Origin: Nitrososphaera sp.
GTDB taxonomy: Archaea > Thermoproteota > Nitrososphaeria > Nitrososphaerales > Nitrososphaeraceae
Assembly (NCBI GenBank): GCA_039938515.1
Contig: JBDUUL010000015.1
Coordinates: 124,001-188,000 of the forward strand
Direction: 5' to 3'
DNA: 64,000 nucleotides
Positions 1 to 64,000 of the stretch are shown here, in pieces. The notes under the pieces were generated by a model. It saw only the letters and a program-made list of their open reading frames with translations. It was not told the DNA's origin and searched no databases. Numbering within the stretch: position 1 is the stretch's first letter; each line of letters opens with the position of its first letter. The position numbers and the translations under genes are program-made.

Positions 1-164
1 AAGAAGAGAATATCAAAGCAATGGCAATGAGAGTTGGCGCAGACGTTGCTGTAATGAAGCCAATTTCAGCGGACGTTGTATTGCACCATGTCAATGATAT
101 GCTGCTCAAGACTGAATCATTCATGGACAGAAAGAAGGCAAAGTTTCATCGCCGCAATCACTGA
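1..164 (+). CDS. Response regulator receiver domain, C-terminal fragment
   Basis: The window opens inside a reading frame (codons from base 3) that ends in TGA at 162-164. The visible residues include the V-M-K-P-I-S stretch typical of the conserved Lys-Pro at the end of a two-component receiver domain, followed by a last helix and a short basic tail. The phosphoacceptor Asp and the N-terminus lie outside the window. No output domain follows, so it is probably a single-domain receiver like those at 4104-4499 and 4650-5195. The family call rests on about 50 residues. Confidence 0.6.
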   Translation, partial: EENIKAMAMRVGADVAVMKPISADVVLHHVNDMLLKTESFMDRKKAKFHRRNH

Positions 165-166
165 CC

Positions 167-451
167 TCAAACAAGACTGTCAAGCCACAGCAATCCTTTG
201 GCAGTAGTCTTGTAGATTGCTCCACCTCTCCTGCATTCCAAAAGGCCGTCTAGTACAAGTGACTGGATGTATTCTGCCGTGCGAGCATATGAAAGAGTAA
301 CTGCGTGCATAAGCTCGAGCCTGCCCACCTCTTTGACAGCGGCATTTAGAATGTCCTTGATTATTTTATTGCTGTCTCTTTCCTCAGGCGTTGACAAATC
401 TTGACCAAGCACGCAGCTATTGAATAAAACACTTCTGGACGCAGTTTTCAA
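167..451 (-). CDS. Small winged-helix regulator (HTH_45-like)
   Basis: Up to 94 residues. The core reads as a winged helix of the archaeal HTH_45 type: a first helix (IIKDILNAAVKE), a middle part with L-S-Y-x-R-T-A-x-Y, a recognition helix ending in L-D-G-L-L-E, and a wing with I-Y-x-T-T-x-K-G. The first 18 residues look unlike the family, and a TTG at 395-397 gives a better 76-residue start beginning MSTPEERDS. It is probably a DNA-binding regulator; the target is unknown. It converges on the receiver fragment at the window start. Confidence 0.6.
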   Translation of the reverse strand: MKTASRSVLFNSCVLGQDLSTPEERDSNKIIKDILNAAVKEVGRLELMHAVTLSYARTAEYIQSLVLDGLLECRRGGAIYKTTAKGLLWLDSLV

Positions 452-552
452 TTATGGACAGCTTTCACGGCAGGAAAAAAGCCGACGATTACCCCGCAAT
501 ACTTGGCAAGAGTTGATACCATGGCATCAATCTCTTGATCCGAGAGCTCCAC
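448..552 (-). CDS. Possible 34-residue protein upstream of the winged-helix gene
   Basis: A short GTG-started frame of 34 codons contains an acidic helix (E-L-S-D-Q-E-I-D-A-M) followed by a hydrophobic stretch (Y-C-G-V-I-V-G-F-F-P-A-V). Its stop overlaps the TTG at 449-451 of the next gene by a few bases, the pattern of translational coupling. The residue pattern looks protein-like, but the length is marginal and I recognise no family. It could equally be a decayed remnant. Confidence 0.25.
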   Translation of the reverse strand: MELSDQEIDAMVSTLAKYCGVIVGFFPAVKAVHN

Positions 553-801
553 AGTGGGCGCTCTAGAGAGTAATCTTTAGGCATTGCGCATTGGCCAGTG
601 ACGAGACATCATCCTAACAAATAATCAGGGGAAAGTACAACAAGCTAGGATATATTCGTCTTAAAGCAAATGATTTTTCTAACTCGTGTGAAGAGCAGGC
701 ACTTAATGCTATCACGCGAAAATTAAGTCAAGTCTGAATCATCCTGTGGAATCGACGCACAAACTTAGACAAACAGCACATTAGTATCTGCGAATGAACC
801 A
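553..801. other. Gene-free stretch
   Basis: AT-rich DNA between the DUF47 gene and the small frames above. I see no convincing coding frame on either strand and no clear RNA fold. AT-rich patches around 640-680 could hold promoters but cannot be assigned to a gene. Confidence 0.4.
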
Positions 802-1440
802 CTATCCATACTTTAGTGCAATGTCTTCAAAAATGTCTGCGACGTCCGCACATCTGTCATGTGCGCCCTCAAGAATTTCATAAATCTCCTTCAGCTTTAT
901 TATTTGAATTGCATCATTTGTGCGAAAGAGATAGCCAATCGCAGTTCTGTAAATCACGTCTGCCTGGTGTTCATAATCGCTGATGTTGCGGCAATGAATA
1001 AGGATGTCGTCTGCCTTTTTGAAGCCATGCAGCTTCTTTGTAAGGTAGAATATTTCTTGTGACGACGACAATAGCATTTTGGCAAGTTCTGTCATGTACT
1101 CGGTTGGCCTGTTGATATCAAAAAGAACGATGCTACCAGTAAGCCTATCAACATAATCTATGACTTGGTCTATCTGGCCGGTGAGCGCAGAGATGTCTTC
1201 CTTGTCGAGTGGCGTCACAAAGCTCTTGTTCATTATGGTGTGAAGGTTGTGAGTTATTCTGTCACCCTCATGTTCCAGGTTTTCGATTTCAGCTCGGTAT
1301 TGGTCGATTTTGTTAAAATCCGTCATTATCTCAACTAGAGCGTTTACAGACTTTATCAGAATCTCGCCTTGCCTTTCGATAGAGGCGATTATTTCATTGT
1401 CGTTGGAGCGAAGCCATGAGAGAAAGCCGCCTTGCTTCAT
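802..1440 (-). CDS. DUF47 / PhoU-like accessory protein of Pit phosphate transport
   Basis: 212 residues, entirely helical, matching the DUF47 (TIGR00153) family in length and pattern: an N-terminal Phe-rich start, then a helical bundle with the E-x-E-G-D and D-x-x-D-x-x-D type acidic motifs that bind metal in PhoU-like proteins (here L-E-H-E-G-D and Q-I-D-Q-V-I-D-Y-V-D-R). Such proteins are cytoplasmic and are usually encoded beside Pit permeases, whose activity they are thought to modulate. A Pit gene lies upstream on the same strand, separated by about 335 bases that hold a small gene on the other strand. The ATG start at 1440 fits the family. Confidence 0.85.
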   Translation of the reverse strand: MKQGGFLSWLRSNDNEIIASIERQGEILIKSVNALVEIMTDFNKIDQYRAEIENLEHEGDRITHNLHTIMNKSFVTPLDKEDISALTGQIDQVIDYVDRLTGSIVLFDINRPTEYMTELAKMLLSSSQEIFYLTKKLHGFKKADDILIHCRNISDYEHQADVIYRTAIGYLFRTNDAIQIIKLKEIYEILEGAHDRCADVADIFEDIALKYG

Positions 1441-1558
1441 GAACTATAGCAATTGCACTAGAAATTACCAGATATATGAAGCCGCGCTGCAATTGCCTTC
1501 TGGCAAGTATATAGACTATAGGGACTATATACTAATCCTTTGTATCCCCTAGCAGCTG

Positions 1559-1807
1559 ATGGGTATTATGGCAGCAGAATCCATGCAAGCTTCTGACTTT
1601 GTACATTCGCTTACTCCTTCTGAAGTAAAGAAGATTCCCGATATTATTCGAAGTCTTGCAATAGTAATATGTGATAACTGCAAGAAGGAAAAAGCATCTT
1701 TCGATGCTTATATCGACAGCGACATGGATAACGTCAAATTCCTCAAACGGTTATGCAATAATTGCTTGAAATTAACTAGCGTGAGTGACTCGGAGCACCT
1801 GCAATAA
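1559..1807 (+). CDS. Small cysteine-pair protein, unknown function
   Basis: 82 residues. The second half carries two Cys pairs (C-D-N-C and C-N-N-C) about 30 residues apart, a likely single zinc site; the first half is helical. I recognise no named family. The last 32 bases overlap the 3' end of the convergent Pit permease gene, so both stop codons lie inside the neighbour. It sits between the Pit and DUF47 genes on the opposite strand, so antisense effects on that pair are possible but not shown. The start may be the first or the second Met (M-G-I-M). Confidence 0.55.
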   Translation: MGIMAAESMQASDFVHSLTPSEVKKIPDIIRSLAIVICDNCKKEKASFDAYIDSDMDNVKFLKRLCNNCLKLTSVSDSEHLQ

Positions 1808-2810
1808 GATTTACCAGTAAGGAAATGCCTGCTGCTATTGCAGCGCTTGCAGGTATAGTAATAATCCAAGCATAAATGATCCTTCTTCCCAGACCCCACC
1901 TTACAGCAGACAATCTCTTTGTGGATCCTACGCCCATAATGGCGCCAGAAATAGCATGAGTCGTGCTTACGGGGATGCCAAGCCACGCCATAGATGTTAG
2001 TATGGCACCTCCGCCAGTCTCGGCACAAAATCCCTGAAAGGGCTGCAGGTTAGTGAGACGAAATGCCATGGTCTTTACAATCCGCCACCCTCCAAAGAAA
2101 GTCCCAAATGCCATGGCGACCGCAGAACCGATTATGACAAGTATTGGTACATGAAATGACTTGCCATCCAGCATGCCTCCTGCTATGAGGAGAGCAGTAA
2201 TCACGCCCATAGTTTTCTGACCATCATTTGCCCCATGTGTCAGTGAGAAAAACGAGGATGAGAAGACTTGAAGCCTGCCAAAGATTCTGTTAACCTTTGA
2301 AGAGCTTGACCGTTTGAAGGCAAGCATGACAACGATGCCAAATGCCGCGGCAATTGCAAACCCCATTGCGGGGGATATAACCATGAATGTTAGTGTCTTT
2401 TGAATGCCATCACTTACGATTGCATGGATGCCACCCGCAAGTAAGGCCGAGCCAACAAGACCTCCAATTAGAGCATGGCTGCTAGAGGCAGGCAATCCCA
2501 CCCACCAGGTTATCAGGTCCCATGCTATTGCACCCGATAAACCTGTTACGATTACCTCAACTGTTGAAAACTCGGGCTGGATTATTCCCTTTCCGACAGT
2601 TGCAGCCACTGCGGTACCGAAGACAAATGGGCCTGCAAAGTTTGCAACTGCTGCAATTGAAACGGCATGCAACGGCCTCAAAACACGTGTGCCAACGACG
2701 GTGGCAATTGAATTAGCTGCATCATGGAAGCCATTCACAAAGTCGAAAAACAGAGCTGCCGCAATAGCGCCAAAAACCACAAGCGAGCCTGCATCACCGG
2801 CACCTATCAA
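1776..2810 (-). CDS. pit: Pit-family inorganic phosphate permease
   Basis: 344 residues with about ten membrane segments. It has the two inverted PHO4 signatures: N-terminal D-F-V-N-G-F-H-D-A-A-N-S at residues 23-34 and a second copy T-H-G-A-N-D-G-Q-K-T-M-G in the C-terminal half. Family members move phosphate (often as a metal-phosphate complex) with a cation across the cytoplasmic membrane with low affinity. A DUF47 partner lies downstream on the same strand, the usual pairing. Length is in the normal archaeal range and no signature residue is missing. The ATG start places the first helix directly at the N-terminus. Confidence 0.93.
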   Translation of the reverse strand: MIGAGDAGSLVVFGAIAAALFFDFVNGFHDAANSIATVVGTRVLRPLHAVSIAAVANFAGPFVFGTAVAATVGKGIIQPEFSTVEVIVTGLSGAIAWDLITWWVGLPASSSHALIGGLVGSALLAGGIHAIVSDGIQKTLTFMVISPAMGFAIAAAFGIVVMLAFKRSSSSKVNRIFGRLQVFSSSFFSLTHGANDGQKTMGVITALLIAGGMLDGKSFHVPILVIIGSAVAMAFGTFFGGWRIVKTMAFRLTNLQPFQGFCAETGGGAILTSMAWLGIPVSTTHAISGAIMGVGSTKRLSAVRWGLGRRIIYAWIITIPASAAIAAGISLLVNLIAGAPSHSR

Positions 2811-2909
2811 TTGCCGCTGATAAACTTCTAAATAGCTTGAATAAAGGCGTTGTGAATAAATAACATTAGCGTGAATTATGTGCTATCTCAGAGGCCATAG
2901 AATAGCATC

Positions 2910-3158
2910 TTGGAAACAAACATCGATTTTTTGACAAGGCACACAAAAAGTATGATTGAACTTTACTTAAAAGGCGAACGTGACTTGATACAGACAGTCG
3001 CCGAGCTTCAGGACAACCATGAGCTTGGAATGTCTGATAAGACTTTACATTCTATACTAAATGAGGCAATACGTGCATGCATAAAAAGTAACGATAGAAA
3101 TGGTCATGAAAGACTTGTGCGTTTGCAGTCACTTGTCAAGCTAAAGACCACTAGTTAG
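2910..3158 (+). CDS. Small helical protein, unknown function
   Basis: 82 residues from a TTG start. Predominantly helical and charged, no Cys, no membrane segment. The order of helices (a first helix S-M-I-E-L-Y-L, a middle L-H-S-I-L-N-E-A-I and a final L-V-R-L-Q-S-L-V-K-L) resembles small archaeal coiled adaptor proteins, but I recognise no family. It is divergent from the Pit gene, from which 99 AT-rich bases separate it. Confidence 0.5.
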   Translation: METNIDFLTRHTKSMIELYLKGERDLIQTVAELQDNHELGMSDKTLHSILNEAIRACIKSNDRNGHERLVRLQSLVKLKTTS

Positions 3159-3665
3159 TTTCAAGACGCAGATTGCCCGATCCGACCATACCTACCCAAC
3201 TGAGGAGTTTTGAAATTTGCGAACGAACGCAATTCTTATGAAACAGGCTGATTAGTAACCATTGGCCGTCATTTCGGCTCCGGCGCGGACTTAGGAAGGT
3301 GGTACTCCCTAACCGCACTGGCGCTTTTCGTCCGCATGCGGCAAAATCTTTGGTAAATCTAGTTGCACGAGAATTGAAACTGACGTAATTTTCTGTAGTA
3401 AAGCGCGCGGCATAAACCCCTCGGCTACTTCCTCATTTTCTCCGGCTTTGGACTCCGCTGAGCTCTACCCGAGTAACCCTTCAGCGTTTACGGCCTCTTG
3501 CGGACCTTTATTCCGAGCCATTGACATGCGCTGCCAGAAAGGCGGACAGTGATAGGCTTTCACTATCTCCCAGGCGGGCAAGCCATTGCAATACACTCTG
3601 CCGGTGGCTCCCCTCATACTAGGACGATCTGCGTTGCTCGAATGAAGGTCGTGACGGCTTGAGCA
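3159..3665. other. 500-base gene-free stretch with strong inverted repeats, possible structured RNA
   Basis: No plausible frame on either strand. The DNA is GC-richer than its neighbours and contains nested complementary arms: GCGGAC at 3285-3290 with GTCCGC at 3330-3335, enclosing TTAGG at 3291-3295 with CCTAA at 3308-3312. A further hairpin is GATAG at 3551-3555 with CTATC at 3563-3567. I looked for RNase P, SRP and rRNA signatures and could not place any. A lineage-specific structured RNA on either strand is possible; so is a decayed gene. Confidence 0.3.
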
Positions 3666-4025
3666 TTATTCCGGTCTGACATGCTTGGGCTGATAGAGGC
3701 CGATCTCGATTCCGCTTGGCAGCTGAATCTTTGCAACGGTTCCCCATCGTGCGTTTATTGGCTTGCTGCATTTAGTGCCCTTGCTTCGTAGGTTTGCCAT
3801 TTCTTTCTTAAGGTCATTACACATTAGGAAAATCCCGTTTCGTGATTTGTCATCGCTGCTGCTATCAACTGGATGGAATGCTGCTTCAGCAGGAGGCAGT
3901 CTGAAGATAAGAAATCCATTTCCCGCGTCAACGTGCTTTAAGGCCATTGTATCTCGGAAAAAGGCTGCGTCCGCATCTGGATTCTCGCTCTCAATGATCA
4001 AATGCACGCCACTTATGGTTGACAC
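3666..4025 (-). CDS. VOC-superfamily (glyoxalase/dioxygenase-like) protein
   Basis: 119 residues forming one vicinal-oxygen-chelate unit of two beta-alpha-beta-beta-beta modules. It opens with G-V-H-L-I-I-E-S, has a middle strand with A-A-F-H-P-V and ends with I-Q-L-P-S-G-I-E-I-G-L-Y-Q-P. His in the first strand and Glu near the C-terminus are where metal ligands sit in VOC enzymes. The substrate cannot be told: the family includes glyoxalase I, dioxygenases, antibiotic-binding proteins and non-catalytic members. It stands alone, with no operon partner. Confidence 0.75.
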   Translation of the reverse strand: MSTISGVHLIIESENPDADAAFFRDTMALKHVDAGNGFLIFRLPPAEAAFHPVDSSSDDKSRNGIFLMCNDLKKEMANLRSKGTKCSKPINARWGTVAKIQLPSGIEIGLYQPKHVRPE

Positions 4026-4103
4026 AGAAATTACACCTCAGCGGATAGCTCATAAACTTTGCATGGCCTCAAAAGCCATCTGGAAACAACAGAAAAAGAA
4101 GAT

Positions 4104-4499
4104 TCAGTTCACTCCTAACTTTGATTTAACCGTCAGCACCAAGTCTTTCATGGACACCGGCTTTTGCAAGAAGCATTTTGAGTCATGATGAATGGATTTT
4201 TTTGCAAAATCCGGATCGTGCAAGGCATCAAACCCAGTCAAAAAACATGCCTTTGGCTTGTTATCGATTTGGTAAATCCGATCATACAGTGTAAGACCGT
4301 CCATTTGCGGCATCTTTACGTCCAACAATAGAAAATCGTATACCCCTTGCCTGAAATTGGCAAGCGCTTGAAGCGGATCGGTAAATGAAGTTACATCAAA
4401 TCCTGCTTTGGTCAATCCCCTCTTCATTATCATAGCAATGTCAGGCTCATCGTCAACAAGCAATATGTGTGCCAAGTCTATCGCAGAATCCTGCTTCAT
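4104..4499 (-). CDS. Single-domain response regulator (receiver)
   Basis: 131 residues, essentially one CheY-like receiver. Acidic pocket D16-D17, phosphoacceptor D60 in L-L-L-D-V-K-M-P, a Thr in the C-F-L-T-G motif and the conserved Lys in L-Q-K-P-V are all present, so it should be phosphorylatable. There is no output domain. It probably acts as a phosphorelay or protein-binding switch. It is closely similar in layout to the receiver encoded divergently at 4650, suggesting a local duplication. No histidine kinase lies in the window. Confidence 0.9.
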   Translation of the reverse strand: MKQDSAIDLAHILLVDDEPDIAMIMKRGLTKAGFDVTSFTDPLQALANFRQGVYDFLLLDVKMPQMDGLTLYDRIYQIDNKPKACFLTGFDALHDPDFAKKSIHHDSKCFLQKPVSMKDLVLTVKSKLGVN

Positions 4500-4649
4500 G
4501 GCTGAAATGCAGATCTTGTTTTAATGTGTTTTCCAATCAATGCTAAGGGTTGAATGGTTAGCTTTTTGCAAAGTCAGTTTAACTGCCAAAATCAAAAAGC
4601 AACCAATGCCTTTTATCTCTCTCAATGACAAAGCTGGGTCGCTTTCTCA

Positions 4650-5195
4650 ATGTCTCGCAGAGAGCCGCAAACACTCTTGCTTGAATCTTCCCTAGACAGC
4701 CCTATTTCAATGCCTTCAATTGGTATGACTCAGATTGCCACCATTAACCTAGGTTCAACTTTAAGCAGACTATTGCTAGCAGTTGGAGGTATTAAACGCG
4801 ACAATTATACCGCAAATCGCTCAGAGAATTCGAGACCGCGCATAATGATAGTAGACGACGAAAAAGACATTGCCTGGCTATTTGCCCGAGGACTACAAAA
4901 GCGCGGCTTTGAAGTCGAACTTTACAATGACCCAGCTATTGCCCTTTCCAAGTTCAAGCCAAACCACTATGCCATGCTCGTGCTTGACGTAAAGATGCCA
5001 GGGATGTCCGGCTTTGAACTGCTCTCAAAGATAAAAGAAAAAGACCCCCAGCAAAAGGCATGCTTTGCTTCTGGCTATGAAGTTCATGACGAGGTCCAAA
5101 TGGATCTATTGCCTGACCTTGACCCAGACTCGATAATGAAAAAGCCGGTGACAATTGCAGAGCTCGAACAGCGGATTAGACAAGAATTAGAATAA
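4650..5195 (+). CDS. Response regulator receiver with N-terminal extension
   Basis: 181 residues. The first 65 or so are Ser/Thr-rich, with no recognised domain, followed by a complete receiver: V-D-D-E, L-D-V-K-M-P-G-M-S-G with the phosphoacceptor Asp, C-F-A-S-G-Y and M-K-K-P-V. The extension could be a linker or a wrong start; the receiver alone would begin near I-M-I-V-D-D. A TATA-like T-T-T-T-A-T-C near 4609 lies at a suitable distance for the ATG at 4650. The neighbouring divergent receiver gene is a probable paralogue. Confidence 0.85.
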   Translation: MSRREPQTLLLESSLDSPISMPSIGMTQIATINLGSTLSRLLLAVGGIKRDNYTANRSENSRPRIMIVDDEKDIAWLFARGLQKRGFEVELYNDPAIALSKFKPNHYAMLVLDVKMPGMSGFELLSKIKEKDPQQKACFASGYEVHDEVQMDLLPDLDPDSIMKKPVTIAELEQRIRQELE

Positions 5196-5199
5196 TGCC

Positions 5200-5400
5200 C
5201 TAGACAAGATGGTCAAAGTTTGATGCATCGATATCTCTGTAGCTGTACGCGGTCTTGTAGTCCTGATAATACGTCTCCTTGACATTTTCCGTCAGGGCTT
5301 CTAATTCCTGTGAGTCATTAAGCTCGTTCGTACGCTTTGGAGATATTCCTAACGACTCGAGCTCGCCTCGAAGGTTTTGAATGTACTCTTTTCTGTTCAT
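5200..5400 (-). CDS. Small charged protein, unknown function
   Basis: 66 residues starting MNRKEYIQNLRGELESLG, helical, Glu-rich, then Y-Y-Q-D-Y and Y-S-Y-R-D tyrosine clusters. No Cys, no membrane segment and no family recognised. It converges on the receiver gene with only four bases between stop codons. Confidence 0.5.
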   Translation of the reverse strand: MNRKEYIQNLRGELESLGISPKRTNELNDSQELEALTENVKETYYQDYKTAYSYRDIDASNFDHLV

Positions 5401-5938
5401 AAAACCGCCTTTCCAGTCCTCATCACATTAAGCCATTTAACGCTGTCAGAAGTTATCTCGGCTCTACATCATGAGCTAACTGCTTTATGAAAAATTTACA
5501 AACTATCTTTGAGGCTATTCTAAGACCTATAGCAAACGTGCCGGGCTTGACTGGCTCAAGATTACGGTATACTATAAGGCTTCCAGAACTGACGTTCTAG
5601 CATTTTGCGACACATGTTAAGTCGACTCCGGATTATTGCGTATTTCAAATCAGCAAGAATATCCTGCTGCAGCCGCGGGGTTCCTTGGTGGCAAAAGCCT
5701 TCGCGGCTTTACAGCAGGGCAGCTTGGAACTCTACCTTACAGCGCTGCAAGGTTTCAAATCATGCTATTTACGGACTGCTTCACATTTCTCGGATGTTAA
5801 ACTACCATTGCTATATGCAACCTCACTCTGTAGCCGCTTGCGCTTTAGAGTGCACAAGGCAGGGCTTGCCGGAATCGGTAGCCATACTCTTGCCTGCAGG
5901 CCCATTCAGAATAAGCCTGACGCCGACTCGATAAGTGA
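5401..5938. other. Gene-free stretch with possible gene remnant
   Basis: About 540 bases without an intact gene. Between about 5650 and 5820 one forward frame gives a Gly/Ala-rich peptide (A-A-A-A-G-F-L-G-G-K-S-L-R-G-F) that soon meets a stop, and coding-like residues then move to another frame. This looks like a decayed gene, but I cannot name a parent. Confidence 0.3.
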
Positions 5939-6073
5939 TTATTCTGCCTTTTCCATTTCTTCAGGATTGTCTATCTTGACACCGGTATTGGTCCTTGGAA
6001 CCTCTTCAACTGGCGTGTCATTTTCGCTTTTGGCTATACGGTCTGCGTCGTGAGTCTTGCGATTTAATTCCAT
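5939..6073 (-). CDS. 44-residue acidic protein
   Basis: ATG-started frame of 44 codons, very hydrophilic: a basic start (M-E-L-N-R-K-T-H), then V-E-E-V-P-R-T-N-T-G and a Glu-rich tail ending E-E-M-E-K-A-E. The composition is protein-like and looks intrinsically disordered. I recognise no family. AT-rich sequence just upstream could serve as promoter. Confidence 0.4.
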   Translation of the reverse strand: MELNRKTHDADRIAKSENDTPVEEVPRTNTGVKIDNPEEMEKAE

Positions 6074-6273
6074 ATTCCGTTAGTGAACATTATAGATAAT
6101 AACGGATAAACAACGACGTAGTTTTTGCCGAACTCAATGCAACTGAAGCATGGAAAGCATAGATTGTCAATACAAGCAGCCGCATGTCGGACTCCAACAC
6201 CTACGGAGCTGAAACGAATACTGCAAAATTTGTAGGATGGGCGTTACTCTTCAAAATCAGACTGAACCACTTT

Positions 6274-8376
6274 TCATTTTCTCTTCCTCAATTGCCAATA
6301 TGCAATCAGACTAGCCAATGCTGCGCCTATGCCGATGTATGGTACAAACGCCGACGGCGACCTTGACCACACTTCTGGTCTTACTAGTGGCATAATTGAA
6401 CCGTAGATTCTATCACTTGTACAATCTGATTGCTTTACTCCCTGTATGTCGCATATCTGCAGTTGATCTGCTGTCAGGCCCACATTGAAGACGTAGGGAC
6501 CCTGAGTTCGAATTTGAGCAACAGTACTCCCATTGGGGAGGCTGACACTATACTGAATTCCAGGCAGTAGCGTGTAATTGCCTGGCCTGAGCGGCTGCAT
6601 CTTAATTGAAAGTGTACTATTTCCACCGTCGGATATTGTGGTCTGGTTTTTTGCCCCGCCTGAAAAAGATGTGTTTGTAACCTGCCAGTCAGTCGTATTG
6701 GCTTGAATTTGAGACAGCATTTTTGGGGTGATATCAATGCAGTCAAGTTCTTTGCCGGGGTTTTGTTTTCGCACTTTCTCAACATCTATTGGCGGTTCTA
6801 TGACCTTGACTGACATTTGCCCTTTTGCAAGGCTTTGTACTGTTCCCGTCTCATTGATTATTTGCCCCACTGTAGCATTAAACGAGGAAAAACTGACATC
6901 GTCCAGCCTGGCGAATCGAGACGAAAGCATTCCGCATCTGGAAACATGCAGTGTTGCAGATTCGCTATCTGAAACTGGACTTATGGTCAAGGGTGTCTTG
7001 CTATCCATTACGGTGCCATTGAACCCCGCAGAAGTCTCAATTGTATAGTTGCCGGCAGATACTTTCGGCCTGACGATGTCTGGATAAAATTGGTTGATGT
7101 CGCTGGCTAGTTCCTGATTCCAATAAAACGGCCGGGCCAGCAAGATGCTCGAGTGCGCAGGTACCTTTATTCGGTAATCCGGTAAAGACATCACATCGAT
7201 GTTTACAAGATTGTGAAGTTCGGTGGTGCTTTCCAGAGAGTTGTGAAGCACAGTTGCATTTCCTATTTCGATTATCATTCTTGGATTTTGCAAGACAACA
7301 CTGTCATTGCCATTGTTTTGTACAAGCAACCTTATGCCAATGGTTTCTCCAATGTTGTAGACTGGCTTTTCTATTACTGTTTTCAAATCAAGCACGTCAG
7401 GCGACTTGTCTCCTCCCATGCCAGCAAAACCTGAAAACATCCGTATTTCCCAGCTGGAGTTTCCAATCTGAATTCCCGGACAGACATAGCCGGTATAGTC
7501 GCCACACGATCGCACCCAAGAGTGAGCGTTGTCGTATCCCCCTATGAATAGCCCATAGATGCCATCGTTGGCGTTTTTCGTGGCCGTCACCAATACCGTG
7601 CCGTTTGCAGTACTTCTTTCAGGAATCAGAAAGTGGTCTGACGGCAGTATTTTAAAGTCAATGCCAGAGTCCGGCGCATTGGCAGTGGTATAAACGGAAA
7701 CATTGGTCGGCCTTCCATAAGTGGCAAAAGTTCTGATTGTAAACGGCAGCGTGATCGATTGACCCTCTGTCAAATGTATGGGGCCAGTGTTTCTGTAGCT
7801 GAACAGAGTAGTGTTTGCAAACTCGAACCTGGCCTGTACTGGCTGTTCTGAGTCAGATGAATGCAGCTCAAAAAGATAGTACTTTCCGTCAATGTTCAGT
7901 ACAGAGCTCCCATTGTCAAGCGGAAAATGGGTTTCCACATCCAGAGCCTCCGTTTTTGAAATGCTCTCGGAGTAAAGTCTATCGTCGCCGGGCGAAGAAA
8001 ATCCAGAGGATAAGCCGCAGGTTTCGAGGCCGCGCTTGCAGCTATCACTACCGTTTATCGCACTTTGTATAAAGTCAAATCTGGTAAGATTTTCCTTTGA
8101 CAATTCAAGACATGGATATGAAGGAAGAGGGTTGATTCCAGATGTATTTTCTCCAAGCTCAACTAGTCTTTTGAGCATGTAGTCAAGGCTTGTGACTGAA
8201 ATCCATGTGTAATTTTCCAAGTTTAGTGCGTGAGTGGGATGCGGGTACAACCTTAGTGGACTGCAACCATCATAGCCTGAACTAACGCTCGATTGTGCAA
8301 AAGTATTATCAAGGCCACACGTTGGGATTACAAGTACTAGCGCAGCTACCGAAATGGTAAGCCGGGTTTTGTGCAA
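6274..8376 (-). CDS. Large exported protein with C-terminal membrane anchor
   Basis: 700 residues from a TTG at 8374-8376; the open frame runs further upstream, but this start gives a clean signal peptide (M-H-K-T-R-L-T-I-S-V-A-A-L-V-L-V-I-P, cleavage near F-A-Q-S) and has a TATA-like TTTATTA about 30 bases upstream. The mature part is beta-rich with many N-x-S/T sites, consistent with a glycosylated surface protein built of Ig-like modules. It ends with a hydrophobic helix (I-G-I-G-A-A-L-A-S-L-I-A-Y) and a basic W-Q-L-R-K-R-K tail. Eight scattered Cys may form disulphides. No enzyme motif was seen; a role at the cell surface is inferred. Confidence 0.65.
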   Translation of the reverse strand: MHKTRLTISVAALVLVIPTCGLDNTFAQSSVSSGYDGCSPLRLYPHPTHALNLENYTWISVTSLDYMLKRLVELGENTSGINPLPSYPCLELSKENLTRFDFIQSAINGSDSCKRGLETCGLSSGFSSPGDDRLYSESISKTEALDVETHFPLDNGSSVLNIDGKYYLFELHSSDSEQPVQARFEFANTTLFSYRNTGPIHLTEGQSITLPFTIRTFATYGRPTNVSVYTTANAPDSGIDFKILPSDHFLIPERSTANGTVLVTATKNANDGIYGLFIGGYDNAHSWVRSCGDYTGYVCPGIQIGNSSWEIRMFSGFAGMGGDKSPDVLDLKTVIEKPVYNIGETIGIRLLVQNNGNDSVVLQNPRMIIEIGNATVLHNSLESTTELHNLVNIDVMSLPDYRIKVPAHSSILLARPFYWNQELASDINQFYPDIVRPKVSAGNYTIETSAGFNGTVMDSKTPLTISPVSDSESATLHVSRCGMLSSRFARLDDVSFSSFNATVGQIINETGTVQSLAKGQMSVKVIEPPIDVEKVRKQNPGKELDCIDITPKMLSQIQANTTDWQVTNTSFSGGAKNQTTISDGGNSTLSIKMQPLRPGNYTLLPGIQYSVSLPNGSTVAQIRTQGPYVFNVGLTADQLQICDIQGVKQSDCTSDRIYGSIMPLVRPEVWSRSPSAFVPYIGIGAALASLIAYWQLRKRK

Positions 8377-8530
8377 TCCGATGAGAGATAATGATTTTGC
8401 TTGTTTATTAGCATAAAGAGTGCGTAAATAATCTCTGAACTTGTACAGGAGCCGCAGTACGATCTGACAAGGAGACGGCGAGTTGAGATAAAGAAAAAAG
8501 GAGCGAGGAGGCGCCCGCGCTAGGGCGATT

Positions 8531-8715
8531 GTACGCATGTCCCATTACGCTTGTACCTGCGCTCCCTGTGATGTCTACTGAGTACATCCAGTCGATATTG
8601 CCATTCTCCCAGTGGTTGAGTGACACGCTGCCATAGTCTGCAGCGGCTACTTGGTACTGCTGGTTGTTGTTTAAGGTGAACGCTGTTGGTGAGAAACCGC
8701 TTGCAATGCTGTCGC
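8531..8715 (-). pseudogene. Decayed copy of the DYG/HW surface repeat
   Basis: The minus strand encodes a peptide with S-G-F-S-P-T-A-F-T-L-N-N-N, Q-Y-Q-V-A-A-A-D-Y-G-S, L-N-H-W-E-N-G and V-D-I-T-G-S-A-G-T-S-V. This is clearly homologous, also at base level, to the last repeat of the exported protein encoded at 50544-52310. Here it lacks the upstream half of the repeat, an exported N-terminus and the natural end: the frame runs on into unrelated residues. It is best read as a fragment left by a deleted or recombined gene. Confidence 0.7.
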
Positions 8716-8827
8716 AGGTAGGTGCTGTCAAATCTGCGGCGGATTACATTATTGGGATTCGCGCTGTCTGCCGCTTGTTTGACAGCTCCGAAATCCCACT
8801 TTCAATCAGCGAATATTCAGTCTGGCA

Positions 8828-10729
8828 CTAAGGAGCTGCAAACTTTTGAAGATAAATCGCGCCGCCGTTTCCTTCCCAAACCAAGAACAGTGATGCGTAT
8901 GTGCTTCCTTGTGGATAGAATACTGCTGTGGAGACCAACTGCGAATCTAGCGGCTGAATTATTGAACTTGGCCCCTCAAATGAATGCCCTCCGTCAGTGC
9001 TTGACCAAACAAGGGTCTTTGATTCACGGTTGTTGAAGCTGGATCCACCGCTTCCATTATAGTAGGACGTTTCTTTTACTATAAAGGCACCCTGGCTTCC
9101 AGCATGAAGTAATTGAAAAGTGCCACCACCAAAGTCCCAGGATAATGAAAGTGAAGGGTTCTTGCTATCCTTTAGTCGAATTTGGCCCTGAAGTGTTGTG
9201 CCATTATTAGATACGGTACTTACCAAGATGGATCCTGCAGTACTATTGGCACTACTTGTTGTTCCTCCTGAAAACGGCGTAAGGAATGGATAGCCTTGCA
9301 ATGCGGAGCTCACATTTCCTGTGTCAATTCTGGCAATATACACGTGCGAGCCATCAGATGACAAATCGATAATAGGGAATCCCTGCCCAAGGGTCCCGTT
9401 TGAAACTTCCAATGGCTTTGAAAAAGTCGTGCCTCCATCGGGGCTATGTAAAAGTATACTGTGGAGTTGCAGCTGCGAATTAAGTGGTGATGGGAAGGCA
9501 AGGATTGGAAGATTGTTTGAGGTAGACGGGCCTTTGCTAGTATTTTCAGAAATCATTGCATCGATGTAAAGTGATTTGCTTTCATTGCCTCTTGCGCCTG
9601 CGGCAGCGTAAGGAATAGCTACAGTCGTGCCTTCATTTGTATTATTGTAACCAGGAATAACTATAAGTGATTTTTCAAATGTCTTTCCGCCATCCTCGCT
9701 CCTTGTGAGAACAATCTTAGAATCGTGCAGCTTTGCGCCAAATTGAGTTGAAACGATGTATACATTGCTTCCCGATGCGGCCAGTCTTGGAGGATTCGGG
9801 GTCAGAAATGATGTTCCATTTGAACTTGAAGATTGGTTCAAAATACTCACTTTGGGAGAAAATGTCTTGCCTGCGTCAGAACTTGAAATAAAATAAGTTT
9901 GGATTAAAGTTTGGTAAGACGGTGGCGCATTTTGAATCTGCGGGTTCACAGAACTTTGTAGCTGCTGCATAGATCCATTGCGAATGACTGTGCCGGAAAA
10001 ACTGGGAGGTGAAACTGGGTTGGCTGCAGGAATTGTTTCGTTTGAATAAGCGATTTTTGTGGTTTCATCACTCCATAAGAGAAACACATGGTTGTGAGAA
10101 GTCGCAATTATCTGTGGCTCAACTATCCCTGATTCGACAGACGAATTATTTCCAATATGAGTGGCCATGGTAAAGTGGTCGGTGGCCAAGATGATCGGAC
10201 GCTCAAACTTTGAGCCATCGGCTGGCGTCCGGGCAAAATATAGATTATAATCATTGTCAGTGGAATTAGCGGCCCACACAGCATATGCATTGGTGCCATT
10301 TTCTTCAGATGCAGTGATTGGACCCATAACCTGCGATTGAGAGAAATTACCAAGCGAAACTGTTCTGCCAAACATCTTGCCATTATCTTCAGTCACACGG
10401 TAGTAAATGTTAGACGTATGGTTTTCCTTAGCAGAGCCCTGAGCGTTTGGACTGCTCAGGATTTGCGTTGTCGACTTGATTTCGTTCCAAATTACAAATG
10501 CATGATTTGTATTGTCAGAGAATGCGAGCTGAGGACTTGTATAGACGCCAACAGATACCGAGGAATTTTTTGAATCAATATTAGAAGCGGCAATCCGAGT
10601 CTGCCCTGACATTTGAGCAGAGGCCGATTCAAAATCGGAAATAGAACAGGCGGCCAGGATAATTGCAAATGCGACAACTGTTGGTATGAGAGATGCCTTT
10701 AATTTATCAAGATTCTTGATTTTATCCAA
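8828..10729 (-). CDS. Exported sialidase-like beta-propeller lipoprotein (Asp-box repeats)
   Basis: 633 residues. The N-terminus has a hydrophobic stretch ending in L-A-A-C, a lipobox-like site. The mature part repeats the Asp-box pattern S-x-D-x-G-x-T-F at least four times (S-S-D-A-G-K-T-F, S-E-D-G-G-K-T-F, S-P-D-G-G-T-T-F, S-T-D-G-G-H-S-F) at spacings expected for the blades of a six-bladed BNR/sialidase-type propeller. The catalytic Arg triad of true sialidases is not evident, so I would not call it an enzyme. Many N-x-S/T sites suggest glycosylation. It probably sits on the outer face of the membrane and binds glycans or other polymers. Confidence 0.75.
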   Translation of the reverse strand: MDKIKNLDKLKASLIPTVVAFAIILAACSISDFESASAQMSGQTRIAASNIDSKNSSVSVGVYTSPQLAFSDNTNHAFVIWNEIKSTTQILSSPNAQGSAKENHTSNIYYRVTEDNGKMFGRTVSLGNFSQSQVMGPITASEENGTNAYAVWAANSTDNDYNLYFARTPADGSKFERPIILATDHFTMATHIGNNSSVESGIVEPQIIATSHNHVFLLWSDETTKIAYSNETIPAANPVSPPSFSGTVIRNGSMQQLQSSVNPQIQNAPPSYQTLIQTYFISSSDAGKTFSPKVSILNQSSSSNGTSFLTPNPPRLAASGSNVYIVSTQFGAKLHDSKIVLTRSEDGGKTFEKSLIVIPGYNNTNEGTTVAIPYAAAGARGNESKSLYIDAMISENTSKGPSTSNNLPILAFPSPLNSQLQLHSILLHSPDGGTTFSKPLEVSNGTLGQGFPIIDLSSDGSHVYIARIDTGNVSSALQGYPFLTPFSGGTTSSANSTAGSILVSTVSNNGTTLQGQIRLKDSKNPSLSLSWDFGGGTFQLLHAGSQGAFIVKETSYYNGSGGSSFNNRESKTLVWSSTDGGHSFEGPSSIIQPLDSQLVSTAVFYPQGSTYASLFLVWEGNGGAIYLQKFAAP

Positions 10730-11182
10730 CAGGTGTCTGAAATGTACGCCCCATTATCGCATATAGACAAGATATAAGATTATTCAGTCAAGACTGCTAA
10801 TTCATCCGGTAATTGAGCTAGACCAGAGAGTAGGTCTCATCTTGGCCACGACTGATTTTACGTCGATAAGGTTCTAACACCAGCTTGGCGCTTTCCATTA
10901 ATGGGATCTGGAAATCCTAGGTTCTTCCTGCCAGACTATCCTTCAATCCGCGCGTCCATTATATGTGAAAGATTGATGCGATATGGTAGTAGAAATGACT
11001 CTTTAGACGCTACCGCTCCACCTTGCGCCCAAATTCAAAATGTGAGCACCCCTTATGTAACACCGCCAAAAGAACAGAAATGACCACTTTCAGGTCCCCG
11101 CATGCCTTACTGCATATCTGCTAATTGGCATGGCATGGTAGGAATTGTTGCAGGTTAGAATGACCAATTCAGCGGTCTGGTT
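10730..11182. other. Gene-free stretch
   Basis: About 450 bases between the propeller gene and the next candidate frame. A 60-codon frame at 10901-11083 shows no protein-like residue pattern. No RNA or repeat was recognised. Confidence 0.4.
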
Positions 11183-11425
11183 TTGCCCGGGGTTCGTGGA
11201 ATGTCGTATGCTCCACAGGTCGCACCAAAGCAGCCTACGCCCTGGCTAGGGCTGTCTGAGCGCATCGCCCAGTACGTTGATTCGCTATGGATAGCAGTAT
11301 TTGCCGTCGTGCTCCTGCGCCGAGAAAACGCGCCGGTTCAAAAACCCGAACGAATTGACTCCGCCGCGCGCAAAGTCGCGGGGGAAAGAGAGAATGAGAA
11401 AGTCGGTCCAAGGGACTCTATCTAG
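11183..11425 (+). CDS. Doubtful 80-residue protein with one hydrophobic segment
   Basis: TTG-started frame; an internal ATG at 11201 (MSYAPQVAPKQP) is an alternative start. It contains a hydrophobic segment (S-L-W-I-A-V-F-A-V-V-L-L) followed by R-R and a charged, Glu/Lys/Arg-rich tail, the layout of a small single-span membrane protein. GC at third positions is raised, which favours coding. No family recognised. Confidence 0.35.
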   Translation: MPGVRGMSYAPQVAPKQPTPWLGLSERIAQYVDSLWIAVFAVVLLRRENAPVQKPERIDSAARKVAGERENEKVGPRDSI

Positions 11426-11539
11426 ATAAGAGCTGCTTCAGCTCCTGAGATTAAAGCCACGTCCGAGCATCAGGGCTGCTTACAGTAATGTTTTCTGTAA
11501 CTCCTGCGCAATAACCTTATTTACTTTATCGCAAGGATC

Positions 11540-12691
11540 GTGCCGAAAGACTTTTTGTCGCAGCTAAAGGCAATCGCGCGGGGGAGCCACATACTTGGCA
11601 TTTATTCCAGCCCCACAGACCGCATAGAGGAGTGCTTTTCGTTCCTCAAGGCAGGCTTTGACAATGGCGAAGCCGTTTGGGTTATGTTTGACGAGCGCCA
11701 AATATCCAGAGAAGAAATCCGGTCCAGGATAAAGAGCGAATGGAAGGTGGGCGACCTTGCCAGGCGTGAGGCAAACGGCGAAATCATTATCACCACCTCA
11801 CAGGACTGGTTCAGCCCTGGCGGGAAATTTGATTCGGAGCGCATTCGCTCAAAGTGGCAGCAGGCAACCAATAGGGCCCTGGCTTTGGGAAAGACGGGCT
11901 TTAGGGCATTTGGCGCGCCCGACGAACTGGTCAACAGCGCGACGGCAGATTTTATCGATTACGAGCACTCTGTCGGCACGAGTTTTGACATCCCGTTTAC
12001 CGGCTTTTGCGCCTACATGGCATCCGACATTGCAAGCGCAATGACTTCCGAGCAGCTGTCCCGCCTTTATGTTTCTCACGGCTGGCACCGCATTTCCGGC
12101 TATGACGTGCTAGAACACCCGATGGCAGGCCAGCACGTTGCAATGACCTATGAAAACACGGCCCAGCGGGAGGCGGCGATTACAAAATACATCAACGCCG
12201 GCCTGAAGAAGAACCAGCTGTGCGTCTATGCGTCAATTTATTTGCGCAACAGCTCGCACAGGGAGAGAATGATGGGGCTTTTCGACAATTCCCAGGAGAA
12301 CATGGACAGGGGCAACCTGGTATTCATTGACCTTGCGCCCCACTATATTGCCAGCCTGACAAGTGATATAAGGCCGTTTGAGTCAGATATGGCGCGCTTG
12401 AGGGACAGGGTTTCAGGCAGGCAGGACAAGCATATCAGGTTTGTAGGCGACTGCGATTCGTTCCTGTTCCAGAACAGGCACTTTGACGAATGCATGGCCA
12501 TTGAAAACTGGTTGTCTGACAGGCCGCTTGAAGATTCTTCATGCCTTTGCCCGTATCCGCTTCAGCTGCTCAACAAGTTTCCCTATGACATTCACAAGGT
12601 CAGGATGTTTGTCAGTCATGACGTTATAGCCGACCACACCGGCAGGATAACCACTGCGTATCTCAGGAGCGACGGGAGGCATCAACATTGA
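11540..12691 (+). CDS. Double MEDS-domain sensory protein
   Basis: 383 residues from a GTG start. Two tandem copies of the MEDS (methanogen/methylotroph DcmR sensory) fold are visible: residues about 13-185 with H-I-L-G-I-Y and the W-V-M-F-D-E-R-Q strand, and about 200-375 with H-V-A-M-T-Y-E-N and L-C-V-Y-A-S. MEDS is related to the RecA/KaiC-like P-loop fold but lacks a Walker A motif here. MEDS proteins are thought to sense small ligands. The stop overlaps the TTG start of the next gene (A-T-T-G-A), so the two are translated together. Confidence 0.75.
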   Translation: MPKDFLSQLKAIARGSHILGIYSSPTDRIEECFSFLKAGFDNGEAVWVMFDERQISREEIRSRIKSEWKVGDLARREANGEIIITTSQDWFSPGGKFDSERIRSKWQQATNRALALGKTGFRAFGAPDELVNSATADFIDYEHSVGTSFDIPFTGFCAYMASDIASAMTSEQLSRLYVSHGWHRISGYDVLEHPMAGQHVAMTYENTAQREAAITKYINAGLKKNQLCVYASIYLRNSSHRERMMGLFDNSQENMDRGNLVFIDLAPHYIASLTSDIRPFESDMARLRDRVSGRQDKHIRFVGDCDSFLFQNRHFDECMAIENWLSDRPLEDSSCLCPYPLQLLNKFPYDIHKVRMFVSHDVIADHTGRITTAYLRSDGRHQH

Positions 12692-13614
12692 CCCACCAGC
12701 ACGGAAGCAGGCCGCGCATACTGGTCGCGGAGCCGGAGCCAGACATACAGTTCCTTTACAAGTCATTCCTGCACGACTGGGATCTGGAAATCGTGGAAAG
12801 CGGGGCAAGGTGCATCCAGGCCGCAACCAAGGAGGGCAGGGCCTCCGACGAGTATCATGATTTGATAGTCATCGACAGCCACGTCAAGGACGGAATGATT
12901 GAAACGCTGCGCAGGCTGAGAGAACTGCTGCCGTACCAGCACATTGTCGTGACGAGCACGACGGACCCGGACGTGCTCAGGCGGCAGTTAACCGGGGCAG
13001 GCATGTCGAACCAGGCAAACCTTGGCTTTATCCAAAAGCCCTTCATGTTCTCGGACCTTCTATCCCTGTTGAGAGTCAGAAAGCCGCGGGTCAGCAGCGC
13101 GCAGTTGACCGACCACATCCTGGCAATCTACGAGGACCAGGAACAGGAGCTGGCCGAGGCGATCTCGTTTGTAAAGCGCGCTGTTCCGAACAACGAGGCG
13201 GCGCTGTTTATCCTCAGAGAGGACATCAACCTCGAAGCTGTCAAGGAAAGAATAGCCAGGTGCGGGCTGGACGTCGATTCTCTTGTCCGCGATGGCTCAC
13301 TGATGTTCACGAAAAACGTGGACTGGTACCTGCCCGACGGGCGCATTGACAAGCAAAGGCTCCTTGTGCAGTGGAATCGCCTCGTCGAAACCTGCGTGAG
13401 GTCGGGCAAGAAGGGAGTGCGCGCGTTCTGCATGATGGACTGCATGTTTGAGCACAATTTCCAGAACGAGAGCGTCGACTATGAGGTTGACTATCCTCCG
13501 AAACTGGACATCGCCCTTGTGCCGATATGCGCGTACAGAAAACAGGACATTGACAGGCTGAGCGACGACCAGAAGAGAAGGCTGCTGACCTGCCACAGCA
13601 AGGTCTGGACGTAG
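12688..13614 (+). CDS. Receiver-MEDS fusion protein
   Basis: 308 residues from a TTG that overlaps the previous stop. Residues about 9-130 form a receiver-like domain: A-E-P-E-P-D replaces the usual D-D acidic pocket, D in I-V-I-D-S-H-V fills the phosphoacceptor place, and F-I-Q-K-P-F supplies the Lys-Pro. Residues about 140-300 form a MEDS domain (H-I-L-A-I-Y-E-D, A-A-L-F-I-L-R-E-D, G-V-R-A-F-C-M-M-D). The fusion places a MEDS unit as the output of a phospho-receiver and pairs it with the double-MEDS protein upstream, suggesting one signalling complex. No kinase is nearby. Confidence 0.75.
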   Translation: MTHQHGSRPRILVAEPEPDIQFLYKSFLHDWDLEIVESGARCIQAATKEGRASDEYHDLIVIDSHVKDGMIETLRRLRELLPYQHIVVTSTTDPDVLRRQLTGAGMSNQANLGFIQKPFMFSDLLSLLRVRKPRVSSAQLTDHILAIYEDQEQELAEAISFVKRAVPNNEAALFILREDINLEAVKERIARCGLDVDSLVRDGSLMFTKNVDWYLPDGRIDKQRLLVQWNRLVETCVRSGKKGVRAFCMMDCMFEHNFQNESVDYEVDYPPKLDIALVPICAYRKQDIDRLSDDQKRRLLTCHSKVWT

Positions 13615-13653
13615 CCGAAGATTAATTTGCTTTACATTATGAAATAGTCCCGA

Positions 13654-14508
13654 TTGCTGCGGTCGGCAAAACTCAGCGCCCAGGAAATTGAAAGACTCAG
13701 GGAAACACTTGAGGAACGCGGCATAGCGGCTTCTGCCCCAACCAACAAGTACGAAACGCTGAGAGTGCAGTTTGAAAATATTTTTCTGATTGCATACAGT
13801 TCGGGCAAGCTGGTTTACGAGGACAACCCGCAGACCCTCAAAATCATAAGCGGGGTGATGCAGAGTGCCCGGTCAGAATACGAATACGAGCTCGGTTCCG
13901 ACGAGGCAGGCAAGGGCGAATGGTACGGTCCCCTGGTCGTCGCCTGCGTGGCAGTCAGGCCATTCGACATTGGCGAGCTGCGAAGGGCAGGTGTCAAGGA
14001 CAGCAAGACGCTTTCCGCCGGCACCATCAAGATAATTGCAAATGAAATCAGGCAGAACAAAAAGCTGGCATGGAGCCATGTCGTGCTGTCGCCGCCGGAT
14101 TACAATGAGCAATTTGCCAGACTGAAAAAAGAGGGCAAGAACCTGAATGACATGCTGGCTCGTGCACATGCTCGAGTTATAGGAGAGACGCTTGAAAAGC
14201 TAGGAAATCTGGATGACGCAAAGATACTCGTAACGATTGACGAATTTGACAAAAAGAAAATGGGTGACGGTCTCAAGGGCCTTGAGAAAGCAAAGGGAGT
14301 TGCAATCGTGCAAAAGACAGGGGGCGAAGAGGAGATGCCTGTCGCGGCTGCAAGCATTCTTGCCAAGAGCTTTTTCGAGCAGGAGGTCGACAGACTATCA
14401 AGCGAATTTAAAGTCGAGCTGAAAACTGCATCTCCCCAAGACATCCCGAAGAAAGATCTGCACCGCGTTGCAAAGACGCACTTTCGGAACGTTTCGGGAC
14501 TGCTTTGA
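13654..14508 (+). CDS. rnhC: Ribonuclease HIII-type RNase H
   Basis: 284 residues from TTG. The N-terminal 75 residues form a separate domain like the TBP-like substrate-binding domain of RNase HIII, followed by the type 2 catalytic core: G-S-D-E-A-G-K-G-E-W-Y-G-P at residues 81-93, V-K-D-S-K-T-L-S, and T-I-D-E-F-D with the later acidic residues. G-x-G-E-x-x-G-P-L is closer to RNase HIII than to archaeal RNase HII (D-E-A-G-R-G-P). It cleaves RNA in RNA-DNA hybrids, such as primers. The exact sub-family (HII with extension versus HIII) should be checked by phylogeny. Confidence 0.8.
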   Translation: MLRSAKLSAQEIERLRETLEERGIAASAPTNKYETLRVQFENIFLIAYSSGKLVYEDNPQTLKIISGVMQSARSEYEYELGSDEAGKGEWYGPLVVACVAVRPFDIGELRRAGVKDSKTLSAGTIKIIANEIRQNKKLAWSHVVLSPPDYNEQFARLKKEGKNLNDMLARAHARVIGETLEKLGNLDDAKILVTIDEFDKKKMGDGLKGLEKAKGVAIVQKTGGEEEMPVAAASILAKSFFEQEVDRLSSEFKVELKTASPQDIPKKDLHRVAKTHFRNVSGLL

Positions 14509-14552
14509 GCTTCCAGTCCCCCACTGGTCGAGGAGCAGGGCGCCATGAAAGG

Positions 14553-15326
14553 CTAGGATTGCGGAATTTTCTTCAGCGCGCTTGAGGCGCCCAGCAGCAC
14601 CAGGATTGGGCCGACAATGGCGACATAGGGAATTATCATGAGAATCCCGCCGACTTTTATCAGGGTCTCGTCATAGCGGTTTCCTGCGCGCCAAAGGCCA
14701 ATGATTATGCCAATGATTCCAACGAGAAGTGCAACCGCAGCCAGGCCGAATACGGCAAAGGCGGCGCCAAATGCTGGAGAGAATCTCGGGGCGCTTCCGT
14801 TCGGCATGAAAGGGTTTGTACCTGCCGAGAATGTCGCGGCTGCAATAAGCCCAATTGCCACAATGTAAAGGATAAGCCCGGCGAGCAGGCCCCAGAGCAT
14901 TTTGAGTGGCAGGCTGAATTCGCGCCTGTCTTCGCGCAAAAGTATGCGAAACGCCGTGATGACCATAAATAGCGCGATAATGCCGATCACAATTCCGGCG
15001 ATTCCGACGGCTGCGAATGTCGCGACCGCGCCCGCGGCTATTTCCGGCCTCGCCATCATACCGCCCGGTGTGAACACTGAGCCCAGCGTCATAAAAGGGA
15101 CTATCATGCCCATCGCTTCCGCTATTACCCCGAGAATGCCGAACCACTTTAACTTCTCAAGCACCTGCCTGTCGAGCTGCGTAAGAGCAACCCGCGACCC
15201 ACCATACGGCGACCCCATTCCCGGAGGAGGCGTCGATGGGCTGTTGGTGTGCGGCGCACCACATTTTGAGCAAAAAGCGGCACTGTCATCGTCGCCGTTG
15301 CCGCACTGTATACAGTATTTTGTCAT
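14553..15326 (-). CDS. Zinc-ribbon membrane protein
   Basis: 257 residues. N-terminal zinc ribbon C-I-Q-C-G and C-S-K-C-G within residues 5-23, a Pro/Ser-rich linker, then about five hydrophobic helices rich in Gly, Ala and Ile. This is a common archaeal architecture (zinc_ribbon_2 fused to a DUF973-like membrane domain). The ribbon would be cytosolic. Function is unknown; the neighbours give no clue. Confidence 0.7.
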   Translation of the reverse strand: MTKYCIQCGNGDDDSAAFCSKCGAPHTNSPSTPPPGMGSPYGGSRVALTQLDRQVLEKLKWFGILGVIAEAMGMIVPFMTLGSVFTPGGMMARPEIAAGAVATFAAVGIAGIVIGIIALFMVITAFRILLREDRREFSLPLKMLWGLLAGLILYIVAIGLIAAATFSAGTNPFMPNGSAPRFSPAFGAAFAVFGLAAVALLVGIIGIIIGLWRAGNRYDETLIKVGGILMIIPYVAIVGPILVLLGASSALKKIPQS

Positions 15327-15382
15327 TGGTATGTTGTCGCTTGCGGCTGCAAGGGCAATTATTTAAGCAATCTGAAATTCAT

Positions 15383-16168
15383 CTAGATAGAGTGCTTCTC
15401 TCCCGACCGCCTGCGCTGTACAATTGCAAAGACCCCTATCGCCCCGGCAAAAATAATCCCAACCGCTGCTAATGGGAACTCGGGCACCGTTGGCGCCTGG
15501 ATAGTGTTGGCGATTTTCAGCGTATTTACCGAGCCATCAAAAGCGGGCATGTACTTGGCAGAGCCGTCCGAAGACGACGACATGAACGAGATAGAGTAGA
15601 GCTTGTCCTGGGTCTGGAACGCGTATGTCTTTGTAGAGAATGAAAAGTTTGGCGAAGTGCACTGGTTAGTGGTCATGATGCCATTCATACCGTTTATTGT
15701 TGCCGGCTCAGGGCTGCCAGGAGTGCATGTGAGGTTGCCGCGGTTCTGGAAGGTCCCGCCCTGTCCAAACTGGAAGGGACGAGATGAGTTGGATCCGCCC
15801 GACAGCATGCTCTTTGGAACTATGCGGATTGTCATGGAATCTGCGGCGCGAAAGCCCTGACCTGCCTGCTGCTGGAGCTCGTTTGGCACCGCCCTTATCG
15901 TCGTGACGGTGGCGTTCTGGTTCTGAAACACCGAGCCCGTCCAGTTTGAGGGAAGCACTATCTGCAGGCTGGAGTCAGGGCTCGTGTAGTTGCCGGTCAC
16001 AGTCGCAATTGGCTGGCCCCCAAAGCCGCGCCCGCCCCCGAACTGAGCGTTAACCTGGGGTGCCAGAGAAGAATACGATGCAAATGCAAGCGTGACGCCA
16101 AGTGCCACCAGCGCTACTATTCCGCAAAACCTTGTTGTCTTGTTTTCATTATTTTCTGGCTTCATCAA
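15383..16168 (-). CDS. Exported protein with PEFP-type C-terminal anchor
   Basis: 261 residues: signal peptide (I-V-A-L-V-A-L-G-V-T-L-A-F-A, cleavage after V-N-A-Q), a Gly/Phe-rich start of the mature chain, a beta-rich domain (S-S-L-Q-I-V-L-P-S-N-W-T, also seen in PsbP-like secreted proteins), then V-P-E-F-P-L-A, a hydrophobic helix and R-R-R. Three Cys are present in the mature part. The C-terminal pattern is shared with the proteins at 30719-32149 and 59097-60287 and resembles PEF/PEFG sorting signals of archaea. Function unknown; location outside the cell is well supported. Confidence 0.75.
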   Translation of the reverse strand: MMKPENNENKTTRFCGIVALVALGVTLAFASYSSLAPQVNAQFGGGRGFGGQPIATVTGNYTSPDSSLQIVLPSNWTGSVFQNQNATVTTIRAVPNELQQQAGQGFRAADSMTIRIVPKSMLSGGSNSSRPFQFGQGGTFQNRGNLTCTPGSPEPATINGMNGIMTTNQCTSPNFSFSTKTYAFQTQDKLYSISFMSSSSDGSAKYMPAFDGSVNTLKIANTIQAPTVPEFPLAAVGIIFAGAIGVFAIVQRRRSGEKHSI

Positions 16169-16363
16169 GTCCTCCTCCCGGAAAACAAATCCGACACTGA
16201 CTGCCGGCGCTCGTTAGAGCCAACGCACTTCAATTTGGTTTTCTCAGATTATAAAGCATTGATTACCAAAGTTATCCAACGGCAGGACGCGCAGCACAGT
16301 ATTTCGGAATGGTTAATAACAAGAGTGCGAACTTTTGCAGTGAAACTTTCCGGTAAATAGCGC

Positions 16364-16675
16364 GTGGCAACACCCAACAAGAGGTTTTCTTCTGAATATA
16401 CGATGCTCTCCATACTTGAATACCTCTTTATCCACACCAGGGCCACCCCGGTAAGCAAGTATCACATCTCAGTCAAGATTCCCGGCATCAAGCTCCAGCG
16501 CCGCGACAGGATTTCGGCCATGATGGACACGCTTGAGAAAAAGAGGCTCGTAAGGTCCATCCATACTACAAGCACGGTCTTTTACCAGATAACCGATGAG
16601 GGCGTTGAAGCGTACCTAAAGTGGGTCAAGCCGTTCCTGGATTTTGCCCGGGAGCAGGAAAAGGGGCTTTCCTGA
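16364..16675 (+). CDS. Small winged-helix regulator
   Basis: 103 residues from a GTG start. Helix-turn-helix with S-I-L-E-Y-L-F, V-S-K-Y-H-I-S (first HTH helix), R-R-D-R-I-S-A-M-M-D-T-L-E-K-K-R-L-V-R-S (recognition helix and turn) and a wing F-Y-Q-I-T-D-E-G-V-E-A-Y-L. It is likely a cytosolic DNA-binding protein of the archaeal HTH_45/PadR-like group, common in this lineage. It converges on the membrane protein gene downstream with a gap of 6 bases. Confidence 0.7.
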   Translation: MATPNKRFSSEYTMLSILEYLFIHTRATPVSKYHISVKIPGIKLQRRDRISAMMDTLEKKRLVRSIHTTSTVFYQITDEGVEAYLKWVKPFLDFAREQEKGLS

Positions 16676-16681
16676 TTGAGC

Positions 16682-17464
16682 CTAGTGCACAGGGCTTACG
16701 GAAGGTTTTTCAATTAAGAGAATAATGGCATCGCCCATTGACTTTTTCCCGGCAAACGTTTGCGCATTATTGCCGATGTCGTCCGCAATGAAGATGGCAA
16801 GCCCTATTCTGTGGCCAGTGTCTGCCGAGTATCTTGCAAGCGAGGCAAGAAACGAGTCGACGCTTTTCTCGTCGCCGGAGGACGCTGTCTTTATTATTAT
16901 TGACCCGTAGCTGGAAATCTCGTCTCTCAGTTTCTGCCCCTGCTGGCCGACCGATTCCTGGTCAATTACCGCGTCAAAGGCATAGTCGCGCGTCGCCTCG
17001 TTATCGAGCAGGTTTGAAATTCCCGCCGCAGAGATGTATTCCTGCAGGTCCTCTCCCACTTCTTCAACGCACTCCCCAAGTGCACGCACCGCGTGATCTG
17101 CAGAGGCTCCGGTAAGGCAGAGCTCAAAGCTTGAGCGCAGCGAGTTTTCCTCAAACAACCTCTCCCACTTTTGCAGAAGCCTCCGTGATTTCAGGACGGA
17201 AAAAAACAGCGGTATGGTGATAATAACGGCAGCGGCCGCAAGTATCGCTATTATCGAGTCAACCAGGTTGTCCATTTGCAGGTGCAGCGCCTTTAGCACG
17301 CCCAGGGAGTCAAGGAGCGAAAGGGCGGTAAGGCATCCAACAACAACAAGTATCAAGACAAGATTCTTTTCGATGCCGCGGAGCATCCTTGCAGAATTCC
17401 TGCCATACTTTGTCGTCGAAATTATCGACGACGATAACTCGCTGTTCTGGGGGGAATCTGCCAA
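16682..17464 (-). CDS. Membrane protein of unknown function
   Basis: 260 residues. Two hydrophobic helices (L-V-L-I-L-V-V-V-G-C-L-T-A-L and I-I-A-I-L-A-A-A-A-V-I-I-T-I-P-L-F-F) lie in the first 110 residues, then a soluble alpha/beta domain with E-C-V-E-E-V-G-E-D-L, S-S-Y-G-S-I-I-I-K-T and I-G-L-A-I-F-I-A-D-D. The tail resembles a small nucleotide or protein-binding domain, but I recognise no family. Confidence 0.6.
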   Translation of the reverse strand: MADSPQNSELSSSIISTTKYGRNSARMLRGIEKNLVLILVVVGCLTALSLLDSLGVLKALHLQMDNLVDSIIAILAAAAVIITIPLFFSVLKSRRLLQKWERLFEENSLRSSFELCLTGASADHAVRALGECVEEVGEDLQEYISAAGISNLLDNEATRDYAFDAVIDQESVGQQGQKLRDEISSYGSIIIKTASSGDEKSVDSFLASLARYSADTGHRIGLAIFIADDIGNNAQTFAGKKSMGDAIILLIEKPSVSPVH

Positions 17465-17576
17465 AGTCAGTGCTTAGCTTGCGGCACGGCTATTTAATAG
17501 CCCTGTTAACAGAGTTGACAGCCCCGGCACAATAGTTGCTCGGCAGTTAAAATACTGCCAGTCCAACAGCGCAACT

Positions 17577-17816
17577 GTGAAAAAGTCAGTAAAAATCGGA
17601 CTGGTTTCTGTTGCTGCCATTGTCGCGGTGGTCTCTTCGCTGGCATTGTTTACGCATGCGAGGGAATCTGCCGCCGACTCGAGGCTTGGAAATGTGAAGG
17701 AAAACGAATCAGCAATGCAGGCGTTCAGCGAGAACTTTCAGCAATCCGGCGCCGCGAATTCGGCCGGAAAAGGCGAATCAGCCGCATCGGAGGCAGGCGA
17801 GGCGCCAGGCAGATAG
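17577..17816 (+). CDS. Small exported or membrane-anchored peptide
   Basis: 79 residues from GTG. N-terminal K-K-S-V-K-I-G-L-V-S-V-A-A-I-V-A-V-V-S-S-L-A-L-F is a signal peptide or anchor; the rest is Glu/Ala/Ser/Gly-rich and probably disordered. It is the first of three same-strand genes (17577, 17877, 18217) that all encode membrane or exported proteins. No family recognised. Confidence 0.55.
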   Translation: MKKSVKIGLVSVAAIVAVVSSLALFTHARESAADSRLGNVKENESAMQAFSENFQQSGAANSAGKGESAASEAGEAPGR

Positions 17817-17876
17817 CCGGGCTGCTCAGGAGTCGATCTAGACAGCAGAATACAATGGAGCACCTGATTGGTCCAA

Positions 17877-18176
17877 ATGCCTAGGTTAGCCTTTGCACTA
17901 TTTTTGACACTTGCCCTTGCGCTGGGGTGTGGCTTTGCAGCAACCATACATCCAGCAGCGGCGCAGCTGGGCGAGGAGGGCAGCCGCGGCTTTGGCGGCG
18001 AAGGCAGCCTCTACTTTGGGGGCGTCAGCCTTCCGGCAATCATACTGTACAGCGTAATAGCAGCAATGGTCGCTGCGGTGATCTACACCGTGGCTGTTAT
18101 CGGAAGAAATGAGGTTAAAAGACGCGCTGGTACGGCCAGGCGTGCGGGTAACAGGGCGCAGCCGGGCAAAAGATAG
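17877..18176 (+). CDS. Small exported membrane protein
   Basis: 99 residues from the ATG; a TTG nine bases upstream is possible. Signal peptide (L-A-F-A-L-F-L-T-L-A-L-A-L-G-C-G-F) with cleavage near P-A-A-A-Q, a Gly-rich segment containing G-F-G-G-E-G-S, one membrane helix (A-I-I-L-Y-S-V-I-A-A-M-V-A-A-V-I-Y) and a very basic tail. It is closely followed by the His-rich membrane protein gene, suggesting one operon and possibly one complex. Confidence 0.6.
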   Translation: MPRLAFALFLTLALALGCGFAATIHPAAAQLGEEGSRGFGGEGSLYFGGVSLPAIILYSVIAAMVAAVIYTVAVIGRNEVKRRAGTARRAGNRAQPGKR

Positions 18177-18216
18177 AGGAGGGCGGGAGCAAATTTTTAG
18201 CAATTCTAGCCTGATA

Positions 18217-18774
18217 ATGACAGTAGGGCTGGTTCTTGCAGGTGCTTTTGTCGCCGCCGTCTTGCTCGTGCCGGTAGCCGCGCACGCACAGGAGCGCGGA
18301 GGCTTTAACAGGCTTTCAAGTCCGCGAGGCGCGGAGAGGATGCTGGGCTGGGTAGCTATAGGCGCAGGAACCGTGGGGACAGGCTCGTTCATGGTATACT
18401 CGATGGCCCTGCGCAGGCGCGTCATGCCGCCCCTGACAACAGACGGCAAGCTCTCTTCGACGGCAGCAAACGGGTCGGCGTCAAGATGGATTGCCACTAT
18501 CAGAAAGCCGCTTCTCAACTTTCACGTATCTATCAACCTGATTGGGTTTTTTGCAGGCATGGCCCATGGCTTTTTCTTTGTCCGCGGGCTTGACATCATT
18601 TCGCTCACCCTTGCAATTTCAATGGCTGTTGCGGTCGGAAGCGGGCTTTTGCTAAAGTTCGGGTCGCGTCGGATAAAGTTTTACAACTTTCAGCTGCACG
18701 GCAACATCTCACTTGTCCTGCTTGTCGTCCTGCTGACCGGCATGCACGTTCTTTCGGTTCGAGGCGGCGACTAG
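18217..18774 (+). CDS. Possible diheme membrane protein (ferric-reductase-like fold)
   Basis: 185 residues from the ATG at 18217; the open frame extends upstream to 18109, but a TATA-like AAATTTTT near 18191 fits a leaderless ATG. It has a signal anchor, another helix, then two helices that each carry two His near opposite ends: F-H-x(13)-A-H-G and L-H-G-x(13)-M-H-V. This pairing, with 14 and about 16 residues between His, is what binds two stacked b-hemes in ferric-reductase-like (PF01794) proteins. No flavin or NAD domain is attached. The two small exported proteins upstream may be partners. The heme assignment is inference. Confidence 0.5.
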   Translation: MTVGLVLAGAFVAAVLLVPVAAHAQERGGFNRLSSPRGAERMLGWVAIGAGTVGTGSFMVYSMALRRRVMPPLTTDGKLSSTAANGSASRWIATIRKPLLNFHVSINLIGFFAGMAHGFFFVRGLDIISLTLAISMAVAVGSGLLLKFGSRRIKFYNFQLHGNISLVLLVVLLTGMHVLSVRGGD

Positions 18775-18776
18775 AA

Positions 18777-19013
18777 TTGGCCGGCGCAGAAGCAGTCCAG
18801 AGTGAAAAGCAACGTCCTGCCCTGCAGAGCGCCCACTTTCTTTTGTGCAGTAACTGCCTCTGGGTCGCTACAATCCGCTCCGAGCGGCGTCAACAGATCA
18901 CAACCTGTCCCTGCTGCGGGGAAGTGCTTGCCTGCCTTCCGGTCGAGCGCGAGATTACCCGTCATGCAACGGACGGATTGTCTCGCAGGCTTGTGTCTGC
19001 TCCGGCTAGTTAG
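18777..19013 (+). CDS. Small zinc-ribbon protein
   Basis: 78 residues from a TTG two bases after the preceding stop. Cys pairs C-S-N-C and C-P-C-C-G, 24 residues apart, form a likely zinc ribbon; the tail is Arg-rich. It is the last gene of the rightward run before convergent DP2. Function unknown. Confidence 0.55.
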   Translation: MAGAEAVQSEKQRPALQSAHFLLCSNCLWVATIRSERRQQITTCPCCGEVLACLPVEREITRHATDGLSRRLVSAPAS

Positions 19014-19034
19014 GTGGATGCTCCCGGCAAAAAC

Positions 19035-22000
19035 TCAACCCATAAACTCTGTCAGGCTCGACTGCTCCTTCTTTGGTTCGCGGAAGAGGAGCTTGAGCTC
19101 CATTGACAGCGTCTGCACCCTGCAGCGCAAATAGTCATTTATCGCATACTGCTGGCACATGTCGGTGGCTATCCCGAGATATTTTTCCACCGCGCCCCTT
19201 GTCACCGTCTGCAAAAGTTCGTGGCTGCACTCGATGCACTTGCCCATCAGCGGCATCCTTCGATATTTCTTGCCGCAGTTTGTGCATCGAAAAGTCTGCG
19301 AGCTGTACGAGCGCATGTTTCCCATTATGTCAGGCAGTATGTGCGTGGTAAGCACCATCGCGGCGACCTCGTTTGCGTCAACCGCGTTTATCAGTTTCGC
19401 GGTGTCAAACTGCATTTTGAGCTTCTCGTCCATGGTGTTGAGAGTCGAGTACGCGCTCCTCTGCTCCTTGGTAGTAAGCGAGCTTGTCAGATGCGTAAAG
19501 CCGTAGCCGAAGAACTGCGAGTCCTGGCCTATGCGGGCCTTGAGCGTCTCTATGTCGCTTGCATGGTCGGCCGCCTTGGCGTTCTTTTTCCACGTTCCCT
19601 CATAGAATGAGAGCGGATAGGAGGACGCGACGTCGACATTGTGGGCCTGCCTCTGGACCTCGTGGGGAAGCACTATCGGCTGAATCAGCAACGGCGCGTC
19701 CATCAGCCCGCCTATCTTGTCCGGCAGGAAGTCAAAAGAGAAATTCAAAAATGCGTCCATCAGAAGCATCACCGAGTCGGCGTCGCCGTCGCAGTCGCGC
19801 CTCTTTGCCGAGTGCCACACCGGCGACGCGAGGCAGACTTGCGAGTCGGTAAAGCCGATTATCCTGCCCATTATTCCGACTGAAGTGTGGGGCGCAAGCC
19901 CGACTACCAGGTGGCCGACAAGGTCGTCGACGGAATTGACCCTGTAGAACGGCTCGAGCTCGTAAATTCTTTCAAGCTCGTCGTCGACAAACTTGGCCGT
20001 GTTGACAAGGTGCACTGCAGAGTCTCGGGGGATAAGCACGTCCTGCATGAGAAGCTCCACCGTCTGGTCCGTCGCGACCAGCTCGTTTCCCGCGTAGTCA
20101 CTGGTATAGCCAAGCTCTTTCAGTTGATCTATCGAGACGCCAATCCACTCGGGCTTGAAGTGCGTCAGCGGCTCGTTTGTCGCGTCAAACCTGATGGTGC
20201 CGTCCTTGAACGCATGAAGGCCGTGCTTTTGGCGCAGTATGCCTTTCTCAAGGGGTTCTGCAGAGCGGTGCCTGCTCATGAGCGACTTGACGCCCTTCAG
20301 CGGCTCTTCTGCCCTCTTGCCGACGCGCTTTTGGGCGGTCTCTAGCGCCTGCTTGAGCGGGTAGCTCACCGGCGCAAAAGTCCTGCCGTCCCTGTCGCAG
20401 CGCGGGCACTTTTCTCCCTCCTCTATCTCGTCATGGCACACAAAGCATGTGCAGCGAAGCGGCGTCGCGGAGCCGCAGGCCCGGCAGTGGGTGCCGGTCG
20501 AGGGCATCTTGCATGCGCTGCAGAATCTGTCTGCAATCTCGGCAAAGAAGGGCTCTTCCTTGCAGGCCTTTAGGATGTCACGCGTCGCGCCTCCCTTGGC
20601 GCCAATCGGAAACAGCACGTGCACAGGGGGCTTCATCTTGCGCTCCGCTGCCTTTTCCGGCCTGCCAACTCTGACGCCGATGGACGACGCGAACTTGGGC
20701 ATCACTTCGATGCTGGACATTTGCTTTACAAGCTCGTTTGCATCGCGGGGCTGCGGCAGCGCGGCGCTTGCAAAGGAGGAGAACGGCGAGTTTAGCAGCC
20801 TGTTTATCGTGAACAGTTGATCAGAGTCGTCAATGACAATGTGCGCGGGCATGCCGGAGGCATCGTGCTCCACATGATGAGCCACGCCAAGCCGCTCAAG
20901 GATTTCCTTCAGCCGCTCGTCTGCCGGCAGTCGCCCCAGCTCTGCAAAGCACTCCACCAGGATCTTGCTCCTTACGTACTGCACGTCTTCGAGCGAAAGG
21001 CTGTCCCAGTACAGCAGGTAACGGGGATGCAGCGGGAGGCCGAGTTTTTCGCTAATTAGAAATGCCTCATCGCGCGTCGGCGCGTTTGAGAGCCAGTCTC
21101 GCGCAAGCTCGGCGAGCCGGAGCCTTTCTATGGCAACAGGGAGAACGTCAGCCGAGGCGACAAGTTTTTCGCGCAGCTGGAGCGCCCAGATCTCCTCCAC
21201 ATAGCTGGCAGGAGGAAGCTGGGCGTTGTTCTCAAGAAAGTCGCCGTAGCTTATCAGCATGTCACCAAGGTACAGTATCTTGCTCACCTTGCGCCGGATT
21301 TTTTCTGCGAGCTCGACCGTCGGCACGGGCATGACCCTGCCGTCTTCCAGCCGAACCACTGGCGGCTCGATGGTGTCGACAAGCGCAAGCGTCGATGCCT
21401 TGCCCGGAATGTCCATCTTGATCTGGGTGCCTGCGACGATCGCATAGTTCAGGAGCACCGGCACTGCAGGGTGCACGCCCACCGTTGCAAAGCCAGTGTT
21501 AACAGACCGGCCATAGCGCAGCCTAAAGCCCCCAATCCTTTTTGTCATTGAAAGGACCGGCCTGCCCGTAATTACCTCCGTCATCCTGTGGTGGGCCGCA
21601 TCGTCGTCATTTCCCGTCTGAATCGCGCCCTTTAGTTCCTTGAGCCATTCCCAGCCCTCGAGTTTCAGAGTCTCGACGAGCTTTAGCAGCTTTCTGCTCC
21701 TCCCGATGAGCCCGTCGTTCATTACCCTGAGCGCGCCTCCCCTCACCCTGTCGGTTGCAATCCTGCGCATCCCCTTGTGCCCCACCACCTCGACGGGGTC
21801 TGTGTCAACGCCGTCAAGCTCGACCGGGAGGCTGGCGATGCACTTGACCACGTCGTCGTCAAGCACCTTGAACTGAAAGCCCATCACCTCGCGCTCGTAG
21901 ATGCGCAGTTCCTCGACGAACCTTCCGGTCTCGTCGTCATGAAACGAGTTTGCGACGTATTTCTTCAGGCCGGCCACCCGGCGCGCATGATCGGCTATCA

Positions 22001-22502
22001 GCATGGTAAGTGCCGCCTCTGTTCCTCCGGCTGACCTTATTGGCCCGGCAAATGAAACGGAAAGGTACTCGCTCCCGTCGCTGTTCTTTTTTATCAGGAC
22101 GTCCGCAATGCCCTGGAGAGGCGCAACTGTGACGCCTTCGGTGACTACTGCAAGCGAGACCCTCACCGCGCTGTCAAGCCGGCTTCGCATGTCGCCTCCG
22201 CCGTAATCGCCCCTTGCTATCTCTTCGGCTATCTTGAGCGCAGCCTTTTCCTTTGTCGTCGCTGCAAGAAGAGTTCTCAGCCTGTCGCTGATGTCGATGT
22301 CGTGCATCTTGGCTACGCGGTCTGAAAGGTCGTATGCTATCTTGGGCTCGACAATATCGGCCGCATCGTAGCCCTTCCTGCGGGCCTTTGCAGCATGCTG
22401 GTAATTCTGAAAAACGCTCTCGAGAATCTTTCTGTGGTACTCCCGGTAGTAGGCAGGCATTGCCACGTCCTTTAGGCGTGAGTCGGCCTCTTCCAGCCTC
22501 AT
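19035..22502 (-). CDS. polC: DNA polymerase D large subunit DP2 (catalytic)
   Basis: 1155 residues, full length for the family and with no intein. The polymerase active site D-C-D-G-D-A-D lies near residues 903-909, in the double-psi beta-barrel core. Two zinc-binding clusters are visible: one near residues 660-710 (C-S-A-C, C-R-A-C, C-F-V-C, C-P-R-C) and one near 1085 (C-T-N-C, C-I-E-C). The N-terminus matches DP2 proteins (Y-H-R-K-I-L-E-S-V-F-Q). It is the replicative polymerase subunit of most archaea and works with DP1, encoded here at 29000-30601 on the other side of the origin. Its ATG overlaps the stop of the GGGP synthase gene, so the two are co-transcribed. Confidence 0.97.
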   Translation of the reverse strand: MRLEEADSRLKDVAMPAYYREYHRKILESVFQNYQHAAKARRKGYDAADIVEPKIAYDLSDRVAKMHDIDISDRLRTLLAATTKEKAALKIAEEIARGDYGGGDMRSRLDSAVRVSLAVVTEGVTVAPLQGIADVLIKKNSDGSEYLSVSFAGPIRSAGGTEAALTMLIADHARRVAGLKKYVANSFHDDETGRFVEELRIYEREVMGFQFKVLDDDVVKCIASLPVELDGVDTDPVEVVGHKGMRRIATDRVRGGALRVMNDGLIGRSRKLLKLVETLKLEGWEWLKELKGAIQTGNDDDAAHHRMTEVITGRPVLSMTKRIGGFRLRYGRSVNTGFATVGVHPAVPVLLNYAIVAGTQIKMDIPGKASTLALVDTIEPPVVRLEDGRVMPVPTVELAEKIRRKVSKILYLGDMLISYGDFLENNAQLPPASYVEEIWALQLREKLVASADVLPVAIERLRLAELARDWLSNAPTRDEAFLISEKLGLPLHPRYLLYWDSLSLEDVQYVRSKILVECFAELGRLPADERLKEILERLGVAHHVEHDASGMPAHIVIDDSDQLFTINRLLNSPFSSFASAALPQPRDANELVKQMSSIEVMPKFASSIGVRVGRPEKAAERKMKPPVHVLFPIGAKGGATRDILKACKEEPFFAEIADRFCSACKMPSTGTHCRACGSATPLRCTCFVCHDEIEEGEKCPRCDRDGRTFAPVSYPLKQALETAQKRVGKRAEEPLKGVKSLMSRHRSAEPLEKGILRQKHGLHAFKDGTIRFDATNEPLTHFKPEWIGVSIDQLKELGYTSDYAGNELVATDQTVELLMQDVLIPRDSAVHLVNTAKFVDDELERIYELEPFYRVNSVDDLVGHLVVGLAPHTSVGIMGRIIGFTDSQVCLASPVWHSAKRRDCDGDADSVMLLMDAFLNFSFDFLPDKIGGLMDAPLLIQPIVLPHEVQRQAHNVDVASSYPLSFYEGTWKKNAKAADHASDIETLKARIGQDSQFFGYGFTHLTSSLTTKEQRSAYSTLNTMDEKLKMQFDTAKLINAVDANEVAAMVLTTHILPDIMGNMRSYSSQTFRCTNCGKKYRRMPLMGKCIECSHELLQTVTRGAVEKYLGIATDMCQQYAINDYLRCRVQTLSMELKLLFREPKKEQSSLTEFMG

Positions 22503-23311
22503 GAACGGATGGCCTTGATTATCGACGAGAACTTGTTCTCCCAGTTGCCGTCCTTCTCAATCATTGTACCTATCACTATAATGTCAGCGCCGGCATTGGC
22601 TATCTGGCTCGCAGTCTCGGCGTTGCGTATGCCTCCTCCCACAATGAGGACGCCCTGGTACGCCTTTCTCACGGCCGCGACCATTTCGGGCGTGACATTC
22701 TGGGTGGCGCCGGAGCCGGCCTCAAGATAGACAAATCTCATGCCCATGTACTGCGCCGCCAGCGCGTACATCGCAGCCAGGTTCGGCTTGTGGAACGGTA
22801 TTCCCCTCGCGTGGCCTACAAACCAGGCCGCCGTGCCCTCGCCTATGATGATGTACGCGGTGGGCAGCGGCTCTATCGAGTACTTTTTCACTGCCAGCGC
22901 GCCAAGCGCCTGGGCTTCTGTGATAAAGTAAGGGTTCTCGGAGTTCAAAAGCGAGCTGAACAGAATCGCGTCTGCCTTTGGCGACACACCGGTCACGTTT
23001 CCGGGGAACAGTATTACCGGAATCTTTTTGAGCTGCGACTTGATCTCTGAAACAACCTGTGCGAGCTCTATCTGGTCAATTGCCGAAGAGCCTCCGACCA
23101 GGATTGCAGACGCACCAAAGTCCTCCAGCTTTGATGCCAGGACTGCCGCGTCGCGGGCGTTCTCAGAGTCGATAAGCGGAAGGCAGACCGTGCCGTGTTT
23201 CTTTATCTCGCTCAACAGATGCTGCTCGGTCTTGCCAAGAATTATAGAAGGTACGCCCACTTCGAATGGAAGCACAACGCCGGTCATTTTAAAGTTTGAC
23301 GAAGGCTTCAC
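22499..23311 (-). CDS. Geranylgeranylglyceryl phosphate synthase
   Basis: 270 residues from GTG at 23309-23311, chosen because a TATA-like element (fwd 23328-23337) lies about 25 bases upstream; ATG at 23285-23287 is the alternative. TIM barrel of the GGGPS/PcrB family: L-I-D-S-E-N, I-L-V-G-G-S-S, L-F-P-G-N, Y-L-E-A-G-S-G, and the phosphate-binding I-V-G-G-G-I-R-N and I-V-I-G-T-M-I-E. It joins geranylgeranyl diphosphate to glycerol-1-phosphate, the first ether bond of archaeal lipids, at the membrane surface. The stop overlaps the DP2 start by four bases. Confidence 0.93.
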   Translation of the reverse strand: MKPSSNFKMTGVVLPFEVGVPSIILGKTEQHLLSEIKKHGTVCLPLIDSENARDAAVLASKLEDFGASAILVGGSSAIDQIELAQVVSEIKSQLKKIPVILFPGNVTGVSPKADAILFSSLLNSENPYFITEAQALGALAVKKYSIEPLPTAYIIIGEGTAAWFVGHARGIPFHKPNLAAMYALAAQYMGMRFVYLEAGSGATQNVTPEMVAAVRKAYQGVLIVGGGIRNAETASQIANAGADIIVIGTMIEKDGNWENKFSSIIKAIRS

Positions 23312-23337
23312 GGGCAGTCGCCGGCGCAAATCTTTAA

Positions 23338-23742
23338 TTGCAGTATGGTATACAAATCTGTATAGCTGCAAGCGACACACCCGGATCTAATTCTGATGCA
23401 CTATTACACGCCATTATTGCAAAATCTACATTTACGCCCAAGCAAATCGCCATAATCTCCAAACGTCTGTCCGGTGGCGGCCGGATGCCCCGCATGACTT
23501 CGGGCGCATATTACAGGCAGGTCGGCCAGTGCAGGGAAAAGACAATTGCCGTAATGTACAGCCTTGTCCTGCTCGAGCTAATGGGAGCAGTCGATCAGGG
23601 AACGGCCGAGGCGCTGTCACGCATTGGTGACCAGTTGCGCGTGATATTTGCCCCGGAAAACCGTGATGTTGTGATGCAATCACGCGCTGAGGATGTGATA
23701 TCCGCGATAGACCGCGTGATACAAAGAGTATGCAAGGTGTGA
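23338..23742 (+). CDS. Conserved archaeal protein of unknown function (HTH-like)
   Basis: 134 residues from a TTG. A helical protein with T-P-K-Q-I-A-I-I-S-K-R-L, S-G-A-Y-Y-R-Q-V-G-Q-C-R and V-M-Y-S-L-V-L-L-E-L, a pattern I associate with a small protein family recurrent in ammonia-oxidising archaea, possibly a DNA-binding helix-turn-helix. The first 20 residues are poor, so the true start may be further in. The last third of the gene already carries the GTGAY motif of the array. It is divergent from GGGP synthase and upstream of the membrane winged-helix gene. Confidence 0.6.
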   Translation: MQYGIQICIAASDTPGSNSDALLHAIIAKSTFTPKQIAIISKRLSGGGRMPRMTSGAYYRQVGQCREKTIAVMYSLVLLELMGAVDQGTAEALSRIGDQLRVIFAPENRDVVMQSRAEDVISAIDRVIQRVCKV

Positions 23743-24280
23743 ACAACGTTGCAGCAGTATCAATATATCACGGTTTTTGAGGGAAATACCGTGATGTTCT
23801 GTGATTGATGTGACATCTGTTGTGACGTTTGTGACGAGTGATACCGTGATGTCCTGCATACTTGCCTTCCTGGCGGGCCTTGGCAGCGTGATGCTCTACA
23901 ATAAAGTCACGGCATCACGCGCGTCACGCGTGGAGCCGGTGAACCAGGAGCCGGATATCACGCCTCCCGAGCCCATGCCGCGTGAGCATCACGCGGGTGA
24001 CGCCGTGATAGAGGCCGTGGTGGCCGAATACACTCGGCGATTGCAGGAGTATGACAAGGTAATAGCTGACCTGCGTGTCAGGCTTGACATTATGGAAGTC
24101 CAAGCATCACGCGTTCGGCCGCAACATCACAGGGTTGTCGAGGAAAACGAGCAAATGTCACAGGCAATAATCACGCCGCGTGATATATCACAGCCACATC
24201 ACGCGCCATCACGGCAAGTCGCGCCTCACGCGTCACGCGTGACAGAGCCTGTCGCCGTCACGCAGCACGCTAGTGTGATT
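23617..24280. repeat. Dense GTGAY/RTCAC motif array near the origin
   Basis: By hand I count about 36 copies of GTGAT/GTGAC or their complements in about 660 bases, against about 2.6 expected by chance; at least 24 extend to CGTGA or TCACG. Copies on the left (about 23627-23891) are mostly GTGAY, those on the right (about 23906-24262) mostly RTCAC, so the polarity switches near 23900. A perfect palindrome, TCACGCGTGA, occurs near 24233-24242. The copies fall in all three codon phases (TCA-CGC, ATC-ACG, CAT-CAC), so selection seems to act on the DNA and not on the protein. Confidence 0.75.
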
Positions 24281-24586
24281 TCCGCAAATGACGATGCTGT
24301 TGAGAACCGCAACGGCACTACCGACTATATCCTAAAGCTCCTCGCCGAACGAAAGAGGTCGTCTAGGGAAGTGCAGCAGGCCATCGGCAGAAGCCGCGAG
24401 CATACCTCAAGGCTTATGAAAAGGCTCAATGACGCCGGCCTAGTTGTCCGGGACAACTCGTCCAAGCCGTTCAGTTACGCAATAACTGCTCTGGGCCAGG
24501 CTAGACTTCGGGAGAAAGGCGCGGCTGTACCTGCTGGGCAGGAGAGCCCACCCGATAGGTCCATTCCTTTCCCTGGCGGACCCTAG
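23801..24586 (+). CDS. Membrane-anchored winged-helix protein encoded next to oriC
   Basis: 261 residues from a GTG. Residues about 16-33 form one membrane helix (V-M-S-C-I-L-A-F-L-A-G-L-G-S-V-M-L-Y), then a charged helical stretch with coiled-coil character around 70-100 (Y-T-R-R-L-Q-E-Y-D-K-V-I-A-D-L-R-V-R-L), a low-complexity His/Ser/Arg/Pro linker to about 160, and a C-terminal winged helix at about 170-235 (Y-I-L-K-L-L-A-E-R-K-R-S-S-R-E-V-Q-Q-A-I-G-R-S). The linker is the part whose codons carry the motif array. The predicted topology puts the DNA-binding domain in the cytosol, tethered to the membrane. No exact family recognised. Confidence 0.65.
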   Translation: MIDVTSVVTFVTSDTVMSCILAFLAGLGSVMLYNKVTASRASRVEPVNQEPDITPPEPMPREHHAGDAVIEAVVAEYTRRLQEYDKVIADLRVRLDIMEVQASRVRPQHHRVVEENEQMSQAIITPRDISQPHHAPSRQVAPHASRVTEPVAVTQHASVISANDDAVENRNGTTDYILKLLAERKRSSREVQQAIGRSREHTSRLMKRLNDAGLVVRDNSSKPFSYAITALGQARLREKGAAVPAGQESPPDRSIPFPGGP

Positions 24587-24833
24587 CAAGCCTGCCGCGT
24601 TCTGAGTATCGAGAGAGGTACGTGGAGATGATGCTGAGCTTGATGGGCTCGTTATAGTGATCTTCGTACATTTCAAGCACGTCGCTTGAGGTAAACTTTG
24701 CAAAGGGGAACTTGGTCTGCACGATGTTCCATATTCTGTCCCCTACCGAGGCTGCAGGTCGCTGCTCGCTTGCGTCAGCCAAACCTGCGTGCACACGCGG
24801 AGAATCGTCTGACTCGATGTTGAGAAGGTCCAT
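24501..24833 (-). CDS. Winged-helix protein at the origin, start codon unclear
   Basis: 110 residues from ATG. The core is a winged helix: D-R-I-W-N-I-V-Q-T-K-F-P-F-A-K-F-T-S-S-D-V-L, then I-K-L-S-I-I-S-T-Y-L-S-R-Y and the wing G-R-L-A-R-V-R-Q-G-K-E-W-T-Y-R-V. The same frame stays open up to the stop at 24954-24956 and encodes a protein-like peptide (R-I-K-I-E-L-E-D-A-E-G-S-K-Y-N-L-S-L-E-G) that has no ATG, GTG or TTG. The true protein is thus probably about 38 residues longer, begun at an unusual codon, or its start was lost. The 3' end overlaps the convergent gene by 86 bases. Confidence 0.65.
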   Translation of the reverse strand: MDLLNIESDDSPRVHAGLADASEQRPAASVGDRIWNIVQTKFPFAKFTSSDVLEMYEDHYNEPIKLSIISTYLSRYSERGRLARVRQGKEWTYRVGSPAQQVQPRLSPEV

Positions 24834-25130
24834 GAACTCTATTATCTTGACAATCTTGTCCTTGGAGACGTTTCCCTCAAGGGACAGGTTGTACTTGCTG
24901 CCTTCTGCATCCTCGAGTTCTATCTTTATCCTTCTCTTACCAGCGCTCGTTTGCTACCCCACCCCGGAACGTATCCTAGGCTGTTAACATGATAACACTT
25001 AACAGAGCTGCTGCAAAACCCGATAACACTATGCTCAGCTTGTGTTAACAATGCTTGAGAGGATAGCTTTTGTCTACGATGTTTGTTGATTGTTAACTAG
25101 TATCTTTGTAGAATCGCGGCCAGAAGACGC

Positions 25131-25151
25131 CTCCAGTGGAAATGGAGGGGT
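25131..25151 (+). promoter_or_regulatory. Origin recognition box 1
   Basis: CTCCAGTGGAAATGGAGGGG followed by T. It matches the archaeal ORB consensus: the TCCAGTGGAAA core recognised by the Cdc6/Orc1 winged helix, then the G-rich run contacted by the AAA+ domain. It lies about 300 bases upstream of the initiator gene. Confidence 0.9.
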
Positions 25152-25191
25152 TGCCGGCTGGCCATTAACACTGTTAACGGTGATCTTCACG

Positions 25192-25212
25192 CTCCACTGG
25201 AAATAAAGGGGT
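25192..25212 (+). promoter_or_regulatory. Origin recognition box 2
   Basis: CTCCACTGGAAATAAAGGGG followed by T. Same orientation as box 1, with 61 bases from start to start. The dyad core TCCACTGGAAA and the G-string AAAGGGGT are both intact. Confidence 0.9.
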
Positions 25213-25449
25213 CCTTTTCAGGCAGTTTGACGGACCAACGATCGCGCCCTGTTAACATCACCCAGACTGGCTTGGCCGCCACCCCTAGCTTTCCTCTGCA
25301 ATAGTCCTCCTCAAGAACCCCCTTTAGAATATAGAATAGAATAGAGTTACCGGTGAGTACTAGTTGATTAGGGGGTTTAAATGGGCCGTGTTAACATGGG
25401 CGTGGAGATACGTTAACAAACTCGTGTTCTCGAAAGGAAAGCAAGGGGT

Positions 25450-26697
25450 GTGGGCATGGACTCTGATATTGACAACATCTTTACCAAGGCGGCCAGCGGC
25501 AGGTCCCTTGTAAAGAACCGGCAGACGCTTACGATCGATTATGTACCGGAGAACCTACCTTTCCGCGACGAGGAAAGCAGGACCCTTGCGCAGGTCCTAT
25601 CCAGCCTGTTCAAAGGGGCCAGGCCTTCAAACCTCCTGCTCTTTGGTAAGCCGGGGACAGGTAAGACCGCGGTCGTAAAGAATGTCATTGACAGGCTCCA
25701 GAAAAAGGCCCGCGAGCTTGGCGTTCATGTGACCGTAGCGGTTGTTAATGCCAAACTTGCCAACAGCGCTTACAAGGTCCTCTTTGAAATAGCGGAGGAA
25801 ATCGGCATCAATAGCGAAGCCAGCAGGGACAAGAAAATCGTGCATTTCACCGGCCTGTCGATGGGCGAGGCGACCGACAGGATACTCCAGTTCATACAAA
25901 AGAAAAAACTGCACCTGATACTTGTAATTGACGAAATCGACTCGCTTGTCGACAAGAACGGCGACGATATCCTATACAGCCTGACGCGGGCAAACCAGCA
26001 AATGATGTCCTCTGGCGGCGCTTTTGTAACGCTCGTCGGAATTTCAAACAGCCTTGACTTCAAGGACAAACTGGACCCTCGCGTCAGGAGCAGCCTGAGC
26101 GAGGAGGAGACCGTTTTCAACCCGTATACCGTGCAGCAGCTCCGCGAAATACTGCACGAGCGCGCAAAACTGGCCTTCAACGAAGGCGGCGTTTCAGAAG
26201 GAGCAATAAACCTGTGCGCCGCCGTGGCAGGCAGGGAGCATGGCGATGCGCGAAAGGCGATTGACCTTCTGCGGGTCGCCTCGGAGCTGGCCGAGCGAGA
26301 GGGGGCAGGCAAGGTGGACGAGCATCACGTAAGGCAGGCCCAAGAAAAGATAGAGAAGGACACGAGCTATGAAATCTTGAAAAACGCAACAACGCACACC
26401 AAGTATGTAGTCGTTGCAATCACAAAGTCAAAGAACGGAAACACGGGCGACGTTTATGAGATCTATTCTTCAATCTGCAGGCAGGTGGAGCAGGAGCCGC
26501 TGACGCAGCGCCGGCTTACGCAAATAATAAGCGAGCTTGACCAGCTCGGGCTTGTGGCGACAGACATTGTTAGCCAGGGCAGGTACGGCCGGTCGCAAAA
26601 GATCAAGGTGACGATACCGCTTTCGACAATACGCGAAGCGATAGCGGACGATGCCGCGCTCCTGTCAATCTTGAATTCGGATTCAAAAAACAGCTAG
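25450..26697 (+). CDS. cdc6: Cdc6/Orc1 replication initiator
   Basis: 415 residues from GTG (ATG two codons later is possible). AAA+ domain with Walker A G-K-P-G-T-G-K-T at residues 66-73, Walker B L-V-I-D-E-I-D near 158-164, sensor 1 region V-G-I-S-N-S-L and sensor 2 around G-D-A-R-K-A-I-D-L-L. The C-terminal winged helix (residues about 320-400) carries Y-E-I-Y-S-S-I-C-R and R-R-L-T-Q-I-I-S-E-L. It binds the ORBs just upstream and recruits MCM. The gene probably autoregulates through sites in the origin. No defect seen. Confidence 0.96.
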   Translation: MGMDSDIDNIFTKAASGRSLVKNRQTLTIDYVPENLPFRDEESRTLAQVLSSLFKGARPSNLLLFGKPGTGKTAVVKNVIDRLQKKARELGVHVTVAVVNAKLANSAYKVLFEIAEEIGINSEASRDKKIVHFTGLSMGEATDRILQFIQKKKLHLILVIDEIDSLVDKNGDDILYSLTRANQQMMSSGGAFVTLVGISNSLDFKDKLDPRVRSSLSEEETVFNPYTVQQLREILHERAKLAFNEGGVSEGAINLCAAVAGREHGDARKAIDLLRVASELAEREGAGKVDEHHVRQAQEKIEKDTSYEILKNATTHTKYVVVAITKSKNGNTGDVYEIYSSICRQVEQEPLTQRRLTQIISELDQLGLVATDIVSQGRYGRSQKIKVTIPLSTIREAIADDAALLSILNSDSKNS

Positions 26698-27080
26698 GAC
26701 CGCTTTTCCGGCTTTGACCATTTCCTCATCCACTCCAGCAATCCTACAAGAGACTCTACCAGTTCCTGGCCCTTGGGAGTAAGGTTATACTCCACGCGCG
26801 GTGGAATCTCGCTGTAAGCCTTTCTTTCAAGAACACCGCCCCTTTCAAGTTCCTTGAGCCTTACGGCAAGCGTCTTGCTGCTAATGCCCCTCAGTGCCTG
26901 CCGAAACTGCTTGTACCTGACGGGATGCGTGGTACAGCACAGAGGAATGAGTATCTCTAGAGTTCCGCGGCTTGTCATTAATTTTCTCAGCCGCGCGGTT
27001 TCACTCATAAGCGCGGCAGGGCTGTAACCCTCAAAGTCGCATCCCTGGTGCATTGGCAGTCCGTCTTTCTTGGTTTCCAT
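26694..27080 (-). CDS. HxlR/MarR-type winged-helix regulator of the arsenic operon
   Basis: 128 residues. HxlR family pattern: R-G-T-L-E-I-L-I-P-L, F-R-Q-A-L-R-G-I-S-S-K-T-L-A-V-R-L-K-E-L-E and the wing R-V-E-Y-N-L-T-P-K-G. Cys in the N-terminus (H-Q-G-C-D) and a Cys pair (L-C-C-T-T) could act in sensing arsenite or redox state, as in other HxlR proteins, but this is inference. It is divergent from the arsM-arsC-aquaporin genes with 63 bases between the starts and is the likely regulator. Its stop overlaps the cdc6 end. Confidence 0.8.
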   Translation of the reverse strand: METKKDGLPMHQGCDFEGYSPAALMSETARLRKLMTSRGTLEILIPLCCTTHPVRYKQFRQALRGISSKTLAVRLKELERGGVLERKAYSEIPPRVEYNLTPKGQELVESLVGLLEWMRKWSKPEKRS

Positions 27081-27112
27081 AACTACACCAACTGTAGGCG
27101 AGTCGCCCTGAC

Positions 27113-27138
27113 AACTTAAATAGTTTCCCTAGTAAACT
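27113..27138 (+). promoter_or_regulatory. arsM promoter with operator-like inverted repeat
   Basis: TATA-like AACTTAAATA at 27113-27122 lies about 27 bases before the GTG start of arsM, suiting a nearly leaderless transcript. Immediately after it AGTTT (27122-27126) and AAACT (27134-27138) form an inverted repeat with a 7-base spacer covering the start-site region, the right place for a repressor such as the divergent HxlR protein. Confidence 0.5.
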
Positions 27139-27143
27139 GCTTT

Positions 27144-27902
27144 GTGGAAGAGTCAATCAAAAGCGAGGTAAAGAAGCATTATGCCAGGATCGCTTTAACA
27201 GGCAATTCCGATTGTTGCTGCATGCCCTGTGACTGTGACCCGTCCACCTCGGTGATGGGTGCTGCCGAAAAGATCGGCTACGATTCCGCCGATTTAAAAT
27301 CGATACCCGAGGGCTCGGTACTTGGCGTTGGATGCGGAGCGCCTCTGAAATTTGCAGAGATTGAGAAAGGCGAGACAGTCGTTGACCTGGGCTCCGGTGC
27401 AGGGATCGATGTTTTCTTGTCGGCAAACGAGGTGGGAGAAAATGGAAAGGTAATTGGAATAGACATGACTGAGGAAATGCTTGATAGGGCCAGAAGGAAC
27501 GCGCTGGAGAACAATTATTCAAACGTGGAATTTAGAAAAGGGGAAATAGAGTCTGACATCCCGGTTGAAAGCAGCACGGTCGATCTGGTTATCAGCAACT
27601 GTGTTATCAACCTGACAACCGACAAGGCTGCAGCGTTCAAACACGTTCACAGGATTCTGAAGCCCGGAGGCAGAATGATAATTTCCGACCTTGTAACCGA
27701 CCGAGAGGTAAGTTCCGCATCAGTCAGTGAATCGAGATGGTGCGGTTGCATCGACGGCGCACTGACTAGAGAAAACTATCTTGAGAGCATCCGGAAAGCA
27801 GGATTTGGCATTGTTGAGGTGCTTGAAGAGAGACCGTATGTCAGTGAACAGAGCGACGGTAGAAACATGACAAGCGTAATAGTCAAAGCTGTAAAATCAT
27901 GA
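27144..27902 (+). CDS. arsM: Arsenite S-adenosylmethionine methyltransferase
   Basis: 252 residues from GTG. Class I methyltransferase: SAM motif V-V-D-L-G-S-G-A-G-I-D at residues 79-89 and the acidic I-G-I-D-M-T loop. The three arsenite-binding Cys of ArsM are all present: C64 in G-V-G-C-G-A-P, C153 in S-N-C-V-I-N-L and C202 in W-C-G-C-I-D-G. A Cys-rich N-terminal patch (C-C-C-M-P-C-D-C) is also typical. It methylates As(III) to volatile or extrudable species in the cytosol. First gene of an operon with arsC (four-base overlap) and a MIP channel. Confidence 0.93.
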   Translation: MEESIKSEVKKHYARIALTGNSDCCCMPCDCDPSTSVMGAAEKIGYDSADLKSIPEGSVLGVGCGAPLKFAEIEKGETVVDLGSGAGIDVFLSANEVGENGKVIGIDMTEEMLDRARRNALENNYSNVEFRKGEIESDIPVESSTVDLVISNCVINLTTDKAAAFKHVHRILKPGGRMIISDLVTDREVSSASVSESRWCGCIDGALTRENYLESIRKAGFGIVEVLEERPYVSEQSDGRNMTSVIVKAVKS

Positions 27903-28330
27903 AGCCTGAAACGAGTCCGCCACAGACTGAGCGAACAATTCTATTCGTGTGCGTTGAAAATGCCGGAAGGAGCCAGATGGCTGAAGGCTTTTTCAATGCC
28001 AGGTATGCCCCGAAAGGGTACAGGGCAATAAGCGCAGGGACAAGGCCCGCGTCACAGATTAACCCCGCTGCGATTCAGGCAATGAAGGAAGTCGGCATCG
28101 ACATCAGCAGGCAAAAATCAAAGACTATTTCTGGCGAGATGATTAACAAATCCTCAAAGGCAGTCAACATGGGATGCATGGACAAAGACGAGTGCCCGAT
28201 GCTTTTTGTCAGCAACATTGTCGACTGGCAAATTGAGGACCCAAAGGGTAAGCCCATCGAAAAGGTCCGTGAGATAAGAGACGAGATAGAAAAAAGAGTA
28301 AGGGAAATTGCAGAAAGCCTCGCCAGCTAG
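27899..28330 (+). CDS. arsC: Arsenate reductase, low-molecular-weight phosphatase type
   Basis: 143 residues. P-loop C18-V-E-N-A-G-R24-S (CX5R) near the N-terminus, the later Cys pair region N-M-G-C-M-D-K-D-E-C-P and the general-acid Asp in E-D-P-K-G-K-P are those of thioredoxin-coupled ArsC. It reduces arsenate to arsenite in the cytosol. Its ATG overlaps the arsM stop and its 3' end overlaps the aquaporin start by 23 bases, so expression is tightly coupled. Confidence 0.92.
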   Translation: MKPETSPPQTERTILFVCVENAGRSQMAEGFFNARYAPKGYRAISAGTRPASQINPAAIQAMKEVGIDISRQKSKTISGEMINKSSKAVNMGCMDKDECPMLFVSNIVDWQIEDPKGKPIEKVREIRDEIEKRVREIAESLAS

Positions 28331-28985
28331 ATTTTCAATCGCGCAAAAAAGGTTCATTGCCGAAGTCATTGGCACTTTTATCGTAGTGGTGCTTGCGACC
28401 GGCTCAGTGGTCCTGGATGCAAAGGCAGGCGGCACGCTGGGCCTTCCTTTCGTAGCGATTGCCCCGCTTGTCGGCGTTGCAGTCGGAGTCTACCTGTTTG
28501 GAAAAATTTCAATGGCGCACTTTAACCCTGCAGTATCGCTTGCGTTTTTGATAAGCAGGCACATTACAAAGCGGCAGCTCGTCTATTATCTTGCCGCGGA
28601 AATCATTGGCGCCCTGCTGGCAAGCCTGTTTGTCAAGTCAGTAATCGGAACGGAGGCAGACCTCGGAGCAAACGCTCCCAACTATTCGTTTCCGCTGCCG
28701 GTGATTTTCGGGATCGAGGTGCTGGCTTCAGCGTTTCTCATGACCATGATATTCATTGTTGTATATACAAAGGGCCTGAGGGGATTCGGAGGGATTGCGA
28801 TCGGATGCGTTGTCGCGCTGGACATCTTTTTCCTTGCCTTTATTTCAGGCGCCTCGATGAACCCGGCGAGATCGCTTGCCCCGGCGCTTCTTTCAGGAGC
28901 CCTATCAAACCTGTGGCTCTACTGGACTGCAACTTTTGTCGGCATGTCAATCGTTGCATTTGCGTTCAGGAAGAAATTTGTCTGA
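28308..28985 (+). CDS. Aquaglyceroporin-type channel, likely arsenite exit (AqpS-like)
   Basis: 225 residues from TTG inside the end of arsC. Six membrane helices and both MIP half-helix motifs: H-F-N-P-A-V-S near residue 72 and S-M-N-P-A-R-S near 186. MIP channels conduct glycerol, water or As(OH)3. Placement after arsC recalls the arsC-aqpS arrangement of some bacteria, where arsenate is reduced and arsenite leaves downhill through the channel. No ArsB or Acr3 pump is in the window, supporting this reading. Substrate is inferred from context. Confidence 0.88.
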   Translation: MQKASPARFSIAQKRFIAEVIGTFIVVVLATGSVVLDAKAGGTLGLPFVAIAPLVGVAVGVYLFGKISMAHFNPAVSLAFLISRHITKRQLVYYLAAEIIGALLASLFVKSVIGTEADLGANAPNYSFPLPVIFGIEVLASAFLMTMIFIVVYTKGLRGFGGIAIGCVVALDIFFLAFISGASMNPARSLAPALLSGALSNLWLYWTATFVGMSIVAFAFRKKFV

Positions 28986-28999
28986 AATGATGCAGCGGC

Positions 29000-30601
29000 T
29001 CACTTGGCTTGCGCGCCGGCATTGAACGCTATTGATTCTCTGTCCGCGACAAAGTCCTGCATGGTGGGCTGCAGCGTCGCAAGGTTGACCATTATTGCAA
29101 TGCCAGGCGTGGGCATTATTCCCATCGTCTGCTGGAACTTTGTCTGGCTCTGCCATGCGCCCGAGTTGACTACCAGCGTGCCCTTGTAGTTCTGGATGTC
29201 AGTCACGTGCACGTGGCCCGAGTGGAATATGTCCGGCACCTCGCTTATCACCATCATGTCTTCGGATTCTGGCGCAATCGGGGTCCTGCCGCCGTACATT
29301 GGTGCCAGGTGCCTTGCCTTGAGAAGCACCTTCATCGCCTCCGCAGGCCTGCTGTAACTCAGCCCCGGGGTTGTTGCAATAACGTCGTCAAGGCTCTGGC
29401 CGTGGTACATCAGTATCTTTACCCCGTCAAGCTGCACAAATGCCGGGTTGCCGAGCATCACGCAGTTCTCGAGCCTCCGCAGGCCTTCAGCCTCGATTCC
29501 CGGGAGCGCGGGCTGGGGAAGCGCTCTCCTGCCGGGATCGTGGTTGCCGGGGATAACGAGCATCTTGATGTGCTTTGGCACCTTTGATAGGACCTCTGCT
29601 GCATGCGCCATTTGTTTGGCTGTATCAAGCTCCAGAAGCTCCTTGTCCTGGTTTGGAAATATCCCGATGCCGTCGATCAGGTCCCCGCCGACGCACAGGT
29701 ACCGTATCTTGCGGATGATATCGTCATCCGTTGACGAGAGCCACTCAAGGAACTTTAGAAACTCGGCGCGCATGAAGAACTTGCTCCCGACATGCAGGTC
29801 AGAGATGAGAACGGCGTACGACTCGGACCTGCTCCTGTTTGGCAGGTGGTCCGGTATGTCCGGAGAAACTGCGCTCCTGATTGCAAGCCCCGGAACGCCC
29901 TTTGCGTTTTCCAGCTCGAGCATTACCAGCTGGTCCATTGAAAGCGACGACACCTGGCGCTTTGCCTCGTCGCTGATAGCGCTTGCAGTCAGCACTCCGG
30001 TATAGTCGTCAATTTCCAGATCTACTGCGCCATTTTTCTTGGCGCGGCGGAACATCACGAGGCCGGCGACAATTATCGACCCGCCAGATAAATTGTTCCC
30101 GTTAGGATGCTCTCCTCTTGGGTTTTCATTCCCTAACTGCAGCTTGCCGTTTCTCATTGTCTGCTTGACAGACGCAACCTTGACAATGCGCCTGCTGTCC
30201 GGCCGCTGCGATAGAATTTTCATTGATTTTTCAAACCTGCTGCGGAAAAGCGCCGTATAGCCCGGCACTCCCTCCCCAGTATTCACCTTGGGAGTTGGAT
30301 CAAGCAAAACAGTACAGGCAAGCGAGTCCTGCTCGGCAGATCCGAACACCTGCGGTGCGTGGATCTCGACAGCGGCCTCCTGCGCCTTTGGGGTGAGGGC
30401 GCCCTTGATGTCCTCGATAAAAATCACGCCGTCCTTTTTCCTGCTCTTGGACTTGATTATCTCCTGGATCATTTTGAGGACGTCGGCGTCAAGGCCTTTG
30501 AGCATTGCAAAAGCGTCAGGGTGAATCCTGTAACCCTTGCTCGCAGCGTACGACAATGCGTTAAAGATTTCACTTTGAAGAGCCAACAGGAAAGGACACA
30601 C
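29000..30601 (-). CDS. polB: DNA polymerase D small subunit DP1 (proofreading exonuclease)
   Basis: 533 residues from GTG; a TTG at 30584-30586 (MALQSEIFNAL) is an equally good start, given a TATA-like element near 30618-30625. N-terminal helical domain, OB fold in the middle, then Mre11-like phosphoesterase motifs, all intact: I-S-D-L-H-V-G, G-D-L-I-D-G, G-N-H-D-P-G, Y-H-G-Q-S and H-S-G-H-V-H. It pairs with DP2 (19035-22502) and supplies the 3'-5' exonuclease. The polD subunits are split here, placed on both sides of the origin. Confidence 0.95.
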   Translation of the reverse strand: MCPFLLALQSEIFNALSYAASKGYRIHPDAFAMLKGLDADVLKMIQEIIKSKSRKKDGVIFIEDIKGALTPKAQEAAVEIHAPQVFGSAEQDSLACTVLLDPTPKVNTGEGVPGYTALFRSRFEKSMKILSQRPDSRRIVKVASVKQTMRNGKLQLGNENPRGEHPNGNNLSGGSIIVAGLVMFRRAKKNGAVDLEIDDYTGVLTASAISDEAKRQVSSLSMDQLVMLELENAKGVPGLAIRSAVSPDIPDHLPNRSRSESYAVLISDLHVGSKFFMRAEFLKFLEWLSSTDDDIIRKIRYLCVGGDLIDGIGIFPNQDKELLELDTAKQMAHAAEVLSKVPKHIKMLVIPGNHDPGRRALPQPALPGIEAEGLRRLENCVMLGNPAFVQLDGVKILMYHGQSLDDVIATTPGLSYSRPAEAMKVLLKARHLAPMYGGRTPIAPESEDMMVISEVPDIFHSGHVHVTDIQNYKGTLVVNSGAWQSQTKFQQTMGIMPTPGIAIMVNLATLQPTMQDFVADRESIAFNAGAQAK

Positions 30602-30718
30602 TTGACACGCGAGGCGTCTTTATCTAGATTTCCCTTTCAGAAAATTCTTTATCATGCTGCAGAACGCTCTGCCACCTTTTGCCAAGAAATAAATACTAAC
30701 GAGCGCCCTTGAGAGGCT

Positions 30719-32149
30719 GTGGGGACAGCCGCTTCAGTGCGGAGGTACGCCATGTGTTTTGCAGTCATGCTTTTGGTTATTGCTGGGGCATACGAACTTT
30801 ACCCCCGGCGCGCATATGCTGATGGAATCACGGTAGAACAAATCCAGGCCTCTATCGGCAACAGAGCCGCAACCTTGTTTATCAAAATAAACCCGCCGGT
30901 GCTGGTCGCAGGCACCGACCAGGATGCCTACCTGCAGCTGCGGCTTTTTGACGCAAAGACAAACAACACCATCACCGGCACTACGTTTGAGCTCACCGTC
31001 ACAAAAGGAGTCGCCAATGATGCCAAGCGTCTTTTGCAGGACACATTTGCAACGGACAGCGGCCTTTTGACGCTTCACATTGCGCCCATGCCCGGTGAAG
31101 TTCAGATAAATGGCAACGACGACCCATTCATGCCGGGATATATGGCCGATCCCGGCGGCAACGTAAAGATCAGCGGCCCGCTTTTGCTTGACGGCGGCAT
31201 TTACCACCTTCACATAAAAATAGTGACTGTGGACGACATACGCACGCTTCTTGACGACGCCACCGCGCCGCAATTCGACTCTTACCTCAGCATCGGGGAT
31301 ATCGCAAGCACTGCTGTAGCTGTTGGAAGCCAGCAGGCCAATTCAACGCTGGTTTCATATTATGACAAGACGAGCGGATTCTCGTTAAACCCCGAGAACC
31401 GGACATTTACATGGCGGATGCCATTTGACTGGAATGCTTCAAGGATCGCAAAGGCGGCCTCATTTATCGTGCACGAGGAAGTCAGGATTCCTGCAAACCT
31501 CACTTCGCAATGGCACGCGAACGCCTTCAACGCCACACTGAACGGCCATCAGTCGGTTGGAAAAATTATCGTGGACCCGTTTACTTACAAGACGGCCATT
31601 GTAGTGCACTACTTTCTTTGGAAACCTGACGTTGTAAACCTGCTTGCAAATGACAAAAGCCTCTCCAGCGCGAAGCAAATGCAGTTTACGCTGTTTCCCC
31701 AGGGATTTCAGGCCGACAATGAAACGTCCGGCATCTGGCAAGGAGAATCCAGAGCCGCCATTGTGACCTGGTCGCCGGGCCAGCTCTCTTCAGGCACAAC
31801 CGAGCAGGCAAAAATCCAGTTCATTGACTCGGAGGGCAAGAAGATAGCCGCGGACGTAAGCTATGCTCTCACGGTAAAGGATTTGCAGGGCAACACGGTC
31901 ATATCAAAGACGGGTCTCGTTGCAGTCAACGGTACTGACACGCAGAATCTCAGCTTCCCGTCGAACCAGATATACAGAATCGAGGCCAGCATCAGCGCTG
32001 TAAATTACCCCAACAGTGCGCCTGACCTCCGCAAGGACTTTGCCAGGGGCGTGGTAGTCGTCCCCGAATTTCCCGCCGGCTCGATTATCGCGATCAGCGG
32101 CATAATCGGCTTTGCAGTCATCCTTCAGAGGCTTGCGAACAGGAGATAG
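30719..32149 (+). CDS. Exported protein with PEFP-type C-terminal anchor
   Basis: 476 residues. The signal peptide (A-M-C-F-A-V-M-L-L-V-I-A-G-A-Y) is followed by a Y-A-D-G cleavage region and a long beta-rich part with N-x-S/T sites; one segment reads T-L-F-I-K-I-N-P-P-V-L-V-A-G-T and others resemble Ig-like or CARDB strands. It ends in V-V-P-E-F-P-A-G-S, a hydrophobic helix and R-R. It is one of three PEFP proteins in the window. Function unknown; location on the outer membrane face is well supported. A TATA-like AATAAATA near 30690 lies upstream. Confidence 0.75.
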   Translation: MGTAASVRRYAMCFAVMLLVIAGAYELYPRRAYADGITVEQIQASIGNRAATLFIKINPPVLVAGTDQDAYLQLRLFDAKTNNTITGTTFELTVTKGVANDAKRLLQDTFATDSGLLTLHIAPMPGEVQINGNDDPFMPGYMADPGGNVKISGPLLLDGGIYHLHIKIVTVDDIRTLLDDATAPQFDSYLSIGDIASTAVAVGSQQANSTLVSYYDKTSGFSLNPENRTFTWRMPFDWNASRIAKAASFIVHEEVRIPANLTSQWHANAFNATLNGHQSVGKIIVDPFTYKTAIVVHYFLWKPDVVNLLANDKSLSSAKQMQFTLFPQGFQADNETSGIWQGESRAAIVTWSPGQLSSGTTEQAKIQFIDSEGKKIAADVSYALTVKDLQGNTVISKTGLVAVNGTDTQNLSFPSNQIYRIEASISAVNYPNSAPDLRKDFARGVVVVPEFPAGSIIAISGIIGFAVILQRLANRR

Positions 32150-32186
32150 TGTCACTCTTTTATTTCAGAAACGGCAATCTAGTGGC

Positions 32187-32324
32187 ATGAAAAAGTTCTG
32201 CGGCAGGTGCAAAAAGGAGCTGCCGGCCGACTCGAGATACCTGCTGTGCGAGGAGTGCCACATGAAGGTAATCCACTCAGAAGAGGACAGGGAGTTTTAC
32301 GAAAACTCGCGTGTCCACTACTAG
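32187..32324 (+). CDS. 45-residue zinc-ribbon protein
   Basis: ATG-started frame with C-G-R-C at the start and C-E-E-C-H 14 residues later, a compact treble-clef or zinc-ribbon unit followed by an acidic helix. The start is set by the ATG close to the first Cys pair. Its stop overlaps that of the convergent gene. Function unknown; one of many such micro-proteins here. Confidence 0.65.
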   Translation: MKKFCGRCKKELPADSRYLLCEECHMKVIHSEEDREFYENSRVHY

Positions 32325-33328
32325 GGCACTTCTGCAGTGCGCCTTGAAACGTCCTTATCAGCAGTTTCGCCGGAGATATCTGGCAGCGCAGGGGTTTTCC
32401 TTTCTGTGATGCCCCGCCGCGTCTTTTTGCCTTTGTTCATGTCGTCCGGTGAGGCGACAGGCAGCGGCACCGCATCCTTTAGCCTGGCCGCCATTGCGCG
32501 CCGGGCAACGACAAGGTCCCGCTGGTAGTCCATTAGCTTGAGAAAACCGCTGTATATCAGCTCCTGCTCTGCATACGACCTTGTCTTTATCTCTGCAAGT
32601 ATCTCGTCAAACGTTTCCGCATAGCGCGGCGCGAGCCCGCCCATCCTTCCTATCATTCTTGCGTCGTACTCTGCCTTTTTGGCATCAGACTTTCTCTTTG
32701 CCTTCTTTGCCCTGACCTTTGCCACCCTAGCGCCCGAGTAAAGCAGGTCGCGCAGCTCAGAAGCAGCCGATTTTGCCTTCTTTGAAATTTCCGACTCGTC
32801 GTCGACATAGTTTGCCGGCTGCGAAACCGTAGTCGTTTCGGGGTACGGGTGGGCTGCAAGATATGCTCTCTCGCGAAGGACCATGTCGGCCCTGGTCTTT
32901 TGCCTCTGCTCCTCCTGGCGCTTTATCTCGATTTGCTCCTGCTCGCTTGCAGCGCGCCGGATTTCCTCTGCCGATGGCCTCAGGCTCCTTGCGACAGGCA
33001 GCGGCGCGTCCTTATCAGCGGAGTAAGAGGCAACGTCAATGCCGTTATTGAGGAGGACATAGCCTCCGGAAATTGTAATATCGGATTTGGGAATGTCGAA
33101 CCTCTTGCCCGTGTCGCTAAATACCACTATTGCATCCTTCCCTTCCATCTGCACGCGGCCTACATAGTTTGTATCGCCGCCCACTGCCGGCACTATAACG
33201 GACTTATTGAACAGGTCGCCAGGATACTTGCCCTCGAAGCTTGCGAGGTCGACATCGGTGCTGTCATTCGCACCCTGCAACGGCCTTCCTTGATTGTCCT
33301 GCACAACAAAGGCAGCTTTTGCTTGCAT
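32321..33328 (-). CDS. Conserved protein, PRC-barrel-like N-terminus and basic coiled tail
   Basis: 335 residues. Residues about 30-105 read as a small beta-barrel (L-F-N-K-S-V-I-V-P, Y-V-G-R-V-Q-M-E-G-K-D-A-I-V-V-F, R-F-D-I-P-K-S-D-I), like a PRC-barrel RNA- or protein-binding module. The rest is helical and strongly charged (E-E-I-R-R-A-A-S-E-Q-E-Q-I-E-I-K-R, then K-V-R-A-K-K-A-K-R-K-S) with coiled-coil character. A binding rather than enzymatic role is likely. It starts about 70 bases from the divergent heme A synthase gene. Confidence 0.55.
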   Translation of the reverse strand: MQAKAAFVVQDNQGRPLQGANDSTDVDLASFEGKYPGDLFNKSVIVPAVGGDTNYVGRVQMEGKDAIVVFSDTGKRFDIPKSDITISGGYVLLNNGIDVASYSADKDAPLPVARSLRPSAEEIRRAASEQEQIEIKRQEEQRQKTRADMVLRERAYLAAHPYPETTTVSQPANYVDDESEISKKAKSAASELRDLLYSGARVAKVRAKKAKRKSDAKKAEYDARMIGRMGGLAPRYAETFDEILAEIKTRSYAEQELIYSGFLKLMDYQRDLVVARRAMAARLKDAVPLPVASPDDMNKGKKTRRGITERKTPALPDISGETADKDVSRRTAEVP

Positions 33329-33398
33329 AAAACGGCTGTGAGAAAATTTCGCATAACATTCCCAACGTTAATAATTAGTAAATGGCGAGTCGTTTTTC

Positions 33399-33860
33399 GT
33401 GGCTGTACAGCAGGCATTCAGCCCCTCCATCGGAACGGGCCTTGCCTTTTCGTCGCTTGCGCTGCTCTATTCCCTCATGCTTATCGGCGTGTATGTGACT
33501 TCTTCGCATCTGGGCCTCACCTGCCCGGACTGGCCGCTGTGCCCAAACGGCTTTGGCTGGCCGGCGGACAGATTCTTTTTTGAGCAGCTGCACCGGCTGG
33601 TGGCCGCAATCACTGCAGGTTTTATCATTTCGACGGCGGTTTATTTCAGGCACGCGCCGCCGGCGCGCAAGACGGCTGCCATTGCCGCGGTACTCGTCTG
33701 TGTCCAGATAGGCTTTGGCGCGGTCGTGGTGTATTCGAAGCTAAACCCGTTTCTAGTCGCGGCCCACCTGTCGACTGGTATCGCACTCTTTGCGATGGCG
33801 CTGATGACCTTTCTTGCGTCCTACAGGATGTACAGGGGCGCCGGCACAAAATTGTTATAG
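33399..33860 (+). CDS. ctaA: Heme A synthase, short archaeal form (CtaA/COX15)
   Basis: 153 residues from GTG, four membrane helices, half the bacterial length, as in other archaeal CtaA. Key elements: the extracellular T-C-P-D-W-P-L-C-P Cys pair, E-Q-L-H-R-L-V-A with a heme-ligand His, and A-A-H-L-S-T-G-I-A with the second. It oxidises heme O to heme A for the terminal oxidase. Short forms are thought to work as dimers. No ctaB or oxidase subunit gene is adjacent. Confidence 0.9.
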   Translation: MAVQQAFSPSIGTGLAFSSLALLYSLMLIGVYVTSSHLGLTCPDWPLCPNGFGWPADRFFFEQLHRLVAAITAGFIISTAVYFRHAPPARKTAAIAAVLVCVQIGFGAVVVYSKLNPFLVAAHLSTGIALFAMALMTFLASYRMYRGAGTKLL

Positions 33861-33884
33861 CGATCCGGGCGGCTGTCTGCTGTA

Positions 33885-35156
33885 GTGGCCTCGGGCCTTG
33901 CATCATCAAGAGTCATTCTGGACGAGTCGTGGGCATTCAAGGATGCCACAAGGCAGGACACGTCATACCTCACCCACGGCTACCATCGATATCCCGCAAA
34001 ATTCATCCCGCAGCTGGCGCGCCGGGTTATCAGCGAAAACACACGACCCGGCGACCTTGTCTGCGACCCGTTCATGGGTTCTGGCACAACGCTTGTAGAG
34101 GCGCTGCTTGCAGGAAGAAACGCCCATGGCTCGGACATAAACCCGGTGGCCGTGCTCATTGCAAAGGCAAAGACCACGCCAATCGAGCCGTCCAGACTGC
34201 GTTCGGTTGCCGAGCCGCTGCTAAGGTCCATTGAAGGCAATCTGCCGCGCGCAGATTTGCCTCCGCTCTCGGAGTACAGCCGCGAGCGCATCGGCTACTG
34301 GTTTGCAGAAAAACAGAGAGGCGACCTCGCAGCAATCCTCGCGGCGATAAAGGAGATAAGCGACAGCGACGTGCAGACGCTTCTGCTCTGCTCTTTTTCA
34401 AACATCCTGAAGTCGTGCTCGAGGTGGCTTATGAAGTCGGTCAAGCCGACGGTGGACAAGGACAAGCATCCCGCCGATGCAAGGCGCGCCTTTGTCCTGA
34501 ACACGCGCCGCCTCCTGAAGAAAAACGAGGAATTTTACAGCGCGTCGGCGCATTTTAGGAGCGCAAGGTGCACGACAGAGGCTTGCGACGCGCGCAGGCT
34601 GTCGCTTTCCAGCGGCAGCGCCATGCTTGTTGTGACGAGTCCGCCTTACGTCACCTCGTACGAGTATGCCGACCTGCACCAGCTCAGCGCGCTTTGGCTG
34701 GGCTACGCCGGCAGCCTCAGGGACTTTCGCGGCAGGTTCATAGGATCGGTGCAGAAAAGGCAGGGCGAACCCCAGCAAGTCTACAGCAGCCTGGCCCGCG
34801 AGACGGTTGCAAAACTGCAGCAGCGCGACGCCCGGGGGGCTGCAGGCGCGCAGCGGTACTTTTTTGAAATGCAGCAGGCCTTTGAGGAGATGCACCGGAT
34901 GCTTGCGCGAAAAGGCAGGGCAGCCGTGGTGATAGGGAACACTGACCTCCGGCGGGTGGAGATTAAAAATGCCGAGATCTTTGCACAGACCATGCAAGAA
35001 ATCGGTTTTGCCGTTCACAAAATAATAAAGCGGCCGGTCCCCGGCAAGATCCTTCCGCTTACGCGTGACGAAAAGACAGGCAAGTTTACCAGGTCCGCCG
35101 CGGCAGACAGGCTGGCATACCCGGTCGAGTTTATCGTGATAATGGAAAAAAGGTAA
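33885..35156 (+). CDS. Orphan DNA methyltransferase (N4-cytosine/N6-adenine type)
   Basis: 423 residues from GTG. SAM-binding motif I D-P-F-M-G-S-G-T-T at residues 61-69, G-S-D-I-N-P acidic motif II nearby, and catalytic S-P-P-Y at about 252-255, followed by the Y-F-F-E-M and A-A-V-V-I-G-N-T-D strands. The order (SAM motif before S-P-P-Y) and S-P-P-Y itself favour an N4-cytosine enzyme. The 180-residue insertion between motifs is the probable target-recognition part. No restriction nuclease is nearby, so it may act in epigenetic marking. A structural RNA methyltransferase is a less likely alternative. Confidence 0.8.
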   Translation: MASGLASSRVILDESWAFKDATRQDTSYLTHGYHRYPAKFIPQLARRVISENTRPGDLVCDPFMGSGTTLVEALLAGRNAHGSDINPVAVLIAKAKTTPIEPSRLRSVAEPLLRSIEGNLPRADLPPLSEYSRERIGYWFAEKQRGDLAAILAAIKEISDSDVQTLLLCSFSNILKSCSRWLMKSVKPTVDKDKHPADARRAFVLNTRRLLKKNEEFYSASAHFRSARCTTEACDARRLSLSSGSAMLVVTSPPYVTSYEYADLHQLSALWLGYAGSLRDFRGRFIGSVQKRQGEPQQVYSSLARETVAKLQQRDARGAAGAQRYFFEMQQAFEEMHRMLARKGRAAVVIGNTDLRRVEIKNAEIFAQTMQEIGFAVHKIIKRPVPGKILPLTRDEKTGKFTRSAAADRLAYPVEFIVIMEKR

Positions 35157-35305
35157 ATGCAATAGAAGGAAAGACTTTCTCTGCAAAAAGGTGCCAGTTT
35201 CAATGTTATCTTGTCTTTATCGCCTGCCATGTTTTTCCGGTGACACCTATAACAATTAACCTTCCCGGTTAATACAAAAAAAGCGCGATTGAGGTAAATA
35301 AGGAA

Positions 35306-35695
35306 ATGCAGAACACGGGTTTTCCTCCGGCGGCCGGCAGCATACTGCTTGTCGACCAGCAGCAAAACACCGCGGAGCTTCTAAAAACATACCTGCGCGC
35401 CGATGGGTTTAGCGTGGACCACGCGGCTGCGCCGGACGTGGCCCTGGAGTATGCTAACCAGTCGCGCTACGGCATGGTTATCACCGACCTTGTCATGAAC
35501 GGCATGACCGGCATCGACCTTTACCGCGAGATAAAGGCAAGGGCCGACGAGACGCGGTTTATGTTCCTCCTGCGATTATCTGCCGAGTCCATTAGACTGA
35601 TGGGCACGCTTGAAAGAAAAGACGTGATAAAGAAGGAGCCCCTCTCTATTAACGAGGTTATCGGGAAGGTAAGGGCTGCGTTTTACTACGAATAG
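35306..35695 (+). CDS. Degenerate receiver-domain protein
   Basis: 129 residues with the CheY fold: I-L-L-V-D-Q-Q-Q in the first strand, I-T-D-L-V-M-N-G-M-T-G with the phosphoacceptor Asp, and I-K-K-E-P-L at the end. The second acidic-pocket residue is Gln instead of Asp, so Mg binding and phosphorylation may be weak, and the usual Lys-Pro is K-E-P. It may act as a pseudo-receiver. The last 10 bases overlap the convergent small gene. Confidence 0.8.
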   Translation: MQNTGFPPAAGSILLVDQQQNTAELLKTYLRADGFSVDHAAAPDVALEYANQSRYGMVITDLVMNGMTGIDLYREIKARADETRFMFLLRLSAESIRLMGTLERKDVIKKEPLSINEVIGKVRAAFYYE

Positions 35696-35871
35696 TCGCT
35701 GAGAATTCCTGCTATCTGCGAGGCGAGCTCGTCCCGCAGCTCTATCACCCTTGTGCGCTTGGCGCCGTCAAGGTCGGTCATGAGAAGAGCGTCCAGTCCC
35801 TCAATGAGGTACTTGATGTTCTGGATGTTCAGAATGTATCTCGGTTCTTCCTGATTCGCTGCCGTGACCAC
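35686..35871 (-). CDS. Small helical protein convergent with the receiver gene
   Basis: 61 residues, with a helix I-K-Y-L-I-E-G-L-D-A-L-L, an acidic D-L-D-G turn and a final helix V-I-E-L-R-D-E-L-A-S-Q-I-A-G-I-L. No Cys. No family recognised; a short alpha-hairpin binding protein is plausible. Overlap with the receiver gene is 10 bases, stop to stop. Confidence 0.5.
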   Translation of the reverse strand: MVTAANQEEPRYILNIQNIKYLIEGLDALLMTDLDGAKRTRVIELRDELASQIAGILSDYS

Positions 35872-35989
35872 GCATGTATATTGGCGCGCCTATTATTATA
35901 ATATCGCGCAAAATGTACCCTGACAGGGAAACGCCTCAGTGAACGGCACGCCATGAAGGCATGCGGTTTGGGGCAAGACTAGAAAGATA

Positions 35990-36000
35990 AACTATATATC
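35990..36000 (+). promoter_or_regulatory. TATA box of the TFE gene
   Basis: AACTATATATC, preceded by the purine-rich GAAAGATA that could serve as BRE. Its centre lies 34 bases before the ATG at 36029, leaving a leader of about 8 bases. Confidence 0.6.
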
Positions 36001-36028
36001 AGAAAAATTGTAATAATTGCATAATTCT

Positions 36029-36556
36029 ATGCGTCCAGTTGATTATGAGGATTCTTTTGTCAAGATTGCCGGTCTGATAGGCGGCGAAGAGTACGTCAAG
36101 GTCGCTCGGGCGCTCTTGAACACGGAGGACGTGACGGACGAGGAGATTGCCAGCGCCACGGGCCTCAAGATAAACATCGTCAGAAAGGTGCTCTACGACA
36201 TGTTCGGCAAGGCGCTTATCTCCGGAATCAGGGTCAAGGACGAAAAAAAGGGCTGGTTCGTATACCGCTGGCGCGCCAAGCAGGACCACGTTGACAACTT
36301 TATAGAAAATCAAAAGAAAAAGATTCTCGACCGGCTCCACAAGAGGCTGGAACACGAAGTCTCGACGGAGTTTTACCACTGCGGGAACAAGGACTGCCCG
36401 AGGGTCAAGTTCGACGCTGCAGTAGAACTGTTTTTCAAGTGCCCAAACTGCAAGGGCTCTCTCAACATGGTTGACAACACGCGGGTCAAGGAAGCGCTCC
36501 ACTACAAGATAGACCAGATAACGACTGACATGACCGCGGCAAGAAATTCCAAGTGA
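36029..36556 (+). CDS. tfe: Transcription initiation factor E, alpha subunit (TFE)
   Basis: 175 residues from ATG at 36029, chosen for its distance from the TATA box; the frame is open to a TTG at 36017. N-terminal extended winged helix (I-A-G-L-I-G-G-E-E-Y-V-K-V-A, D-E-E-I-A-S-A-T-G-L-K-I-N-I-V-R-K-V-L-Y), a charged coiled segment and a zinc ribbon (C-G-N-K-D-C-P and C-P-N-C). It helps TBP/TFB and RNA polymerase open the promoter. Standard length and features. Confidence 0.93.
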   Translation: MRPVDYEDSFVKIAGLIGGEEYVKVARALLNTEDVTDEEIASATGLKINIVRKVLYDMFGKALISGIRVKDEKKGWFVYRWRAKQDHVDNFIENQKKKILDRLHKRLEHEVSTEFYHCGNKDCPRVKFDAAVELFFKCPNCKGSLNMVDNTRVKEALHYKIDQITTDMTAARNSK

Positions 36557-36652
36557 GGGCACGCATCCCCATCCAGAGACCACAGCCATGTGTGTGAAAC
36601 TTGGACACAACGCTACTGAAATTGATGCATGCACTTACCCGTCTGTTAAGCA

Positions 36653-36850
36653 ATGCAGGTGGCGGACCTCGTGACCACGCTCAAGCTCTCGAAGCTATTT
36701 GACCGCAAGCAATGCAGGTCATGCGGCAGCAAGATCACGGTCAAGAAGTTGTGCCTCACCTGCAACGAGCCTAGTTCAGTTTGGTGCGAGAACTGCTTCA
36801 CTATCGAGGAGTACGGTCACGTTGGCCACTTGGAAATCCACCTGCTCTAG
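36653..36850 (+). CDS. Small protein with three Cys pairs
   Basis: 65 residues: C-R-S-C, C-L-T-C and C-E-N-C at regular spacing, plus H in G-H-V-G-H, enough for a zinc-binding fold similar to a B-box or ribbon. It could bind nucleic acid or protein. Followed by another Cys-pair gene on the same strand 39 bases later; both lie downstream of tfe. Confidence 0.6.
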   Translation: MQVADLVTTLKLSKLFDRKQCRSCGSKITVKKLCLTCNEPSSVWCENCFTIEEYGHVGHLEIHLL

Positions 36851-36889
36851 GCGGCACCCCTTATCTAGTTTGAAATAGTACAACAGACG

Positions 36890-37096
36890 TTGACGCTCAA
36901 CAACGAGCCGATTATCGAGATGTATGACAAGCCCATCACGCGCAAGCAAACCTACACTTCGCTGCCAAGACCGATACCCTGCGGCCGCTGCAACGAGGTG
37001 GCATACTGCAAGGTGATGCACGACCTGGGCGAAGTTATCAAGGTTGAATACCTCTGCAGGTCCTGCTGCGGCGAGATCCGGGCCGCGGACGCCTGA
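36890..37096 (+). CDS. Small zinc-ribbon protein
   Basis: 68 residues from TTG. C-G-R-C and C-R-S-C-C about 20 residues apart form a likely zinc site at the C-terminal end; the first part is extended and Pro/Thr-rich. Function unknown. Confidence 0.6.
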   Translation: MTLNNEPIIEMYDKPITRKQTYTSLPRPIPCGRCNEVAYCKVMHDLGEVIKVEYLCRSCCGEIRAADA

Positions 37097-37146
37097 TTTT
37101 TTTCCCTTCTAGTACGTGCCCGCCGGATTGCAGGCATGCAAGAAAT

Positions 37147-37160
37147 CTCCACTGGAAATA
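37147..37160 (+). promoter_or_regulatory. Partial ORB-like site away from the origin
   Basis: CTCCACTGGAAATA is identical over 14 bases to the first part of origin box 2 (25192-25205), but the following G-run is missing. It sits in the 83-base gap between two convergent genes. It might be a secondary Cdc6 site or a chance match. Confidence 0.35.
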
Positions 37161-37179
37161 TGCATAGCATGAGAAGCGC

Positions 37180-37875
37180 CTAATCGCCTTCAACCAGCCT
37201 GCGCGCCAGCCGGAACACCGCAAGCCACATCTCCCAGGTCAGCTTGCCGGTGTTCGTGTTTTGCCTGCTTGGATGGTACGACGCGACAAGGGTCTTTTGC
37301 GGCGACAGGTCATACCTTGCGCCATGGGAAAATTTCAGCCCTTTCATGCCGGCGGCCTTGCAGTATGAGTCGAACGCGATTTTGCCAAGCGCCATCACGA
37401 CCCGGGGCCTTAGCACCGCAAGCTCTGCGGAAAGGTACTGGGCACACGAGGCCATCTCGTGCGGCAATGGCTTGTTGCCCGGAGGCGCGCACCTCACCGC
37501 AGCCGTGATGTACGCGCCGCGGAGCTCCAGTCCGTCGTCTATTGAGGTGCTTGTAGGAATACTGGCAAAGCCGGTGCGATAGAGCACCTTTGCCACCCAG
37601 TCGCCCGAACCGTCGCCTGTAAACATCCTGCCGGTCCGGTTGCCGCCATGGGCGGCAGGCGCAAGGCCGACCAGCAAGAGTTTTGCCCGCGGGTCGCCAA
37701 AACTTGGCAGCGGCCGGGCCCAGTAGGTCTCTGCGGCGTGCCTCCTCACCTTTTCCCTTCCAACCCGGGCAATGTAGTCCGACAGGCGCGGGCAGAGCCT
37801 GCACGACACAACCCTGGCGTTGATCTCCCGCAGCTTTTCGCCGTCCTGCGCGGGGTCCGGAAAAACGATAGTCAC
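37180..37875 (-). CDS. Uracil-DNA glycosylase, family 5 (UdgB)
   Basis: 231 residues from GTG at 37873-37875; the open frame is longer, but this start precedes the first conserved helix and leaves room for the divergent promoter. Motif G-L-A-P-A-A-H-G-G-N-R-T-G-R-M-F is the family 5 active site, which lacks the usual Asp/Asn, and S-Y-H-P-S-R-Q-N is motif 2. Four Cys (S-C-R-L-C-P, V-R-C-A-P and S-C-A-Q) fit the 4Fe-4S cluster. It removes uracil and other deaminated bases from DNA. Confidence 0.9.
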   Translation of the reverse strand: MTIVFPDPAQDGEKLREINARVVSCRLCPRLSDYIARVGREKVRRHAAETYWARPLPSFGDPRAKLLLVGLAPAAHGGNRTGRMFTGDGSGDWVAKVLYRTGFASIPTSTSIDDGLELRGAYITAAVRCAPPGNKPLPHEMASCAQYLSAELAVLRPRVVMALGKIAFDSYCKAAGMKGLKFSHGARYDLSPQKTLVASYHPSRQNTNTGKLTWEMWLAVFRLARRLVEGD

Positions 37876-37905
37876 TACAGTTCTTCCTCCCGGCACCGGA
37901 ATAAT

Positions 37906-37915
37906 CTTTTTATCA
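37906..37915 (+). promoter_or_regulatory. TATA box of the XRE-family gene
   Basis: CTTTTTATCA, centred about 28 bases before the TTG at 37939. This distance supports that codon as the start of a leaderless message. Confidence 0.5.
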
Positions 37916-37938
37916 CCCAAACAGGCGTTCGACACTGT

Positions 37939-38334
37939 TTGTCCGATAATAGTGAAAACGCATCTCCAAATTCCAATCTTTTGAATAAAAACGACGAGCT
38001 GACAATGATGGCCGGCTCCATTGTGCTGAGCGAGAACCCCCCGCAGCAATTAAAGTTCTGGCGAAAAAAGTTTGGCGTCAAGCAGGCCGACCTCGCAAAA
38101 AAGATGGACATCACGCCGTCGGTGCTAAGCGACTACGAGAAGGGCCGCAGGCCGTCGCCGGGCGTCGTTTTTATCAGGCGCTACCTCCTTGCGCTCTACG
38201 AGCTCGCCAAGACCCCCACCCCCCAGAGCGACGCGCCGCAGGGCGAAGGCAAGTTCGGGTTCACCGAGCCGATTGCTGCGCCGGAAGCTACGCAGGCGCC
38301 GGACAGCGCCGTACAACACATAAATCAGTCGTGA
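37939..38334 (+). CDS. XRE-family (Cro/C1-type) transcriptional regulator
   Basis: 131 residues from TTG at 37939; the frame extends further upstream but overlaps the divergent glycosylase gene, and the TATA box fits this start. Helix-turn-helix at about residues 40-80: L-K-F-W-R-K-K-F-G-V-K-Q-A-D-L-A-K-K-M-D-I-T-P-S-V, then D-Y-E-K-G-R-R-P-S-P-G. The C-terminal third is Pro/Gln/Ala-rich. It is of the type known as archaeal small XRE regulators; the target is unknown. Confidence 0.8.
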   Translation: MSDNSENASPNSNLLNKNDELTMMAGSIVLSENPPQQLKFWRKKFGVKQADLAKKMDITPSVLSDYEKGRRPSPGVVFIRRYLLALYELAKTPTPQSDAPQGEGKFGFTEPIAAPEATQAPDSAVQHINQS

Positions 38335-38350
38335 CAGTTCCGGCAGTAGA

Positions 38351-38527
38351 ATGCCTCTTGTCAAAATAGCGCTTTACCCCGGAAGGACAAAGGAGCAGAA
38401 GGAAAAGTACGCCAAGGCCGTGACTGACTCGGCCGTCGAGATACTAAAGACAAAGCCCGAGCACGTCATCGTCATTTTTGAAGAAATTCCAAAAGAGCAC
38501 TGGTTCAAATCCGGCGAGCCTCTGTAG
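38351..38527 (+). CDS. 4-Oxalocrotonate tautomerase-family protein
   Basis: 58 residues beginning M-P-L-V-K-I-A-L-Y-P-G-R-T, with the catalytic Pro directly after Met, then a helix K-E-K-Y-A-K-A-V-T-D-S and V-I-V-I-F-E-E-I-P-K-E-H-W. Length and Pro1 match the small tautomerases, which form hexamers and catalyse keto-enol shifts; the physiological substrate in archaea is not known. Lies 16 bases after the XRE gene. Confidence 0.85.
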   Translation: MPLVKIALYPGRTKEQKEKYAKAVTDSAVEILKTKPEHVIVIFEEIPKEHWFKSGEPL

Positions 38528-38538
38528 GCGTTTATTGT

Positions 38539-39351
38539 TTGCCGGCCGCCGCGCTTGTGCAGATGAAGTCTTCCGAGGACAAGCAGGAAAACCTGAAAAA
38601 ATCAATCGAGTGGATCTCGGAGGCCTCGGAAGAAAAAGCCTCGCTGGTCTGCTTTCCCGAGTTTCAGATGGCCTACTCGCCCTCCGGACAGAGCCCGGCT
38701 GCACTTGCGGCCAATGCAGAGACCGTGCGGGGCGAATTTGTCAGCGCGCTCGCGCGGGCCGCGAGAAAGCACCGCATCGCGGCGGTCGTGACGATTTATG
38801 AGAAAAGCGGCAGGCCCGACAGGGTGTATGACACGGCACTTGAAATCTCGGCAAGGGGGCAAATCGTGCGCGTCTACCGCAAGCTCCACCTTTACGATGC
38901 GCTCGGCTTCAAGGAGTCAAAAAAACTCGCCCCCGGACGCGCTATCATGCCGCCTGCCCGCACGGCTGCCGGAAGAGTCGGGCTCATGATATGCTACGAC
39001 CTGCGCTTTCCCGAGCTTGCGAGGCTCCTGGCGGTGGCCGGAGCCGACGTTCTCGCCGTCCCGTCGGCGTGGGTCCAGGGCGAAATGAAGCAGGAGCACT
39101 GGAGGACGATGGTAAAGGCCCGAGCAATAGAAAACGGCTCGTACGTCATCGCGCCGGACCAGGTGGGCAACATTTACTGCGGCTCGAGCATGGCAGTCGA
39201 CCCCTTCGGGGTGGTGGTTGCCGAAATAGAGGGCGAGCGCGAAGGCCTCGCCACTTTTGAAATAGACAAAAGAAGATTAAGCCATGTGAGGTCGTCGCTT
39301 CCGCTCCTCAAGAACCGGAGGACCGACATTTACAAGCTATCCCGACTCTAG
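38539..39351 (+). CDS. Carbon-nitrogen hydrolase (nitrilase superfamily)
   Basis: 270 residues from TTG. Complete Glu-Lys-Cys triad: E41 in F-P-E-F, K115 in Y-R-K-L-H-L and C152 in I-C-Y-D-L-R-F-P-E. The pattern is closest to omega-amidase / Nit-type amidases (C-Y-D-L-R-F-P-E), which deaminate dicarboxylic acid monoamides such as alpha-ketoglutaramate or repair damaged glutathione. The neighbouring tautomerase could convert the keto/enol forms of such a substrate. Substrate remains unproven. The stop overlaps that of convergent topA. Confidence 0.9.
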   Translation: MPAAALVQMKSSEDKQENLKKSIEWISEASEEKASLVCFPEFQMAYSPSGQSPAALAANAETVRGEFVSALARAARKHRIAAVVTIYEKSGRPDRVYDTALEISARGQIVRVYRKLHLYDALGFKESKKLAPGRAIMPPARTAAGRVGLMICYDLRFPELARLLAVAGADVLAVPSAWVQGEMKQEHWRTMVKARAIENGSYVIAPDQVGNIYCGSSMAVDPFGVVVAEIEGEREGLATFEIDKRRLSHVRSSLPLLKNRRTDIYKLSRL

Positions 39352-41435
39352 CGCGCCCTTGAGGGGCAGGCTGTGTTGGGGCATATCGTCCATGGCTTTG
39401 CCCTGCGCGAAAAAATCACCTGCACCATGGGCCAGCTGCAGTCCTTGCAGCTTTTGCCCGGCAGCCGGAGAGCGCCTCTCTGCGGCAGCGGCGCGCTTGT
39501 TCTGCAGCCGGCGCCATAGTTTGAGCAGCCGATAAAACGTTTTTTTGTCGTGCGGGATTTTATCACCCGCAGCGTGCCGGACTTGCAGACGGGACACTGG
39601 CCGAGAGCCGCTGCGGCTGCCGTGTCGGCAGCCGTCGCCTGGCCTATTTCGCCCCCTATGGTCGTTGTCTGCGAACGAAACTCGGCAAGCGACTCGACCA
39701 GCATGTCAACGGCGCGCTCTATTACCTGCAATCCGGTCGCCTCGCCGGCCTCGACCTTTTCCAGCTGCTCTTCCATGGACTTTGTCAGAGAGGCCGAGAC
39801 TATTTGCGGGACGTACCTCCTCATGGATTCAACCACTGCGAGGCCCAGCCCGGTCACCTTTATGCCGCCGGCCGGCCCGCGCACCGAGTCCAGGTAGCCG
39901 CGCTTGAATAGGGTCGAGATAATGTCGGCCCGCGTGGCCTTGGTGCCAACTCCTTCCTGCTCCATTTTTGACAGCAGGCTCGACTGGCTGTAGCGGAAGG
40001 GCGGCTGCGTAAACTTTTCCTGCATTTCTATGGTCACGGTGCGAAGGGGCTGGCCGGAAGCGAGGCCGGCGGGCAATGGATGGGACTCGTGCGGCTGGAC
40101 ATAGGGCCTGTAAAACACCATCCAGCCGTCGTAGGTGATTGTCCTTCCCTCCGCCATGAAGAGATGGCGCGACGTGCCACCGGCGGAGATCATGACCTGC
40201 GTCTTTGAGCCTGCCGCCGGGTCCCCGAATGTGGCCAGGAAGCGTCTGACTATCAGGTCATAGACCTTGAACTCCAGGCCGCCAAGCCTGCTCTTTGGAG
40301 CAACGCCTGTCGGGTAGATGGCAGGGTGTGCAGGGTCGGTCTTGGGTCCCTCGTTTGGGGCAAGCCTGCCCCTTCTTGAGAGGAGCAAGGAAGCGAGCTG
40401 CCCGTACCCCCCGGTCTGTGCAATTTGCGAAATTATCTTTTCGTACCCTATTGCGGCCGGCAGCTTTTGGCTCGAAGTGCGCGGGTAGGAAATGAGGGCC
40501 GAAAGGTACAGCTTTTCCGCTATCGCCAGGGTGTAGCCCGGCGACACGCGAAACAGCCTGTATGCCTCCTTTTGCAGGTCGCCGATGTTAAAGGGAGTGG
40601 GGGGCCGGACTGAAACGCCTTTGCGCTCGACGCTCTCAACCACGGCCGGCCCGCCGGCCGGGCAGTCCGCGAGTAGTGCCTGCGCCTCTGCAAGTTTGCC
40701 AATCTGCGGCCTTTCATGCCCTGCCCTGACCCTGGAACCGTCGCCGGTTTCAAACTCGCCGGAAACAGTCCAGTAGGGGTCCGGCACGTGCAGGTTTATC
40801 TCAAACTCGCGTTCTGCGGCAAAGGCAAGGGTCGGCCCCTGCACCCGGCCTATCGACAGGTTCCTGTACCCGCTGCCGCCTGCACGAAAAGAAGCGGCAA
40901 GCGCGCGTGAAAGGTTCACGCCGTAGATAAAGTCGAGCATGTGCCGCGACATCCCTGCCTCGGCCAGGCCGCCGTTTGTAGGCTCCAGCGAGGCAAACGA
41001 CTGCCTTATCTCCTCGTCGGTGAGAGTCGAGAATTTCGCACGCAGCGCCCCGGCGTACTTGTTCCTGCAGGCGTACTGGAGGATGCTGTAGCCGATGACC
41101 TCACCTTCCTGGTCATAGTCACACGCGTGGATAAACGACGACGCGCCCCTCGCAAGTTCTGCTATAGTCCTGATTATCCGGAGCGCCCGGGGGTTTTTTC
41201 CGGCCGGCGCCCATTCAAGGTCAAGCGCCGGAAATACGCCCCTGTTCGCGCCAGCGTCGCGCAGCCCGTAAAGGTGGCCGGAGGCGGCGCACACCACATA
41301 ATTCTGATCGCCGGCAACCCTGAAGACCGACCTTGCAGCAGGGTCCTCCCGCGCCGGACCCAGCGCATGCGCAATCCTCCTTGCAGCGTCGGGCTTTTCG
41401 CAGACGACAAGTGTAAAGGATCCTGCAGACGGCAC
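39348..41435 (-). CDS. topA: DNA topoisomerase IA
   Basis: 695 residues. TOPRIM domain (V-V-C-E-K-P-D-A, then D-Y-D-Q-E-G-E-V-I-G), the active-site Tyr in I-S-Y-P-R-T-S-S-Q near residue 317, and the L-S-I-G-R-V-Q-G-P-T motif. The C-terminal 80 residues hold zinc-binding Cys sets (C-P-V-C, G-C-S-N, C-K-D-C, C-P-N-T-A-C). It relaxes negative supercoils, more like topoisomerase III/I of archaea than reverse gyrase, which has a helicase domain absent here. It fits a mesophile. Confidence 0.93.
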   Translation of the reverse strand: MPSAGSFTLVVCEKPDAARRIAHALGPAREDPAARSVFRVAGDQNYVVCAASGHLYGLRDAGANRGVFPALDLEWAPAGKNPRALRIIRTIAELARGASSFIHACDYDQEGEVIGYSILQYACRNKYAGALRAKFSTLTDEEIRQSFASLEPTNGGLAEAGMSRHMLDFIYGVNLSRALAASFRAGGSGYRNLSIGRVQGPTLAFAAEREFEINLHVPDPYWTVSGEFETGDGSRVRAGHERPQIGKLAEAQALLADCPAGGPAVVESVERKGVSVRPPTPFNIGDLQKEAYRLFRVSPGYTLAIAEKLYLSALISYPRTSSQKLPAAIGYEKIISQIAQTGGYGQLASLLLSRRGRLAPNEGPKTDPAHPAIYPTGVAPKSRLGGLEFKVYDLIVRRFLATFGDPAAGSKTQVMISAGGTSRHLFMAEGRTITYDGWMVFYRPYVQPHESHPLPAGLASGQPLRTVTIEMQEKFTQPPFRYSQSSLLSKMEQEGVGTKATRADIISTLFKRGYLDSVRGPAGGIKVTGLGLAVVESMRRYVPQIVSASLTKSMEEQLEKVEAGEATGLQVIERAVDMLVESLAEFRSQTTTIGGEIGQATAADTAAAAALGQCPVCKSGTLRVIKSRTTKKRFIGCSNYGAGCRTSAPLPQRGALRLPGKSCKDCSWPMVQVIFSRRAKPWTICPNTACPSRAR

Positions 41436-41523
41436 GCGGCACGCCGGATTGCGCTATGGGGATATTAACCCACACGCGCGGCTACACAGAGGCAGTGAAT
41501 GTTCCCTATTGAGGATGTCTAAG

Positions 41524-41533
41524 CTATTTATAC
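41524..41533 (+). promoter_or_regulatory. TATA box of the thiolase gene
   Basis: CTATTTATAC, centred about 28 bases before TTG 41557. It marks this TTG, and not the upstream codons of the same frame, as the start. Confidence 0.6.
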
Positions 41534-41556
41534 TTCGGACGGGGTCTAGTTTTATC

Positions 41557-42723
41557 TTGACAAACAAGGTATGCATTCTTGGTGCGGGCAGCACAAAGTA
41601 TGGCAAATTAAACGAAGGCATTGTGGAAATCGCGCTGCAGTCGGCCAAGGAGGCGATCGAGTCGGCCGGCATTACCCCAAAGCAGATTGAGGCCGGATAC
41701 ATTTCTAACGTTTTTGGCGTTGCGGACAGGCAGGTGCACATGGCGCCCGTGATCATGAGCAACCTTGGCATCCCCTATGTTCCGGGGCTCACGATAGAGT
41801 CGGCCTGCGGCTCCGGCTCCGTGATGTTTCGGGAGGCATTTGCTAATGTGGCCGCCGGCTTTTACGACTGCGTGCTTGGCCTTGGCGTTGAAAAGGTGAC
41901 GCACACCGGCACCGCCCACAGCACGACTCTTTTCTCGTATTGCTCTGACTTTTTCTACGAGGGCGGAAACGGCGCCTCTTTTCCAGGCCTCTTTGCCTCG
42001 ATGGCGCGTGCCTATATGAGCACCCACCACGCGACGGAGGAAGACCTGGCGCACGTGGCGGTAAAGAACCATGAAAACGGCCTGCTCAACCCGAAGGCGC
42101 ACGTGCAAAAAAAGATAACAGTCGAGGATGTCATGAAGTCGCCGGTAGTCGCCTCCCCGCTCAAGCTGCTTGACTGCTGCCCGTTCTCCGACGGCGCGTC
42201 GTCCGTCATTCTCTGCAGCGAAGAGTTTGCAAAAAAGAGTGGAAGGCCGTACGTGGAGATTATCGGGTCCGGCCGCGGCGCGTCTCCGGCGGCTGTGCAG
42301 GGAAGGGAGGACATCACCACCATCCCAAGTACCGTTGCGGCAGCGCAGCAGGCCTACAAGATGGCCAAGGTCAACCCGAAGGACATCGACTTTGCAGAGG
42401 TTCATGACTGCTTTACCATCGCCGAGATAATCGACATCGAGGATCTCGGGTTCTTTCCAAAGGGCAAGGCAGCCCACGCGGTGAGGGACGGCGCGACGAG
42501 GAGGAACGGCGAGATACCGATAAACCCGTCCGGCGGCCTCAAGTCAAAGGGCCACCCGATCGGCGCGACCGGCATCGGCCAGGTAGTCGAGGTCTTTGAG
42601 CAGTTTTCCGGCAAGGCTGGCCAGAGGACCGTGCAGGACGCCGAAGTGGCGCTGACGCACAACTTTGGCGCGACCGGGGCAAGCGCGGCGGTTCACATCT
42701 TCCGCAAGGTAGACCGGAAATAG
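41557..42723 (+). CDS. Acetyl-CoA C-acetyltransferase (thiolase, SCPx-like)
   Basis: 388 residues from TTG (MTNKVCILGAGSTKYGKL). Thiolase fold with nucleophile C85 in E-S-A-C-G-S-G-S, His in G-H-P-I-G-A-T-G near residue 333 and the final H-N-F-G-A-T-G-A-S. Archaeal thiolases of this class lack the second catalytic Cys and need a DUF35 partner, which follows 10 bases later. In ammonia-oxidising archaea such an enzyme splits acetoacetyl-CoA to two acetyl-CoA in the 3-hydroxypropionate/4-hydroxybutyrate carbon fixation cycle; assignment to that step is inference. In other archaea the set makes acetoacetyl-CoA for mevalonate. Confidence 0.88.
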   Translation: MTNKVCILGAGSTKYGKLNEGIVEIALQSAKEAIESAGITPKQIEAGYISNVFGVADRQVHMAPVIMSNLGIPYVPGLTIESACGSGSVMFREAFANVAAGFYDCVLGLGVEKVTHTGTAHSTTLFSYCSDFFYEGGNGASFPGLFASMARAYMSTHHATEEDLAHVAVKNHENGLLNPKAHVQKKITVEDVMKSPVVASPLKLLDCCPFSDGASSVILCSEEFAKKSGRPYVEIIGSGRGASPAAVQGREDITTIPSTVAAAQQAYKMAKVNPKDIDFAEVHDCFTIAEIIDIEDLGFFPKGKAAHAVRDGATRRNGEIPINPSGGLKSKGHPIGATGIGQVVEVFEQFSGKAGQRTVQDAEVALTHNFGATGASAAVHIFRKVDRK

Positions 42724-42733
42724 GGGATAGCAG

Positions 42734-43120
42734 TTGTCAAAGCAGCAGAACACGCCAAGAGAGAAATTCATTGACGCGGCGAACAGGAAAAAGATCCTTG
42801 CCCACAGGTGCAAGAGCTGCGGCCACGCAGAGCTTGAAACGGTGCTTTTCTGCGAAAAATGCTCGGGGAGCAAGTTTGAGGACATCGAGGTCGACGGGAA
42901 CGGCACAGTCGTCACTTATACCATCCAGGCAGTAGCGCCGGAGGGCTTTGAGGATGCGGGCTCGTACGCCTGGGTCGTGTTCAAGGTCGACGGCCAGCCT
43001 TTCCGGGCTTCAGGGTTTCTCGCCGGGATAAAGTCGCCGGCGGACCTGCCGCTGGGAACCAAGGTCACCGTGGCCGGCTTTGACCAGAAGCACGGGCTCA
43101 TACTGCAGATGGCCAAGTAA
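42734..43120 (+). CDS. DUF35 zinc-ribbon / OB-fold partner of thiolase
   Basis: 128 residues from TTG. Rubredoxin-like zinc ribbon (C-K-S-C-G and C-E-K-C-S, residues about 26-46) followed by an OB fold (T-V-V-T-Y-T-I, Y-A-W-V-V-F-K-V-D). In archaea DUF35 proteins hold thiolase and HMG-CoA synthase in one complex and channel acetoacetyl-CoA. No HMG-CoA synthase gene is adjacent here. Confidence 0.9.
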   Translation: MSKQQNTPREKFIDAANRKKILAHRCKSCGHAELETVLFCEKCSGSKFEDIEVDGNGTVVTYTIQAVAPEGFEDAGSYAWVVFKVDGQPFRASGFLAGIKSPADLPLGTKVTVAGFDQKHGLILQMAK

Positions 43121-43172
43121 AGCTGCCTGATAGCCGCGCTTAAATCGGCGTGCAGCCATTATACAGCTGAAA

Positions 43173-43373
43173 ATGCCGGACCAAAAGCGCGGCGACGTAA
43201 CGTCAGATTTTGTCTGCTCTGTGTGCGGCGCGTACTTTATGACGGACGAGGACAGAAGGGACCACCTTGAAAAGGAGGCCCACGGCCAGGAGCACGAGGG
43301 GACGACCACGGAGGAAATGAGGCAGGCCGCAGAGCAGGAACGTCGTGAAGAGGAAAAGCACCACAGCATCTAG
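43173..43373 (+). CDS. Small C2H2-type zinc-finger protein
   Basis: 66 residues. C-S-V-C-G at 15-19 followed by D-H-L-E-K-E-A-H gives a C2H2 finger; the rest is a very acidic and basic charged helix (E-Q-E-R-R-E-E-E-K). It may bind nucleic acid. Function unknown. Confidence 0.65.
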   Translation: MPDQKRGDVTSDFVCSVCGAYFMTDEDRRDHLEKEAHGQEHEGTTTEEMRQAAEQERREEEKHHSI

Positions 43374-43454
43374 TATTGATGAAGAGCTACGCGTTTTGTT
43401 AAAAAGTGTGAAGGACTCTTTTCTTATTTCGGCTGTTGCAGCCTGCTTCAGTCT

Positions 43455-43619
43455 TTGCTATCCGGCGACGTAGTGTGCGGCAAGTGCGGCTCCATAGTCT
43501 ACAACATGCGAATGCTAAAGTCGATAAAGGACGCGCTGCGCACGACGAACAGCCGCTGCCCCACGTGCGGCTCGGCGCTTAACCCGGCAGACTTTACAGT
43601 CTCTGCCACCAAGCGCTAG
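43455..43619 (+). CDS. 54-residue double Cys-pair zinc ribbon
   Basis: TTG-started frame with V-C-G-K-C-G-S-I-V-Y-N near the N-terminus and R-C-P-T-C-G-S-A-L 25 residues later, the spacing of a transcription-factor-type zinc ribbon. GTG at 43467 just before the first Cys is an alternative start. The stop overlaps that of the convergent membrane protein gene. Confidence 0.6.
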   Translation: MLSGDVVCGKCGSIVYNMRMLKSIKDALRTTNSRCPTCGSALNPADFTVSATKR

Positions 43620-44278
43620 TTTGCGGCAGTCGTCTCGCCTTTCTTCTCCCTTCCTTCCGACCTGTCGCCCTGCCGCGGGGAGGCCTTTCGGAAGCCGCCA
43701 TAGTACGCGGCTGCGGCAATTGCGATCGCAATGAGGTACCAGACGGGGATCACAAACGGCCCCACGTTGATTGCCCCAAGGTGCATCGAGGTCCAGTCAG
43801 TGCTCTGCATCAGGTGCCCTGCCTTGGGGTCGTCCTGCAGCGGCGCTATGTACCTGTTGGCAAACCAAGCAAAGTCCTCGACCACTATCGCAGTCACGAG
43901 GTTTGCCACGCCTATCATGGCTGCCTTTATCCTGCTGTGCCGGCCAAACAGCTTGAAGGTCATGTCGTCCCAGAGCGCCGCAAAACTGATCAGGAAAAAT
44001 ATGAAGAGCATGGGAAAGAGGTGGTACTGGTACATGTTGCCGACAATCGGCTTTGTCTCCCTGCTCCTGTCGTACGTCGGATAGCTTGCCTGTACCTTGC
44101 CGTTTGATATCTGGAGCGCGGGGTCCTTGATGTAGTAATACTCCAGGTGGGCAAAGCTGAATGCAAATATCACGGCCACCACGGCCGACGAGAGGTACTC
44201 CATGTTGCGGGCGCCGACGTGCGCAAGGAGGTGTTCCCTCCTGTTCAGCTTGGAATGGTCAATCGGATGCTTGCCCAC
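43616..44278 (-). CDS. Membrane protein of unknown function
   Basis: 220 residues with about five hydrophobic segments (A-V-V-A-V-I-F-A-F-S-F-A, M-L-F-I-F-F-L-I-S-F-A-A-L, A-A-M-I-G-V-A-N-L-V-T-A-I-V-V, F-V-I-P-V-W-Y-L-I-A-I-A-I-A-A-A) and a charged tail. Several His, Asp and Glu lie near helix ends (A-H-L-E-Y-Y-Y, Y-Q-Y-H-L-F, V-V-E-D-F-A-W-F), so metal or heme binding is possible but unproven. No family recognised. Confidence 0.6.
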   Translation of the reverse strand: MGKHPIDHSKLNRREHLLAHVGARNMEYLSSAVVAVIFAFSFAHLEYYYIKDPALQISNGKVQASYPTYDRSRETKPIVGNMYQYHLFPMLFIFFLISFAALWDDMTFKLFGRHSRIKAAMIGVANLVTAIVVEDFAWFANRYIAPLQDDPKAGHLMQSTDWTSMHLGAINVGPFVIPVWYLIAIAIAAAAYYGGFRKASPRQGDRSEGREKKGETTAAN

Positions 44279-44442
44279 GGACTTATTTTTGCGTCAAATG
44301 AGGATATAACACCAGCTGCAAATCCCTAGCAAACATTCTACAACAAGCGCCGGCGTAAGCTAGCTTGCGGCAAAGCTTTTGGTGCAGGTATGTTAACTTT
44401 GGCGCTTAACCTGAAAGCATCTTAGGTTAGCGGTGCTGGTAG

Positions 44443-45045
44443 ATGGTGGAAAAGCGGCAGCAGTTCATCTCTAACATGGCGACCGCAACTAACGTGGTAT
44501 ATAACCAGCTGGGAAAATTGCAGATGCTAGACAGGAAGTTCGGCTCGATGGAGTCGTACTACCTTGAGCAGATATGCGCGAACATAAAGACGGGCAACAA
44601 CGCAAAGGCGAAGATATTGGCTACCGAACTGTCAAACGTAAGGCGCGTCCGCCGCACTACTCAACACACCGGGCTGGCGCTGGAGGCGCTGGTCATACGC
44701 TTCAGCACGATCAATGAATTTGCCACGATCCTCGACACCATCGATCCGACTGTCGAGATGATAAAGGGCATCCACTCGGAGCTGTCAAAGGCAATGCCTC
44801 AGGCAGGCAACGTACTTGCAGAAGTATCAAGCGTGACGTCCGAAGTGCTGCTAAATTCCAACATACAGGCCGAGGCAGGAAGGATATCGACTCCGGTGGA
44901 TGCAGAGGCGCTGTCAATACTGAACGAGATCGAAGGCAGGCTCGAGGACGAGGCAAAGTCAAAGTTTCCTGAAGTGCCGACGGACATCGCTTCCTCTGCT
45001 GCATCCGGACAGCGGCAGCAAGAACAGGTAATGGTTGAGACGTAA
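44443..45045 (+). CDS. cdvB: ESCRT-III-like cell division protein (CdvB family)
   Basis: 200 residues, all helical, with the Snf7-like core: K-L-Q-M-L-D-R-K-F, Y-Y-L-E-Q-I-C-A-N-I, A-K-A-K-I-L-A-T-E-L-S-N-V-R-R-V-R-R-T, and I-H-S-E-L-S-K-A-M-P. An acidic C-terminal part (I-L-N-E-I-E-G-R-L-E-D-E-A) could be the autoinhibitory or Vps4-binding helix. CdvB proteins polymerise at the division site in this lineage. Paralogues exist in these genomes, so it may not be the main CdvB; cdvA and cdvC are not in the window. Confidence 0.85.
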   Translation: MVEKRQQFISNMATATNVVYNQLGKLQMLDRKFGSMESYYLEQICANIKTGNNAKAKILATELSNVRRVRRTTQHTGLALEALVIRFSTINEFATILDTIDPTVEMIKGIHSELSKAMPQAGNVLAEVSSVTSEVLLNSNIQAEAGRISTPVDAEALSILNEIEGRLEDEAKSKFPEVPTDIASSAASGQRQQEQVMVET

Positions 45046-45143
45046 GCAGCGATTGTTGACCAAAAGGTCAACTTACCCGCGTAGGGTTTGATAGGTGTTT
45101 AGTTAAACATATTTTACAAAGTAGTTTTAATTAATTTCTCAAT

Positions 45144-47321
45144 ATGGGGGATGGCATGGAGCAAGTGGCTTATGATTATTCTTCGCAGCAGCAGGGCGCG
45201 CCGTCAGGCTTTCCGCAGCCGAGGGACGGAGAGGCACCTACTGCGCCGCCGTCACGGGGCCGGGGCGGAAGCGTCCTTGAATCAGCGTCAAAGCGCGTCC
45301 GCATGATCTTTTCCGTGATGGCAAGCCCTAACAGGATTGACATTCTTCGGATTCTAAACACCAAGGGCCCGCTTACGTACTCTGAGCTCAAGGCCCTTGC
45401 GGGCTTTAAGTCAAAAAAAGAGTCCGGCAAGTTTGCATATCACCTGAGAAAACTTTTGCGGCAGATGCTGATCGGGCTGAACAAGGCCGAGCGGCGCTAC
45501 ACGATAACAAACCTGGGCAAGCTCGTGCTGAGCCTTGCCCGCCAGATAGAGGAGCGCTCGATAATCGAGGGCGGCAAGATGTACGTCCGCACCAGCCGCC
45601 ATTCGATTGAGGAATTCAACTCCCACAAGATAGTCCAGTCGCTTGTCCGGGAGGCAAACCTTCCCCTTGAGCAGGCGCAAAAGATAACCGAGGAGGTCGA
45701 GAACAAGATCTACAAGTTCCAGACAAGCTACCTTACTTCCTCGCTTATCCGCGAGACGGTAAACTCGGTGCTGATAGAGCACGGCCACGAGGAATACCGC
45801 AACAAGCTGGCGCGCCTGGGTCTCCCGCCATCTGAAATCGTCGATATGCTGTCCGGCGACTCGGCGAGGAATGGCATTGACGGGCTCTACGCAAGGGCAG
45901 CCGGCTCTGTCTTTTCAGAGTATCTCGTGTTTGACACCCTGCCAAAGGACATTGCCGACCTCCACCTTGGAGGCGACATCAACATCTCGTCTCCCGGCAC
46001 ATGGAGTCTTGTACCGGACACGGTGTTTCTTGACATATCCGATTTTGAGGACGGACTTGACCTGAAGGGCAAGTTCCTTGGCATATCGCGGCTGCCGGCT
46101 TTCAAAACATCAGACGACATCCTGGCCGCCCTGCCGGTGCTTGCGATGCTGTTGAGCAGGGAGGCATCCAGCGAGGTCGTGCTGTCCGGCGTGCTCTCGC
46201 TTGTGCTAAAGAACACTCGCGATGCTGACGAAATAGCAAGCAGGTTTGCCCGCGCGCTTGTCGCATGCTCGGCCTCTCCGTCCTGGCAGGGCGCGGCCCC
46301 GCTGTTTACCATAGCCGCGTCGCTAGAAGACCATGACGCCAAACACATCAATGCCATACTTGACGGGTACCGCAAGTACGCCGACTCGACTCCCGTCCCC
46401 CGCATCTGCCTTTCGCTTTCGCACAAGGGCAAGCTGAAGGACAGCGTGGAGCATCTAGCATCGGCTGTCCGGAGCGGCGGCCTGGTGTCATTTTCATACG
46501 GCGACGGCGCGCCAAGGTCAAGCACCGGCACAAAGCTAATCGGCAAGCGGCCGCCGGCGCTTTCGCTGCACGGCCTCTCGCTGAACCTGCCCCGGCTCGC
46601 ATACGATTCGAACAGGGACGAGACATACTTTAGGGCAAGGCTCGCACTCGCCATCAAGCCCGCGATTTCCGCGCTTGCAATGAGGAGCAAGGGCATAGCG
46701 GGCCATGTGAAAAAGAGCCTGCTTCCGACCATTGCAGCGTGCACGGGGTCGCTTGAGCGCGGCACCAGCAGCATCGTGATAAACCTGACCGGAGGGCGCG
46801 AGTCTGTTTATGACATCCTGGGCCACAGCGGCCAGAATGGCGCCGACGTGCTCCACAAGGTGCTGCGGACCGCGGCCGAGGTCGCCTCCGCAGCCGCAAG
46901 GCGCGAGGGCGAGGAGTCAGCCGGAATAGCAATGGTCTCCGATGACAGCAGCGCGCGGTTTGCAAGCCTTGACTCTGACAAGTTCGGCAAGGTTTCGCTC
47001 GCACAGCATGGCACTTACTCGCAGGGCCTCGTGCTTGCGGGCAAGGACGTGCTCGCCGACAAGGGCTCGCTGCTGCGCGACTGCGCGTCAACCGACAGGC
47101 TGCTTGGCGGAGGTTTTACCGTGACACTGGACGTCACCGAAATGTCACTTGCAGAAATCAGAAACTCGATCGATGCCGTGACGTCTCCAGCTGCGGAACT
47201 TCCGTTTATCCGGCCGCGGAGCCGGACGGTTTTGTGCTCGAGCTGCGGCAGGCGATCCAAGGCATCTCTGGAGCGCTGCGAGGCCTGCAAGTCGCCGCAC
47301 AGGTTTACGACCTCGTTCTAG
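45144..47321 (+). CDS. Winged-helix / ATP-cone / NrdD-like fusion, candidate RNR regulator
   Basis: 725 residues. A disordered start, an ArsR-like winged helix at about 50-130 (P-N-R-I-D-I-L-R-I-L-N, Y-S-E-L-K-A-L-A-G-F), an ATP-cone at about 145-235 (V-R-T-S-R-H-S-I-E-E-F-N-S-H-K-I-V-Q-S-L), then a domain resembling class III ribonucleotide reductase (L-S-L-H-G-L-S-L-N-L-P-R, V-I-N-L-T-G-G-R-E-S-V-Y) and a C-terminal zinc ribbon (C-S-S-C-G, C-E-A-C). It stops right after the ribbon, so the glycyl-radical loop of real NrdD is missing, and it is surely not a reductase. It lies upstream of nrdJ on the same strand and combines DNA-binding with dNTP/ATP-sensing parts. Confidence 0.75.
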   Translation: MGDGMEQVAYDYSSQQQGAPSGFPQPRDGEAPTAPPSRGRGGSVLESASKRVRMIFSVMASPNRIDILRILNTKGPLTYSELKALAGFKSKKESGKFAYHLRKLLRQMLIGLNKAERRYTITNLGKLVLSLARQIEERSIIEGGKMYVRTSRHSIEEFNSHKIVQSLVREANLPLEQAQKITEEVENKIYKFQTSYLTSSLIRETVNSVLIEHGHEEYRNKLARLGLPPSEIVDMLSGDSARNGIDGLYARAAGSVFSEYLVFDTLPKDIADLHLGGDINISSPGTWSLVPDTVFLDISDFEDGLDLKGKFLGISRLPAFKTSDDILAALPVLAMLLSREASSEVVLSGVLSLVLKNTRDADEIASRFARALVACSASPSWQGAAPLFTIAASLEDHDAKHINAILDGYRKYADSTPVPRICLSLSHKGKLKDSVEHLASAVRSGGLVSFSYGDGAPRSSTGTKLIGKRPPALSLHGLSLNLPRLAYDSNRDETYFRARLALAIKPAISALAMRSKGIAGHVKKSLLPTIAACTGSLERGTSSIVINLTGGRESVYDILGHSGQNGADVLHKVLRTAAEVASAAARREGEESAGIAMVSDDSSARFASLDSDKFGKVSLAQHGTYSQGLVLAGKDVLADKGSLLRDCASTDRLLGGGFTVTLDVTEMSLAEIRNSIDAVTSPAAELPFIRPRSRTVLCSSCGRRSKASLERCEACKSPHRFTTSF

Positions 47322-47338
47322 CCTGACAGAAGCTTTTT

Positions 47339-47362
47339 CCGGCGCAATTTTTTGCGCGCCGG
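47339..47362 (+). terminator. Hairpin after the ATP-cone gene
   Basis: CCGGCGC (47339-47345) and GCGCCGG (47356-47362) form a 7-bp stem around a loop that contains six T. It lies 18 bases after the stop codon and could end or protect the transcript; the T-run sits inside the loop, unlike a bacterial terminator. Confidence 0.4.
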
Positions 47363-47592
47363 TCATAGAGTTAGAGCCGCAAAATTTCGCCGGAAAACTT
47401 TTGCTGCCGGCGCAGCTGCACTGCATTGCTTCCCGCCGCACGCCGTTTTCACCGGGCGGCAAATCCCGGCGGCCGCCTGGGCACAATGGCAAATGACGAT
47501 TGGCATTCTGCCAGTGCGAATGCAAAAATCTTCGTGATTTCAGCGTAAACTTGGTGCAACTTTATACCGGATGTGCGACTCCTAATACTGTG

Positions 47593-47606
47593 GTGTATAT
47601 TTTCAC
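47593..47606. promoter_or_regulatory. Imperfect palindrome upstream of nrdJ
   Basis: GTGTATATTTTCAC matches its reverse complement at 10 of 14 positions, with GTG/CAC ends and an A/T centre. It lies about 40 bases before the TATA box and is a candidate operator, for example for the neighbouring winged-helix protein. A/T-rich palindromes arise easily by chance. Confidence 0.3.
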
Positions 47607-47637
47607 TACTCAACAATGTACTATTCTTCTCATAAAA

Positions 47638-47648
47638 GGTATAAGTAT
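47638..47648 (+). promoter_or_regulatory. TATA box of nrdJ
   Basis: GGTATAAGTAT with the A-rich ATAAAAGG directly before it. Its centre (about 47643) predicts a transcription start near 47668-47670, which makes the TTG at 47682 or the GTG at 47667 the likely start. Confidence 0.6.
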
Positions 47649-47666
47649 TAGTCCTATTGTGTATCG

Positions 47667-50426
47667 GTGGGATGGCGGCACTTGACTACAGTTGACTCGA
47701 AAGAGAGCTTGATTTCACAGATACGAAAACGCGACGGCCGGATTGTCGACTTTGAACAATCAAAAATTTCTAACGCAGTATACAAGGCGCTTGTCGTAAA
47801 CGGCAAGCCCGATTACCCGCTTGCCGAAAGGCTGGCGGCAAAAGTAGTGGGCAAGCTGATGGCCCACGGGTATGCAGCAGAAAAGCGGCTGCAGGTTCCG
47901 AGCGTAGAGGACGTGCAGGACATGGTAGAGTCGGTCCTGATTGAAGAGGGGCTTTCAGACACTGCCAAGTCGTACATTCTCTACAGGCACGAGCGCCGCA
48001 AGGTCCGCGACGAAAAGATGAAGATTCTGAACAAGAGGGACCTTGATGAGGTGGACAAGGCGTTTGACCTAAACTCGCTGCGCGTGCTTGCCGCGCGCTA
48101 TTTGCTGCGCGACGACAGCAACGAGATTATCGAGGGGCCAAAGCAGATGTTCGAGCGCGTGGCTACGCTTGTGGCAGTCGCCGACGTGATGCACGACCCG
48201 GCGGTGTTCAGCGTTTCAGGCGGCTACACGCAGGATATTTCGGAGGCCGAGCGATATTACTCCAAGATTGCCGACTTTGACGGCAAGCTCAAGATAGGCG
48301 AGTACTACCTTAACAGGTACCACTTTGAGGCAGTGATCCGCCACTATATCGACTGCGCCAGAAGGGGCCAGATGAAGCTCGGCTTCAAGGAACTCCTGAG
48401 GCTCATAGTGGAGGGCAAGATGTCGGCATACGGCGAGAAGGTGAGGGAGTACTATAACCTGATGGTCTCGCGGGACTTTTTGCCAAACACGCCGACGCTG
48501 ATGAACGCCGGCGCCAGGCTTGGCCAGCTGTCGGCCTGCTTTGTGCTCAGCATGCCGGACGACATGGAAGGCATCATGAAGTCGTCGACTGACGCCGCAA
48601 TGATATTCAAATCGGGCGGGGGCGTGGGCATAAACTACTCTGACCTCAGGCCGGAAGGCGACATTGTCGCGTCCACATCCGGCGTGGCGTCCGGCCCGAC
48701 GTCGTTTATGCGCATTATAGACACCATTACCGACGTTGTCAAACAGGGCGGCAAGAGGCGCGGGGCGAACATGGGCATCCTGGAGGCGTGGCACCCGGAC
48801 ATTGAAAAGTTTGTGACTGCCAAGACAAAGCCGGGCGTGTTTGAGAACTTTAACGTAAGCGTAGGCATCTGGGAGGACTTTTGGAAGGCGCTTGTAAGCA
48901 GGGATGGCAACCACAAGTACACGCTGCGAAACCCCCGCACCCACGAGCCGCTGCGCCACATCGACGCGCAGCAGCTCATAGACCTGATTTCGCTCAGCGC
49001 CTGGAAGAGCGCCGAGCCGGGAGTGATATTCTTTGACAACATCAACAAGTACAACCCGCTTGTAGCCGCCAAGGGCGGGCCGCTGCGCGCGACAAACCCC
49101 TGCGGCGAGCAGTCTCTCTACCCATACGAGTCGTGCAACCTGGGCTCAATCAACCTGGCAAACTTTGTCAAGCGCAAGGCCGACGGCATGTTCGAGTTTG
49201 ACTGGCAGCGCTACGAGCAGGCAATCAGGCTGGCTACCAGGTTCCTGGACAACGTAATTGACATGAACAAGTACCCGGTAACCGAGATTGACGAGAACAC
49301 CAAGGCCACCAGAAGAATCGGGCTGGGCATTATGGGCATCGCGGACCTGCTCTTCCTGCTGAAAATCCCGTACAACTCGCAAAAGGGCTATGACTTTATG
49401 AACAAGCTGGCAGAGGCGGTGTCGTACTTCAGCATGCAAGAAAGCGTGGCAATTTCCAAATCGCGCGGGCCATTCCCGATGTTCAAGGACACGGACTATG
49501 TCAAGGGCAGGATTCCGGTGGCCGGCTATTACGAGCTCCCAAGGGAAACCCACACCTACGACTGGGACACCCTGATAGAATCCATCAAGAAAAACGGCAT
49601 ACGCAACTCATGGACGTCGACCATCGCCCCTACCGGCACCCTTTCAATGATAGCCGACACGGCAAACGGCGTAGAGCCCGTGTTTGCGCTTGTATATGAA
49701 AAGCGCGTAACCGTGGGCAGGTTCTTTTACACCGACAAGGTGTTCGAAAACGCGCTCAAGGAGAACGGCCTGTACTCCGACGAGATACTCACAAAGATCG
49801 CAAACAACTACGGCTCTGTCCGCGGCCTCCCGGAGATCCCCGAGTGGATGCAGAGGATCTACGTGACTGCCATCGACGTCCACTGGACCGACCACGTTCT
49901 TGCACAGGCAGTGTGGCAAAAGTGGATAAGCAACGCGATTGCCAAGACGATAAACATGCCCGGCGACGTGACGGCGGAGGACGTGAAGTGCTCATATCTG
50001 CTCTCGCACGAGCTGGGGCTCAAGGGCGTGACCGTTTACAGGGACGGCTCGCGGCACGAGCAGGTCCTGCACATCACCGGCAAGAACACCGGCGAGAAGA
50101 GCTTTACGGTCAAGCCGAGCAGGGCAGTCTACGAGTACGTCAACTCGCAGATAAAAGAGCCGTACGTGCACGAGCAGATGCAAAAGATATTCAAAGAGTC
50201 CGGCGTCGAGGAGGACAGGCCGGCGATAGCGACAAAGCCCCTGGTACCTGCACAACAGGAGCCTCAAAAGAAGCCTCAGCAACAGCAGCAGGCCGGGGCG
50301 CAGTCGCTGCAAATGATGGAAATTGCCGACGAGGACAGGTGCCCTACCTGCAGTGCTAAACTTATCGTGACGGAGGGCTGCAACGTGTGCATCGAGTGCG
50401 GCTTTAGCGGCTGCGGCTCGGGCTAG
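47667..50426 (+). CDS. nrdJ: Adenosylcobalamin-dependent (class II) ribonucleotide reductase
   Basis: 919 residues from GTG (TTG at 47682 is an alternative). N-terminal ATP-cone (residues about 20-110, R-K-R-D-G-R-I-V-D-F-E), then the ten-stranded barrel: N-T-P-T-L-M-N-A-G and Q-L-S-A-C-F-V-L with the first redox Cys near 291, N-P-C-G-E-Q with the thiyl-radical Cys near 481, N-L-G-S-I-N-L, and P-T-G-T-L-S-M-I-A. The C-terminus carries a Gln-rich linker and the Cys-rich tail (C-P-T-C, C-N-V-C-I-E-C-G) that re-reduces the active site. It makes dNTPs from ribonucleotides using coenzyme B12, without oxygen. No other reductase class is present here. Confidence 0.97.
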   Translation: MGWRHLTTVDSKESLISQIRKRDGRIVDFEQSKISNAVYKALVVNGKPDYPLAERLAAKVVGKLMAHGYAAEKRLQVPSVEDVQDMVESVLIEEGLSDTAKSYILYRHERRKVRDEKMKILNKRDLDEVDKAFDLNSLRVLAARYLLRDDSNEIIEGPKQMFERVATLVAVADVMHDPAVFSVSGGYTQDISEAERYYSKIADFDGKLKIGEYYLNRYHFEAVIRHYIDCARRGQMKLGFKELLRLIVEGKMSAYGEKVREYYNLMVSRDFLPNTPTLMNAGARLGQLSACFVLSMPDDMEGIMKSSTDAAMIFKSGGGVGINYSDLRPEGDIVASTSGVASGPTSFMRIIDTITDVVKQGGKRRGANMGILEAWHPDIEKFVTAKTKPGVFENFNVSVGIWEDFWKALVSRDGNHKYTLRNPRTHEPLRHIDAQQLIDLISLSAWKSAEPGVIFFDNINKYNPLVAAKGGPLRATNPCGEQSLYPYESCNLGSINLANFVKRKADGMFEFDWQRYEQAIRLATRFLDNVIDMNKYPVTEIDENTKATRRIGLGIMGIADLLFLLKIPYNSQKGYDFMNKLAEAVSYFSMQESVAISKSRGPFPMFKDTDYVKGRIPVAGYYELPRETHTYDWDTLIESIKKNGIRNSWTSTIAPTGTLSMIADTANGVEPVFALVYEKRVTVGRFFYTDKVFENALKENGLYSDEILTKIANNYGSVRGLPEIPEWMQRIYVTAIDVHWTDHVLAQAVWQKWISNAIAKTINMPGDVTAEDVKCSYLLSHELGLKGVTVYRDGSRHEQVLHITGKNTGEKSFTVKPSRAVYEYVNSQIKEPYVHEQMQKIFKESGVEEDRPAIATKPLVPAQQEPQKKPQQQQQAGAQSLQMMEIADEDRCPTCSAKLIVTEGCNVCIECGFSGCGSG

Positions 50427-50429
50427 GCC

Positions 50430-50445
50430 CTCTTTTTCCTTTTTC
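50430..50445 (+). terminator. Oligo-T terminator after nrdJ
   Basis: Two runs, TTTTT and TTTTT, within 16 bases right after the stop codon, as in archaeal intrinsic termination. No stem is needed or seen. Confidence 0.5.
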
Positions 50446-50543
50446 CGTACAATCTCGTCGTAGAATCTATTTACGGTTTGTTCCTGAAAGGCTGCCAGTT
50501 ATTGCGTATATAGTGTGTCGTTTTTTCTGAAGCCGGATACAAA

Positions 50544-52310
50544 TTGGGGCGCGCACCGGCGATTGCAATTACCGCTTTACTCTTGTCGCTGCTTGTCATT
50601 GCGGGAGGCAGGATGGCGTATGCCATGGGCCCCGGCCCCGGCGGATGCAGCTCGTATGACAAAAACGGCAGGGAATACGACGGAACCATTACTTCGCTCA
50701 AGATAAGCAACGGAACTACGACCGTGGACGCGCTGCATTCAGCGGCATCACTGGACGTTTACACCGACAAGACGTACACAGTAGCCCTCACGCTGCATGC
50801 ACTTGACACAGGAACAGCTTACGACAACGCACATTATGATAAAGTGACATTTAGCGATCCAGCTCCGGGCTCCTTGTGGTTTGACGACAACGGCGCCAGG
50901 CTCTTCTGGCAAGGTCAATGCGCCACACGCATCCCGATGTACGGAAATACCACCATCAGCACAAACTTTGGATATCCGGCAGAAGGCAACTCGGTCTACA
51001 TTGACAGCCAGCCGGTGACCTTTGAAACAACGAAATCCAGTGTCAATTTCAGCATAAACTGGGTAAACAGCGCGGTGACCGGCGCAAAAGCTCGCCTTAC
51101 AATAATCACTCAAGACGCAAATGGGAATTCGCTGCCAGGCTATTTTACAAGCGTATACGAGTACAGGCCATCGAGTATTCCTGCCCTATTGGATACTGGC
51201 TTTTCGCCTGCAGCCTTTTCGCTTCTTTCAGGCCTGATGTACACAGTACAGGTACAAGACTACGGCGGCTACTACTTCAATCACTGGCTTGATACGGGCG
51301 GAGCCGACAGGCAGCGCGCCGTCTCCCTTAACAGCGATACTACACTAGTTGCGGTCTACAGCACCTCGCCGTCGGCATCTCCGGACTTTACGATTTCAGC
51401 CAATCCGCAGTCGGTAACAGTGCCGGCGGGAACCTCCGCAACAACGTCCATCAAAGTGAACGAAACAAACGGTTATGGGGCAAATTTGGCACTTTCAACC
51501 AGTTCTTCGGACCCTGGAATATCTGCTTCGCTATCGTCCAGTACCGCAATCGTCGGCCCATACGGGAGCCCCGCTATGATTACTGCGACAATTTCAACCT
51601 CTCCGGGCATTGCACCGGGCACATATCCGTTAACGATAACTGCTTCCGGACCCTATTCGCTGAGCCATTCAGTCACCATCACGATAACAGTACCTCCCAA
51701 TAGTAGCGGAGGCAGCGGGTCGTCGGCCAGCGTCATTGTCAATTCAGTCGATTCGTCAAACAACCCAATAGCCGGCTACTACACTATACTGTATCAGAAT
51801 GGCGCGGCAGTGACTTCCGGCTTTACGCCAGCAACCCTCTCAACAACCAGCGGTCAGTCATACACAATAGAAGTACAGGACTATGGCTCCTACCACTTTG
51901 ACCACTGGTCTGATGGCTCGACAAACAGGGACAAGACGTTTACTGCAACATCTTCAGCTCAAACGTTTACTGCTGTCTACACTACAGGCTCGTCAAGTGG
52001 CAGCGGTGGGAGTGGAGGAGGCTCAGGCGGTACAACATCTCAGCTATCTGTACAAACGTTTGGTTCAGCAGGCAACCAAATCAATGGCTACTATGTGACA
52101 TTATGGCAGAACGGCAATGTCATTGCAAGTGGCTTTTCTCCAACATCGTTTACCATAAACAACAACGAGCAGTACCAAGTAGCTGTGGCAGACTATGGCA
52201 GCGAATCGTTCAACCACTGGGAAGGCGGCAGTACAGACAGAATGTATCCAGTAGACATAACCGGAAGTGCAAGCACCAGCGTAATAGCGCATGCATATTA
52301 CAGTTCCTAG
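50544..52310 (+). CDS. Exported surface protein with three DYG/HW repeats
   Basis: 588 residues from TTG, with a TATA-like GTATATAG at 50506-50513. A signal peptide (I-T-A-L-L-L-S-L-L-V-I-A) is followed by a beta-rich region, then three copies of a roughly 75-residue module: G-Y-x-x-x-L-x-Q-N-G, S-G-F-x-P, Y-x-V-x-V-x-D-Y-G, F-x-H-W-x-D-G-S, at about residues 200-275, 405-475 and 500-585. Between copies lie an Ig-like domain (P-D-F-T-I-S-A-N-P-Q-S-V-T-V-P-A-G) and Ser/Gly linkers. Export is sure; the role (adhesion, glycan binding) is inferred. A decayed module lies at 8531-8715. Confidence 0.75.
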   Translation: MGRAPAIAITALLLSLLVIAGGRMAYAMGPGPGGCSSYDKNGREYDGTITSLKISNGTTTVDALHSAASLDVYTDKTYTVALTLHALDTGTAYDNAHYDKVTFSDPAPGSLWFDDNGARLFWQGQCATRIPMYGNTTISTNFGYPAEGNSVYIDSQPVTFETTKSSVNFSINWVNSAVTGAKARLTIITQDANGNSLPGYFTSVYEYRPSSIPALLDTGFSPAAFSLLSGLMYTVQVQDYGGYYFNHWLDTGGADRQRAVSLNSDTTLVAVYSTSPSASPDFTISANPQSVTVPAGTSATTSIKVNETNGYGANLALSTSSSDPGISASLSSSTAIVGPYGSPAMITATISTSPGIAPGTYPLTITASGPYSLSHSVTITITVPPNSSGGSGSSASVIVNSVDSSNNPIAGYYTILYQNGAAVTSGFTPATLSTTSGQSYTIEVQDYGSYHFDHWSDGSTNRDKTFTATSSAQTFTAVYTTGSSSGSGGSGGGSGGTTSQLSVQTFGSAGNQINGYYVTLWQNGNVIASGFSPTSFTINNNEQYQVAVADYGSESFNHWEGGSTDRMYPVDITGSASTSVIAHAYYSS

Positions 52311-52432
52311 ATTGCAATCTATCATCGAGTGGCTTGCTACAGGCTTTGCGCGCTAGCAAGCTTTATTCTTTCAACGTGCAAGAATTCGCGAATCTGGGCA
52401 GCGAGTCTCAGCCCTGCTACTCTCTACTATTG

Positions 52433-52442
52433 TTTTATAATA
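52433..52442 (+). promoter_or_regulatory. TATA box of the NHL-like propeller gene
   Basis: TTTTATAATA, centred 26 bases before ATG 52464. It supports this ATG over the upstream codons of the open frame. Confidence 0.6.
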
Positions 52443-52463
52443 GTTGTATGTTTTTCGGGTGAA

Positions 52464-53549
52464 ATGATTCATTTCTCAAGTGCCAGGTCGTTGTCAGTCG
52501 CACTTGCCGCTCTTTTGGCAATCGGGCTCCTGACACCGCTTCTCGCATATGCAAAGCCACCAACAGTTGACCACACGTCGCTTTTTGTGGGCGATGTCGG
52601 CGACGGCACTGTCAAACTATTCAACAAGGCTATCCCTGCTGCACGGTCAAACGTCTCTGCGGACTATCAGGGCGTGTTTGCCAATGCCACAAGTGCCACG
52701 ACAAGCAATAACGGAGTGAGCGGGCTTATTTTCGTAAACGGCACCCTGCTTGCTGCAAGTCCGTGTTTCTATCCTTGTGCCGACAACGGAACCATCCTTA
52801 AATTCGATGCCAGGACAGGCGCGTTCAAAGGCGTTCTTGTCAGCCCAACAGAATTCGGAGCCCCGTTTAACCCGCGCGGAATGGTGCTGGGCCCGCACAA
52901 CGTTCTCTATGTAGCCGACCTTGGAGACTGCGGATTTCCAACAGGTCCGGAAAACTGCGGCCTAATCAGAACATATGACGCGACTTCCGGGGCATTTTTG
53001 AAGGCATACAACGCAACCTCGGTCTTGCAGCCACAGGGCGATCAGTTCAACCCGCGCGGCGTCGTCTTTGGTCCAAACGGCCTGCTCTACATTTCAGTGT
53101 ATGACACGCAGAACCCGCTGACAGGAAACATCCTGACCCTAAATACCCACACCGGCAAGTTCAGTATCTTTGCCAGCAGCCACACCTGTGCCTGCAACCT
53201 CCACCGCCCAGAAGGTCTGGTCTTTGGCCACGACGGCAAGCTCTGGGTCACAAGCTTTAGGGCAAACTCGACCGACGTTGACAGGCTGCTTGCGTTTGAC
53301 TCTAAGGGCAAGCTGGTTGACTCGATTAGCCTGGAAAAGCCCGGCTACAGCGTCAGAACATATGCGCAGGCAATCCTGTTTGGCCCCGGCAACCTGCTGT
53401 TTACGCCAACGTCTGCCGGTGAGCTTCGAGGCTACAACGTCGTGACTCACTCGTACAGCACTATCGTCAACTCGACTTCGACTCCGCTGGTAGCTCCGTG
53501 GTACCTGACCTTTAGGGGCACGGACCCAAGTACGCTAGAGTTCCACTAG
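52464..53549 (+). CDS. Exported NHL/SMP-30-like beta-propeller protein
   Basis: 361 residues from ATG at 52464. Signal peptide L-S-V-A-L-A-A-L-L-A-I-G-L-L-T-P-L-L-A-Y-A, then blades with N-P-R-G-M-V-L-G-P-H-N-V-L-Y-V-A-D, N-P-R-G-V-V-F-G-P-N-G-L-L-Y-I-S and P-E-G-L-V-F-G-H-D-G-K-L-W-V-T-S, the NHL/gluconolactonase pattern. Cys pairs (C-F-Y-P-C, C-A-C) may form disulphides. Metal ligands of SMP-30 are not clearly all present, so an enzymatic role is uncertain. Followed by a good terminator. Confidence 0.8.
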   Translation: MIHFSSARSLSVALAALLAIGLLTPLLAYAKPPTVDHTSLFVGDVGDGTVKLFNKAIPAARSNVSADYQGVFANATSATTSNNGVSGLIFVNGTLLAASPCFYPCADNGTILKFDARTGAFKGVLVSPTEFGAPFNPRGMVLGPHNVLYVADLGDCGFPTGPENCGLIRTYDATSGAFLKAYNATSVLQPQGDQFNPRGVVFGPNGLLYISVYDTQNPLTGNILTLNTHTGKFSIFASSHTCACNLHRPEGLVFGHDGKLWVTSFRANSTDVDRLLAFDSKGKLVDSISLEKPGYSVRTYAQAILFGPGNLLFTPTSAGELRGYNVVTHSYSTIVNSTSTPLVAPWYLTFRGTDPSTLEFH

Positions 53550-53574
53550 GCCAGACGGCCTCTTTTTCTTTTTT
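53548..53574 (+). terminator. Hairpin terminator with T-run
   Basis: AGGCC (53548-53552) and GGCCT (53557-53561) form a short stem, followed by a T-rich run to 53574. It overlaps the stop codon of the propeller gene. Confidence 0.55.
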
Positions 53575-53642
53575 AAGCGCTAGATGATCCCGGTAGAATA
53601 CTGCCAGATTAATTAAATAAGTCGCCCCAGAAGCTTGCATAT

Positions 53643-53867
53643 TTGCCTTGCACCTGCTCTTCAGAATCTGACTGCATGAAATTGAAAGACGCGCTAAAGC
53701 GGATGTTCAATGACAAACCGGTTATGGTGAACCTGCTGGAAAGAGCGGGCATGAGCTTCTCGATGCCGTGCTCGAGCCTTGAGGAAATCGAGACAAAACT
53801 TGAAGAGATGCTTGGCAAAAGGCCTGCCGAGACCATTATCGAGAGGTTAAGGCAGGAACTTGCCTAG
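53643..53867 (+). CDS. Small helical protein, unknown function
   Basis: 74 residues from TTG; an ATTAATTAAA element at 53608-53617 is placed for this start, whereas ATG 53676 would give 63 residues. Helical: L-K-D-A-L-K-R-M-F, M-V-N-L-L-E-R-A-G, L-E-E-I-E-T-K-L-E-E-M-L and I-I-E-R-L-R-Q-E-L. The short Cys-containing N-terminus (C-T-C-S-S-E-S-D-C) could bind metal. No family recognised. Confidence 0.5.
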   Translation: MPCTCSSESDCMKLKDALKRMFNDKPVMVNLLERAGMSFSMPCSSLEEIETKLEEMLGKRPAETIIERLRQELA

Positions 53868-53920
53868 CTCGGAAAACACGGAAACAGTTTAAATCGGCCG
53901 CCGATGCATAATTAATTAAA

Positions 53921-54478
53921 ATGTCTTCCCAGAACAGGGTTGACGACAGCCCGAACCACTTTATGGTGATGGATGCGATTGCTAGAGGATTAAAGAGCCC
54001 CGACAAGATTTCCCGCGCGACCAACATCTCCAAACCAGAGGTCGAGTCTATAACAGACGACCTTGTGACCCAGCGGCTCGCGGTGCGCACCGAGAAGAAA
54101 GGATTGCTGGGCGGAAAAAAGGTAGAGCTTGGCATAACCGATATCGGGCTCAAGCTGCTAAACTCCAAAAAGGCGGAGCTCCAGAAAGAGGCTGAAAAGA
54201 TTCAGCGCTGGTACAACAGCGGCAACACCGACCAGCTGCAGGGGTACATGGACAGCAACCGCGCCTGGATACCCATGATGATGTTCTCCGGCATAATGAA
54301 CGCCATGTTCTTCATGTCAATGATGTCCATGATGGACATGGCCATGCTGCCCACGGAGAGTGCCTTCGCAGGCGACCCGAGCGGCGGTGCAGACATGAGT
54401 GGTGGCACCTATGACGCAGGCAGCGGCGGGGACATGGGAGGCGGCGACTTTGGTGGCGGCGGAGACGTCAGCTTTTAG
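53921..54478 (+). CDS. Winged-helix membrane protein with Gly-rich tail
   Basis: 185 residues from ATG; TATA-like GTTTAAAT at 53887-53894. N-terminal winged helix at about 15-85 (F-M-V-M-D-A-I-A-R-G, I-S-R-A-T-N-I-S-K-P-E-V-E-S-I, L-G-I-T-D-I-G), a charged helix, then a Met-rich hydrophobic segment (M-M-M-F-S-G-I-M-N-A-M-F-F-M-S-M-M-S-M-M) and a Gly/Asp/Ser-rich disordered end. This may be another membrane-tethered DNA-binding protein, like that at 23801. The next gene follows after 3 bases. Confidence 0.65.
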   Translation: MSSQNRVDDSPNHFMVMDAIARGLKSPDKISRATNISKPEVESITDDLVTQRLAVRTEKKGLLGGKKVELGITDIGLKLLNSKKAELQKEAEKIQRWYNSGNTDQLQGYMDSNRAWIPMMMFSGIMNAMFFMSMMSMMDMAMLPTESAFAGDPSGGADMSGGTYDAGSGGDMGGGDFGGGGDVSF

Positions 54479-54481
54479 TAA

Positions 54482-54880
54482 ATGAACGTAAAAAAGATCG
54501 TCGAGACCTGCGTCTATCACACCGACCTGCACGCCATGAAGGACTTTTACACCCAGGCTCTCGGCCTGGAGTTTATTTCCGGCGAGCCGGGAAGAAGCGT
54601 TTTTCTGCGCGCCGGCCAGAGCATGCTCCTTATCTTCAACCCCGAGGCGACAAGAAGCCACCCAAAGTTTCCGCCGCATGGCGCATCAGCCCCGTCAGAG
54701 ATCCACCTGGCCTTTGAGATACCCGACGGAGAATACGAGGCGGCAAAGGAAATGCTTTTGCAAAGCGAAGTCAAGATAGAGCGCGAGCTGACATGGGGAA
54801 GCGCAAGGTCGATTTATTTCCGAGACCCGGCGAACAACCTGGTGGAGCTGATAACGCCCGGCGCGTGGCCGGTTGACTAG
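54482..54880 (+). CDS. VOC-superfamily protein
   Basis: 132 residues with the glyoxalase/dioxygenase fold: T-C-V-Y-H-T-D-L, F-Y-T-Q-A-L-G-L-E, H-L-A-F-E-I-P and I-Y-F-R-D-P-A-N-N-L-V-E-L-I-T. The H and E positions of the metal site (first strand His, later H-L-A-F His and the final Glu) are all present, so a metal-dependent lyase or dioxygenase is more likely than a mere binding protein. Substrate unknown. Confidence 0.85.
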   Translation: MNVKKIVETCVYHTDLHAMKDFYTQALGLEFISGEPGRSVFLRAGQSMLLIFNPEATRSHPKFPPHGASAPSEIHLAFEIPDGEYEAAKEMLLQSEVKIERELTWGSARSIYFRDPANNLVELITPGAWPVD

Positions 54881-54975
54881 AGGTATCATCCGGCTATTAG
54901 TTGTCAAAACCCTTGCCTATGGTTACGACGGAATTGCTAGCAGGCCTTATTCCGCTCCCCGGGCACTGGTAAGGC

Positions 54976-55170
54976 ATGGAAACACTTGAAGCAATCATCT
55001 GCGTCGCGATTGGGTTTGCGCCAACGCTAATCGCGCTAAAGATAGGCGAAAAGATTGGGAAAAAGCGCGCCAGCCTGTCGATAGGCCCGGTACAGCCGGC
55101 CTTTGTCATGCAGGGAAGTGGCCTTGACCAAGCGGATTTTGAGGGGTTTGGAGATCTGCCAAAGCTGTGA
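54976..55170 (+). CDS. Small membrane-associated protein
   Basis: 64 residues: one hydrophobic N-terminal helix (A-I-I-C-V-A-I-G-F-A-P-T-L-I-A-L), then basic and short polar segments ending D-F-E-G-F-G-D-L-P-K-L. No family recognised; coding is supported by residue pattern only. Confidence 0.45.
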   Translation: METLEAIICVAIGFAPTLIALKIGEKIGKKRASLSIGPVQPAFVMQGSGLDQADFEGFGDLPKL

Positions 55171-55317
55171 TTTATGCTAGCGCAAATCTTCAGGGAGCCA
55201 GCCTTTTCCGCCGCAGGCCATGCATCTGGCGAAATGTGCCGAGTCCAAAAGCCGCGCCGGCTTCCAGCCCGTTGCCCAGACACTATGGACAGAGCTTTGG
55301 CAATACGCCTTGATGCG

Positions 55318-56442
55318 TTAGGGCCCCACTATAACATTGATGGAATAGGTTCTGACAGGATTGTCGGGTTCCCACGGCCGGACGTACTGCAGCTCGATGG
55401 TGGTGGTGCCCTGCTTTAGCGCCTGGAACGTCAGTACCTGCTTGCCGCCGGCTCCCAGCGCGCTCGAGGTCGCGGGCATGTACTCGTCCAGAACCAACCT
55501 GGCCATTGAACCGTCAATCCTCTTTACCTGCCACGAATAGCCGGTCGTCGGGTTTGAGTCGAGGGCAACGGAGAAGCTGCCGCCGGCAGACGCGGATGCC
55601 GTCGCATTTGAAGCATGCGCACTTTCGGAAGAGCCGCCAATTTCAAAGGTCACATGCACGCTTGCAGAAACGTCCTGGCTGCCAGGTATTATAGGCGTCG
55701 TGGGACCGGCTCCGGAGGAGTACTGAAATCCCACCTTAGAGTACACGACCGGATAGCCGTCGATCTCTATGCTCTGCACGTCTGTGACGCTCATTCCAAG
55801 CGGCGCAAGCGCAGCCTGGGCCTTTGCCTGCGCGTTCGCAATAGCCTCTGAAATCAGCTCATTTCTTATCTGATCCTGCCTCTGGTCTGAAACGGAAAAG
55901 TACAGCGAGTCAATTCTGCTGACGCCGGCCTGACCTGCAGCGTCGATCCATTGCCCGACCCGGTCGAGCCGGGGGCTTTCAACCACTATCGAGTTGACCG
56001 CCTTGTAGCCTGACAACACCTGCTTTAGAGCCGGAGGGCAGTATGCCGGGCCGCTGTACTTGAGGCAGTCATCGGCTCCTTTCACATAGTCATAGACCGG
56101 ATAAACGCTGTACTGCGACGTGCTTATCTCAGACTCTTTGACCCCGGCCTGCTCCAGGGCAGCGATTACCATGCTCGTGTTCTCGGCGTTTGCCCGAATT
56201 GCAGCAGACGCCGTTTTTTCCTGGCTTTCAACAGCAAAGGAAATGCTCAGTTGGTCAGGAGACGCCCTGCTGCTAGAGACGCCTGTAACTGAAAGCGTCC
56301 TTGTCCCGTTATACTGAAAAGCCGCACTGTGAGGCGCCATGCTCGCCAGCACTCCAAATGCAAGAAAGATGCAGGCAGCGCCTCCCAAAAGCGCCCCAAA
56401 AACTATGTTTGTTCTCATTTCAAGGCGATTGCTGGCGCGCAT
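55318..56442 (-). CDS. Exported SIMPL-chagasin fusion protein
   Basis: 374 residues. After a membrane anchor (A-L-L-G-G-A-A-C-I-F-L-A-F-G-V) comes a SIMPL/DUF541 domain at about 45-265 (L-S-V-T-G, the S-I-S-F-A-V-E strand, N-A-Q-A-K-A-Q-A) and then a C-terminal domain with the three loops of chagasin-type cysteine-protease inhibitors: N-P-T-T-G-Y-S-W, G-A-G-G-K-Q-V and the R-P-W-E loop. Two Cys lie in the SIMPL part. The inhibitor loop set is intact, so this surface protein probably blocks papain-like proteases. The pairing with SIMPL is unusual to me. Confidence 0.85.
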   Translation of the reverse strand: MRASNRLEMRTNIVFGALLGGAACIFLAFGVLASMAPHSAAFQYNGTRTLSVTGVSSSRASPDQLSISFAVESQEKTASAAIRANAENTSMVIAALEQAGVKESEISTSQYSVYPVYDYVKGADDCLKYSGPAYCPPALKQVLSGYKAVNSIVVESPRLDRVGQWIDAAGQAGVSRIDSLYFSVSDQRQDQIRNELISEAIANAQAKAQAALAPLGMSVTDVQSIEIDGYPVVYSKVGFQYSSGAGPTTPIIPGSQDVSASVHVTFEIGGSSESAHASNATASASAGGSFSVALDSNPTTGYSWQVKRIDGSMARLVLDEYMPATSSALGAGGKQVLTFQALKQGTTTIELQYVRPWEPDNPVRTYSINVIVGP

Positions 56443-56498
56443 CTATAAGAGCGCCTAGCATTGCAAAGAGTGGCACTGCATTTTGCGCCGCCAATTCC

Positions 56499-56807
56499 CT
56501 AGAATGCAATTGCCTCGTCGACAGCCGACACAAAGATTATTCCAGTCGAGGAAGGACCAGCCGCGGCGTCCCTTATCACGTCTACAGCCTCCTTGAGCCT
56601 GGCGTCGTCGACTACGGTCACAACGGCCTTTCTGTCGGAGTAGAGCATCTTGGCACTGCCTGTGCCTAGTCCGTACTTGATCGTGTATTTCTCGCCCTTG
56701 CCCACTCCCTTTGCCTCATAGATTGTAGCAGGTATGCCTATCTTTTGGAGCGCAGTGACAGTCGAGTCCAGCTTTTCCGACCTGATTACGGCTTCGATTC
56801 TCTTCAT
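56499..56807 (-). CDS. Divergent P-II-type signalling protein
   Basis: 102 residues from ATG at 56805-56807; the frame upstream is open but the TATA box supports this start. P-II fold (M-K-R-I-E-A-V-I-R, L-Q-K-I-G-I-P-A-T-I, T-V-V-D-D-A-R-L-K-E-A-V-D-V-I, G-I-I-F-V-S-A-V-D-E). The long T-loop region differs from GlnB/GlnK (G-V-G-K-G-E-K-Y-T-I-K-Y) and the usual ATP-binding and uridylylation residues are not all recognisable, so effectors may differ. P-II proteins bind ATP/ADP and 2-oxoglutarate and control nitrogen metabolism; here the partner is unknown, and no amt gene is adjacent. Confidence 0.8.
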   Translation of the reverse strand: MKRIEAVIRSEKLDSTVTALQKIGIPATIYEAKGVGKGEKYTIKYGLGTGSAKMLYSDRKAVVTVVDDARLKEAVDVIRDAAAGPSSTGIIFVSAVDEAIAF

Positions 56808-56830
56808 GAACCTAGCAGCTGGCTGCGCTC

Positions 56831-56840
56831 GATATATTTT
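56831..56840 (-). promoter_or_regulatory. TATA box of the P-II gene
   Basis: On the minus strand AAAATATATC, centred 28 bases before the ATG at 56807, giving a leaderless message. Confidence 0.5.
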
Positions 56841-56894
56841 TTTGACCGGGCGGCAAAGCATATCTCTACTTCCCAAGAGCAGGCAATCGCGCCA

Positions 56895-57911
56895 TTGTCA
56901 GAGCAAGTGATGTTTTTTGTCAGCCCAATCGGCCTTGGCCACGCGACGCGCAGCATCGCGATTGCCCGCGAGCTGTCATGCAAGGTGCATTTTGTCAGCG
57001 GCGGGCCGGCCGCAAGGATGATTGAAAACCACGGCTACCCTGCGGAGGACGTGTATCTGCCAAACAAGTTCGAGGTGGAGTCTGGCAGGCTGCAAAATTC
57101 CTTCAGGTGGCTCATGAGCTATTACTCGTATTACCGGAAATGCAGGGAAATTGCGGGCCGGATTCTTGACGGCTCTGACGCGCTGGTGGTAAGCGACGAG
57201 GACTTTGCATCGATTGGAGTCGCGCAGGAGGCAGGACGCAAGAGCGTGCTTGTCACCGACATCTTGGAGACGCACTTTACAAAAGGCGCCGCATCGATAC
57301 TTGAAAAGAAGATGAACAGGGCGATGCAGGAGCTTATCGGCCGCTGCGACTCGGTGATTATCCCGGACCTGGGGCGCGACGTGAACAACCTGGTCCACGT
57401 CGGACCGATAGTGAGGCAGGCTAGCGCCAGCCGCGAAGAGCTGCGCAAGAAATTCGGCTTTACAAAAAAGACAATCCTTGTGAGCATCGGAGGGACGGAT
57501 GCCGGCAGGTACCTCATAGAGCAGGCCGCAGCAGCTCACAAGAGACTCGGCGAGCTCGACTCTGACCTTGTCGTGGTTTCCGGCCCGTCGCTCAAGCTCG
57601 CACCGGGGGACTATCGCGACCTGGGCTTTGTCGACAACCTTCACGAGCTTGTCCTTGCAGCCGACCTTGTAGTCTCGCTTGCAGGCAGGTCAACCATGGA
57701 CGAGTCGATCGCATACGGGACGCCGGGCATTTTCATTCCAATCAAGGGGCATTTTGAGCAGGAAGACGGCGCGGCGCGCCTTGGCTTCAAGTACGAGGAC
57801 ATCTACCGGCTTGAGGAGCTTATCACGGAAAAGATTTCCAGCCCGCGCGGCGCGCAGGCAAGGCCCGACGGCGCTGCCAGAGCCGCGGCCGTCATATCGC
57901 GGTACCTGTAG
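56895..57911 (+). CDS. Glycosyltransferase family 28-like (MurG/UGT fold)
   Basis: 338 residues from TTG (MSEQVMFFVSP); ATG at 56910 is also possible. Two-Rossmann GT-B layout: P-I-G-L-G-H-A-T-R-S in the N-terminal loop, V-S-D-E-D-F, then V-S-I-G-G-T-D-A-G-R at the hinge and the sugar-nucleotide motif A-G-R-S-T-M-D-E-S-I-A-Y-G-T-P-G-I-F-I-P in the C-terminal half. Similar archaeal proteins are annotated as UDP-GlcNAc transferases. The acceptor is unknown; glycoprotein or lipid glycosylation is plausible given the many exported proteins nearby. Confidence 0.88.
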   Translation: MSEQVMFFVSPIGLGHATRSIAIARELSCKVHFVSGGPAARMIENHGYPAEDVYLPNKFEVESGRLQNSFRWLMSYYSYYRKCREIAGRILDGSDALVVSDEDFASIGVAQEAGRKSVLVTDILETHFTKGAASILEKKMNRAMQELIGRCDSVIIPDLGRDVNNLVHVGPIVRQASASREELRKKFGFTKKTILVSIGGTDAGRYLIEQAAAAHKRLGELDSDLVVVSGPSLKLAPGDYRDLGFVDNLHELVLAADLVVSLAGRSTMDESIAYGTPGIFIPIKGHFEQEDGAARLGFKYEDIYRLEELITEKISSPRGAQARPDGAARAAAVISRYL

Positions 57912-57913
57912 CC

Positions 57914-58291
57914 TCAGCCCCGCGGCTTTTTCAGCTGGAGCTTGGCGACTTCTGGTATTGCAAACGCAAACTGCACATGCTCGCACGTCTTTGACCGGTC
58001 AAGGTCGCAGTACAGCTGCTGGTCGTGAAGGTAAACCTCGGCGGTCCGGCCACTGCGCTGGTCCCTTATGAAAAGCATGGCAGGGCTTACGGCGGAAAGC
58101 GAGAGATGCGGCGCCATCTTTCTTACCATGTCATCCTTGTCCAGGACTTCTGTCAAAAGCTCGTTTACATAGCCGCCGAATTCTTGGCTGGTGTTTGGCA
58201 CGACTTTCTTGGTCTCGTTCCAGCGTTCTGCCAGCCTGAGGACGAGAGCCGGCCTCAGAGGCACGTTCTTGGAGCCTTCTTTGAGTGGCAT
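57914..58291 (-). CDS. Conserved protein of unknown function
   Basis: 125 residues starting MPLKEGSKNVPLRP. Helical first half (R-L-A-E-R-W-N-E-T, Y-V-N-E-L-L-T-E-V-L) and beta-rich second half (T-A-E-V-Y-L-H-D-Q-Q-L-Y-C-D, C-E-H-V-Q-F-A-F-A). The C-D-x(7)-C-E-H motif near the end is typical of a small archaeal family whose function is not known to me. A strong palindromic promoter region lies just upstream. Confidence 0.6.
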   Translation of the reverse strand: MPLKEGSKNVPLRPALVLRLAERWNETKKVVPNTSQEFGGYVNELLTEVLDKDDMVRKMAPHLSLSAVSPAMLFIRDQRSGRTAEVYLHDQQLYCDLDRSKTCEHVQFAFAIPEVAKLQLKKPRG

Positions 58292-58300
58292 GTGAGAGTG

Positions 58301-58332
58301 CCTAGGGTAGGCCTAGGCGATCTTATAAGATC
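58301..58332 (-). promoter_or_regulatory. Palindromic promoter/operator region
   Basis: A perfect 14-base palindrome GATCTTATAAGATC at 58319-58332 contains the TATA element (TTATAAG) for the gene ending at 58291. Between it and the start lies CCTAGG twice (58301-58306 and 58312-58317) separated by 5 bases. This is a good candidate operator: a factor bound at either site would block TBP or polymerase. Confidence 0.5.
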
Positions 58333-58373
58333 TAAGGTTTGGTGCGTGAAAACAAAAAAGAGGGGATTTTTGC

Positions 58374-58790
58374 CTAGCCCTGCGCGATTGCGGAAGGCCC
58401 GTCTACGGTGTCGTAGCTTTTGCGAGCAGCTCTCGGCTTGTGCTCCTCTTCGGGCCTTTTTTCCGAAGGGTGCATCAGGTGCTCTATCTGGTTTGCAATG
58501 GTGTGCTCGGGCTTGACAAAAAGCACCTCCTTCATCTGGTGGATGGTCTCATAGAGGCGCTTCTTCCTGCCGACGTGCACAATGCCCGCAGCCTTTTCTC
58601 GGGTCAGCAGAACCTCGTAGCACTCCCTGCAGATTCTCCGGCCGTCCCGGTCCCGGCGCCAGATCGCATAAACCCGGCCACTGTGGTGGTTCCTTAGCTC
58701 CTTGGGATCCTCAGAAAGGCACCAGCTGCAGAACCTTTCTGCAAGGTTTCCGTGGTGTGTTCCGCAGACGCTGCATTTACGACCTGCCAT
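58374..58790 (-). CDS. Zinc-binding protein with charged tail
   Basis: 138 residues. C-S-V-C-G-T-H, F-C-S-W-C-L and I-C-R-E-C-Y pairs at the N-terminal half make two zinc sites; the rest is basic and helical (V-H-V-G-R-K-K-R-L-Y-E-T-I), with an acidic, disordered end. Nucleic-acid or ribosome binding is possible. No family named. Confidence 0.6.
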   Translation of the reverse strand: MAGRKCSVCGTHHGNLAERFCSWCLSEDPKELRNHHSGRVYAIWRRDRDGRRICRECYEVLLTREKAAGIVHVGRKKRLYETIHQMKEVLFVKPEHTIANQIEHLMHPSEKRPEEEHKPRAARKSYDTVDGPSAIAQG

Positions 58791-59096
58791 TTGCCCTGTC
58801 TACCCGCCTTGTGGATCGCAAGAAGCCCTTCCGTCCATACTGCTCTAAACCAGATTGCTTTGGACAAGATCGTCCAACTGACGAACTTGAGAATTGTTCC
58901 ATCGGGGAAGGGCTGAATCCATGATTTTTAATTCCTATGCAATTCGCCTCTAGGACAAAGAGCCGCGCGAATTCACTATGATTTTTCAGCAGCGTATGCT
59001 CAGGGCGCCTGTCCAGAACCCCGGGCACGACTCGACGTCAACGCAGCGCAATTAATAACATTATCGCGAGCTTGGTTCTGTAAAGTCTGCCGTTGC
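58791..59096. other. Gene-free stretch
   Basis: About 300 bases. An open frame of 83 codons on the minus strand (58777-59028) overlaps the preceding start and has no protein-like pattern, so I leave it out. AT-rich parts near 58920-58950 may hold the promoter of the zinc-binding gene. Confidence 0.4.
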
Positions 59097-60287
59097 TCAC
59101 AAAGACCTTGATGTGGCGCTGCGCCTGGAGAATGCGATGACTGCAAAAATGGCCGGCCCTGCTAGAGCAGCCGTTATGCCCAAGGGAAACTCGGGCACCA
59201 CGGTCACTATGCGGTCAAGGTTTGCGTCAACTGCACTTATCTTTGCGGCAAACTGGTCGGCCGGCACCCTGTCGCTTATCATCTGCCTAAGCTGGACCCT
59301 TATCATCTGCTCTGTCTGATTCTTGAGGCCCTGCGCCCCTTTCTGTACGAGTACCGGCTCTACGTTTTCAAAATTATCAAGATAGCCGGTGGTCACCAGC
59401 GAGTCTGCGGCCGTAAAGTTTCCTGCCCTGTATGCTTTGAGCGCGTCGTCGAGAGCCGCCCGGGTTTTTTCAACATATCCGACGGTCGCTTCGTCCGGGT
59501 TAGTCGCACCTTGCACGCCATTGCCTGCAAGATTGTTCAAGGCCTGCGCGAGGGCACCTGCATCCGCGCCGACCAGACTCGGATCGCCGACGCTGGCCAT
59601 GTCTGACTTGAGCTTTGAAAACAGAGCGCTCACGCTGCTATTTCCAGCAAACGACGTACTGTTGAAAACTGCCTCGGCACTCTCTGCAAATGCCCTGGCG
59701 TTCCGGTATTCAAACTGCTCGCCTATGTGTCCGGCCGCCGTCACTGCCTCCTTGTACTCGCCACTTGCCTTTGAAACAATGCCCGAAGACACGCTCGCAT
59801 TAAAGCGGGCATCAGAAGAAACGCCAGGAGGCAAAACCTTCAAGCGCGCAGAGTCGAGCTGATAGCTGATTTTCTGGACGCTTGAGCTAAACTCTTCAAG
59901 GCTGGAGCTATTCACCGCACCTGCAAGGTTGGCCAGACCCTGCATTAGCGTGGAGTTCAAGCCGGAATCGACTGCCTGTATTCTGGGCTCAAGTATCGCG
60001 GAATACCGTTCCGTCAGCGCTTCGGACACCTGGCTGGTCGCCAGTCCAGAATCGCCCTGCTTTTTGTCAGCTACTGCCTGCGAAAGGTGCGCCTTTACAA
60101 GCTCCACATTTGAGGCAAAGTCAATATCGGCCGAAGTAAATGCAGAGGCGTTGCCGCCCGCCTGGGCTGCGGCTGATTGAGAGAAGTGAAATGAGAAAGT
60201 GGCAATTACCAGAAATAATGCAACCGCTGCTCCGGCACCGGACCCGATAATCTGAATCTTTTTGCGCTTGGACTGCAGGTTTCGCAT
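59097..60287 (-). CDS. Exported PEFP-anchored protein, FTR1 extracellular-domain-like
   Basis: 396 residues. Signal peptide (A-A-V-A-L-F-L-V-I-A-T-F-S-F), helical mature part, then V-V-P-E-F-P-L-G, a hydrophobic helix and R-R. Parts of the mature chain (D-F-A-S-N-V-E-L-V-K-A-H-L-S-Q-A-V, L-P-P-G-V, E-Y-K-E-A-V, E-Y-R-N-A-R-A-F) recall the extracellular domain preceding FTR1-type iron permeases, but here it stands alone with no permease helices. It could bind iron or another metal at the cell surface. The family link is from memory and should be checked. Confidence 0.6.
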   Translation of the reverse strand: MRNLQSKRKKIQIIGSGAGAAVALFLVIATFSFHFSQSAAAQAGGNASAFTSADIDFASNVELVKAHLSQAVADKKQGDSGLATSQVSEALTERYSAILEPRIQAVDSGLNSTLMQGLANLAGAVNSSSLEEFSSSVQKISYQLDSARLKVLPPGVSSDARFNASVSSGIVSKASGEYKEAVTAAGHIGEQFEYRNARAFAESAEAVFNSTSFAGNSSVSALFSKLKSDMASVGDPSLVGADAGALAQALNNLAGNGVQGATNPDEATVGYVEKTRAALDDALKAYRAGNFTAADSLVTTGYLDNFENVEPVLVQKGAQGLKNQTEQMIRVQLRQMISDRVPADQFAAKISAVDANLDRIVTVVPEFPLGITAALAGPAIFAVIAFSRRSATSRSL

Positions 60288-60357
60288 GAGCCAAGGGATA
60301 TTTTTTCAACTTATAAACGACAGGGCGATTTTCATGTCTGGAAAGCATCGTTCTCTG

Positions 60358-60633
60358 TCATTCTGCCGGACTGTGCCAAGCCGGAGTTACCGGTACGGAT
60401 AAAGAAGGTCGCTGGGTTCGCTCTATCCTGTCAAGCGCGTCAGTACAGTATTTTTTGAATCCAAACGAGCTTGCAGAATCTGCTACCTCGGCAAGGTAGG
60501 GAACAGCGTCCTTGCCAAACCGGGCAAGAGCCCTGACGGACTGAAACCTCGCGTGCTCTGAATCAGAAAAGAGGGCCGCGTCGCGCAAAAGCTTCATGCG
60601 TTGCTCGTCGGCAAAGAGGTTCTGCTTGGGCAC
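60358..60633 (-). CDS. Small HEAT-repeat-like protein
   Basis: 91 residues: F-S-D-S-E-H-A-R-F-Q-S-V-R-A-L-A-R-F-G-K-D-A-V-P-Y-L-A-E-V-A is one clear HEAT/PBS-lyase-type helical hairpin, followed by a partial second repeat and a Pro/Ser tail. Likely a protein-binding scaffold. Partner unknown. Confidence 0.6.
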   Translation of the reverse strand: MPKQNLFADEQRMKLLRDAALFSDSEHARFQSVRALARFGKDAVPYLAEVADSASSFGFKKYCTDALDRIERTQRPSLSVPVTPAWHSPAE

Positions 60634-60739
60634 CAGCCAAGGTTACTGGGGCAGAATAAAAGACTTTCCAGAACTGCGTCAGTACCTTGGGGTACAGGCC
60701 AGTTATTTTCGCGCTAGTCTGCGGATCAGGGTGCACTTC

Positions 60740-60883
60740 TCAAGTTCCAGACAGTAAATGTACCGGCAGCGCAAACAGCAGCGACTGTCGCAATGCGGAT
60801 GCTTCTAGCGAGGCAAGAAGTTCATCGGGTGTCGGAAGCCTTGGCAACGGCGTCGTCTTAAAACGGGTGGCCAACTGTGGCAC
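60740..60883 (-). CDS. Possible 47-residue protein
   Basis: GTG-started frame: Pro/Thr-rich start (T-T-P-L-P-R-L-P-T-P-D-E-L-L), then a Leu/Ala-rich helix (L-A-S-L-E-A-S-A-L-R-Q-S-L-L-F-A-L). The pattern is protein-like, but length is small and no family is known. It lies in the 300-base gap between two other minus-strand small genes. Confidence 0.35.
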   Translation of the reverse strand: MPQLATRFKTTPLPRLPTPDELLASLEASALRQSLLFALPVHLLSGT

Positions 60884-60933
60884 GCGGGATAGAAGAAAGA
60901 TGATTCTTTAATCCATGAAGAGGTTAGGCGTTG

Positions 60934-61182
60934 TCATTTTTTTCCCGATGATCTTGACAGCTCTTTGAATATGGCGTCCGCCGAAACTCCGAGCATCCTT
61001 CTCAGGGTTCCCTCAAACCTTTCCGGGTCAGAAAGAATTTCGTCCTCGTCCATGTGATATACCAGCTTCAGGGTCTTGAAAACCAGGTCGGCTCCTTCCT
61101 GCCCTAGCATCTTTTCCAAGCCCGACCGAACTGCGGCTATCCTCACACTCTTGTCGGGCCCTTTCATGCTCATGGGGCTCAA
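60934..61182 (-). CDS. Small helical protein, NitrOD5-like
   Basis: 82 residues: S-V-R-I-A-A-V-R-S-G-L-E-K-M-L-G-Q-E-G-A-D-L-V-F, then Y-H-M-D-E-D-E-I-L-S-D-P-E-R-F-E-G-T-L-R-R-M-L-G. This order of helix, D-P-x-x-F and final L-x-x-x-L-G helix is the kind of small 'output' domain that recurs in Nitrososphaera-type genomes. It seems distantly related to the domains at 61273-61896 and 62254-62580. Function unknown. Confidence 0.55.
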   Translation of the reverse strand: MSPMSMKGPDKSVRIAAVRSGLEKMLGQEGADLVFKTLKLVYHMDEDEILSDPERFEGTLRRMLGVSADAIFKELSRSSGKK

Positions 61183-61272
61183 TGCAGTATCTTAAGCATG
61201 GAGCATTGCAAAGTAGTGCACTGCACAAACAATCCGATATGGCTGAAGGGCTGCTCGCTCTCAATCGATTTC

Positions 61273-61896
61273 TCAATTAAAGCCCGAGCGCTTTTTCATG
61301 TCGTCTAGCAGTGCTTTCAAACTGACATCTTGCCTGTAGGCGACAGGTTGAATTCCCAAGGATACTGATACCTGGCGAACCAGGTTGCTCAGGAGAAATC
61401 CGCCTGCAGAGCTAAACGCCGTCCAGAGCACAGGCGCAATCTTGTCAGCGTCAAAGTAAGCATTCTTGAGCGTTGTATCCTGCATCCTCAACTTGCTTTC
61501 TATCCACGTGTAAACATCGGGGCCGAGCATTTCAGAAATAAAACCAATAAAGACCGATGAAATGTGGCTGTTGAATTTTTGGTCTGGGGTTAGTTCTCTG
61601 ACTGGTGATCTTGGGCCGGTTACATGTCTTTTATTTTCATCTTCTGCGAGTGCTTCGAGTTCCAGCCACATGTGCTCAAGCAATAGGTGGCCGCCGTCGG
61701 GGCCAAACAGGTCGTTGATGGCGGCCGTGACGCTCTCGAGGGTCAGAGTCCTTGATTTTATCGAAAGGCCGTATTTTTCTTCAAGCGTAAACAGTACCGC
61801 CTTCTTTGGCCCTTCTCCCAGGACGGAAAGAGCATTCTCAAGCGCATATGGCAGCATTACGCTAGCAGAAATAGAACGAGATCCCGAGTCTTTCAC
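61273..61896 (-). CDS. Two-part helical protein with NitrOD5-like domain
   Basis: 207 residues from GTG. Residues about 14-85 (L-P-Y-A-L-E-N-A-L-S-V-L-G-E-G-P-K-K-A-V, T-L-E-S-V-T-A-A-I-N-D-L-F-G-P-D-G-G-H) match the domain at 62254-62580 closely. The second half is a different helical domain (I-S-E-M-L-G-P-D-V-Y-T-W-I-E-S-K). Lineage-specific; possibly a signalling output. Divergent from the 62254 gene. Confidence 0.6.
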   Translation of the reverse strand: MKDSGSRSISASVMLPYALENALSVLGEGPKKAVLFTLEEKYGLSIKSRTLTLESVTAAINDLFGPDGGHLLLEHMWLELEALAEDENKRHVTGPRSPVRELTPDQKFNSHISSVFIGFISEMLGPDVYTWIESKLRMQDTTLKNAYFDADKIAPVLWTAFSSAGGFLLSNLVRQVSVSLGIQPVAYRQDVSLKALLDDMKKRSGFN

Positions 61897-62253
61897 TTGG
61901 CATTGTCACCCTGTAGTTACGGAAATTGGCAATTCATGTAAAGAACCAGTGTATGTAGCTTGCAATAATCATTCTGCAATTACAGATGTGCTCGGGCAAA
62001 TCCGCCAGCCGGGGCTTTAATCTTTGAAGGGATTGCCACAAGGGCGAAATCTGCACGACTCGTATGGAAGCTAGGCTAGATGCGGACGGAAATGACCTTC
62101 GCGACCAGGCAGAAGGGCCCCGCGCGTTATATCCCGGCCTTCAAAATGAAAGCCAGACTTTTGCAACCGCGGTGGCCGGATGCGTTATGTATCGAGATTT
62201 ACATACAGTCGCTTTTACATCGCAGTCCGCTCATATCTTCATCGTGGTCTTGG

Positions 62254-62580
62254 TTGGCAATACATACAGGTCAGGACTCCAGCAAGGCAATTGATCTAAT
62301 ACTTCCAATGGCGCTTGACGAGGCTCTGGAGTGTGTTGGAGAGCCAGCAAAGCGAGAGCTACTAGCCCGATTGAAACTTCGGCACAGAATCTCCCTGCAA
62401 GGAGGCGCAGGCAAGCTCACCCTGGCCACAGTTGCAGAGATTTCGGAGGAAATCCTTGGACCGGCCGGAAGGCGACTTGTTATCGAACAAATCTGGCTGG
62501 TAATGGAAAAGATCGCCCAGGGCAAGTATGAAACGAGTATTCGCGGGTTGAAGGTAGCCGGGCACAGTCATGCGGCTTGA
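62254..62580 (+). CDS. Small helical protein, NitrOD5-like paralogue
   Basis: 108 residues from TTG at 62254-62256. The frame is open further upstream, but homology with the 61273-61896 protein begins at L-I-L-P-M-A-L-D-E-A-L-E-C-V-G, and the upstream codons do not look like protein. Core: K-R-E-L-L-A-R-L-K-L-R, L-T-L-A-T-V-A-E-I-S-E-E-I-L-G-P-A-G-R-R-L. ATG 62308 is an alternative start. Function unknown; a paralogue pair by local duplication is likely. Confidence 0.55.
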   Translation: MAIHTGQDSSKAIDLILPMALDEALECVGEPAKRELLARLKLRHRISLQGGAGKLTLATVAEISEEILGPAGRRLVIEQIWLVMEKIAQGKYETSIRGLKVAGHSHAA

Positions 62581-62839
62581 TTCAACTAGGATTTCATAAG
62601 ACTATAGAGCGAGATTGAAAACCCGGCCTGACTTGCAGCCGTAATGCCGTGTCTAACATGGGATCCACTGCCGCTAAAATGCGCCACATCTAAAGACGTT
62701 TTGCAAAACAATTTGGATAACACGGATGAGAAGCAATTTTGTTGTTAGGCAGGATAAACACTAGAGGAGGCTGGGATTTCAGCTCGCTTTTACTAGTAAC
62801 GCTGCAAATCTGTTAAATCTGAACTACTCCTGTCGTGAG
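62581..62839. other. Gene-free stretch
   Basis: AT-rich DNA with stop codons in all frames; nothing recognised. Confidence 0.4.
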
Positions 62840-62989
62840 TCAGTTTATCTCTTCTCTTCTTAGTTCGTCTTCTACGATTGACATAATCGCTTTGGGAGTG
62901 CCAATACAGGCTGCATTTCTTCACTCCAACCTAGAACCGATCTTGGTAATGCCAATGTACATGAAGGCCGCCAACGAGTAATCTATCAA
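62840..62989 (-). pseudogene. Possible broken small gene with one in-frame TGA
   Basis: A TTG at 62987-62989 overlaps the stop of the upstream small frame. It begins M-I-D-Y-S-L-A-A-F-M-Y-I-G-I-T-K-I-G-S-R-L-E, meets TGA at 62921-62923, and continues in the same frame with a protein-like peptide (C-I-G-T-P-K-A-I-M-S-I-V-E-D-E-L-R-R) to a second stop. One point mutation in a 49-codon gene is the simplest reading. It could also be chance. Confidence 0.3.
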
Positions 62990-63123
62990 AAGTGAATTAT
63001 GTGTACATTAGGAGTAGCGGTCGTCGGAATACAGGTCAAAATTGTGTCGAGCTTCTCGACTTTATCCTTGGTTCTTGGGTTCAAATGCTGAGAAGTGACC
63101 AATCCAGTCCATTCATCCTCCAT
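62986..63123 (-). CDS. Possible 45-residue protein
   Basis: ATG frame: M-E-D-E-W-T-G-L-V-T-S, then a Lys-rich helix T-K-D-K-V-E-K-L-D-T-I-L, ending V-H-I-I-H-F. Protein-like composition in an otherwise empty 650-base gap, translationally coupled to the broken frame downstream. No family recognised. Confidence 0.35.
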   Translation of the reverse strand: MEDEWTGLVTSQHLNPRTKDKVEKLDTILTCIPTTATPNVHIIHF

Positions 63124-63200
63124 GTTTAGTACCTTGGATTTTCAGTTAAGATTTGCAATAGTTGTCCTTGTAAATACCGGGTGTCTTAATCCCGCGCTTG

Positions 63201-63210
63201 TTTTATAGTA
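63201..63210 (+). promoter_or_regulatory. TATA box of the DUF1326 gene
   Basis: TTTTATAGTA, centred about 24 bases before ATG 63229, fitting a leaderless transcript. Confidence 0.55.
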
Positions 63211-63228
63211 CATCCTATATCTCAGTGC

Positions 63229-63846
63229 ATGGCTGCTAGCAAGAACTGGAAAATCGAAGGCGATTACTTTGAAGCATGCAACTGCGACGTCCTGTGCCCA
63301 TGCGTTTTCATGGGAGCTCCGGACCAAGGTGAATGTGACCTTACGATAGCATGGCATATTGAGAAAGGTCACTTCAATAACACCGCGCTTGATGGGCTAA
63401 ATGTAGTTGGCGTGTTTCATACACCCGGTCACATGTTCACTGGACCGAAATGGAAAGTCGCACTATACTTGGACGAGCACGCAAGCAAAGAACAGGCCGA
63501 CGCACTAGGCATGATTTTCTCCGGCCAAGCAGGCGGCTTCTTTGGGGTTATCTCTGGATTGATTGGCGAGGTTGCAGGCGTTAAATCTGTACCCATAAAA
63601 TTTGTCATTGATGGCAAGAAACGAAATTTGAATATCCCATCAACCATAGATGTCTCTATTGAAGCAATGGAAAGTTCAGTAAATCCGGGGCAAGAAACTG
63701 TTCTGACCAATCCTCCGATGACAGTAACACCGGGATTTCCTGCAGTCGTGTCCAAGTCCACAAGAAACAGCTATAGCGATCACGGCATGAAATGGGACAA
63801 CTCGGGCAAAAATGGACTTTACTCAAAGTTTGCGTATGGCCCATAG
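63229..63846 (+). CDS. DUF1326-family protein
   Basis: 205 residues: W-K-I-E-G-D-Y-F-E-A-C-N-C-D-V-L-C-P-C at the start is the DUF1326 signature, with four Cys within 12 residues that may bind metal. Later G-E-C-D-L-T-I-A-W-H-I-E and F-H-T-P-G-H are typical. The family is often encoded next to DUF2182 membrane proteins, and such a gene seems to start 35 bases downstream. Biochemical function is not known. Confidence 0.9.
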   Translation: MAASKNWKIEGDYFEACNCDVLCPCVFMGAPDQGECDLTIAWHIEKGHFNNTALDGLNVVGVFHTPGHMFTGPKWKVALYLDEHASKEQADALGMIFSGQAGGFFGVISGLIGEVAGVKSVPIKFVIDGKKRNLNIPSTIDVSIEAMESSVNPGQETVLTNPPMTVTPGFPAVVSKSTRNSYSDHGMKWDNSGKNGLYSKFAYGP

Positions 63847-63880
63847 TGGCATACTAAATTAGAACGGTTGCGGCGGCCAT

Positions 63881-64000
63881 TTGGATAAAGTTCAGAAGGT
63901 TATTCTGGCTTCGATTTTGTTAGTATCAGCCCTAACTTGGGGAGTCTCTGCGATTCAGCAGGACAACATGATGCATACAATGTCCTTTGGGACAATGACC
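63881..64000 (+). CDS. Start of a membrane protein, probably DUF2182 type
   Basis: Open frame from TTG, cut by the window end after 40 codons. It begins with a basic residue and a membrane helix (V-I-L-A-S-I-L-L-V-S-A-L-T-W-G-V-S-A-I) followed by a Met-rich stretch (N-M-M-H-T-M-S-F-G-T-M), as at the start of DUF2182 predicted metal-binding membrane proteins. The call rests mainly on the DUF1326 neighbour. Confidence 0.5.
   Translation, partial: MDKVQKVILASILLVSALTWGVSAIQQDNMMHTMSFGTMT

Follow-up and report, generated by a model that had tools for sequence, protein, structure and literature searches.

The window, that is, the whole 64,000-nucleotide stretch analysed here, carries a two-gene unit beside a putative replication origin. 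The first gene of the unit, up134 (23338..23742, + strand), encodes a small helical protein of the GAYYRQV family with five predicted helices, for which we found no match in Pfam, NCBIfam or the PDB. In relatives up134 begins with an ATG right after a conserved promoter-like stretch; at the equivalent position in the window (23338-23400) no in-frame ATG, GTG or TTG was found, and therefore the start is unclear here or the gene is damaged. The second gene (23801..24586, + strand) encodes a 261-aa protein whose short N-terminus precedes a single predicted transmembrane helix (residues 13-42; 23837..23926, + strand), followed by a predicted coiled-coil helix (residues 65-105; 23993..24115, + strand), a disordered linker (residues 106-170; 24116..24310, + strand; pLDDT ~45-50) and a confidently predicted winged-helix domain (residues 171-240; 24311..24520, + strand) that contains the recognition helix (residues 199-211; 24395-24433, + strand; core REHTxR). 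Downstream lie a convergent gene for a second, small winged-helix-like protein (24501..24833, − strand), the 3' end of which overlaps the 23801 gene, an AT-rich and GTTAAC-rich region without assigned strand (24950..25430) that contains two ORB elements (25131-25151 and 25192-25212), and the cdc6/orc1 initiator gene (25450..26697, + strand). We designate this region an origin by analogy with Nitrosocaldus, whose origin had been assigned to the position immediately preceding the ORBs and cdc6, itself by analogy with Nitrosopumilus (PMC5797428); the GC skew, calculated in 4-kb windows over the 64,000 nucleotides, gave no clear origin signal.

Across the 3' end of up134, the intergenic gap and the first two thirds of the 23801 gene we observe an array of 36 GTGAY/RTCAC sites (23616..24279, no strand assigned; consensus ~YGTGAYDT), comprising 19 GTGAY and 17 RTCAC with start positions 23616-24275. 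By location, the upstream ORF (23338-23742) contains 8 of the sites, the gap 2 and the 23801 gene 26, with much of the right half of the array lying in the codons of the disordered linker. The rate over the remainder of the window predicts ~2.0 sites per 664 bases, a Markov model of the surroundings 2.3 (maximum 8 in 500 draws), and a Markov model trained on the array itself 5.6 (maximum 13). These counts agree with the earlier note, made from the sequence alone, which had put the array at about 36 sites in about 660 bases against fewer than 3 expected, with at least 24 CGTGA/TCACG cores (we count 25) and about 850 bases between the array and the first ORB at 25131-25151. Its description of an array written through one gene holds for the 26 sites in the 23801 gene, but two genes and the gap between them carry the whole, and its placement of copies in all three codon phases holds for RTCAC, whereas GTGAY occupies only two phases within the 23801 gene because the third would create an in-frame TGA.

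Next, we compared the array with the rest of the genome, using 464 kb in full (400 kb of stretches plus the window) together with genome-wide pattern searches. Within the 464 kb, GTGAY/RTCAC sites number at most 8 in any other 660-base window. When all 5-mers are ranked by clustering, CGTGA and ATCAC take the first two places, followed closely by GTTAA, the word of the adjacent origin. When the whole genome was searched for three GTGAY sites within a short distance, 19 of the 36 matches were at the array and the remainder were scattered, and in complete genomes of relatives the site-triplet search gave the same single-place pattern, simple repeats aside. No second array or regulon was found by the triplet search, whose next-best hits reach 3-6 sites per 300 bases; isolated regulatory sites in other parts of the genome are possible. 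Since no other comparable cluster was found, the winged-helix protein is without an evident regulon. The genome-wide triplet searches and the 464-kb scan rule out that the motif is common across the genome at the density of the array, and in this comparison, which the earlier note had proposed, the array stands alone as a dense cluster.

We then asked how much of the array follows from the encoded proteins. Shuffling synonymous codons of the 23801 gene gave 11.4 expected sites (sd 2.1) and background codon usage 8.5 (sd 2.2), compared with the 26 observed, a number reached in 0 of 2000 shuffles; for the upstream ORF the corresponding expectations were 3.0 and 2.0, against 8 observed. The control genes cdc6, polD and pcrB had site counts at expectation in the same shuffles, and among relatives 72 of 76 array genes were enriched at p < 0.05. 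Upon closer examination, the conserved TSRD is written TCA-CGT-GAY in 54 of 54 Nitrosopumilaceae loci, which belong to related genomes and hence do not represent 54 independent events. Arginine is encoded by CGT in all 54 (13% in the background) and serine by TCA in all 54 (37% in the background), while the aspartate codon alone varies, between GAT and GAC, which is the freedom that GTGAY permits; these frozen sites lie ~450 bases inside the gene. A repetitive or biased protein sequence that happens to yield the motif would account for the 8-11 sites, above background, that the amino-acid sequence alone gives, but with the shuffles falling short of 26 and the codons frozen across 54 genomes we consider such an accident of coding to have a negligible probability, and the shuffles, together with their control genes, rule out codon or protein bias as the cause of the array. 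In line with the earlier note, both the shuffles and the invariant codons support selection acting on the DNA itself.

Of 201 genomes in the order, we detected a homologue of the array gene in 161, in single copy with few exceptions. The missing cases within the same family are mostly assembly gaps, since two of these genomes also lack pcrB and in others pcrB sits at a contig edge or on a different contig; true gene loss as a natural experiment was rejected. We examined conservation in 80 named ammonia-oxidiser loci from public genomes and found site enrichment at the orthologous locus in nearly all of them, with the enriched loci always adjoining the Cdc6 gene and ORBs wherever the contig extends so far. 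In an unbiased 5-mer scan, in which each locus was compared with its own flanks, GTGAT/ATCAC was the strongest 5-mer by summed score and was among the top five words at 75 of the 80 loci. Most loci have 12-29 sites, typically 12-20, compared with 2-4 expected, and in ammonia oxidisers the array extends over 0.7-0.8 kb and two genes. The sites form two groups in the named loci, a GTGAY-rich one that runs from the last part of the upstream gene into the beginning of the array gene, and an RTCAC-rich one in the linker and winged-helix codons. At one Nitrosocosmicus locus (L099) part of the sites lie further upstream than the first scan window, and a locus of the neighbouring lineage Methylarchaceae (L086) has a weak cluster only. 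The gene block polD-pcrB-up134-wHTH-small wHTH-cdc6 is syntenic in the named loci with enough flank, although by single-sequence search the helical or the small winged-helix gene went undetected in a few of them. Comparing these syntenic loci, we find that site number is maintained while the encoded linker diverges, and the opposite pattern, relatives that keep the protein and lose the motif, was not seen among them, the DNA motif being retained. We found no description of the array or of its protein in the open-access literature.

The orientation of the sites changes along the window array, with 14 GTGAY and 3 RTCAC left of ~23900 and 5 and 14, respectively, to its right (Fisher p = 0.001; permutation p = 0.004), and the switch near 23900 seen by the earlier note is therefore statistically significant. 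The same GTGAY-to-RTCAC switch is common to Nitrososphaera and Nitrosopumilaceae, which would favour a polar signal of the KOPS kind, guiding a DNA translocase or loader. KOPS, the sites read by FtsK, resemble the array in being short asymmetric motifs with local polarity, but the array is a single local cluster and is not distributed genome-wide along the replichores. Furthermore, polarity is lost in sister genera, since RTCAC makes up nearly all sites at Nitrosocosmicus-like loci and GTGAY most of those at Nitrosocaldus-like loci (the "-like" genus labels of some loci were assigned by reading of their relatives). Direction is therefore not essential, a translocase signal is very improbable, and the proposal of the earlier note that polarity marks translocation is not supported, given the arrays of almost one polarity in sister genera.

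Several features suggest which protein reads the sites. The preference extends beyond the GTGAY core to approximately YGTGAYDT, with G disfavoured on the 5' side of the core, C disfavoured on its 3' side and T preferred two bases downstream of it, and these flank preferences agree across four groups of loci that differ in base composition, as expected of one conserved reader. The recognition helix of the 23801 protein hardly varies, all 41 sequences sharing the residues R, E, H, T, R and M, and a hydrophobic helix is present in 108 of 108 members checked, corresponding in the window protein to the predicted membrane helix 13-42. In a Foldseek search the structural neighbours of the winged helix were ArsR/MarR regulators and the archaeal centromere-binding protein AspA, with similar scores; AspA is one among many winged-helix matches, and the likeness is a generic fold match and no proof of function. 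The Pfam families TrmB (25.9 of 35 bits) and HVO_A0261 (20.5 of 25.6 bits) scored below their curated cut-offs for this protein. Family members among L202-L214 that lack an evident membrane helix have altered recognition helices (KAREHVART, TREHVSR, KVREHTART), and several of them keep GTGAY clusters near the promoter.

Upon extending the comparison beyond the order, we observe that further lineages of the phylum have relatives of the same architecture, in which GTGAY clusters occupy the intergenic gap of the two-gene unit, and a weaker cluster accompanies the winged-helix gene through much of the phylum. Both the helical and the winged-helix gene were located in 52 genomes, mostly outside the order, and in 50 of these the two are neighbours with their arrangement unchanged. 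In ammonia oxidisers all neighbours are conserved together with the array, which would allow for another reader, such as a chromatin protein, a DNA methyltransferase, or the protein encoded by the helical or the small winged-helix gene. However, the cluster is kept in L202, L203 and L206, which have no helical gene, and in L134 and L132, near which no small winged-helix gene was detected, three stand-alone helical genes (L217-L219) have no cluster, and a pentamer methylation site would not stay confined to one locus, which makes another reader a rather remote prospect. The available sequences point to a cluster that follows the winged-helix gene, and the most likely reader of the sites is the winged-helix protein itself. 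The suggestion of the earlier note that the protein encoded by the array-bearing gene may bind the array receives indirect support, in that the cluster travels with this gene in lineages lacking the neighbouring genes. In genome G361 (L216:1-4000) a helical gene has 10 GTGAY sites in the 200 bases upstream and no winged-helix gene was detected; a divergent partner may have been missed by the search. Genome G205 is a natural case of cluster loss, as its two genes lie on different contigs (L219, L220), neither with a GTGAY cluster.

The distribution of the unit also bears on replication-initiation control, in which the bound array would regulate Cdc6 loading or firing at the ORBs ~0.9 kb away, or would sequester the new origin at the membrane. 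The distance between array and cdc6 is conserved across ammonia oxidisers and sequestering would likewise use a membrane-anchored protein, but the unit and its cluster persist in some lineages without a cdc6 match within ~4 kb (L132, L138), and we found no link between the motif and Cdc6 binding; we regard this role as improbable. The main rival, and a real one, is an enlarged autoregulatory operator, to which we give a limited probability: the winged-helix protein would use numerous weak sites to repress its own two-gene unit, and the DNA would play no mechanical part. Some deep families have 4-7 sites only, in lineages with fewer sites these lie for the most part at the winged-helix gene's promoter and 5' end, and where a lineage has few sites at the promoter autoregulation is the plainest reading. 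Outside ammonia oxidisers the sites are concentrated in the 100-300 bases that precede the winged-helix gene, many of L202-L214 are family members without an evident membrane helix, promoter-side sites also occur in such members, and the cluster tracks the gene rather than the origin (L132, L138, L127). Against the operator, 36 sites over two genes, the constrained ones ~450 bases into coding sequence, are more than repression needs, a regulator that targets itself alone, with no regulon seen, has little purpose, and the short N-terminus leaves no room for an outside sensor domain.

We therefore weigh the operator against anchoring or partitioning of the origin through the membrane winged-helix protein that the array itself encodes, with likely self-control, a reading that we judge to have about an even chance of being correct. 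Under this origin-anchoring model, the array would be a cluster of YGTGAYDT-core binding sites for the winged-helix protein of 23801-24586, and many copies of this protein, held in the membrane by the modelled helix, would bind many sites ~1 kb from the ORBs. The origin region would then be kept at the membrane as a clustered nucleoprotein patch that may serve origin placement or chromosome sharing at division, and this binding probably also keeps the two-gene unit of helical and membrane winged-helix proteins repressed or in balance. Autoregulation alongside a structural role has been proposed for the sites of AspA and SegB (PMC5120986, PMC12284271). In ammonia oxidisers, the array of 0.7-0.8 kb with frozen sites deep in coding sequence, on the origin side, with a predicted membrane reader and no regulon, favours a structural role, and the centromere-like or origin-organising function suggested in the earlier note is compatible with our results. 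Points against anchoring are that the unit is not always origin-adjacent, that no partner ATPase is encoded next door, that sites elsewhere are promoter-weighted, that some relatives lack the membrane helix, and that the G205 genes are clusterless.

Comparison with known systems indicates partial likenesses. AspA of the Sulfolobus plasmid pNOB8, part of the AspA-ParB-ParA system, is a winged-helix protein that binds upstream of its own gene and covers >200 bp (PMC5120986), and the winged helix of the 23801 protein matches 4rs8 and 5k5q (rmsd 1.5 over 70 columns), with ArsR/MarR proteins scoring alike in Foldseek. However, AspA, encoded on a plasmid ahead of parB and parA, recognises a 23-bp palindrome and has no described membrane anchor, whereas the array is chromosomal, has an asymmetric pentamer core and a predicted membrane helix in its putative reader, and lacks an adjacent parA; no AspA-type parB/parA operon was found at the locus, where the neighbours are up134, the small wHTH gene, pcrB and cdc6, and the ParA-like genes on the contig lie ~76 kb or more from the array. 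SegAB of Sulfolobales is chromosomal, with sites by its own genes and many inside genes (PMC12284271), as in the array, but SegB sites are spread over the chromosome, no segA lies beside the array, and the SegB motif TCTAGASTCTAGA had 0 matches in the window (2 mismatches allowed) and in the genome (1 mismatch). In Bacillus subtilis, an origin-proximal cluster of ram sites is tied to the membrane by the helix-turn-helix protein RacA (PMC6593407), which resembles the array in its position ~0.85 kb from the ORBs, conserved next to cdc6. RacA differs in anchoring through DivIVA, in its use in sporulation and in having ram sites also scattered around the chromosome, while here there is one cluster only and the predicted transmembrane helix is in the same chain; the domain order differs too, being membrane helix, coiled coil and C-terminal winged helix in the 23801 protein and an N-terminal helix-turn-helix in RacA (PMC6593407). 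Finally, bacterial ParABS, with parS near oriC, resembles the locus in having centromere-like sites close to the origin and, not far from them, a gene for a DNA-binding protein, but at the array there is no sign of a ParB-type protein, no adjacent ParA, and the motif is not a parS-like palindrome.

What an archaeal centromere looks like and whether the chromosome has reference points in the cell have been listed as open questions (PMC5120986), and no system is named for ammonia oxidisers where a review of the archaeal cell cycle from 2024 deals with segregation (PMC7617429). In these archaea, which are among the most abundant microbe groups on Earth, the array is a candidate for a place at which the chromosome is held or shared out, and the locus offers a testable candidate with a defined motif, a defined protein and an origin-side position kept across ammonia oxidisers. 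Somewhat short of even confidence, we suggest an undescribed archaeal chromosome-anchoring and segregation system, ancestral to much of the phylum, in which the two-gene unit and the origin-side GTGAY centromere-like array that it would bind form a direct DNA-to-membrane link without ParA/ParB or SegB.

Additional genes were observed around the array and origin. The small winged-helix gene, which in ammonia oxidisers is conserved between the array gene and cdc6, encodes a protein that is conserved near cdc6 far outside this group (L119-L138), and in one Nitrosopumilus locus (L052:10754-10913) a small AbrB/MazE-like ORF lies between it and the array gene. Beside the origin in the window we observe an arsenic-type gene set (26694-28985), comprising genes for an HxlR-like regulator and for arsenite-methyltransferase-like, low-molecular-weight phosphatase/arsenate-reductase-like and aquaporin-like proteins, named from reading of the sequence, with the HxlR match alone coming from a search.
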